DNA from: Paramacrobiotus metropolitanus
Taxonomy: Eukaryota > Tardigrada > Eutardigrada > Parachela > Macrobiotidae
Direction: 5' to 3'
NCBI RefSeq assembly: GCF_019649055.1
Contig: NW_026570232.1
Span: forward strand, 124,001-188,000
DNA: 64,000 bases
The translations under genes were made by a program, and so were the position numbers. How positions within the stretch are numbered: position 1 is the first letter of the stretch; each line of letters begins with the position of its first letter. Below the pieces are notes generated by a model, which was not told the DNA's origin, did not search any database, and saw nothing but the letters and a program-made list of their open reading frames with translations. Below are positions 1-64,000 of the stretch, piece by piece.

Positions 1-3000
1 CGGATTTGATCGATGTCTGATCGAGAGGAATGGTCCGCACCGTGATCTTATCTCCACCGGAGGCCATCAGTTGAAGAACCTGTGTGTGTAAGAGGCCTTG
101 AACGCGTTCACCGTTGATATGTGTCACCAAGTCATTCTGCCGCACACTGCAAACAACAGACAAATAAAACAAATGCCGGCTATCACTGCATAGTAAACAG
201 GAACTAATGGGCAATACTGACACCTCCTCTGTCGCCTACCAATCAAAAAAAGATGACATTATCGAAAAATATGGATTTATCGCAAATCAAAGCGACCATG
301 ACTACAACCGGGCTCACAACAAAATTAAACAATCCAGGCAGCACGGAAAAAAGTAAATTTCCCAAGGGACAATCTCACAGCGGTCGTGATGAACCGCGGC
401 ACTTGATCGGCCAAACAGCTGCACCCCCCAACCACAAACGAGATCACTTACCCAGCCTCGAACGCACTTCCTCGCGTGTCAATGCTCTGCACAATATGGT
501 GCAGCACGTAGACATTGCTGTCGCCAATATACACGGGCAATGCGGCTAATGTGAAGCCGAATCCCCGAGGACCTTTGCGGATGATTAGCGGCGGATTGAG
601 CGTGTTGAGCAGAGGAGATAGTTCGCGTGAAGGGGATACATCACGTGAACTGGTGCTGGACGCTCCCGGTGACGCCATCAGTGAATTCACTCGTCCGGGT
701 GCCGCTTCCTGCGCGATGGACAAAGCCAGCGCACTACTGGATTTGGCAACGGGACGCGACGGTGAAGCTAGGGGCGACGCCGGTATCACTGGCGACAAAT
801 GTGGTACGGATGCGGTGGATGCGGGACGCTCGTCTAACGGGCGGGCTTCGCTCATACCACTGTGGTCTTCGACGGAGATAGAAAATGTCGGCAAGCGTGG
901 GTGTGAACATGGTGGCAGGTCCGGATCCAACTCCACAGTAGAGTTCGACCATTCCCCGCTACAAAATCCAAAAAACAAAGGTTAGCACAGAGACTGTGGC
1001 AGTTATTAGGCTGGATTCAACTTCAAAATTTCTTAAAGTAAAATTCCGGAAACTTGTCGTAATGATTCGTAATTAATGTCAACTCGCAATTAACTGGCTA
1101 AATGTGAGTTGCAACAAATATTGCACGTATGAATCTTATGCTTCAACGATTTTTGAAATACTTCTTTTATAACATACGCCTTTTGCTTTTCGACGTGCAA
1201 AACTTCAAACTAAAGCAATATAAAATCATAGAGTTACAAATCTTAATTTTGACCTGCAACATACGAAGTTCTGGGTAGTGAACCCAAAGATTTAATCAAC
1301 GCATTGCCCAGTCGTAGCACGACCAATTTAAAGATACGACATATAATACCAGCACGTACTTATTTTTACTGCATTTGAAATCTGGCTTCGCCAGAACGCC
1401 ATAACCCTTGCTAAATGGCTTCTGGCATAAGGTCCATCGTTCTAAACTACTTTGCGATCTAACCAGTCTGAGTCTGAACCCCGCTAGTTTTTAGTCGACG
1501 TACCAAGTATTAAACCATTGATGTCAATGCTGCAAACCTCCCATGAATTTTGAAAGCTTTTTGAACACATTGCGTGTTAATGATTTCATCAACCGAGCAC
1601 GAAAGTGATCACCTGCCGTATCCGACAGCTATTTATACAAAATCGATGTGCAGCAATATCATTCAAGTGCTATGAGCGGCAAATTAAACTGCATCAGCAC
1701 CTCGATCCGTCGCGCATCTGTAGAGCGCAGGTTTTTTCACATGATATGTAATTACCAAGACAAAATATGCCAACCCAGCGATTAAACTGCGGCATCAAGT
1801 ACCGAGCACGTGCCGTATTTACCAACCACTTTGACCTTTACATAATAACAAGTATGCAGTTCCTCCCCGTTACATGATATGCCAGCCTTATTGTGAAAAC
1901 CTGGAATCTTATCGAAAACACTTATCGCAGCAGGATAAAGTAACGATCCCTTGTTATCTGTTTAATTTCCGTAATAAAATTCTAACAAATGAGTTACCTA
2001 GTCATGACATCACCGATCGGCGTTTCTTCATCAGCGGAGTTTTTAACGGTTGAGCTCTCGTCACCTTCGGAGCGAGTGGTACTGACACTAGTGACGGACG
2101 TGTCATCTGACAATGCGCTGGTCACACTGCTGTTGCTGTTCATCCGCGTCTTATAGGTGCGCCGCAGTTCTTCCAGATCCTTGTCACTACTCGAGTACAC
2201 TTGGCTGTAACGTGGGGAACAGCTGGAAAAGGACGAGAACAAGGAATGTTCGTCGGAATCATCTGGATCGTCGTCGCACCCTTCCAGTTCGTGATTATAT
2301 CTGTGAACCATTGATAAAACGACTGTCAGGAAATCGTCGACGTCATACATCAGGAAAAGGGCGCAACGGACTTCCTCAATTGATCACGAACTGATCGCAG
2401 TTTTAAAATTACAAAAACATTTAATCACAACACCGCGATCATTCACACGTGGCGTATAACAGTACAAGCACTTTACGAATCAGTTCAATATGTAATTATT
2501 GCGTGCATCGCATTGTAATACAACTCAACCTCCTCACGGCTGCACAATCCAAATACTTTATGTTTTATATTATAGCGTATATCGCTTTGATTTAAACACC
2601 TAACAATAGCTCTAATACCATGTTATGAAATGCCAGTTATTACACCAAGTATTGATAAGTAATTCGATAATTTCTAATCTTATTCTTTCAACCCCTTGAA
2701 TTTGCATACAGCGAGTGAGACGAGAGAGCTTTCCTGGGTAAAGTACATATACTTTCCAGCTATGCGTTTTCCCAGCATCATGTGAGCGAGTGTTTACCCT
2801 GGGAGCTTTGTCCAATTAAAAATCAAAATCGATTGTCTACTTTTACATATTTGATGAGATCGATTTCAGTTTATTTACGGCCCAGCCACAATCGATCTCC
2901 AACAAGCACACACGATCACCAGTGCCTGACGTCAATTTACTTAACAGCCACAATACAGCCCAGTGACAGTGATCCCCTATTCAACAATTCATTCCCCATC

Positions 3001-6000
3001 TCACCTGTCGATACGGGAATCAAAATAACTTGTATCCTCCTCATTATCCAGTCGCGGAATGAAATCCACCTTGGTCAACATCAGCGATGCCCAGTCGATA
3101 TGCTCAAAAAACACATGATCCTTCACTTCCTGCGCTCCACCCGATCCCAGCCTCTCATAGGGATTCTGCTGCAGTAGCCGCGTAATGACGTCCTTGGCCT
3201 CCTCCGGCGGACACAGCCAGTCGTCTTCGTCGGGCCATTCGACCGGTTCGTTGACAATGTGCATAAACAGCTCCTCCACTGTGTCACCCATGTACGGCAC
3301 ACAGCCAATTAAAAACTCATACAGAATGATCCCCATGGACCAGTAGTCGACAGACTTAGCGTAGCCTTGCCGGAGAATCACCTCCGGTGCGATGTACTCC
3401 GGTGTACCGTATACTTGCTGATCCCGAAACTGCTGGGTGGTACCCTCCAAAAGGTTGGTGGTCAAATTCATCAGTCCCATTTTCGACAACCCGAAATCAG
3501 TCAGTTTAATGTGGCCTAAGGAGGTGATGAGGAGATTATCGGGTTTCAGGTCACGGTGCACAATGCCGTAATTATGCAGATATTCGAGAGCTAACACGGT
3601 CTCTGCGAAGTATAAACGGGCCATATCCAGCGGGGAAGGGACCGATGCTCTTTAACAGAGTGGCACAATCCCCGCCCTACAGGGAATAATACATTTTTTA
3701 TTACACGCACAAATGCAACAGTTCCACGAAATGTACATATGCTACGGAGAAAATATAGCTTTCAAATCTATTCACATTTTCATATTATTCGAAACGATCA
3801 GGGTGTCTAAAATTAAACAGTCTTGAAACGTACACTGTGCACAAGTTTACAGTAATTTCATTTCAACCATCTCTATGTTAGCAGCGTGTCAGGATTAGTG
3901 CGCTCAACCAAATCGAACAAGATTAAGGTCAACAGTCTGTCGAAAAATCTCATGAATATTTATATGGCCCCTATTCGGCAACCATAGATTAATAAAATAA
4001 AATATTATAGCATCCCTAATTCGAATGATAATTCACTTTCGCTGAAATGCGAAGACAGAGAAAATAGATCCGAGATCGGTTTGTAAAGGCCAATCTTAAT
4101 CTTTTGCAATGCCTGATATTTTATGAGGTAACCATATCGCCAATCATGCTCAGCGTTATTTAAAATCAATTTTGACGAGATGGAAAACGGTTTCGTAATG
4201 TCACTTCTGATAACTGGAACCAGCACAAGTGTTTTTGCAGTTATTCCTAACGATCTGTTTCAAGCATGATTTACCTCTAAATATTCCATGACCAAACAGA
4301 GATGTTTCTTCGTTTCAAAGGAGCAGAACATGCCAACCACGAAAGGATTATCGGAAAAGCTGAGAATATCCCGTTCGGCAAACACTTGCTCCACTTGGTT
4401 ACGCAGTACCAAATTGGCTTTGTTAATCTTCTTCATGGCAAAACGCTGGCGAGTTTCTTTGCAGCGCACAAGATAGACCGCACCGTATGCCCCATTACTG
4501 ATCAATTTAATTATATCGAAATCATCTTCCTTTGGCACCTTTACCGCCTTACATGCCCGCTTCTCGCTCACTGCCGCCACAGCGGCATCCAAGTCCAATT
4601 CCTGCTGCAGTTCAGTGATGCGATCTCGGTTGAGTCCCAGCTTACTGACGATATACTGTGGAATGCTGTGGGTATCTAGCCGAATATTGGATTTCTCCTT
4701 GGCCTGACCTTCGGCCGCCTCCAACAAACTGTAGAACTCGGCGGGATTGAACTCGAGACATTCTAGCAATCGAGCCGGGCGGGCAATAAGCATTAAAATC
4801 TCTTTGACCAATCGGCTAATATAAACCACACTCCCGGGTGCCTTTTCTTTGACCTCACTGGCCAGCTTTTCCAACTGCTCCGACATTTCATAAAAGTACG
4901 CACAGGACAGATGGTTCTCCTGGGATTTCTGTAGACAATCCTGAGCCAGCTCAATCAATTGATGATGCACAAAGCGCGCTATACTATCCATATCATCCGA
5001 CTCACTGCGACGACTATCGAGAAACTTTTTCAGCTTATCCTCCATCTGCACTTTGGCATTGGGGAAGCGATCACGATAAATACTGTTCATAAAGACTAAT
5101 TCATTATCACAGGGATTAGGAGATCGTGTGGGACTGAGACTGCGTGAGCGGGGTTTGTGGAGGAGTAACTGACGCTGGGGTGACATGCGGCCAGGATGTT
5201 CACCAGCGGGATGATGAGACGGCGGACAGGGCGAGGAGTTCTGGATAACGGCCAGCGCCGGCAGACGTCCTTCATCGTAACCATGGTGACCCACCTGGTG
5301 CAAACGCTCCTGTGATGAGCACTGTGAGGAAATGGTAGAGCTCTCCGGTGTGTTGGTGCCGTAACCGGAAGAGGGCAAAGAGGTCACAGACCAGCGACGC
5401 CCGTCTTGAATGCGCTGCAGGATATGCGAAAAAGGGCATGCAGGTTCTTTCATGTCTGCAGGAGTGCCAATGAAAGGCGAATGAGCCCTACAGAAAACAA
5501 ATAATTTTTCACATATGGAGCTGTAAACAAATGCCAACAAAAATGCCAGTGACACCCAATTAAGAAAGTATTTAAAATGGTCACTGAATCGCTTTGACAG
5601 AAGCGCTGATATAGGAGCGTTGATATAGGAAGTGCTTGACGTCAAGACGCAGGTTACAAGGAAAACAATAAATATTATCATGAATGCCGGATATTTATTT
5701 AATTCCTCAATTTTCGAATTACTGCCTGCGAATTTCACTTCAAGTTTTGGACCAATTATTTTGTGGATGATCGATAAAAATCTTTAAAGATTTGAACCAC
5801 AGCTTGAGAGCGGTCAGCTACAGCCAGCAAAACATGTCAGTATATTGATGTTTTACTTGAATAATTAATATTACGTAAGCGTTTGCTAGGGCTTTTTACC
5901 ACGCTATACACCTTGAACGTTTACGAATACGAAAATTAATAGCAATGTAATGAAGCGAAAGCTTTGTATGATTCAGTTTGTTCGTTACACTTATTCACTA

Positions 6001-7782
6001 CCCTAGCTTTGCGAAAGAAATTATTAATTTTTTGGGCCAGTTGTTTCAAAGCAGTCTTGTATCGCAAGAGCCGAGCATCCATACGAAGTATTTGTATTCA
6101 CAGCCAAGCCAGTGTTTATATCACCCAAATCAAGCTGCTGATATCAAAGAACAAACAGAAACCTAAACACACAAATGTCAATACTTTTACCCATACAAAG
6201 ACAAACTCTTACGGCTTCTTGGCACATTTCCGAAAGTAATCAGATATGCCACCGTAGACATATGTAACAGACACACATTTATATTATTATGTCGAGATGA
6301 TTCGCTCGCACAACAATTTTAACCGTGCTGAACCACATGACGTTTTTGTAAAAGCCAATTCAACAAATATTGCCCAAAACTAGACAGCGCATCGGCTCCT
6401 GCTCTGTGTTATAATTATTATATCTATATTTATATGTGCTTTCAAAAAGCTGACGACTAACTTTTACATACTTACAGACCGTATGTAAAAGTGACTATTT
6501 TACATACAGACTGTATTTAAAAGTGACTATATGATACGGTCACCCATCGGCCATCGCAATAAGAAATTTCGTGTGAAAAAATCAGCAATAAATTCCGCAT
6601 TAATTGTGACCCCCACACTAATGGTAAGGTACTAGTATTCAATTATTACTAAATTAAGTATCACATGTGTATACTTACGAATTACTGCATTATTTATTGC
6701 ACAGTATTACTATTACCAGTTTTGCGTGCACGAGTACTCATAATTTTGCAGAAAGCAATTAATGAGCTCATCACCCAAGTCATTACCGTCTGCATAACAA
6801 CATGCCAATTTAAGATACCATACATTTCTTATTGTAAATGTATGCTCTTCTTCGGAGATTTTACAACTGAAACGAGCTTATGCGGCACAGATAATTCAAG
6901 AATACGAATCTGCGCAAGACAACAGACACAGAAAAGAAAAAAAGCACGCCTACAGTAAAAATACATTAATCATTTCCTATCAGTTCTTTCCCAGATACAA
7001 TACTGTATCACATACCTCTGATTTCCACTACTGGAATGATGATAACCAGTTCCCAAATGACTGGCCCGGAAGCTGCGACTGTGTTTGCGTGTGGCCGGGG
7101 TCACGGAGGGGCTGTCCTTCCACGAAAAACTACTGAGCGCTGGCGCACTCTTACCCAGCTGACTATGTTTAATTTTCAACAAATTCGATGTCTCTGCGGC
7201 ACTAGGCGCACCACTCGTCCACTGAAAAGCCACTAACTGATGGCCATGTCCACTGGGATAAGCCATGGATTCCTTCCGGCTGCGACTCCGCGGATCGTCC
7301 GATATGGTCCGGTGAAGTGATCGTGAGCTGTGGTAAATAGCCAGCAAACTCGGTTCCGTGTAGCTGTGCTCACTAATGCGACGAATTTCTGGTGATAACG
7401 GTACAGAGGACACCGATCCGCATTCCGACTCACACCGTTCTGTGTAGCTGCCGTCTAATGATTCCACAGCATCCAACAGCCGCCGACAATCATCCCCATT
7501 TTGCACGTTGTACTTTGTCCGCAAATCTTCCTCCGAAATAGCTCGCAGCTCTTCCAAGGTGAGATATTGCGGGAAATTGGAGCGGTAGTGCATAAGACGA
7601 CAATCTTGCAGGATATGCGACATGTCGACTAAATGCGATGTGGATGATTGACTTAAAGCACGGCTGTAATCAAAGTAGCTTTCAGTGCCATGCTTTCCGC
7701 TTCCGGATGGATGCCTAATGACTGAAGGACTTGTACTGCCGTTACTGCGCCGCGATGATAAAGACACACTGTTACGGTGCAT
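1..7782 (-). CDS. MAST: MAST-family microtubule-associated Ser/Thr kinase, partial (3' end off the left edge)
   Basis: Exons, in gene order, are 7782-7016, 5487-4275, 3676-3005, 2300-1998, 958-452 and 146-1, and the gene runs off the left edge. The first exon carries the MAST signature [15 protein letters not shown]. The second has [19 protein letters not shown], the MAST pre-kinase domain ([14 protein letters not shown]) and the start of an AGC kinase domain with a glycine loop (ISNGAYGAV) and the lysine of RFAMKKI. The third has [23 protein letters not shown] and the AGC C-tail ([10 protein letters not shown]). The last two build a PDZ domain ([22 protein letters not shown]). Known members bind microtubules and PTEN. 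One extra base in a G run at 3632-3635 breaks the frame between [15 protein letters not shown] and [11 protein letters not shown]. All other junctions are in phase. The start at 7782 is the first ATG of the exon, but an AG directly before it leaves an upstream coding exon possible. Confidence 0.95.
6460..6532. repeat. Nested inverted and direct repeats inside a MAST intron
   Basis: This lies in the 1.5-kb MAST intron (5488-7015). acttttacata (6460-6470) is perfectly complementary to tatgtaaaagt (6482-6492). tatgtaaaa (6482-6490) pairs again with ttttacata (6498-6506). The unit aaaagtgactat occurs twice in direct order. I see no coding potential in this intron. The remaining MAST introns (147-451, 959-1997, 2301-3004 and 3677-4274) show nothing I can name. 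Confidence 0.5.
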
Positions 7783-10700
7783 CTTTCAAATCGTGCTTTA
7801 TTTATAATGGTCGATGAATACAACCAGTTGGTTCGTCCTGTACAATATCCCGCTTTTCTCACACCAATCCCGGAATCCGCACTGTGCGGTACGTGCTCAC
7901 GAGTGTCTGTGTCCTAAGCTGATGACGTTCAAATCGGGTTTGACACTACTATGCAGGAGGATGATTTTTTCCTTGCCGATCACTCTGCCCCACTGCTCCA
8001 TTGTCAAATCGTTATAATAAGCGAAACCCACAAGCGAGTGCTGCAGTCGATCCAGACCGGCCCATCAAATTGACGGAAAACGAGAGCAATTAAATTGGAA
8101 CCGCGCGCAGGTTTCTGTCTCTCATGGCACCGAACCCTGTTCAACAAATAAGATCAGCGTTAACAGCTACTACTTCCAGGAGAAAACACAATGACAAAAT
8201 GCAAGGATCATTTTGTTAAGGCCGTAAACGTGCATCAAATCAGTCGTTTCTAATTGCACATAACTGAAAGTCTTCATTTAAGGAAAATTTATTGTACGAA
8301 AACTCAGTTACAATATTGTAAAATTAGCCTTCGTTACGCTTGCCGACGCTTCCTTTCACTTCTCTGTGTACAAATCTCGAATTAGCAGCTTGACCTTTCT
8401 ATTATACGAAGCCTTCCTTTAATGCAATTGCCTCCTAATTGTGGCGTTTCACGAAAGTACTACAATCGAAATAAAATACGAAAAAGGCAAACGACACCAA
8501 GTGACGCAAGGGTACCCCTTGTTCAATGTCGCATGATCCCATTGCTACTTTAGTCACACGAACACAACACTTCAATAAATCTACGTCACAAGCCATTAAC
8601 GATGGCTCTTAACACAACCGAGAACAATGCTACAATGTTCTTGTAGCAGCGAAATAAAAGTCAAAATCCAGCCTCAAGGAAAACTAATCGTGTTCATTAG
8701 TACATCAGCATTCAGCAGATCAAGGAATTACTTACTTCTCACGTGCATGCAAGCCATGCATTACCTGAAGGTGGAAGCATTGTACGCTCACCTATACACT
8801 CAAAAGCCTGTTCTTATTTAAAATTTTATTTATGTTTGATTAGTTAATTCCTACTACACAGCAAAGTTAGTTGTATTTACTTAATCTCTACAGCCGTAAG
8901 TTCGTTTAAGTTAGAAAATCTACGATAAATAAAACCACTGTAGCAAGGATAAAAACGGAGAGAAAACTTTTCGGAATCAACAAATCGCAAACGTCGCAAT
9001 TACAAGATTTCCCAAAGGCCGCAATCACCCGAAACTAGACCATGTCATCCAAATCATTTAAAATACTACTCTAGAAAAAATTTTGTTTAGAACTTTTTAT
9101 TATTATGTACGAATAAAGAGAATAATTAAGCCGACATCACGCGTGTTGCTGCTAATCACGCACCGTAATTATAGTTACACATCGCGCACTGACGGCATAA
9201 AGAGGAGGCATAATTTCGAGAAACACAAAACCGAAAAAAATCTTCAGCTTAAGAACCAAGATCCCAAGCCAACAACTGCGGCCTCCAAGTTTTCCCTTTG
9301 GCAACAGTGACCGCACTTCCTCCCCTGATACGACAAAAAAATTAACGCATGTAAAAAACTGATTAAAATATTTTCCATCCAAAAATAAAACCAAATCGCT
9401 CCAATAATGGTAGTATATGACATAAGCCCTGATTCACCCAATTACACCGAGCGGTAACGGTGCCAAATGCTGTGAGGCAGAAGTGATTTATGGATACAAG
9501 TACCCGGTGTCGATACTTACGCCAGAAGAGTGAAAAAAACCAGTAGCCGGTAAGCAGGCCAAATCTGCAGCGAACCAATTCACAAGATGACACAAATTAT
9601 TAACTCTAAAGCCCCGTTAGCTGGTTTTGAGTTGAGGAAGAGACTGCAAGAACCTGCGAAAAACCTCGCTTGCCATGCAGTTATAGCAGCGTACATGAGC
9701 ATTATTTATTGCAGTACTGAAGTACGGTAAATGCTACGGTGCTTGCACGATGCACCCCACCTAAACAGCTGACGAAGTAAATATATTCATGTAACGACTA
9801 ACACCAAGAAAGCTGACATCTATACAGCCTCGTTAACTGATAACAACTACTTATAACTCCGCCGAGACAAAGCAAAAATATACCAGATTCATAAAGCGAA
9901 TAACTTAAAAAAACGGTAAGGTAAAACTGGTCACCCAGCATGCTCACATCCAGAAATGAAAAATCTGGTATTTTATCAAATACGAAATGACCTGCTGTGT
10001 TACTGGCAAGTGGCAACTGCCTGCCTGCCATTGATTGGCCTTAATTACTGCAGCGGAAGGTTTAGAGACCAGACTGATCATTACCTTCCCAACAGTATTC
10101 AAGATCAAAAATCAAAACCAAAATTAAAACGCAACTTTGACACAAAGTTTAGCTTCTGTTACCAAAGTTTGAGTTACATGATAGTCTCAAGTAACCATGT
10201 AGAAAACCGCTATTACATAATTTCTTCACAATTCGTTACCAACTTTGTTGCATATTACAATACACAGCACGATGTCAGCACTCAACATTGTTTTTATGGA
10301 AATATTATCGAATCCAAACGGAAGAGTCAGAAACTGCTTTCGTCGGAATTTAATTTCAGTAATATCAAACGGGTCTCATGACTGACGACAAGGAGTACAT
10401 GACAGTTCAAACACACTAGACTAAAATACGGCATTTAATACAACAAGTCGAACAGATACGAAGAAGGCACGCCCAAAACTACCATTAATTTTATAACCCA
10501 GTATACTGCCAGTATAAACTGCAAAATTCGAAATTAGATCGCTAGACGATCATTTATGCTCCACTTCCTGCCAAACAGTAGGAAACCACTAGCAGTATGG
10601 TCATGAAATTGATACAGATGGTGCTTGAATGCTACAATATTGCTCAGTAAGGAATAGGCCTTAATGACCTTTACTACCAGATGTGAATTCCCTTTCAGCA

Positions 10701-13700
10701 CACTGTGTGGTATAGTGCAATATGTGCAAGTGGAATGAAACACACATCTAATACAGGAATACTATCAGTCACTTAAAGAATCAAGTCAACGGAACTTCAT
10801 TACAGCTCGGTTTCCCAGCCAATCCCCAAACTCCCAATATTCAAGATGTTGAGCCAATTCCCCCTGATCATGTCCTATCTGGCTGCACTTAAAGCACAAC
10901 GTAACTAACCACATGTATTTCCTTGTCCTTCTATCCTAGGCTAACTGACACGGATCTGTCACGATCTACAGATTTCCGTGTGAACGTTATTGCAAATAAA
11001 GGATTTGTCAGTGTCCTTGTACACCAATACAGGAACAGCATAATGCAATATTTATCAACTCACCGGAATTACAGGTTATTAAAGAATCAACCTTTCTGTA
11101 GCCGAAAGTGCCCTTTATTACATGTCTCGGAATACACGATTACCTTTGTGCAGATGCACCGGACCAAGAACATTAAGTCGATCTACTTATCTATGGAACA
11201 TTAAGTATCGATTTAAAATTATTATGCAGCCACTTGAAGGTTGGTTTGATCCAGACTACCACATCATGAAAACTCTGACGGTATCTGCGCGAATTAACCA
11301 CCATTTACATGGTCCCCAGCCCTCTTTTTAAAAAATCTATATGATCTGATCGAAATTTTAAACACGGTTCGAGGTGTAAAATAATATAAAATATAACCTC
11401 TTCTAATAATACGGAACGCACATTTACGTATAAATTTATAAGCAAATTAGTGAATTTACTATGAGCTGAAAGTATAACAGGCAATGCCGATAACTTCACA
11501 AAAACAATTATTTCAAATTTAAAATTATCATAAAAACCGCGCCTAAGCCGCAATTACCGTTTCTCATATCAATTTAATGCCGTATATTACCGAAAATAAC
11601 CTGAAGACGTTTTCCACCCAGTTACGCTGAGACATCGTGACTGTCCTGAAGGAAAACATAGGTAGTCTATGGAAAAAATATAAATTCACTGCGTATTCAT
11701 CAGTCTACCTATAGTTTTCGCACATATGCCTTCGAGAAGTTGTCTATTTAGCTAATTCCGTCGCTTCCGTTTCAGAGAAATGCAGCTAGAAGGAAAGCTA
11801 ATTAGAAAAATAATCTAAACCTGAGCAAGAATCACACAATCTATTATAGTGTAGTTGCTTATAGTCAGAAGAAGCTGAAAGCCGACCAATGTACAAAGGA
11901 CAGACTTGTCTGCACTGTAAGCGGACGTCAGAGAAACGCCTGCAAACAATCATCAGGCAGCACCAACCTGATGGGGCGCCGGTGGCAGTCGGCACAGAGA
12001 TGCTTATCCAGACGTCTTGATCAGCGCTGCAGGACCGGGATAGACGCCCTTCAAAGGGGACACACACACACGGAAATATACAATATCGGCTGGCCTGCCT
12101 GGTTGACGATGCTATTTGCTGACAATGACGACCAGGGCTACAGCACTTCCGTCACGAGGTCCACTGCACAACACTCGTTATCAGGTCCGACCTGCAACAA
12201 ATACCATACTGTACAAGTGCGTTACGGCAGGCAGTGTAAATTAAGCGATAATGATATGATCGGTTCATGTAATAATGGCATTGGCCACTACGTGGCAAAT
12301 GACGCTGCACGCGCTTTAATCAGCACAGGCAACCAAGCACTCACACACTCAGGCCAATTAATATACCAAAACAATTCGCAAACTCACAGCGATCGCATTA
12401 TCTATGGGATGGAAAGCAGCTGAAGCATACTTGAAGAAGGGGCAATTTCAATTCAAGGCTCAAGGCTATTAGCTCTGTTAAATCGATCAAAAACTCCAAC
12501 CGGGTTTTTTATCTCAAACGACACTCTCACTCTGCGACTTTCCGATGTCGACGTCGTATCGGGTTCAGGAAAGCACTTTCACCATCGTTTAATTATATTT
12601 CAAACATTTCGCTACCAGTTTAAATCGACCAGACAGTCGTCCGAACAGCAGTATCCGTAAACCGCGCACTTTTAAAGTCAACCGGAAAAATCATTTGCAA
12701 TCACCTTAAATTGTGCTTGAAAAATTCGCTGAAGTGCACGCAGTATGTTGCTAACTCACAAAGGTACCGTACATCTAACGGAATAAAGTTGGTCAATCAA
12801 GTGCCAAATACATAATATGCAACTGAAGGGTAGACACTCGTATAAAAAAAAATATATTACAATAATTATTTTGATATTAATGTCCATCCATCAGTTACTA
12901 GTAAGTGCAGAAAAAATTTTTCCTGTGGGAATACCTTATACTATGATGCTAAAAATCATCTCACTTCTGAACCATATTGTAATTTCGGAAATCAAAAAGT
13001 TAAATTAGGTTTTTGGATTTTTTTGTTGTACTTCCAGTTTTCGTACACAAATTCAGAGAAAAAAATAGATAAGTAACGGCGCATATAAATAACTGTTCTG
13101 CCAAGTTGAGTAATTAAATTCCCAAAATTCAATTGTGTCATCCGATTCATCACTAGTTCACTATCAACTCAGACTAAAAGTGATACAATCACAACAGTTA
13201 GAGTATGACTTGTCAAAAGATATCATTGCATCAAGTAACTAACTATTTAGATTGAAATTCGATGAATAATTTTGTCACCCTATCTGTATCTGACGAGTAC
13301 AACGTTATTTTATTGTAAAATAACATCAATATACTCATTTGACTGTCAAAGTACTAGATCTAAAACACTAAAAAAAGTTTTGTAGTATTCTTACCAACTA
13401 AACTTAGCGAGTGAAGGCAGATAATTATTATTATAACCCAAAAAATTGGTAAGAAAAGAAAATCAAAACTGAAATAATTGCTTTACCAATCTCTGACTTA
13501 CCGCAGCATCCTCAAGATTTCCTGATGCACATAAACTGCTCAAGAGTAAACCACTGCAAGCAAATCTTTAACTGCTAGCATGAACACACAGGAGAAAAAC
13601 TTTGGAGGCAGATCAGGGAAAGGCTTTTGAATTCGTCGAGTGTCGCATGGAAATGTCGCAAATCTTACTTAAGTTACAATTAGGAGGGAAATCAAAAACA

Positions 13701-14160
13701 TTAGAGTGATTAGACGAATATTGCAAGCAAATCACAGGAATACGTTCCACTGGAATATTATTATGTTATCAGTTATAAATCCAAAACACAACTTATTCTC
13801 GTTGGCCTGATATTCTGATGAGGAATACCCGTAATTCCAAATAAATAATAATATGGAAGCTCCTCTTTCTTCGCCGTTGCCTAGTTCTTCCAGTGTGATC
13901 AAGAAAGCAGATCAGCTGCGCTGTACTCACTCGAAGTCAAAAGCGAAGAAATCTAGCTGGCTGCAGTGGCTGGCAACTTGGGCTCCTCAGTCGTCATTAC
14001 TCGCAGGCATTACTCATCATTCCTCTGCTGTAGCGGCTTAGAGCCAAAGCGGCCAAAGTACTTATTTTTCTGCATGTACTGTACCCTACTGTACTGTACC
14101 GTGTCTGTACAGTGTACGATGTACAACCGTACAGTGTACAGCCGTACCAGAGAGGTTACA
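7783..14160. other. Gene-poor spacer between MAST and cortactin
   Basis: About 6.4 kb of AT-rich sequence lies between two divergently transcribed genes. The longest open frame (11971-12423, plus) has low-complexity composition, no recognisable domain and no convincing splice context. The stretch must hold the MAST promoter and possibly 5' non-coding exons of both genes, but I cannot place them. I found no tRNA-like cloverleaf or other RNA gene. Confidence 0.6.
14075..14149. repeat. GTAC-rich low-complexity tract
   Basis: A 75-bp stretch is built almost entirely from GTAC-containing words (tactgtac, gtgtacagt, cgtacagtgtac), making it highly self-complementary. It directly abuts the transposon at 14161. 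A similar tract lies at 46058-46132. Confidence 0.5.
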
Positions 14161-14396
14161 TTAGGGAGCATCCATAAATTACGTACGCAGAAAACCACGG
14201 TTTTTTCACCCCTCCCTCCCCCTTCGTAGCGGTCCGTCACGTTTGCTTGACCCCTCCCCCCTGGTTCGCTCAATCGCAATACATGGAGATGACCACCCCC
14301 TCCCCCCGGGTTCGTCGGGGTCGTCACAGCTTGTCACGTTTTTTGGACCCGTCCCTCCCTGGTTCGCTGCGTACGTAATTTATGGATCCCCCCTTA
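14161..14396. mobile_element. Palindromic MITE-like non-autonomous DNA transposon
   Basis: Terminal inverted repeats of 27 bp occupy 14164-14190 and 14367-14393. They differ at two positions near the outer ends and share an exact 21-bp core that includes atccataaattacgtacg. Both ends are flanked by TTA (14161-14163 and 14394-14396), consistent with a TTA or TA target duplication. The 180-bp interior has no ORF. It carries two direct copies of a GC-rich unit beginning gtcacgttt and ending ctggttcgct (14236-14270 and 14333-14368). From general knowledge, elements with ends of the type tccataaattacgt are scattered in many invertebrate genomes. I cannot assign a superfamily. Confidence 0.75.
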
Positions 14397-15016
14397 TGGC
14401 TACATTACCTTAAATACATTCTGGCCGTACAATGTGCACCACAAATTCGTACAAGTTGTGCTGATTTATGATTTAATCAGAAATATTAATCAGAAATTAA
14501 CTTCTGATTTCTGAAGATAAAAATTTTATGAATGCATTTAAAATTAATATAACAACTGGGGAAAATACGCGGTACATGTAAGCATGTAAGTACGTACTCA
14601 CTTAAAAAGATTAGTACGCTCGTGCTGTTTACTGCTGTATAATAATGCTGAATGCTTAAAACGATACACTGTGCAGACTCTGTGCTTATTGTTTACACTA
14701 CTTCGTCATACGCCTACCATATTTTGAGTTCTCACCGTCTCTGTTAATATTAAACAGTAATTAGAGCATATTATAATATTATTATTGAAGCAAAAGTCTT
14801 CCATATTAGATAGCATTCGGAGTGTACATCTTTTGCACAGCACGCAGATCTAGAAGAAGGTACGAGTATTACCAGTGAGATTACTCTTTCCATTTTTCAT
14901 GGCTTTTGTCAAGTGGCCTAGATGTGACTAGCAAAATTCGAAGGTGGACTGTTCATATTATCATCTGTGTTCATTGTAATTTGTTTGATTTCTCTGAATG
15001 CAGCGCTTCTGTGGAA

Positions 15017-18000
15017 ATGTGGAAATCTCAGGTTGGCGTGGGAAACCTTCCGAAGCCTGGTGCTTCCGATGATTGGGACACGGATCCTGATTATGTGGTA
15101 GGAAATTGGGGAAAATGACGCCGTATTGGCCCTGACTACCTGAACTGTTTTACTGGATCATGCATTCATTTGTGGTCGTCTGCTTGGTAGAATAATGTCA
15201 CGGAGAAAGATCAGCGCTGGGGTGCGAAACATATTAGTGGATCTGGGCACCACGAGTCAGTTGAGTAAGTAACAAACTGGCATACAGCCAGCATTTGCTG
15301 CTCTTTTTAACGTGAAATTGAGTCGCGAATTGCTGAATTTAATGGGTATGTGATTTTGGTGGATTGTAGCTTGAACCAGCTGCGGAATGAAGTTCGCAAG
15401 GATGACAGTGCTATCAAAAAGAAAGTTTTAGAAGAGCAGAAACCTGGCTACGGATATGGAGGAAAATACGGCGTGGAAACTGATCGCATGGACAAGGTCC
15501 GTCAGACACACGTTTTAGCGTTTTCAGAACCGATTTCTTAGCATTGTACATTCCTGGCGCCTTTTCCGTTTTTTTTCAGTAAATTTTTTCGCACCAGGCG
15601 TCATAAGCGTCGACTGCGCAGTTATTCACTAAAAGCTATCGTTGCGGATAATTTCATATAATTTTGAATAACTTCTTAGATATTTCTGTGGGTTTCTTAG
15701 CAGTTTTAGAGGTTTGTCCCCCAGAATTATCTTACTCTGCACCGCTTTTCCCTTTTTCAGTAAATTGTTTTTCAGTAATTTTCTAGTTCCAGGCTTCGCA
15801 ACCATACTTAAGCATATTGCGCAGTATATAGATATTTGTGTGTATTTTCAGTAGTTTTATAGGTGTTTGTTTTTTTCCAGAATTACCTTTAAAGTGCTTT
15901 TTTTCAGAGCGCAATGGGGGCCGATTATCACGCTCCCCAGGAAAAGCACGCCTCACAGACCGATTACCAAAAAGGGTTCGGCGGTAAATTTGGCGTGATG
16001 GATGATCGCGTGGATAAATCGGCGGCCGGATGGGATTACAAGGCGGATGTGGTGAAGCACCAGTCGCAGAAAGACTACAAAGGAGGCTTTGGAGGCGAGT
16101 TCGGTGTGCAGACCGATCGGCAGGATAAATCGGCGGTAGGATGGGATTACCGTGCGCAGAACGAAAAGCATGAATCGCAGAAGGACTACAAAGTCGGCTT
16201 TGGTGGACAATTTGGTGTGCAGCAGAATGCCCAGGACCAGAGCGCCGTGGGGTGGGATTATCAAGAAAAAACCGATAAACACTCCTCGCAGAAAGGTAAA
16301 TGGTTTGTGCTGTTGGGATTTTCGTGTTATCCTTAATCCTGCTTTTTTAGACTATTCCGCCGGTTTTGGAGGGAAGCACGGTGTCCAGCAAACGGTGGAT
16401 AAATCGGCCGTAGGTTGGGATTATCAAGCGAAGAAGGAAGCACATGCTTCACAAAAAGGTACGGCCGTAGACCCGCTCTACAATTTACAGTTCGAGTATA
16501 AAATAATGTCCTTGAAATTTAAAAGGTGAGTTTATATGTAAAAGGTTTCCACACTTGCTTTCGTGTTATTTTTATTGTTTACTTTTGTGTTGCTTTGATA
16601 CTTTTTTGTGGTCACATTTTCCTAAAAGGGATTGCACTTTATTTGATTGAAGCTAAGTACACAACTGATTATTTCCTTCAGATTACAAAACGGGCTTTGG
16701 TGGGCAGTTTGGTGTTCAAAAAGATCGGCAGGACGCGGCAGCCGTCGGCTGGGATCATCGCGAAAAAGTCGACGCTCACGAATCACAAAAAGGTGCTCGC
16801 CGGCAAAAGAAAACCAGTCTTCGATCTTACCTTTGAACGGTTGGTAAAACAGTCGGTTTCTGCAAATGACAGATTATAAAAAGGGATTCGGTGGGCAATT
16901 CGGGGTGCAGAGCGACCGACAGGATAGTTCGGCTCATGGTTTCGACTTTAAAAGTCCTACAGAAGCACATGAATCACAAAAAGGTGAAATCTGCGGTTTT
17001 CCCAAGCTGAGTGTCGGGATCGAGCTATCGTGCCCTGTACTTACAGATTACAAGGCCGGATTCGGAGGCCAGTTTGGTGTGCAGAAAGATAGGCAAGACG
17101 AATCGGCGCACGGTTGGGATGAGGCCCCGGAAAAACCTAAACCTGGTGCTAAGAAGGTTGACATTGAAAACGGTAAGGTAGTTCGTAATTGAGGATTTTG
17201 ACATGGATTTCGGTCAACATTGATGACTCGTTTGAAATACAAAAAGCATTTGCTGTGACACTGTTTTACAAAGGTTGCTTGTACTGCATATCTGCTACTT
17301 TTATGTGTAGTGATTTGTTATCAGTTTGGATTAGGTTAAATGTTATGTCTAGGACTAATACAAGTATGCTATTTGTTGCAGGCAGCGCCAAAGCATCCAA
17401 TTTGAAGGCTAGATTTGAATCAATGGCGCTTGATGGAGCAAAGGTAAGCAAAGCAGACCTAAATAACTCTGTATGCGACAATTGTTGTTCTAATGATGAG
17501 TGCATGCCACCAGCACTCCATTTTTTGTCGGTCAAGCTAATAATGATAATTCAGACGATAAGCGTTATAGGAAACCCAAAAGAAACTGGAAGAAGAGCGT
17601 TTGCGCCGTAAGGCTGCTGAGGAGAGAGAACGAGAACAGTCTAAGCGAGCGGAAGAAGAACGCCAGAAAGTTATTGCGGAAGAGCATAAAAAGTTGGAAG
17701 AGGAAGAAGAACGGGAGCGACAACGTACCGGAAAAGATGCCTCGGACGAGGAAGAAGAGGAAAAGGAGCTGAAACCGTCTCAGCAAGCCTTCAGATACGA
17801 TGCGCCTGCATCCGTGCCATCACCGCCCCGGAGGAAGCTATTCGACGACGACGATGAACAATCGGCTCCTGTGCAGCCGGAAACACGGACCGCGGTGGTA
17901 CAACCCAGTGAAATTAAAGTCCCTGAGAAGCAGCGATCATCTAGTGGTGCTCGTCATCACGAAGATCGGGTGCGCTACGGTGCTCAACAGATTTTTAAGT

Positions 18001-18449
18001 ATATATTTGACACGGAATTTTTGAACTTCAGGTTGGATCCGAAAATGTTTATTCAACCGGTTCTCCTACTGAACATTCGGGCGGTACTGCCAAAGCAGTT
18101 GCCTTGTTCGATTATCAAGCATGTACGTGCGGATTTATCCTACCACAGTGACTTTTTAATTTTGTAATTTTTTGTGTTGCAGCGGACGATGATGAACTGT
18201 CTTTCGAACCCGATGACATTATTACTAATATCGAATTTGGTATGAAAAAATTTTTTTGTAATGATTGTCTGAACGTTACTATCGTCACCTGCTTTTATTT
18301 ACAGTTGATGATGGATGGTGGAGAGGAGAATGTAGAGGAAAAGTGGGCCTTTTTCCTGGTAAGTTTTCCACCGAAAATGATTGAGCTGGGAGCCAATAAG
18401 TAACTTCTGGTTATTTTTTACAGCTAACTATGTCGAGCTTCAGCAATAG
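15017..18449 (+). CDS. CTTN: Cortactin, actin-nucleation promoting factor
   Basis: Fourteen coding exons: 15017-15097, 15191-15264, 15370-15496, 15908-16295, 16351-16458, 16682-16792, 16873-16983, 17047-17172, 17382-17443, 17571-17969, 18032-18122, 18183-18239, 18305-18358 and 18424-18449. They total 605 codons with every junction in phase. The N-terminus has the acidic Arp2/3-binding motif DDWDTDPDY. Seven roughly 37-residue cortactin repeats (pattern DYKxGFGGxFGVQxDRxDxSAVGWDY, then SQK) follow, plus a truncated eighth; vertebrates have about 6.5. Repeat 5 is one residue short. A charged helical region (residues 397-480) comes next, then a short SPPRR linker. A C-terminal SH3 domain (about 550-603) has ALFDYQA, DDGWWRG and LFPANYVEL. 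The family binds F-actin and Arp2/3 at the cell cortex. An acceptor at 15002-15003 lies 13 nt before the ATG. Confidence 0.97.
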
Positions 18450-18713
18450 CTGAAAAGGACCAAGATTCGCTTTCTCAAGCATGTTCCGTTAGCTTTTTTT
18501 TGGCTGGCACTTTTCCATTGTTTGAGCTGTTTATACCTTTTTTTAAGCTTTGAATGTGTATTATAAGGCTGGTGCCTTTTTTATGATGTTATGCAATTTT
18601 ATTTGTAATTTTCTGATTTTTATTGTGGTTTAAATTTTGACCTGCTTTGTGACTTCCTGTTGGTGTTGCCTGCTCTAAGAAACACCGGTCTAATCGAAAA
18701 GCAGAAATTCAGC

Positions 18714-18719
18714 AATAAA
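18714..18719 (+). terminator. Poly(A) signal of cortactin
   Basis: An AATAAA hexamer lies 265 nt after the cortactin stop codon. It is the first canonical signal on this strand downstream of the gene, and it precedes the convergent PXMP2-like gene. Confidence 0.55.
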
Positions 18720-19074
18720 ATTTATGTGTGGATCAACAATCAAATTTCCATCGAGAGTATAGCATCAAGCCAGCAGGGAAATTCGTTTGTCAATATCGAA
18801 AACTCAAATATCTTCAGGATTTTTATTACAGCAAGTAACTATACAAGATCTGAAATTTCAGACCAAAAGCTCTGTCGCAGTGGCAAATAGCCCCCGATCG
18901 TAGGGTAAAATAATCGCAAATTGCGATTCAGCACACCCCAAAGGTAGACACTGCCATGGCGGTTAATAATTAAAATAATTTTTTTTTTAAAAGCGAAAGT
19001 CAACTGCCCAAATACCCTTTAGTAAGTCACAGAAAATAAGCAGACAGTCTCACTTTCACAATCTCCGCTCACAA

Positions 19075-20255
19075 TCAGTTTGTCGCATTCTTCGACATCG
19101 TCCCCATTTCTCCTCCTCCTTGCCGCACAACATATGCCAAGTATGTGTTCCAAAACAAACTCACCACACTGAAATAAAGCAATACACAGACGTGAGTACT
19201 ACAGGCCAGAAACATGACAACAGCAATCACTGGTTTATTCCCAGTTTCGTACCACAAAAACAATTATTTGCCGGAATCAAGTTTCGACTGCTTCAACAAA
19301 CAGCCGAGGAAAACAAATTTAATTTCAAAACTACGTACATTTATGATGCCAATAATACTCTGAAGGCAGTCAAAACACTTATTGCGAGCACAGTAGTCAT
19401 TCTAGTTGAACTGCTATTTACTGGTTTCACAAACAATAAACTAGCTGTAAGCTAATACTAGTAAACAATTATTCACTATGTGCAACGCTGCGAATTTCTA
19501 AATTAACTTCTCAGATTGGTATTAAACAGCCAACACCTGCTGACGATACTGTTAGTTACGACTTGTAAGTTTTGCTTTCGTGTAAGGTGCAATAGCCCAG
19601 CTGCGGGTGAGCCACAACGAAGTATAATAAATAGGCCCGCAATTAGCAAACCGTACAGTACCTGAGGAAGAGAATTCTCTGGTTAAAAGGGACGAAGTAG
19701 AAATTGATCAACTGTACAGCGGGCCACAATTTCCAGTTGGAAAACATCACACTCCAGTAATCCTAGTATCACAAATCCACGCATAAACAACAACGTCGCG
19801 TCAAGACGTCTCACCAACACACCAACAAATTCTTCGAAACTTACATTCTTCAGTCTGCGCTGGACGGCCTCCCACGTGTCTCCTTCCACAAGACCCATAA
19901 CCGCGATGAACACGATGTAGTTGATGGGAGCGAACACCAGCTGATCCAGTAGGACGCGCTTAATGGGCGCGAATTTCCCTGGCTTCACTTTGTTCTCCAG
20001 CACCCACAGCCAGCAGCGGACGATGGGAAAACTGTAGAAGACGGCGATGGCGGTGAAGCGCGCCGTGCTGAAGAGATCAATCTGCGTTAGTCCCTTCTTC
20101 TCCACCAGCGTCTGCGAGATGAGATTGCCCATGGCAGCGAAGATCAGCGCGGTGAGTGCCTGCACTTTCAACGGATTGGCGTCCGTGTAGCGCAGGTATT
20201 TCTGCCAGGCGCGCGATATCGGAGAACCCGCTGCTGCTGCGGAATTGGACGCCAT
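19075..20255 (-). CDS. PXMP2: PXMP2/Mpv17-family peroxisomal or mitochondrial membrane protein
   Basis: Three exons: 20255-19845, 19762-19662 and 19168-19075, about 201 residues, all junctions in phase. Family landmarks appear in order: YLRYTDANPLKVQALT near the N-terminus, GNLISQTL, the RRVLLDQLVFAP-like segment KRVLLDQLVFAPINY, then WKLWPAVQLINFYFVP across exon 2, and VVSLFWNTYLAY in exon 3. Four hydrophobic segments fit the small four-helix membrane proteins of this family (usual length 175-200 residues). The DQLVFAP segment makes it read closer to peroxisomal PXMP2, a proposed channel for small solutes, than to mitochondrial MPV17, but the choice is tentative. I took the ATG at 20255. An in-frame ATG about 25 codons upstream lies in likely 5' UTR. 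Confidence 0.9.
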
Positions 20256-22478
20256 ATCGGTTGACGCCAATCTTAGCAGGTTCTGGATAAACCCTATTAC
20301 AGCGTGGATAAAAAACAAATTTTATCGCAAAAATGTCAGCTGAAATTCCTTGACAACAGCGTACAAACCTTTAGATTCCTGCCTGCGCAGAATGATGGAG
20401 CCAATTTTAACCAGCCTGTACGAGGAAAATATTCTGGTAGGTATTTGTAACCTGACACAGCGGTCCGGTGCTGTTCTGAATGAATAAAATATCCTGTGGC
20501 CAGTGGAAATCCTGTAAGTATGCGAATGGCTCAGCGGCCTAAAGAAAAGTACGACGGTCATTGCTCCAGTGCACCCATTTGGGTCAAGGCTACACACAAA
20601 AACAATGGCAACACACGCAATAGTGTGCAATGATTGGATGCAGCCGGCTGTTTTGTGTGGCTGTGGCAGCCGCCGACAGAGTGCGGAAATTTCTTCTGCT
20701 GTGACGTCATAACAACCTTGCGGCAATGATTGCAGTATTACTCTACCGTACACTGCTTTGTATTATTATAATTATTGTAAACAGTACACATTCACATGTA
20801 CACGGTCTTATCTCCATGTCAAAACTTTTCCAAAGATTCTCACATTTTTATAAAAACATAAAGCAAGCGAGTTCACTCGGAATGTATCAGCATCTGTAAC
20901 TTCATAACTTCAATATGCTCTGCGGACAGCAATGCCTTTCATAAACCATACAGCAACAAAATCACATCGCTGTCAGTCAAGAATTCCCTGCAAGATGGAC
21001 AAGGTCCATGCGCTGCCACGTTCCGCGTTTGTGTAGGGAATTAAAGAGTTAGCGAAGCTGATCACGAATACTTACAGCATATGATAGCCAAATACTTGAA
21101 TAATTTTAAGGATCGGTGGTCTGGCGTTGAACAGCAGTCAATGCTGGGTAGTAATGGTTAGTTTGCTACAGCACTTGTACTGATGTGCTTAATATCTGTA
21201 ATACAATCAATTTGTACAAAAATATGTTATATTATACTTGCACAAAATAGGCGTCAGTGGTGTAGTAGAAAATTTTTATACCGTCTGGAATTTACTTGCT
21301 TTAGTTCGAACTTCGGAATACTCATGACTGAGCCTGGGATTTTTTCATGGCAAACGGTCACGTGAGCTCATTTCCAATACGAGTATAGTATTCTTGCGGT
21401 CGTGCATTGGATGGTTTTTTTGCCTAAGAAAATAAAGAAATATAGTATCTTTTAGTGTACTTACTGTATTTATGTCACTAATTTTAAACCAGTTTTCGTT
21501 CGTACAACATGCACACCTGCACATTTGATTATACTCGCATTAAAAAATACGGTTTTAAAACTTATGGACGAGCTGCTGAACTTTGAGGAACACACTGAAT
21601 TTGTTTTCTGAAATCTTGAGATTACGGTCCCTGAAAAAAATATTGGCAGTCTAGGAGACCGTTTCGCAGGATGAGTTGTGGTGCCCGGTTTGAAAAGAAA
21701 CCGGTGCCAGGAGATTCAGCACCGATTGCCACACATATGGCGTTGTCCGTGCAAAAATATGCATGCCAGAGCTCTGATATGCGAAATGTAAAATCCAAAA
21801 AATTACTCGTGGAAGGTCCTAACAGGACTAGTACAAAATTAAAGAAAGTGTCGCAAAAAGCTGTCAATGACAAATCGCAACACAGTACCGGCTAATGTCG
21901 GAGTTGTAACTACAGAACTAGAGTAAGTGAAATTATGTAAACCATACCGTCCAATAACCGTGCATCTATCTATACTTCTATATACGGAAAACAAACAACA
22001 GAAATCACTTAAGATTTACACCTGCTCACTTTAACACACTTACCCGTAAATTGTAATATCGGCGCAATGCTAAAGGATGTAAGACAAACCATAACAGTAC
22101 TTTTCGTTAATTACGTAAATTCCCCGTCACCTTTCTTGTTTGACTACGGGTCTTCTGCTTTACTTTCTCTCTTGACAGCCATGTCTTTCAGAGTGATCTA
22201 AGAACCTTTTTAATGCTATCGCAAGTAGTCTGACATCCATTTCTGTGTGTGACATTAAAGGAAGACTTCTGAATACCTAAATATCAGCAACAGCGCGCAT
22301 CAAATATAGATATATAGTTCCGCGTTTTCCCGAGGATAAAGGTTTGTATTAAAAAGGAGATCAAAATTTAAAAAAAACACAAAGAATTCTATTTAAACCT
22401 GATAGCAGTACGTATTCACGTCACTGCATTAAAAGCAAAATAAACTTATAAAAAAACATTGCATAACGAAAAGAGAAA
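20256..22478. other. Spacer between the PXMP2-like and kinesin-3 genes
   Basis: This AT-rich stretch holds the 5' region of the PXMP2-like gene and the 3' UTR of the kinesin. No open frame shows a recognisable domain. Around 20995-21050 it resembles sequence at 35720-35830 (see findings), suggesting a decayed interspersed repeat. Confidence 0.5.
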
Positions 22479-35515
<13,037 letters not shown>

Positions 35516-35875
35516 TCTAGCTAATTTGGTCTGCAAGCAAGAATTTCATTACCGGTCTGGCTGAATGCTGAAATTGCCACGAATTACCCGAAACCCGTAG
35601 ACTGAAAATATTGTGTACCTGTTTTTTTAGTTGACGTCAACAATGTGCTGCCGGAGTCTCGAACGGGATCGATAAGAGTCTGTTAAGTAAGTACAGTATA
35701 ACCCCGCGATCGCCTTCACTGCGCCAGCGCGAAGATGGTGAGCGCTGCACGTACACGCCCGTTATACAGCTGCAGCGAAGGTGTCATGCCCGTTGTCGCC
35801 CGTGTCAGTCTGTGCGGGGAATTAAGGACTTAGTGAAAAACATATGGTACATCGCTAGACCGGAAGTCGGATCAG
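35516..35875. other. Upstream region of kinesin-3
   Basis: It begins with a pyrimidine-rich tract and acceptor (on the minus strand ttcttgcttgcag, AG at 35532-35531) immediately before the kinesin ATG exon. Around 35685-35830 there is a GC-rich segment starting acagtataaccccgcgatcg that resembles a transposon end, with partial similarity to 20995-21050. Confidence 0.4.
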
Positions 35876-36457
35876 TTGGAACGGATAGAATGGAAAATTA
35901 TCAGTCTGGAGAAAGGAACTGCACGCGCGCGCGGATATCTCTGCCTGCGCAAAAGTGCTGTACACGACACGATCGCGATGAGAAATTATCACAGTGTGGC
36001 TATAGATGGATGCTTAAAGAATCAAACGTTGTGTCGGCTGACGTTCGACCGTGGATACTGTACGGACAGTCTAGTTGTGGGAGCATGTTTTGTCATCAAT
36101 GCTAACCAGGATGCGTGTTCCAGCTGGATGCCGATGCGGCGGATCGTCCCCTGTGAAATCCCACTGGTTGGCATCTGCGCGCACACTGGTATAGTGGTAT
36201 GCACTTTTCCCTTTGCTCGCCAACACTGTACGAATGAGTGGATGGGGCGAAACGGGACGGCCCATCCGCGGTGTGTTTGGGAAAGATCGATAACGTTACT
36301 TCCGCCATGCATCGGCACTGCGCCGGCTACGAGACGGTTGGCGACGACACTGAATGTCCACGTTCAGTGTGGAAGCGCAATCGTCCAGATATGTTTCTCC
36401 TGTGTTAAGGAAAACAGAGGATCTGGCTTATATCCACGGTATCACACTGCGTTGTGA
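35876..36457 (+). other. GC-rich patch with a 193-codon cysteine-rich open frame (coding status unknown)
   Basis: This frame stays open for 193 codons in a GC-rich island among AT-rich flanks. Its translation has 15 cysteines, many spaced 7-14 residues apart, as in disulfide-rich proteins. I see no signal peptide, no recognisable domain and no clear splice sites, and the first ATG has no special context. It could equally be decayed repeat or 5' non-coding sequence of the neighbouring kinesin gene, which needs a promoter here. Confidence 0.2.
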
Positions 36458-37444
36458 TAAAGCCACATATATACCAATCCATCTAGAGTCCAATGCGGTT
36501 AAACCACTTCCATTGAAAAATCTGCAGCGAATCGTTTCATATTACAGATTTTTGCTTTAACAAACAATGATGTTCATCTGAGAGAATACAGTAAGTACAG
36601 ACGGCGATATCCTTGCAATATATTGGCTCTGTGTTGGAGTATAAATTTTTAGACATGGTTGTAAGCGGGTACTTATATTCTTATGCTACCAAGAATTTAA
36701 TTCAAAAAGAATGCTACGAGTACATACACGTATCCAGATCATAGCATTCTTAAAATTTATGATTGAATGTGTTAGGCAGACTAAGGCACCATAGTTTCTT
36801 GGTTTGAAATATGTTTACATAAATGGCTGGCTCACAAAATTAGTTTTCGAATATGTATTATGTGCGCAACAAATCCAGTCTTCTTATGCAAAATTCGTTC
36901 AAAAACGGTTAATGCCCACAAACGATGCGTATTAAGTATTTGTACACTATATTTCGGCAAAGTGAATTACGTACATTACAGAGATAACTCACATATCAAA
37001 GGGCACTAAAAATATCAAGGGAAAGAAGCGGTGCCAAAATAGAAGGACCTCCAAGATCTATGGAGCCTGTGGGCTGTGGTTTATTGGCAACACTTTTGTG
37101 TTCATACAACGCGGAGTTCAGTTTGGAGTACAATCTTTGGAGTTTGGAGCATAACTGAATGAACAGAAGCGATGGATCATGGAATCGAAACAAACCCGCC
37201 CGAAGAAAAAAATTATGTTTTGGGACAGAGCACTTTGCATATTTTAGACAGCAAATTATGGTTTTGTGGCCTGACCAATAAATGATACTTGTCCATTCAA
37301 GCGGCAAATATTATGAGCAAGCCGAAGATTTGCATAGTTCTCAGCGGCATATAAAATTATAGCATATCTGTTCCACCATGTGTGTTCATGTAAATCTGTT
37401 CCATACGATTCACACGCCAATATAGAAAAACAATGTGCAGATAG
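36458..37444. other. AT-rich spacer
   Basis: I see no supported gene. The minus-strand open frame at 36996-37307 lacks a recognisable domain and has no splice context. Confidence 0.5.
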
Positions 37445-37648
37445 TTCTCGCCGCTGGGCTTCAAGACATTTGGAACACTCGGACCAGAAGCCGCCCGACT
37501 GGTGAACGTACTAGAAAAGGTGATCCAGCAAGAGAAGGGAGAAGCGCGAGCTACAGAAATTTTGCTTCAACGGACCAGCACAGAAATTCAGCAAGGAAAC
37601 GCAGCATCTATAATGGGAACAGCGCCGCCGGCGGCGAATTTATACTAA
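37445..37648 (+). pseudogene. Possible C-terminal fragment of a non-LTR retroelement polymerase ORF
   Basis: After a possible acceptor (cagatag) the frame reads 67 codons to a stop. It contains GFKTFGTLGPEAARLVNVLE, then LLQRTSTEIQQGNAASIMGT. The pattern of an FGTLGPEA-type segment followed by a QR, IQ, GNA, GT block recalls the extreme C-terminus of reverse-transcriptase ORFs of invertebrate retroelements. No polymerase motifs are visible upstream, so at best this is a 5'-truncated remnant. The family assignment comes from memory of such tails and is tentative. It could be the last exon of an unrecognised host gene. Confidence 0.35.
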
Positions 37649-40124
37649 ATTTTGCTGTTATCCGTTCGCTTCAGTTTGTAGATGTTGTTGTTTAATTAAT
37701 TGTCATTCCAGTTTCTGATGGTTTTGGGGAAGTTGGGAGAAGTGTATTGAGTATTGGAAATTAAACACATGTGCAAATACATACTTGTATACGCATGCAC
37801 GCATTGTACATAAACATGCACGCATTGTACTTGTGGTACCGGCAGCAAAGAAAAACTATCAGTTTAATACAGTCAGTAAAAATAAAGACAATGGATGCAA
37901 AATTTAAAACAACGGATGAATACAACTTTTACAAGGGCAATCTTTTAAGTCAAGTAAAATTAGCAAGTAAAAGCCAAAAAACTATCATAATTACAGTAAA
38001 ATAATAATAGTTACAAGCTAGAATGCGCAATTGTATAGCTTGGCGTTAACTTTTTCCATTGTACCGGACGATGCGTTTCTTCTATTAACGAATTGCATTT
38101 GGGTCAATGTGTTGAATACTTTTGCCATTTAAATTGCAAAAAAACTGTTAACATATTTCTAGTTGAGAAAGTCTGCACATGGGTTCCCAATTGTGGTCAA
38201 TACTGATGATGTAAATTTCGAAAAAGATTGTAAGTGGTGCGCATTTCCCCTTATATTACTTAACGAACACTAAATACTGTGTCATTTAATTATATAGTTT
38301 TCCCTATGACAAATATAAGTGTTCACTCCCATTCGCAATAGAGTCTTTCGGGATCTATTAATATGTTTTGCTGCGAACTACAAATGTTTGTTGGGACATT
38401 TCTTGTCCCAACAACCTCTGACCTTGTTTATTTTTACGCATATTTGTGGCGCACAGCCTAACAAATCAAGTACAGAACGTCAATTCAGGCTGCGTTTTCA
38501 CTGATCAGGTAAAGCGAAGCCGCGAAGGTACTCGTATAACTGATCCAAAAGTTACCTGTCCGGTAGGTCATGACCTTTACCGCAAAATGAACTACCGGAG
38601 GTTTACGAATGCGAACTCCGGTTCGGATATTGCATTCTAGTCGACATCTTGTAATGTACGTAATATGATGCATTACAAGCAGTGGTTTAAGTTGGATTTT
38701 CAATGCTTCTCCGTTTCATGTTTTTTTTATGAAATCGGGCAAGTGCCACAATGAAATTCCGCGTAAATAAACTTGCGTTATTGCTGATATCGTACACTGC
38801 ATCCTACCCCCGTTATAACTTGAAATTTACTGCTATTTTGGCAGCCCTGTACAACCTGATGTTGAGGATATAATTATACGAGTACACACATAAATTCCTT
38901 AATTTTTTGGTTTTAAAACTGTACAATTCACATCATGTCCAATGTTATAACTGTGCTCTGTACATGGGAAATATTGTATTTCTGGATTACAACATATGTT
39001 TTCCATGTCGTCTTCGGCATGTGAAGTACTCATTTGTCAACACATAAAGATAGCTAAGGACCAAAACCGGGTGAAAGAGGTTTTTTTAGGCAGCGGTGAT
39101 CTATCCAAATGCTACCGGGAAACGCGATATGTGTTATGGGTACAAATACCGTACAATCCCCGAGCAGGATAGCATTGAAGAAGTGTTTTTGTTATAAATC
39201 TCGTTCTTAGTACTCACAAGTCAGTTTGTACTTTCATGTGATACTTATTAAAGGTTAACCAAGCCTTCAAAAAAAGGACTAACACATTTAGAGAGAAAGC
39301 TTCTAAAATTAAAAATGAGGAGCGTAAGAAGAGCAAAAATGCTGGAAGCGTTCGTATATGACATTCGTCCTATATTAATTTGATAATGAGGAATGCACAA
39401 TAATATCATAGGTTTCGGCCTGGATGATACCGTTTAAAAGCGTTTAGTTGGCAAAAGCAAGTGAAACAGTGCTACCTTCTTTGGAAACCGCTAGCGCACT
39501 CAACTTTACATAGTCACACTTAACGCTTTCTGGCAGCGGAAATGTGTTGGGACAAATTAAGCTGTGTGTCGTGAAGTGCACCATGCGCATCCGTTTGTCT
39601 TCTAGAATTACTTACATTCTGCCATATTTATAAGTCGTGCGTCTGCGTCAGACATTAATATTATTCATCAAGGCAAGCACGTGCTTTTAATTAAACTTTA
39701 ACCATTTTGACTGCCCACGTCTACTGCATCTTCAGAATGGCTTAAACTCAACGATATAAGGGAACAACATTTTTTTCATATACATTGACAGTTAAAACAT
39801 TAAATTGTAATAACAATCTGGAAAACTTCATTTCCGGAAGAAACCATTAAACGGGCAAATCTATCGAAACACAGTAAAACTTCACAACCGAGTCAGCACA
39901 GCTAAAAAATCTGGAAGTTATTAGATCAAGTCTGCATTGCGAAAAGGCACGGATTAGCGGCTAATATACATCCACATCCACGAGAATACCGGTGCGATCT
40001 GAGCAAAATTGCTACTAGCGACCTAAAAACGCGGCCAACCCTTCAATTTTAATTGTACAAAAAGCACAGGGGGAGCGCGTTCCTTTGCAGAGAATTTCTG
40101 TGGAAGAAAATTAAACACTGCGCA
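37649..40124. other. AT-rich spacer upstream of the MCT gene 3' end
   Basis: About 2.5 kb contains only short open frames with no recognisable domain. The only structured element I found is the hairpin at 38388-38414. Confidence 0.55.
38388..38414. repeat. Perfect 11-bp hairpin
   Basis: ttgttgggaca (38388-38398) is perfectly complementary to tgtcccaacaa (38404-38414) across a 5-nt loop. It lies in gene-free sequence, with no neighbouring gene end to make it a processing signal. Confidence 0.5.
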
Positions 40125-43100
40125 TCACACCGGTTCTGCGTTGGTACTGATTGCTCTAGAAGAACCATTGACGCTGGACTTGGACCTGGCGAATTCGCAT
40201 CGCTTGAGCCGGTTTGGCAGCAAGAAAATCAGGCTGGCAACTAATGAGGCAAGAATCCAGGCGGCACCGGCGAAATAAAACGGCACACTGGAAGTCGTTT
40301 TTCCCTCAACGGTACCTATGACGGAAATGCGCTAGTCAAGAGCCAGGCAAACACGGTTTTAAAATAGTATTGCTGACATACAGCCGTTGCTGCATAAGTA
40401 ATAGTGACTTCGTACGATAGCAGTCGGCGATGTACTAGTAAGTTAGATGCAACTCGCCAACCAATTTCATCAGAAATTCTAATTTCGGTAAGCTAAAGTT
40501 TGTTGATATCTGACAAAGTGTATTTAGTTATAAAGTAATGTAAGAAATAGGTAGTAAGTACGTTTAATAAGTAATAAATAAGTTTTATAACGGTTTTTCT
40601 TTGCAGTTGCAATTTACTTGCGTTTGAAAAAATGCATGAAATGCATGCCGTTCATGCTGCAACGTTGGTATTCGTCACATTTAGAAATGCTCGTTTGTAA
40701 TTATTATAATCTGAAAAGCCTGCGTAACGCCTAAGAAGTAGCTGTCAACTATTGAACAGTTTAGCACCACGAACACAACAGATGACCAAAATACAACTCT
40801 TCATACATGGGACGCAACATACGCACCATGCAAAGGTGGTCCAATCATGCTGGCAATTCCGGCAAGTAGTTGTGTCTGTCCGAACGCGATCGGAAGCTGC
40901 TCCAGACCCATCCGGCTCGAGAGAATGATCGACATGAGCGAAATGTAAGGAGCTAAAGGACACTTCAATTAAACAGCCTGCTGTGTTAAGTAGCGCCCAT
41001 TCATTTCCGTCCGTATACTAACCAATAAAAAATCCATAGACTACTCCGTTAATCAATAGACCGGTGAATGAGGTGCACATCGGGACCAAGGCCAAGGTCA
41101 CGCCGCTGGCGAAGATACACAGGTTATGGATTTTCAGTGCATCGAACCGCGGTCGATCGGCCAGTGCGCCGAAGAATATGCGGCCGATTATGCCGGCGCC
41201 ACAAATGGCCGTAATGACGGTGGCCGCGGTGTCCTTATCAATGGGGAATTTTTCAATGGCGAAAGACGGCAGGAAGAATGACGGCGTGAGAAACGCAATC
41301 GACCCGATAAAGCTGGCGCAGCTGTAGATGAGAAACGTCGGTACGCGGTAGATGTGGAAGTTGATCATGTCGGCCAGCGCCTGCCGGATCAGCGGCGGCA
41401 AGCAACCTTGATCATCCTCACCGGAAGTCGCCTTGGTGATCTGCAAGGCTGGGAGGGTCTTATGTTGCGGATTGCGCATCAGCGCCGCCGCAATACAGCA
41501 CTGCAGCGCCGTCCCAGCTAAAAATAACATGGACCCTTGCCAGCCATAGTAATCCAGTAACAACTGGACAAAATTCGGGAATACCATGCCGCCGACACTT
41601 GATCCGCACACGGCGATGCCCACTGCCAGTGCGCTCTGGTCTTGAAAGTATGAGCACACGCACATAATCGATGGGGAATAAATAAACCCGAAACCGATCC
41701 CTGCAAAAATGACCGTGTAAATATCAGCAGATGTGCTTTACATGCTCAGTTTAAATCCGCATTCCACCGCGTCTCTTATTTGCAATTTATTAAATTAAAG
41801 GGTTAGAATTTTCTTCCTACTCCAAACGGTTTGCGACAACTGACGTGGATTAGTTAACGCCAATGGCCAAAAAGTTATACGGCTTTCTTCCCATTGTGAA
41901 ACCCGCGCAAGCAGTATTTTTAAATTATATACATACTTGTATCATACGGTATATAACATGATTAACTGAATAATATGTTCATACTTTTAATAATAACTGG
42001 TCAAAATGTTTGTGGCGGTATTTTAAATCAACTTTAAACATATGGAAAAAGAGTAACTTTACTGTACAGTAAGCGACTTGTAACCTACAACAAGAAATTA
42101 CCGACAGAAAACATGGGTTTCGTGCTAATTGCTGATTTTAATGGGGAACATGTTTACACCGCACGACAATCCATTGTGCAAAAAGACCGTATGACTATGT
42201 TCTATTCATCCCACGTGCTTTATCCTTAATTTGGCATGATTAACGACAGCCTTCGGCTTCTGAACTAAATTTTTCATCATTTAAACGACGGACTGTGTCG
42301 CTAACCGTATTCGACTACCGTAAAAACACGACGGCGCTCGTGCCAAGATGCATTCAAGCGTTTATCCCGCCTATTTGCGTCACATTCACGGTCACGTCGA
42401 ATCCTTGTAGGCTCAAATTTGCATTTAATGACTAAAGGAAATAGCTCGAGCCGGGAGTCTACTCGTTTACGTTCCATATCGTAATTACTTTGATTTTTTC
42501 GATCCAATAAACACTGGATATCGCCGTGCCGGGCCCGACAAACTTAATCCATCTAATGCAAAAGGAGACTATAATTTCACACTGCACTATCTGGGTGTGA
42601 TCGATCCACCCGTCCGTTCAGGAAAAACTAATAGAGAAACAGTAGCAGCCGGCACAATCGAATTTACCAAACTGGCATCCTAAATTCGTCATCCAAGTGT
42701 AATCGTATAGCGCAGACTGAAGTTCGTGGTTAGCGATCTATCACCGCCATCAAAAATTTAACTTTGAAGAATCTGCGCCGAATTACGTCTCAATCTCACA
42801 ATGCGACGTAATCTGTCAATTATCTCACGGTGAAAACGCAGCCGCTTTGTGACGGTTACAGTGATTACGCTACTTTTGCCTTTACAGGGAGGGGACGTTT
42901 ATTTCCGCTGCAAAGTAAGACCGATAATTGCGACCACCGCAGCGATCAATAACTATTGGCGCAATGCCGGTTGGGAAATCAAGTTGCCGGAAGTTCTCGG
43001 CTTGCTAAACACACCGCTTAAGCACCGTTGCATAAAAGCAATAAATTATCGATAAATTTTTTTATCTACGAATTACTCAAACGTTTTAAAATCGCTTTGT

Positions 43101-45294
43101 AATCAGACTGATCCAAAGCGATTAAATTTTTTTATGTAAAACTTAAAATTACAGTAATTGTCAGTTTATCACTGATGTAGAAATGCCCGTGAAACGTCGG
43201 GCGGACAAATGCATCTGACCGTTTTAGAAAACAAACAAAAAAGTGCTACGGTTGCAACAAACTCTGTCTGAGCCGGGAAACCTTTCGCGACGTCCCTTAA
43301 TGCCAAAACAAACGCACACGGCTTTCAGCATGCTTACCACCGATAATTCCAAACGTTAGGAAGAGAACGTAGACATTGGTAACGAAAAAGCTAGCGCCGA
43401 ATCCACAGGCTGCCGTCACTGCACCGCAGGCTATGACAATACGATAACCAAATGTGTCCGCTAATCCACAAGCAATGGGTCCTAAATATTATCGATAAAC
43501 AATTTGAGAGCAAAATAATTACACACACGTATTCGAAAGAGCGCTGTCGAAATCAATTACAATCATAATGGCGTACCCATAAACAAGTAAACCCCAACTA
43601 ATAGACTCCCAATCCATGATGTTATGGATTCCGGCTCGACGAACAAATCGTTAAATTCAATCAGATAAATGCCGAACGAATTAGCCACACCGTCCACCAC
43701 GAAGGAGCACAGGAACGCCGCGCCGACAATCACCCAACCGTAGCCACCTTCCGGAGCAATGGTCAACGCGGGTGACGGTGAATACGGCGGCTTGGATTCC
43801 CCATCCAAATCTGTACGAGGAGTAAAAACAGCTGATTATTCATCGCCTTTCACCTTAACAATAATACTACTTTGGGTAGATCTTTTGAATCAGAGTATTC
43901 AGTAATCAGTATCTGAGATTTCATATAGTTACTGGATTTTTAGACTTCGACATATTTTGGAAAGATAATTAATTCGAAACTCTTTTGACACTGACATTAC
44001 GGTGCCAAATTTTTTTTGACTCATGTAAGCAAAGGAGATAACACGAGGGAATGTTTAATCTGATGACTATTTCCGGATCATCTCCAAAATTTACCTGCTT
44101 CTATTTTTGCTTACAAATGATAGCTCTTCACTTGTCAGTGCAGCTGAATTTGCGCTTGATGTCTCGAGAAAATCAAGTGCAAGACTTCTGATGCTTTTAC
44201 TGCAGTTGTAGCATGGAAATGCTGCATCTGTAGCATCTACTGAGTAGGATTATAGTAACATTACTATAATTCCTGTATTATTGACTAATTCATTATATTA
44301 ACTTGTAAGTGCTATCTTTTTCTCTGGTTGCACTTATATCAATCAAGCAAATACGACTTATATAAACAGACCGGACTGGTCCATTGAATACCGCAATGAG
44401 CGGACATTTATTGTGCAGCGCTGATTTATTATTATTAACTGCTACGACTTTTACTAACCGCAAGATGAGAATATGTATAAATATACATATATTTTACAGT
44501 TAATACTTATTATCATAATACATTAATACTTATTATAAGAAATCCATGCACTCAAGTAAATAGTTTTAGTTTAAATATGGACGCTTTGGCTAAACTTTAT
44601 ACCATTGCAATACATAAATGAAAAGCGGACCTCATTGTCCGTTCCATAAAGTATTTCTGGAATTCGAAGATCACGCTGATGGAAATTCATGGTAAAAGTA
44701 TTTGTATTTATTACCGAGTACCCATCGGCCATCGGTAATTAAAATTAAAGAACCGATAGATCGTCACCGTTTTGTGTTTTTTTTAAGGGAATGACGAGAA
44801 AAAAGAAATTAGAAGTGATATCTGATACATACATTAATAACTGGCGCCTCTTACGATTTCTTTCTCGTAAGATGATTTAACTGGGCAGTTGAAAGAATTA
44901 AAGTGCACACTGCACAGTGCAGTATTTGCTTGTTAAATCCGTTCTATCTGGGGTTTGGAAATCGAGATACAACGAAGCTAACCGAAAGGAAATGTCATGT
45001 TGCAAAAAAAACGTTTACAAAACTCCGTTATAAAACCATATAAACCATAATTATTACGATTGATTTGTGTAAATACAAATTAATTCCATTTTTTGCAACG
45101 TAGCGCTGTGTACCTGATAGTGCATTTGAACTGGGAACTTTGAGAGTCTGGCGTTCGGAAGGTAAGAGATCGCGCAGGTTATCATCATGCCGGCAGCTTG
45201 TGTTCGTCCCGAGCTTAGCTTTTTCTATCTGCTTATCCGGTGATCCGTTTACTGAGTTTAAATGACCATTAAGCTTTAAGTTTTTCAATGGCAT
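40125..45294 (-). CDS. SLC16-family monocarboxylate transporter
   Basis: Six exons: 45294-45114, 43810-43577, 43481-43338, 41700-41023, 40952-40827 and 40315-40125. They give 517 residues with every junction in phase. A 60-residue polar cytosolic N-terminus precedes the SLC16 signature at the first membrane segment (APEGGYGWVIV). Further family landmarks are GPIACGLADTFGYR, FGIIGGIGFGFIYSPSI, GSSVGGMVFP, YGWQGSMLFLAG, a charged central loop and the second half ending in FYFAGAAWILASL. This is the 12-helix major facilitator layout, with a short Ser-rich cytosolic tail. Known members move lactate, pyruvate, ketone bodies or, in other subgroups, aromatic amino acids or thyroid hormone. The substrate cannot be told from sequence. 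The ATG at 45294 is the first in the exon's open frame. Introns of 1.3-1.6 kb (43811-45113 and 41701-43337) show nothing recognisable. Confidence 0.95.
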
Positions 45295-46057
45295 ATTGTC
45301 CAGGGATCGCGCACAACATAATAGGAAGAATATTCGTTGATAACGCACACGCGCTGTATTGATCCTCGTGCTGTTTATAGTTTTAGACCCGAAGAATCAT
45401 GCGTCCTCAGTGTTACACAGTCAAGACAACATTCTTAAGTTAAAAGAATTTCGTAATAATATTAGGCGAATCAGTGCGAAGGAAAACCACTAAGTTAAAA
45501 CCCGTTGGTGAAGAATACTGAAGATGTGACTGTCTGCATCTGGTAACAGTAATACAAATAACACACCCTCTCCTTTAATTGTATAGCAATACAAAAACTG
45601 ATTGGTATGCTTCGTACAAACAAAGGGAAACAGCAAGAGCAGCGAACAATGGAAACACAGGAAACCAAACTACACGTAGCGCCAGCAGAATCTTAAGCTC
45701 TATAAGCCCTTCTGAAGATGAAGATGATCTGGCCCATTCTCGATCGGCAGATATGGCGAAAAAGTGCATACAAAAGCTAACTAACTGGAAGTCCTATGCG
45801 AGCACTAGCGAAGACTGAGAGAAAGTGTTAAGCCGGCAGCGCTTCCACGATACCGAAAAAGCAAACATGGGTAGAACTTCCTGTCGCCAGACACAAGCTG
45901 GGGAAGCTGATGGCTTACGCAACAGCTTAAAAGCGTTTCTCCCGGTTTAGCGTTTCTGAGTTTCTCCCGGGTTGGCAACAGACATACTGCAGTACGTGTG
46001 CGCCGACATGTACAGGCCGACAGCACCACTTCATGTGACCGGTCGTCAGCATATTAA

Positions 46058-46132
46058 AGTACGGTACTGTACGGTTCCTGCTACAGTGCGGGAAGTACGG
46101 TACAGTTCTGCCTTTATACGGTACGTACTGTA
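46058..46132. repeat. GTAC-rich tract, second copy
   Basis: Words such as agtacggtactgtacgg, aagtacggtacag and acggtacgtactgta follow one another, giving many overlapping palindromes. Composition and word set resemble the tract at 14075-14149. Confidence 0.5.
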
Positions 46133-46630
46133 AATGCAAAAAGATTTCAATCTCCCACTGTCACATCATATCCGATTGTAACTGTACGGATTCTGGGGAT
46201 GACGGCGACGGATGACGCACGCGCGCAACACTGGCGTATTAAACAAATACAATTGTACAGTACAGTATGCACTTGTCGTACTCGTACATACAATACTTAC
46301 TTACTCATTATTTCGTTCGGCTTGCGCTTTATTGCGGTATAATCACACGACAAAATTGATTACTTCAAATCTGACAAAGAAACATGTTAACAGATAATTT
46401 ATATTAAATAATATGTTAATAAGTACAGTAAGTACTGTAAAGTGTAAACTATTGTAAGTACTTATCAAGGCTTCCACAATAATCATCTTTTACAAAAATA
46501 ATTGTCTTAATGGTGTTAAAGGAAAGTTTTGCCAATATCTGATGTAAACAATTTTTATACGAAGTTGAAACTCATTGTACATAGATAATTATATTATGTA
46601 AATAATATTTATAATATAAAATTTAATCAT

Positions 46631-46679
46631 AAGTCGCACTACTTAAATAATATTTTTACTATTATAAGTAGTACGACTT
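46631..46679. repeat. 15-bp inverted repeat with an AT-rich loop
   Basis: aagtcgcactactta (46631-46645) pairs with taagtagtacgactt (46665-46679) with one mismatch across a 19-nt AT-only loop. It is intergenic. It could be a small palindromic element or part of the promoter region. Confidence 0.45.
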
Positions 46680-47047
46680 TAATACGAGTAAAGTAAGTAC
46701 AGTACTAATACTCGAACCGTATTGTACGCAGTGCAGGTATGTATAAAGAAGTATTAAAAACAAAACTCAATTTTACAGGCGGGCGTGGAGACTGGACCCG
46801 ATGGTGAGCCGCTGCCGACCACGTGCACAATTTTTCGTTCTTCGGCCATGTGAGACCGAACTTTCTGCTTTTCACGTGTATAACTGCGGTGTCCGGATAG
46901 ATGTGTTTCCAGTTGAGGTAGCGCAGCATTCCCGGTTTGGATTTTTAATTTTCATCTGCATCTTTTTGTGGAATTGTTGTTCCCGTTGACATTGTCGGTT
47001 CCCGTTGTCCTTGGTTCATTTTGTCAGACAGGTGTCTATCCCCGAAA

Positions 47048-50025
47048 ATGTCTAATGGAAGAGCTCGATTTGGTCCACTGGTATGAACTCTGGCAAAAGC
47101 GCAACAGGCATGACCTTTTTACGTTTTTCCTTGCAGTGCGTTGTTTCGCATTTGCAGGCACCTAGCATGGACAATGATCTGCAGCAAAATGGAGACCAGT
47201 TTCCTAACGGGTTTTTTGGCTCACTGAATCCTCTTCCATCAAAATTGGCGCGTGCCACAACCTTCACATCCGTGGATAAAAAGCAACGACCACCAAATGT
47301 GCGCTTTCGTGGCAATGCTACCGTGGAGGATTCGGAAAACATTTCCCCACTGTCACATGCAGATTGCTATGGCAATGGTCAGTCTGAGGATGTTCCCTTC
47401 GTTCTTATGGTAAGTGCCATCTTGCTGGACGTACAGGGAAGTTCGTTCAGCTGATAACTTTGGGGTCAATGACTTAGTTTGTCTTCGCAGTTTTGATCTT
47501 TTGCGTAAAATGTGAAATTTGTATAGTTCAAAGCGAAAGTAAACTTGCTGCGGACTTATAATAATTTACACGGTAATACTTATCTTTCAGGCACCACCAC
47601 CGGTTGGGCATTTTCGCTTCGGGAGGCAGAGAAACAAGGAGGAATATGGTCAGCAGAATGGAAACTCTCAGGTCCACGGCGCCACGGTTCTGGAAGGATC
47701 TCAGACTTCATATGCTCTGAAGAATGGCAGTGACGCTACGATTCATTCAGCTCTCGGCCAAAAAGAGTTCGTACTTTTTGAAAAGCGATTCTTTAAGCGC
47801 AGTCTTCATCTTGAGGTTTCAACAATTTTACGGTTACATTTTGCTTATACAATTGTTATTATTATTAAGTTTTTGGTATTTATTACTTAACTTCCGTGGA
47901 TTTTCATGTGCTGTAAGTATACATTGCGGTTTATAGTTTATTGCATTGAAATATCTGCAGTTTCGCTCCATCAGTTGCAACCCACAATTCAACCTTGCAA
48001 GCTCGTTTGAGTGACCTGCTGCCACCACCATTACCTAATGCCGACCCAGCAGTCGAACCATTTTCTCCGGCGTATTACAGCAAAGGGAAGAGAGCGTGGT
48101 ATGCTTACTTAACAGTATTTTTCTCCGACAGGTCATCACTTGCATTTTCTGGAAGTCATGCCGATTTTGCTCTGATCGGTTTTGTTCTAACGTAGCTTTT
48201 GGAAGAAAATAAATTATGCAACCGTCCAACGTGGTGTTTTTTCTCAGGATCATTGAAATTCGTGCACTGAAAAACAAGATCGAAAAGATAAAGTGAGTAG
48301 TTTTAGTATTTGTCCTTCTAAATGTCCTCTTGCATCATCGCTTTGTAAAAAATGAAGATCTTTTTCCACAGAATACCCCTTTCCCAGCAGGAGTTCGAGG
48401 CAAAACTAACTTGGGTGGAAAAAGTGAATTCCATGTGGTTCTGGCTCGCTCAACCTGGTCGTCTGGATGAATTGACGTGTGTAATGAAGGAGTTCAGCCA
48501 CCTCGTTCAAGATTACAAAACCAGTGAACCATTAAAACCGCTACGGTATGGTCTGGTAGATTGACAGTTTTGCGCACTCCGAAGTGGGTTGCATAGGTTG
48601 CCTTTAGAACGTCGTGAGGTTTACCATTATTAATTGTTGCTGTTGCTCAAGATTTCCTTGTTTAGTGAGGCGAAGGACAGAACCGTGGTGCTGGCTCCAT
48701 ACGGTGATTGCTATTACCGGGCTGTGGTCGTGGGCAAATATCCAGACAATGACGCAATGGTTTTTTTCCCTGATTACGGCAATCGACAGGTAAAGATACA
48801 TATGAAAATGTATTTACTACAGCTCTACGATGTATCTTACAAATGCGCTTGGATCTGCTTTTCAGAAACTGTCGTGCGGTGTGCTTTTAGCGGTACCAGA
48901 TGAAATGGCTGAGGCGCTTGCTTTTCCCATGGTTGCGACTCGATGCAAGCCAGTGGACATCGACTTTGGGTATCAGTTTAAAACGTCCAAAAGTCAGGAA
49001 GACGTTAGTAATACACTGGCGGAAGTTATGGAGAAGTCTCGTTTCTCTGGAGCCGTGCTGAATGTTTCGACTCACTTGTGCGAAGTGAACGTGTCGATGG
49101 TGCCCTTGTATTGTGATTTGAGCAAATTCCTGCTGGCCCATGGAACTAATTTAGCGAAAAAGTAAACACTAAGCATATGAAAAACATCTTTATTGTCAGG
49201 ATTGACTGTTATACATATGTGATTACAGTAAGTACTTAAATGTCAGGATACACGCAGTATTTCGGTTGTGTTGCAGACACCTTCCTCATCGCACAGGCCT
49301 TGAAAACAATGGCATGTTGGTTCGGATTGCAGTCGTATCGTCGGCTTCTGAGATATTCTGCTTGGTAGACTCGTCCAATACTACGAAATTTCATTTATCA
49401 GGCGTCGAGAAGGATCTTTACGACTACATGAGTCGCTGTCCTGCAGAAGTTACAGTGTAAGTTCCATTTAAATTTGCCTAAACGAACTGGAACTGTATTT
49501 ATCAAGTCGACAAATAATATTAAAACCGTGACTATTTATTCGAGCCGTATTTAATACGGTTAAAACGACTGTTTTAGGCCGCAGGTTGGTGATCTGGTTT
49601 GCGTCGCCTTGAATGGTGGAAATCGTGCGGGCCGGGGACGTGTGGTAGAGTATTCGGGTTCGGACGGGATGGTTAGTCTGGTACTGCTGGATTATGGCTC
49701 TACGCGAGTGTTCAAAGTATCACATGATCGTGTGCGTTCCTTACGACGTAAAGATCTGGATATGCCGCCATGGGCTCTGCGGTGCATTATTGATGGGATT
49801 GCAAGTGAATCTCGTTCAGCGGAGCATACCAAACGCATTGATGCATTAGCCTCTGAGATACTGAAGGTCAAGCATGATTACTGGATGCACTTTTTGGACT
49901 ACAGTGTAGGCGAAGGTAAAGGAGATGAATATGCCAGAGTATCGATCACGATTATGGAGAACGGGAAGGAACGAGACTATCGGGATGTTCTGCTTGAACG
50001 CATGGACATTAAACAACAAAAGTAA
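47048..50025 (+). CDS. Multi-Tudor-domain protein, probably a germline RNP/piRNA factor
   Basis: Ten exons: 47048-47080, 47137-47409, 47591-47766, 47961-48098, 48248-48292, 48372-48545, 48666-48789, 48866-49161, 49277-49456 and 49578-50025. They give 628 residues, all in phase. The N-terminal third is polar and low-complexity, with RG and Pro patches. An extended Tudor unit follows: a lead-in with VNSMWFWLAQ, a Tudor core with APYGDCYYRA and FFPDYGNRQ (about 280-321), then an OB-like region. A degenerate second unit (about 420-480) has lost most core aromatics. A third (about 481-545) has GDLVCVALNG and LLDYGSTRVF. Known Tudor proteins bind dimethyl-arginine on PIWI proteins in nuage. Which TDRD orthologue this is cannot be told. 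The junction after 47766 uses an atypical GTTCGT donor. An acceptor-like AG lies 20 nt (or 16 nt) before the ATG. Confidence 0.88.
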
Positions 50026-51008
50026 CTATGAGAACGTTAAGTTCACGGATGCCGGTGTTTTCAAGTAATTTTCTGGAGGATGTTTTTAGCTTCTCACTTT
50101 TTTTAGCGCTGCATTGGAATGATTTTTAACGGGCAGCCATGGGTTTATTTAATATTTGATCGCGCTTTTTATGCGCTTGTCGTACCGTTTTTATCGTTTA
50201 AATAAGTACGTTTTCGGGTCTCTTCTCAGTGCCCATGTGTAGAATGCATGTTCTGGATTTGTGAGAGTAATGAATAAAGCACAGAAGATACAACTGAGGG
50301 TTGAATTAAAATGCAAGAACAAAATCATCGAATCCTGAAGTGAGAACATCGATCGATGGTATTAATTAATTATCACCCGTAAGAATGACCATAGCACTTA
50401 CTGCAGTTTTCTGGAAACAGAAGCTACTGGTGCTCCGTGGGGCATATTAGGTATGTACAAATATTATATCTATACAGGGCATACTAGTATGTATGTAAGT
50501 ATTATATTTTTTTGTATTGCTGTTGCTACTATAGAAACCACAGTGAGATTGGAAAGTTTCCAAACCTTGTCACAACGGTTCTAAAGTACGCAGCGCGTAG
50601 TCTTAAAAAATTGCAAAAAATTGGAAAAACGTGTGTACAGGTAATGTGTATAAAAGGCTTGCAAACAGGAGAACGGGATTATGTAGAATTGGGTGGGTAC
50701 AATACAGAAGTACATAATGCAATTATGCAAGCAATAATTTTGACACCGGTCTAGGTGCATGATGCATTGCTATCAATTTGCCACGATTAAAAACAATTAT
50801 ATGTAAACACTTATAGTTCTACATGTATTTACGTATAATTATAAATATTGTACAAATGTCCTACTGTCACCTTTATGCCAAATAGACGGATTTCTGGTTA
50901 TAGGGATACAGTGGGATCAAGCTGCTGAATTGTGTTTTTTGGGTCTACGCTTACGGGCCGAATGTGTTTCACCGTCAAACTGATAATAAGAGTTAAAAAT
51001 TACTACAA
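50026..51008. other. Spacer between the Tudor gene and the intronless gene
   Basis: It contains an AATAAA at 50273-50278, about 250 nt after the Tudor stop and its likely poly(A) signal. The open frame at 50512-50754 has no recognisable domain. The promoter of the gene at 51009 should lie here. Confidence 0.5.
50273..50278 (+). terminator. Poly(A) signal of the Tudor gene
   Basis: A canonical AATAAA lies 248 nt after the Tudor stop codon, with no other gene between. Confidence 0.5.
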
Positions 51009-52289
51009 ATGAATTACGAAAAAATTGATCTTGACTCGGTAGGACTGGTGTCATATGATTTCGCTCCGCGTTGTATTCAGCCGGACTCATTATTACACTG
51101 GCCCGTGTTTGACCATTTCCACACCGTGTTAGAATCGGCCAACACCTTTCTCTCGATCAACCCCGGAGTACACGCGGTCGCCTGCGAAACGCTACACCTT
51201 CGCGTGGAAAAAGACCACATACGAGACCCGGATCGTAGTGATTATTTCCAGACAGGGGAAATTCTCCGCCCGTTCGTTAAAGGTCTTCGCGTCTGGGTGC
51301 AGAAACGGCCAGAAAATCTCCGCAGTCCCATTCCGGATCAGATCAACTACATTAACTTCGTGCCGAACATTGCGAAAACGGAAGCCGCGGATAAAAATCC
51401 GATGGAAATCATTACCGAGATGAATGACTGGATTAAAGAGCACCGCATTCCCGGCCGGATTATTTCCATCGATACACTGCAGATGCGCGGTGTGGAAGGC
51501 GAAGTCAACGTGGATATTACCAGCTGGAAGCAGGACAGTGCCGCGCATGTCAAACAGAGCTTTTTGAACTTTTTCCGAATTTTCTACGTGATTGATGCAT
51601 CGTATCCCGTCGAGGAAATCGGGTTTATGGATTTTCTTCCCGAAACGCTGGAAGGTGTGGGGATTTTCAGCTGGCCAATCGTCGAACGCTTACCGGAAGT
51701 GGTGGATCACGTTAGCCAATGGGCGAAGCGCTTGCCGCCCAACGTCCGCCTCCTCAACTTTCAGACTATTCTGTGTCGTTCTGACTACAAAATGTGTCTG
51801 GATCCATACAAAACATATTACTGGGATGAATATTTCCACGTGTACCATCGACGACTATTGCGTATCGGGTACGCATTGACCACGGAAAAGAGCCTTCCTG
51901 TTGTGCCGGTTGCCAATATGGTCACCACAGTATTGTTCGCTCCCGGCATCGTCCGCGACCCGCACTGGTATAAATGGTCCGGTGCGTATGAAACGCAAAG
52001 CACGGTAAAGGAGCGTATGAATGCGTGGATTAAACTCACGCAGGCTAGTGTTGTCGGGGTGGAAACGCTAGCGTACAAGGCTAGCACAGGAGCGGAGTGC
52101 TCCGAAGGGTTTAATGCAATGCACACCTGGAACGAGAAAGGTCGTCATGGTGCCAAGCAGGAACAGTATCTCATTTGTTTAAGGGTTTATATCAACGGTG
52201 CGCCTGATGAGCCGAAAGATTTTCTCTGGCCAAAAACCTTGCTAGACTGGGAAAAGGAAAACCCGAGTAGTAATTGTAAATTTTGTTGA
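51009..52289 (+). CDS. Intronless gene for an unrecognised four-repeat protein
   Basis: One uninterrupted frame of 426 residues, unlike its neighbours, most of which carry many introns. I do not recognise the family. The protein is about four diverged copies of a 90-100-residue unit, at roughly residues 14-97, 112-195, 204-287 and 305-395. Each unit has a hydrophobic strand with an F-x-P motif (YDFAP, INFVP, MDFLP, LFAPG), an acidic/aromatic helix, then an N- or W-containing segment (SANTFL, MNDWIKE, VSQWAKR, MNAWIKL). A strand ending ETL, DTL or QTI comes next (ACETLHLR, SIDTLQMR, NFQTILCR, GVETLAYK), then a closing aromatic strand (LRVWV, FRIFYV, LLRIGYA, LRVYI). There is no signal peptide or membrane segment, so it is probably cytosolic or nuclear. 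It ends CKFC, which has the CaaX spacing. The G/C-ending codons and intact frame argue for a functional gene. An ATTAAA lies at 52433. Confidence 0.85.
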   Translation: MNYEKIDLDSVGLVSYDFAPRCIQPDSLLHWPVFDHFHTVLESANTFLSINPGVHAVACETLHLRVEKDHIRDPDRSDYFQTGEILRPFVKGLRVWVQKRPENLRSPIPDQINYINFVPNIAKTEAADKNPMEIITEMNDWIKEHRIPGRIISIDTLQMRGVEGEVNVDITSWKQDSAAHVKQSFLNFFRIFYVIDASYPVEEIGFMDFLPETLEGVGIFSWPIVERLPEVVDHVSQWAKRLPPNVRLLNFQTILCRSDYKMCLDPYKTYYWDEYFHVYHRRLLRIGYALTTEKSLPVVPVANMVTTVLFAPGIVRDPHWYKWSGAYETQSTVKERMNAWIKLTQASVVGVETLAYKASTGAECSEGFNAMHTWNEKGRHGAKQEQYLICLRVYINGAPDEPKDFLWPKTLLDWEKENPSSNCKFC

Positions 52290-54415
52290 TTCTGAATGCT
52301 GCATAGATTTGCGGTAGCCCATGCATTTATCTAGGTGTAAAAGATGTTTGTTCATACAGCTATTGTACAGATATTGTATATGCTATTATACTCTGCACAG
52401 TAAATAATACCTACATTTCGTTGTGTATGCCTATTAAATGTTCAAATTTTGAACAATTTCACTATTGATAAAGATCTAGACCATTCAAATAATTTTTTTA
52501 GTAAAATCTGAAGCTGCTTTGTTTTAATTTATGTATGTGTTTTCACGCGATAATGGTAAATTTTGCTCTGTCCAACGATTTCGTTGCAGCTTTGACCCCT
52601 TATGGTTTTCTCCGTGCCACAGTTTAAATATATTAATTTTTGCTATAGTGTGTGTGTTTGTAGTGTATGCATGAACTTCACAAGTTACAAGTAGCAGCAA
52701 TGACATTTGTCCATTAATTTAGGGCTCGATGTGCCTTGTCTTTCACCTGCATATATGCTACCAAATTCATAAAATTAAGTTCAAAACCGATAGTGCTGTA
52801 TATGCCAACAGTAGCGGCGTGTGTGCTTAATTTATTAATTTGATTGTCTAATGCCATCGTGTTTACCGGCAATTTGTTTGTCTTATTGCTCAACCGGATC
52901 CTACTTAATGTCAGATAGAGACGAACCTGTGGCATCCGTTATTCTACAGGTTCATCTACACGGTGGGAATACCGCATATATGCCACAAATAAATCCAGTA
53001 AAACGAGTTGGGTTCTACGCCTGCATGTGTATACGCGAATGCAGCGTAGCCGTCGTAGCGGTACATAATAATAATCATAAGCCAAAGGGCCTTATAAACT
53101 GTTGAATTATGAAAGCGTTGAATAAAGTTTTACATTTGCCACCACGATATATGAACTTATATCTGGCAGGCCACTCGGACATTATTTATGTCTGCCGCAA
53201 GTTCGCCTGATTTGCACATGCAGAGAGTTAAACTTCTCCAAAATACTGGATATTATAAACGATTTATCATTCGTACCACATGGTATTTTGGATACATAAA
53301 TCTAATATAGATACCTTTATTGGCTGCAGTAGTGCAGTTTTAGCTTTTCAGGATAAACTAAAGAGCATCGGTGTATTGTTCGAGCCGCAGGTATGTGACA
53401 CTGTGACCTTAAAACTTTGTCGGTCGATTTTTATCATATCTGTATCGCTTGTACTTTCACCATTGGTTAAATCGGAAGATATGTCATTCTACAAACAATA
53501 GAATGTTTTAATATTTTTTATGATATTATGGATATATCTGTACATGTAAAGGACAAATTCCTCACAACAGCATTTTCGCCTGCATGATTGCAATCATCGC
53601 CGTTTCTTCCCAGAATACGCTCTCGATTAAGTCTAATTCGCACAAGAAGCTGCGGCATACTTAATTTAGATGAATTTTTATCGTTAGAAGTGCATGTGGA
53701 ACTCGTCTTGATCAACAATAATTTATTGCGTATCCAGCAAACAACAATGGTTTTGCGCTAACCGTATCCATGCAGTTGATAAGCACTGCTAATACAGTGT
53801 GCCGCAGCCAGGTCCGTCGAGTCTGACCGGTGATTAAGTGGCCAACACAACCAGTCCACTAACGGATTTCCACACACATTTTCGTCTTAGCACCGGAAGC
53901 GCCGCTAATCCTTTTTTCGACCACCCTTCAGTAATTGTTTATATGAAGGTATGACCGGCGCGACTGAAACGTCAGATGCTGTATTTCTCATCACGTCGAT
54001 GTACATCAGACGCATATTACACTGATCGGCTTTTTTCCAATGGTCAGACGCGTCATTACTTACCAGTGCAATTATTTTGTGGCGTCAGACGGCATTGTTG
54101 TGGCTAAATTTCATCTAAATCACATGACATAGACCTTGAAACTCCGATGTCGCAGCTAAAGGTACTTTTGCAACAGCGTGGTTGCCCAATGCCCATTTCC
54201 GATTTATTTGCATGCCATCATTGTTAGCGTAACTAAGCGCTGTTGGCTAGTAAAATCCCGAGCTAATCCAAGTCACGGCTAAATGAATAATTGTTATTTA
54301 CTACTTATACGACGTGGATTGCGGCAGAATGACTGGCAGCCGCAAATGCGCTACTTGGTGGTCAAAATGTCGGTCCAAAATTAATTTGCGTTATCTTACT
54401 AGTTTGTGTTTTCAG
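52290..54415. other. Spacer before the Tyr/Pro-rich secreted protein gene
   Basis: AT-rich at first, more balanced after about 53750. Short open frames (52851-53105 and 53280-53501) have no recognisable domain. A non-coding 5' exon of the next gene is likely, because an acceptor sits at 54414-54415, but its position is unknown. Confidence 0.5.
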
Positions 54416-54421
54416 ACCACC

Positions 54422-55923
54422 ATGATCGTAATTGCGGTCAATCTTCTCCTCAGCTGCATGTACGTGTTGAGCCAACACGCGCACCACGGAGCGGCAGTGC
54501 TGCAGTCATCGCCGCTGCAGCAAAGTCCCGCCGGAGCGACACCAGTTGCCGGTAAATATAAATTATTGATGATTGTACTTATTGAAGAACTTACGCGATC
54601 GCGGAGCGGCAGTACTGTAATAAGCAAAACTATATTGCTGCTTTTTTATCAAAGAGTTAACTGATCAGTATTAACAAAATTAATTTAAATTAACTTTTTC
54701 AAAATTAATAAAGATACATATAATTCGAAGGCTGTCGAATAACAAATTTAAATGCAGGCGAACTGCGAGGTTCCGCCACGGAAGCGGACGCGGTAAAATC
54801 TGTCCAACTGCGGGAACTGCAAGTTGGCCCATCACGTGGCAGTATTTCCAAAGCGCCGACTTCCAAGCGTTATCACGATGTACTGGAGAAACCGAAATTT
54901 CTCCCGTATACGCAGTCAGAAGGTGGCCGCGAGCGCCCGAAGAAACACCAGCAACAGCAGCAGCAACAGCAGTCTGCCGACAGCAGCGGTTCTAACGGCA
55001 AAGTCAGCTACGAAATCAAAGTATATATTCCGCGACCGGAAGCGGCACCATCCGAGTCCGTTCCAGAACGAATCGCTGCATCCTCGGAAATTTCACCCAG
55101 TCGAGCCGAACCGGAATACATGATCTCGCCGCACTACGCCTACGACGACAGACCACCGCCCATCGCCAAATACGGCCACTATGGAATGCCGGCTGTGAAG
55201 CCGGTTCACGACACAAAACCCTATTATTATGTTCCCGTCTATGAAGATCCCAACGCGCCCGAACCCAAAACACCCGCCAGCAAACTATACCACCCCAACG
55301 ATCGCGAGGTGTACAAACCTCGCCTGGTGGAGGTATCTCACCCGAACAGTCCCGAACACAAGACGTCCGAGGATGCCTCTCGACCGGTGACCTTTGTAGA
55401 GGTCAAACCGGTTAAGACCGCTGAGCCAGCGTATCCGCCCAGCTACAAACCAAAAAAACCATTATACGGAACATCCGAACGTCCCGCGTACGATAGCCGG
55501 GACCGTGAGCACGGTTACGTGCGCCCTAATACCGAAACGTACGTCATCGGGGATTACGTACCGTATGAATTGCAGCAAACAACGGATCCTCCCGTGGCTG
55601 CCGCCGACAAGGAAACCGCGTACTACGAAAAGATCGCCGCCGAGCCGTCGTATAATGAAGTGCAAAGGTCACGGCCACGGGGTCCCGATGGGTATGGATA
55701 CGGGTCACCGGGTTATTATCATTCACCGCCGCCTCCTCCACCGCCCGTCTATCAAGCGGCGCCGTCCTACTACTACGTGTATCCTTACCATGGAAATTAT
55801 GGGCAACATGGCAGCGGCTACTACAGTCAAAACAGCCACGGTGCAGGGGGACAGTATCGTGGACAGCATCCCAGGCCGCTATACTCCGGCTACGGATACG
55901 CGGCCTTTGCACCTTACAGATGA
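54422..55923 (+). CDS. Secreted Tyr/Pro-rich low-complexity protein (cuticle- or matrix-like)
   Basis: Two exons, 54422-54551 and 54758-55923, give 431 residues and join in phase. Residues 1 to about 18 form a typical signal peptide (MIVIAVNLLLSCMYVLSQ). The mature protein is disordered in composition: a seven-residue glutamine run, then long Pro/Tyr/Lys/Glu stretches (PYYYVPVYEDP, SYKPKKPLYG), a PPPPPPPVYQ block, and a Gly/Tyr/Ser-rich tail (GYGYGSPGYY, YSGYGYAAFAPYR). There is no cysteine beyond the signal peptide region, no folded domain and no R&R chitin-binding motif. Such composition fits structural cuticle, eggshell or adhesive proteins that may be cross-linked through tyrosine; that is inference. 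The acceptor lies 6 nt before the ATG in an ACCACC context. An AATAAA lies at 56098. Confidence 0.85.
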
Positions 55924-56704
55924 AAGTCAAGCAAGATCAATGTTAAAACCAAATACGGTGGTTGTACTGGTTATTGTAGTATTAGGATGCTTTCGCAGGT
56001 AAAGCTGATCAAAAGGGCGAATCCCATTCCGGGCAGGGCGCAGTCGCACGAGTTGCAATTGTTATGCAGTGCTTGTATCATAAACAAAACGGCTAGCAAT
56101 AAAGTTACTGTACTGTACTTACTATGTACGAGTAGTAATCCTAGACTTCCTTATCCTTACTTTTTCAGGTTATTATGACGTACCCATGCGTAAGCCATCC
56201 ACCAGCATGGTCGATTTATGTCCGAAAAAGTGACACAGAAAAATCAAACCCAGTGCCCATATTATATTAATCATAATAAATTAATAATCATATTTGATAA
56301 TGTTATCAGTTTTACTTCTCTGGTGAAACGTAATGGGCTAAAAGTTTAAAACTATAACGCACTCGTACGAATATCAAAAATGTAGCCGCCGCAAGACGGC
56401 GGTATTACATCTTAGTGACGTATGAACCGGAAGCCATGGTGTGCATTCACACTCTCTGTTAACTTCGCTCCAGAAAGTCAGAAACAGCAAAAGCACTGTA
56501 AACTTATCCATCGTTTTCGACATCTTTCCCTCTGGAGTTTAGACGATTTATATGGGCTAACTTGACTTGCATTGTGTTTTGTGCATAATAGGGAATCGTT
56601 AAACATGGGTTTTTTTATAAATATGCACGTTTGAAAGTCGCTGTATTATATCTGCAGTTGCTGATTGGGTTTGAGAGAGTGAAGTCTCCTGCTTTTCGCA
56701 CACC
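55924..56704. other. Spacer between the secreted-protein gene and DNAJC21
   Basis: It holds the 3' UTR and AATAAA (56098-56103) of the upstream gene and then AT-rich sequence. A pyrimidine-rich acceptor-like site (tattatatctgcag) about 47 nt before the DNAJC21 ATG could end a 5'-UTR intron. Confidence 0.5.
56098..56103 (+). terminator. Poly(A) signal of the Tyr/Pro-rich gene
   Basis: A canonical AATAAA lies 175 nt after the stop at 55923. Confidence 0.55.
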
Positions 56705-58875
56705 ATGAAGTGCCATTATGAAGTTCTACAGATTGCTAAAGATGCATCCGTGGAAGAGATCAAGTTCGTTCATCCACCGCAACCGCAACGTTTTTGTGAA
56801 ACTGACTGTTAAGAATATTGTGTTTTTTCCAGGAAAGCACGGGATCGTCTGGCCAGACAGGTTCGTAACTTTAAAAAGAAACTGAAGTAAATAAATTACT
56901 TGATGTGAAATTGCTTCTTTGTTCGTGAATTGCGAGTAATCATGCTTTCCACTGAAACTAATCACCTGATGTTGCAGTATCATCCGGATAAAGCTTATCA
57001 GTTGAGCGATCCATCTCTTATAGCGGACTTCACGGCGACATTCCGTCTCATCCAGCAGGCATACGAAGTGTTAAGTGACACACACGAAAGAGCATGGTAT
57101 GGTGCAAAGCAGCGTACACGAAATTTATAAATGGTCGTGATTGTGGAAATCTGATTATACTTATACTTCTTTTGTCAAGCAGAATATTTAATAAATTTGT
57201 TTTTAAATCCATGAGCACGGCAGTGCTGCTCAACCTTGCTGTGACAGTGCTTACTTGCTGATTTGCAGGTACGACAGCCACCGGGAACAGATTCTCAACG
57301 GGAAGGGCTCTGTTCAGCAAGATGTGGAAATTTTCTCCTTTTTCAACACGTCCTGCTACAGCGGATTTGCGGATGATGACAAGGGATTTTTTACGGTTTA
57401 TAGAAATCTGTTTGAGAAGATCAGTGAAGAGGATAAGCGGCTAGCGGAAGACGCCAAAGAAGAGCTTGAAGTGCCGGCTTTCGGTAAGTTTGTTTTGAGA
57501 TATTATATTTTATCAATGATATTTTTAATACTCATACCATTTGTTAAATACCAGAACCGTTTGTAAATATCGGTTTCACGTAATAAAAGATAATTTACCG
57601 CACCAAGTTCTTTTCTGGATTACCCGTCGAAAAGTATACAAGCATTCGGTTTGCTTTCCATGAATCTACTGTGTTATTCGGTTTTATTCCTGGATTCACA
57701 TGATCACATTCACACATTCAGATTTCCTCTGCAAATTGGACATGTATTATTTTCTTGAGCTACGATATCGCGCGTTTGCCAGTTTGTTTAGCGTTGCGAA
57801 TGTTCATTTTGTAGGAACATCGACAAGTTCTTATGAGGAGTTTGTGAATCCTTTTTACGGGTTTTGGCAAAGTTATTCCACCAAACGGCCATTTTATTCG
57901 CTGGACAAATGGGATCTTCGCCAGGCTGAGAATCGACGTGTATCACGAGCGATGGAAAAAGAGAACAAGAAACTCCGCGATGCCGCCAAGAAAGAATGGA
58001 ATGATTCAGTAAGGGAGCTGGTTGGTTTTGTCCGGAAACGAGATCCGCGTGTGAAAGCCTACCGTAAACTGTTAGAAGAAAAAGCAGCCGAAAACCAGAG
58101 AAAAGCCAAGGAAATTCAAGAGCAGCACTTGCGAAAGCGCCAGGAATTTCTGGCCTCTACTAAAAATCACGATTCCGCTGATATGGAAAAGAGGTACCGG
58201 GAGCTGGAGAATTCGTTGGGTGGACACTCAACCGATGAAGGAAATGAGACTGAAGAAATAGTGATTGAAGATGATGTGGAAATTGAGGATGAAGATCCGT
58301 TATACTGCATCAGTTGTGATAAAAGATTTAAGAGTTTCCCAGCTATGCGAAACCACATCAAATCCAATATGCACAAAAGAAATATGGAACTGTTGCGAAG
58401 TGAATTAGAACAGGATGAGGAAACGGGACTTACCGATTTGACTGATCAAATAGATAATTTAAGTGTCACGGAGATTCCTGAACCAGAAATCGTCGCTTCC
58501 GAATCGGATGTTAAAATGTCTTCCCCTCACGCTTCAGAATCTGGGAGTCAAAGTGTCAGTGTGGAAACCAAGTCACTTTCTGACCATAGTGAAGCATCAG
58601 GAAAGAGGAAGGTCACATTTGGGAAAAGCGAAGTGAAACATTTAGACGATTTGGATGCATCAGAATCTGTCATTTTGGCAGAAGACCCGGTTAATACCGT
58701 CCATGTTGAAGAATATCAGAGTCGAAATAAAGCGAAAAAAGATAAGAAGGCTAAAAAAGCTCAGCAAAAAGTGCAAGAACTTGGTTTACGATGTGGTGTA
58801 TGTAAGGATGTTTTTGATACAAGAAACAAACTGTTTCAACATATTAAAGATAAAGGACATGCTGTTTTAAAATGA
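56705..58875 (+). CDS. DNAJC21: DNAJC21 (Jjj1) J-domain co-chaperone of 60S ribosome maturation
   Basis: Five exons: 56705-56763, 56833-56860, 56978-57096, 57269-57483 and 57815-58875. They give 493 residues, all in phase. The J domain starts CHYEVLQIAKDASVEEIKK and has the catalytic HPD at residues 31-33. The conserved DNAJC21 block follows (FFNTSCYSGFADDDKGFF, YEEFVNPFYGFWQSYST, FYSLDKWDLRQAENRR). Then come a long charged helix, an acidic stretch, a C2H2 zinc finger (CISCDKRFKSFPAMRNH, about 304-328) and a second C-terminal zinc finger (CGVCKDVFDTRNKLFQH). The yeast and human proteins recruit Hsp70 to strip late factors from cytoplasmic pre-60S particles. Exon 2 is only 28 nt and encodes the helix just before HPD. 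Exons 1 and 2 both use GTTCGT donors. It is tail to tail with NSUN5. Confidence 0.97.
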
Positions 58876-58956
58876 ATTGTGTCATACTTTCTGCTCGCAG
58901 TTTTGTCATCAGGTGCAAAACTCTAAATTCGCAAGTTTGCTGACTGTGTTTGAATT

Positions 58957-58962
58957 TTTATT
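58957..58962 (-). terminator. Poly(A) signal of NSUN5
   Basis: An AATAAA on the minus strand lies 72 nt beyond the distal NSUN5 stop (59034). It is inside the DNAJC21 3' UTR, so the two transcripts would overlap. Confidence 0.45.
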
Positions 58963-59010
58963 CTGTTCTCAACATACCGGAATATAATCAACCATTCTAA
59001 AAACAAAACC

Positions 59011-59016
59011 AATAAA
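59011..59016 (+). terminator. Poly(A) signal of DNAJC21
   Basis: A canonical AATAAA lies 136 nt after the stop. It is close to the end of the opposite-strand NSUN5 coding sequence. Confidence 0.5.
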
Positions 59017-59033
59017 CTGGCAACTGTCACTGA

Positions 59034-61605
<2,572 letters not shown>

Positions 61606-62032
61606 AATAATTACTCTGAGGAATGTCAATAAGAAATCTGACTCGCGTCGGTCACTGAAATCGAAATTACCTCGATGAAATCAGTTACAGTACTTACTAC
61701 TTACATTAAGATTTAGGTTTCGAGTAAAGAAAAGAAGCAGTTCCGTTCAATGCCGACATGCACTTACAAGCAGCAGAAACGTAGTGGAATGCCACTGCAC
61801 TCGCATTCCACGATCTCTTGGCACTTTCTGCCATCTGGGCGTACTAGCTGCGGGTGGTGATTTTGTAAACTTTCTTAGCCTTTAAACCTACGAATAACTG
61901 TCAAGGTCCTTCAAATCTTTTCACATCATTTTGTAGCCATTTGTCGTGGGGTTGACCTTACTCCTGAAATATCTGGTATCGCTAAAATCGGCTAATTGCT
62001 GATTGGAGTACTCGTAGTCTTTTTTGATAAAC
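61606..62032. other. 5' region of NSUN5 and upstream of the small ORF
   Basis: About 430 bp separate the NSUN5 start from a small plus-strand ORF. Nothing is recognisable besides the acceptor-like attcctcag just before the NSUN5 ATG. Confidence 0.4.
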
Positions 62033-62210
62033 ATGGCTGGACTGACGGCAGAACAGCGACACAACGGTGGTGGATCGATTTTTATTAGCGATGAAGAGTT
62101 TCTCTCGTTATCTGTACTTGTTATCTGTACTTCAGCAAAATTATTATCTGGAAATCGCGCCAGAAGAACAGATGGAAAGCATTACGAAAATGCGCAACGA
62201 TCTGAATTAA
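62033..62210 (+). pseudogene. Small ORF apparently split by a 13-bp tandem duplication
   Basis: From the ATG at 62033 the frame reads a protein-like stretch (GGGSIFISDEEFLSLSVL). It then enters a perfect tandem repeat of period 13 (ttatctgtactt at 62109-62120 and 62122-62133). After the repeat, a different frame reads NYYLEIAPEEQMESITKMRN and stops at 62210. The two halves are offset by exactly the 13-bp unit, so an allele with one repeat copy would encode about 55 residues without a break. I recognise no family. Alternatives are chance, or a sequencing or assembly duplication. The original frame continues with unlikely composition to 62242. Confidence 0.35.
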
Positions 62211-62850
62211 CAATAAGAATAGTATCAAGTCAGATACGTTAATTGTGCGCATGCGACCGAATTTTATTCCAGCTTGCTTTTTTAATGGCAATTATGGCAT
62301 TATCGTGCCGGCATCGAATACCATGGAGTATTCTGGGAGCTCGAGAATTTCAAGTGAACGCGATCTGATAAAGCTTTTGACCATTCGGTTTGCCGATTAA
62401 AACCTAAGAAATGTCGTCGACATCTTTGGCGATTCTTCGCTATGTTGTAACTGATCTAACAATAAGACCAAGCGCTCAACATACACATAAAAATCAAAGT
62501 GCAACTTTATTATTGTCCCTGCTAGAGTAGAACTAGAAACTCTCCGACATTTGTAACAACTGAAACCAATGTATTAAGAGATCGATACAATTTGTAACAA
62601 ATTACAACAGCTGATTTGGCAACAAAACATTATCTTTATGGGAAGTAAGTACTAACACACGAAAACGAAAACTGACAAGAAAACTGAAAAATTCCATCAG
62701 GATGATTCACCGTGGCCCTTGGGTGCACATCAAAATCAAATCCCAATAACCACTAGTACGTTACTACTTTTAATGTGTTACGATAAAACTTTTACAATAA
62801 CTGGGTTAAATTCGTCTCGAAATCCACAGTAATTATTATAATCGTTCCTA
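62211..62850. other. Spacer and 3' UTR region of the next gene
   Basis: AT-rich sequence with no open frame of note. A minus-strand AATAAA (TTTATT at 62506-62511) could end the gene whose stop is at 62851. Confidence 0.4.
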
Positions 62851-63944
62851 TCAAAGAACGACGGCTTTTTGGTTGCCCCAGTCCCAGTTGGCTTTACGGG
62901 CTGGCGGTGTTAAGGCTGCGCTTTCCGTTGCGCTAACGTCAGCCGGCGCATGGATGCGCATGAAATCGACCACCGCCTGCGCCCACACCGAATCCTCTCC
63001 GTTCAGTTTCCGGTAGATGCTGACCGCTTCCCGCATCCATCCTAACGCCTTGGGGAGGGCCTCACGAAACACAGTCGCCAGACGCTGTTGTTCCTGTTCA
63101 CTGATGTCGCGTTTCCACAGATACGGTATCGTAGCCGCCTTCACCAAAAAACACGCACGGCCCACGTGGTACTCAGGACAAAGTGCACTACAGCCAGAAA
63201 ACATGTACACTGATACAAAATTAATTACAACTTCCGTAATTATTGATCTTCCTAGCATGAAGCGGGAAATGATATCAGTACAAATGGACAAAAACCGAAG
63301 ACGCGAAATATCGTTCTATTTTTTCTTCTCACATTAAACTTCCTTCTTTTGACTGGACCTCTTAATTAACGAAATTCCATACTTCTATGCAAACTCAAAT
63401 TAACATTTTACAGAGAATGTCTGCCAATCTGCACCGGCTTTTACTTCTGTTAACATCATTTCCGAACTAACAACCCTTGTAAGTGAGCTTCGAGAATTTT
63501 CTAAATTATTGTCCCGAATGGAGAATCGCGAGACATTCTCAGTGTCAGACTTTCTAATTATTCTCTGACAATAGACATCACACAAAACCCTCACCGCACA
63601 CAGTCCACCATCCCCTGGGCCAGCTCCCAAGCCGCTTCATAGCAGCCTAAAAGCTGCAAATAGCTAACGGCATCCTTGCCGCATGCGAAGCGTATATGCG
63701 CATCGGGATGCACGATCGTGTCCAATTCTCCAACTTGTGTCAGAATCTTCATCGTCTCTTTAATGCCATTATCACGATCCTTATTCTTGTCCCGGTCCTG
63801 CGTCCTAACAGCAGCATGCATTTTGTGCAATTGTGCTGCATTGTCCGCTCCGCACAGTGGACAGGGTTGGAGGGCCCGTGCATCGCTGGGTATCCGCGCC
63901 GGACATCCAGTGGTGCCACACTTCAAGGGATTAATATCCGCCTC
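62851..63944 (-). CDS. 3' end of a zinc-binding protein, possibly SMYD-like methyltransferase (partial)
   Basis: Two exons are visible, 63944-63595 and 63187-62851, joined in phase. The rest lies beyond the right edge. The first begins with a cysteine cluster (LKCGTTGCPARI, then PCPLCGADNA) like the metal-binding segment that follows the SET domain in SMYD proteins. A helical region with a Lys/Asp-rich insert and a repeat-like helix pair (YLQLLGCYEAAWELAQ) follows. The second reads CPEYHVGRACFLVKAATIPYLW, resembling the end of a TPR-type helical array, then a Pro-rich tail. SET and MYND motifs are not in the window, so the assignment is provisional. Another zinc-ribbon protein with TPR-like helices would fit equally. 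Confidence 0.45.
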
Positions 63945-64000
63945 CTGGAACAGTAAAACGGTTATCCGAAATTCAACTGCATAACAATCCATAAAATGAT

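What the first reader, a model, noticed from the sequence alone, without database searches (positions are those of the whole stretch)
51009..52289. Intronless orphan protein made of four degenerate repeats
Most other genes here are rich in introns, but this 426-residue gene has none. The protein is a tandem array of four units, each with an F-x-P strand, a helix, an N/W segment, an ETL/DTL/QTI strand and a closing aromatic strand. The family is unknown to me. The absence of introns suggests retroposition or a lineage-specific expansion of single-exon genes. The regular strand/helix alternation suggests four copies of one small alpha/beta fold.
Basis: partly seen in the sequence, partly recalled or inferred. 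Interest (0 to 1): 0.7.

Follow-up and report, generated by a model that had tools for sequence, protein, structure and literature searches.

The report
Membrane-anchored four-repeat tardigrade protein family
This gene belongs to a previously unannotated family of about 25 water-bear (tardigrade) proteins, each built from four copies of one small fold and nearly all ending in a signal for a fatty membrane anchor; it matters as a sizeable, testable piece of animal "dark" proteome, but its job is still unknown.

Summary
In detail: window 51009-52289 (+) is an uninterrupted 426-codon gene for four divergent tandem units. All six unit pairs match as paralogue profiles (hhalign probability 95.7-99.0%). 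AlphaFold2 with 46 paralogue rows gives pLDDT 88, pTM 0.90 and four successive strand-helix-strand-strand units. The host is a eutardigrade (CAHS gene at 68% identity; 169.8 Mb, like Paramacrobiotus metropolitanus). The gene is not an orphan in its genome: about 25 related loci exist, many in intron-bearing tandem clusters under purifying selection. It sits in a strongly supported five-gene clade of three single-exon and two intron-bearing genes and shows no retrocopy hallmarks. No Pfam, NCBIfam, PHROG, PDB-sequence or confident fold match was found. Eukaryotic proteomes could not be searched, so restriction to tardigrades is untested. Best reading: a prenyl-anchored cytosolic-face scaffold or adaptor of an undescribed family.

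The parts
51009..52289 (+). Single-exon protein-coding gene, 426 aa, four-unit repeat protein with CaaX-type C-terminus
   Evidence: ORF; full-length paralogues; structure model pLDDT 88.1, pTM 0.90
51009..51041 (+). N-terminal extension, residues 1-11; lacks the PPxY motifs found at this place in other subfamilies
   Evidence: alignment and motif scan
51042..51314 (+). Repeat unit U1 (residues 12-102)
   Evidence: hhalign to U2/U3/U4: prob 97.7/99.0/95.7; DSSP of model
51336..51593 (+). Repeat unit U2 (residues 110-195)
51612..51878 (+). Repeat unit U3 (residues 202-290)
51915..52199 (+). Repeat unit U4 (residues 303-397), with the family-conserved GFxxMHTWN-type loop
52200..52274 (+). C-terminal tail, residues 398-422, poorly conserved linker to the anchor
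   Evidence: alignment; pLDDT falls to 52 at the end
52275..52286 (+). CaaX-type box CKFC (residues 423-426), probable prenylation site
   Evidence: Cys at -4 in 17 of 24 modelled family members, the others with CVIV, CVII, CVIS, CTIL, CAIA, CTIS, CPIV, CVVM, CTIA, CVIA, CNIL, CIVA, CSVM; FTase rules allow K at a1, F at a2, C at X (PMC10320760)

Best explanation
The gene encodes one member of a eutardigrade family of about 25 peripheral membrane proteins. Four tandem strand-helix-strand-strand units pack into one compact body (predicted). A flexible tail ends in a CaaX box, whose cysteine is prenylated by farnesyl- or geranylgeranyltransferase, so that the body is held on the cytosolic face of a membrane (inferred from the conserved motif and from its replacement by a transmembrane helix in three sister genes). 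There it most likely acts as a docking or scaffold surface for partner proteins or small ligands (inference). In other subfamilies PPxY motifs in the N-terminal tail could add WW-domain partners such as NEDD4-type ligases. Shown: coding gene, four homologous units, family size, purifying selection, conserved C-terminal motif, prenyltransferase genes in the genome. Inferred: lipidation, membrane location, scaffold role. The missing introns mark the gene's subclade, not a recent retrocopy.
For: Four units. Family and paralogues. The CaaX cysteine sits at exactly -4 in 17 of 24 modelled members although the linker before it varies in length and sequence. C23d, C23e and C23f carry hydrophobic C-terminal helices (Kyte-Doolittle 19-residue means 3.03, 2.95, 2.75; no other modelled member exceeds 1.71) and form one clade. 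Prenyltransferase alpha (two loci) and beta (three loci) genes are present. dN/dS is 0.10-0.37 in close pairs. Yeast FTase disfavours mainly D/E/K/R at a2 and K/P/R at X (PMC10320760). N-terminal PPxY in C40b-f, C126b, C211b and C3b.
Against: The window gene's own box, CKFC, is less canonical than its paralogues' boxes. Two modelled members (C40d, C23b) end with neither a CaaX box nor a TM helix, C4 is incomplete and C39 has an unclear end. No expression or localisation data were available. Without coordinates, no binding cleft could be examined. The scaffold role has no direct support.
Confidence: 0.55

Rival explanations
1. The window gene is a retrocopy: a spliced transcript of an intron-bearing paralogue was reinserted, which explains the missing introns.
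For: Its nearest paralogues by path, C40a and C319, carry introns, and most family members have 1-4 introns. A clade of only the single-exon genes is not rejected (AU p = 0.12), so one old intron loss by reverse transcription remains possible.
Against: Nearest paralogue 41% identical; no poly-A tract or target-site duplication; two more single-exon genes in the same clade; intron positions differ between subfamilies, so independent gains are also plausible.
Confidence: 0.2
2. It is a soluble small-molecule-binding or enzymatic protein built from SHS2-type modules, as in the GyrI/BmrR/SOUL group, and the CaaX box only fine-tunes its location.
For: The unit order strand-helix-strand-strand is that of the SHS2 module (own knowledge). 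BmrR (3d6y) appears in the second-look list with Z 3.4 over 63 residues and 21% identity at U4. GyrI-like proteins are described as small-molecule binders, some of them hydrolases (abstract of PMC5684135).
Against: Z 3.4 is background level and ties with unrelated rows. No Pfam model matches any unit, even at E up to 10 with consensus sequences. No Foldseek hit in the PDB has E below 0.2.
Confidence: 0.25
3. The CaaX box of this particular gene is decayed and the protein is no longer anchored, while most paralogues are.
For: CKFC departs from the aliphatic pattern of most other members, and the gene is a fairly long branch in its clade.
Against: Cys at -4 is retained and each of its other residues is tolerated by yeast FTase (PMC10320760).
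Confidence: 0.25
4. The domain came from, or is shared with, giant viruses.
For: One Harvfovirus protein (A0A3G5A3U9, 142 aa) has Foldseek probability 0.90 over 98 columns at 19% identity.
Against: E = 0.12 and TM 0.41 on the target; no relative in IMG/VR by peptide-pattern scans, which find close relatives only.
Confidence: 0.07

Closest known systems
CaaX-box (prenylated) proteins such as Ras/Rho GTPases, lamin B, Ydj1, PEX19
   Same: Cysteine four residues from the C-terminus with permitted a1, a2 and X residues; the swap of CaaX for a TM anchor in sister genes suggests the same anchoring role
   Different: Body is an unrelated four-unit alpha/beta repeat; no nucleotide-binding, coiled-coil or J-domain match in Pfam
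SHS2-module proteins (GyrI-like, SOUL, BmrR effector domain)
   Same: Unit order strand-helix-strand-strand, tandem arrangement
   Different: Four units instead of two, no detectable sequence relationship, structural match at background level (Z 3.4)
Internally repeated alpha/beta proteins among the weak fold hits (cyanuric acid hydrolase, chorismatase, APCbeta domain of a Plasmodium perforin-like protein)
   Same: Repeated alpha/beta units packed in one body (own knowledge of these proteins)
   Different: Foldseek probability 0.06 or less, or VIA Z 2.5; no sequence similarity above background

Membership tests
CaaX-box prenylated proteins | Cysteine at position -4 from the C-terminus | tested here: met
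   CKFC in the window gene; 17 of 24 modelled family members
CaaX-box prenylated proteins | a2 not D/E/K/R and X not K/P/R (yeast FTase rules) | tested here: met
   a2 = F, X = C; rules from PMC10320760
CaaX-box prenylated proteins | Host encodes the prenyltransferases | tested here: met
   PF01239 at 2 loci, PF00432 at 3 loci in the own genome
CaaX-box prenylated proteins | Lipid actually attached and needed for membrane binding | not testable with these tools
   needs mass spectrometry or localisation
SHS2 / GyrI-like superfamily | Strand-helix-strand-strand unit | tested here: met
   DSSP of the model, four times
SHS2 / GyrI-like superfamily | Sequence match to a curated GyrI/SOUL-type model | tested here: not met
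   hmmscan against Pfam-A, single members and unit consensus sequences, E up to 10
SHS2 / GyrI-like superfamily | Same overall fold (structure comparison) | tested here: inconclusive
   BmrR Z 3.4, tied with unrelated rows; whole model of 426 residues only
Retrocopied gene | Flanking duplications or poly-A tract, and a closely similar intron-bearing parent | tested here: not met
   No flanking repeat pair or poly-A; nearest paralogue 41% identical
PPxY proteins (WW-domain ligands) | PPxY motif in a disordered tail | tested here: not met
   Absent in the window gene; present at the N-terminus of C40b-f, C126b, C211b and C3b

The most novel reading that the evidence does not exclude
A new protein domain, confined to tardigrades, whose four tandem copies form a pseudo-symmetric body not represented in the PDB, expanded to about 25 genes and held on membranes by interchangeable lipid or transmembrane anchors.
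Probability: 0.3. Interest if true: 0.65.

Novelty: new variant of a known kind. Interest (0 to 1): 0.5.

Why it matters
A sizeable, selected, unannotated gene family in a stress-tolerant animal gives a concrete target in the dark proteome. The swap of a CaaX box for a transmembrane helix in three sister genes is a natural experiment on why the protein must be on a membrane. If membranes are its site of action, a link to tardigrade cell-membrane biology, including desiccation, becomes testable; no such link is shown here.

Tried and rejected
Single-sequence AlphaFold gave pLDDT 34 and was discarded. A first fragment alignment (A3) placed exons on the wrong repeat and was replaced by a set checked against the full-length alignment. 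Scans for relatives in viral contigs, prokaryote genomes, phages and plasmids found none; the pattern scans find close relatives only. Weak Pfam hits (Tox-PL-2, Flavi_M, BppU-like, Ketoacyl-synt_C, DUF3905) are below cut-off, cover fragments and differ between members: rejected. Foldseek's PDB list has no hit with E <= 0.001 and VIA-align's best Z is 3.5; this does not show that the fold is new. The rRNA search failed twice for technical reasons. Papers linking tardigrades to CaaX or PPxY proteins: none found; the four papers holding both 'tardigrade' and 'prenylation' were, by title, about lamins, RABL2, germ cells and sesquiterpenoids.

Full report
Observation. The ORF at 51009-52289 is real, uninterrupted and coding. 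Paralogues in the same genome match along its full length: three other loci are also a single exon (C3:2222k, C23:997k and the very divergent C39:988k), and many more match exon by exon. The assembly is 169.8 Mb, the size reported for Paramacrobiotus metropolitanus (PMC11191345). The species assignment is an inference.

Repeats. I built approximate gene models for 20 multi-exon members by choosing GT-AG junctions that maximise the profile score, aligned all 24 members and cut four units. Unit-versus-unit profile comparison gives probabilities of 95.7-99.0% for all six pairs. Identity between aligned unit profiles is only 12-21%, so the repeat is old. The recurrent signature is DFxP in strand 1, an N/W-containing helix, an (E/Q/D)T motif in strand 2 and LR(V/I) in the closing strand.

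Structure. With 46 paralogue rows (exon pieces checked for correct placement) AlphaFold2 gives pLDDT 88.1 and pTM 0.90, against 33.8 and 0.29 without an alignment. The secondary structure shows the same order four times with spacings of 90-105 residues. High pTM suggests one rigid body rather than beads on a string. Foldseek against the PDB has no hit with E <= 0.001 (best 0.21). VIA-align's best Z is 3.5; its list includes BmrR at U4. A Harvfovirus protein is a lead with probability 0.90 but E 0.12.

Family. Counting clusters gives about 25 loci: tandem arrays on C40 (five genes), C23 (five) and C126, and scattered singles. C52 looks degraded and C126:305k is a lone first exon. Close pairs have dN/dS of 0.10-0.37. 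The tree has three main groups: the window gene with C3a, C23a, C40a and C319 (100/100 when the long branches are left out); C211a/b, C3b and C515; and the C40/C23/C126 clusters. Each intron-bearing group has its own intron positions and phases. Inside the window clade the intron-bearing pair C40a/C319 is nested (94/88), but a clade of the three single-exon genes is not rejected (p 0.12). So either introns were gained in C40a/C319 or they were lost in the others; a recent retrocopy is unlikely.

Anchors. 17 of 24 modelled members end in Cys-a-a-X exactly at the stop codon; C23d, C23e and C23f end in a hydrophobic helix instead. The remaining four are C40d and C23b (neither anchor), C39 (unclear end) and C4 (incomplete). 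The linker before the box is variable, so conservation of the terminal four residues is unlikely to be incidental. CKFC is within yeast FTase tolerance (PMC10320760), and the genome encodes prenyltransferase alpha and beta subunits. Several other members carry one or two PPxY motifs near the N-terminus.

Mechanism. The best-supported reading is a cytosolic-face, lipid-anchored four-unit body used as a docking or ligand-binding surface. Anchoring is a strong inference; the surface's use is a weak one.

Novelty. No match in Pfam, NCBIfam, PHROGs or PDB sequences. Lipid-anchored proteins are a known kind; this family appears undescribed in the sources held. Whether other animals have it is open.

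Noticed in passing
L041:1457-1918 (-), L049:3925-4374 (+): Group-II paralogues C211b and C515 carry a long histidine-rich insertion (runs of 3-5 His) in unit 4 before the last strand, a possible metal-binding loop.
   Followed up: no
L034:1657-2352 (+): Paralogue C40d has an insertion of roughly 75 residues between units 3 and 4 rich in repeated LKSQESAF-like segments, apparently an expansion of the FESQES segment, and has lost the CaaX ending.
   Followed up: partly
L036:4578-5102 (+), L037:4301-4816 (+), and the gene spanning the L036/L037 junction: Three sister genes of the C23 cluster replace the CaaX box by a C-terminal transmembrane helix.
   Followed up: yes
G000:C94:542054-554887 and G000:C319:16772-18941: Nearly identical gene copies on two contigs, but exon 1 and exon 2 are about 11.4 kb apart in C94 and 0.5 kb apart in C319, and the last exons carry small differences: haplotypes, an insertion, or a recent duplication.
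   Followed up: no
L048:866-2431 (+): C52 paralogue is fragmentary with in-frame disruptions, probably a pseudogene.
   Followed up: partly
G000:C126:305668-305997 (+): A lone first exon of the family (with a PPDY motif); no downstream family exon was matched nearby.
   Followed up: partly
window 15893-16336 (+): Tandem repeats of a cortactin-like kind ([30 protein letters not shown]).
   Followed up: no
window 54724-55923 (+): A 399-codon open frame rich in Pro and Tyr with poly-Gln and poly-Pro runs, a low-complexity protein downstream of the finding.
   Followed up: no
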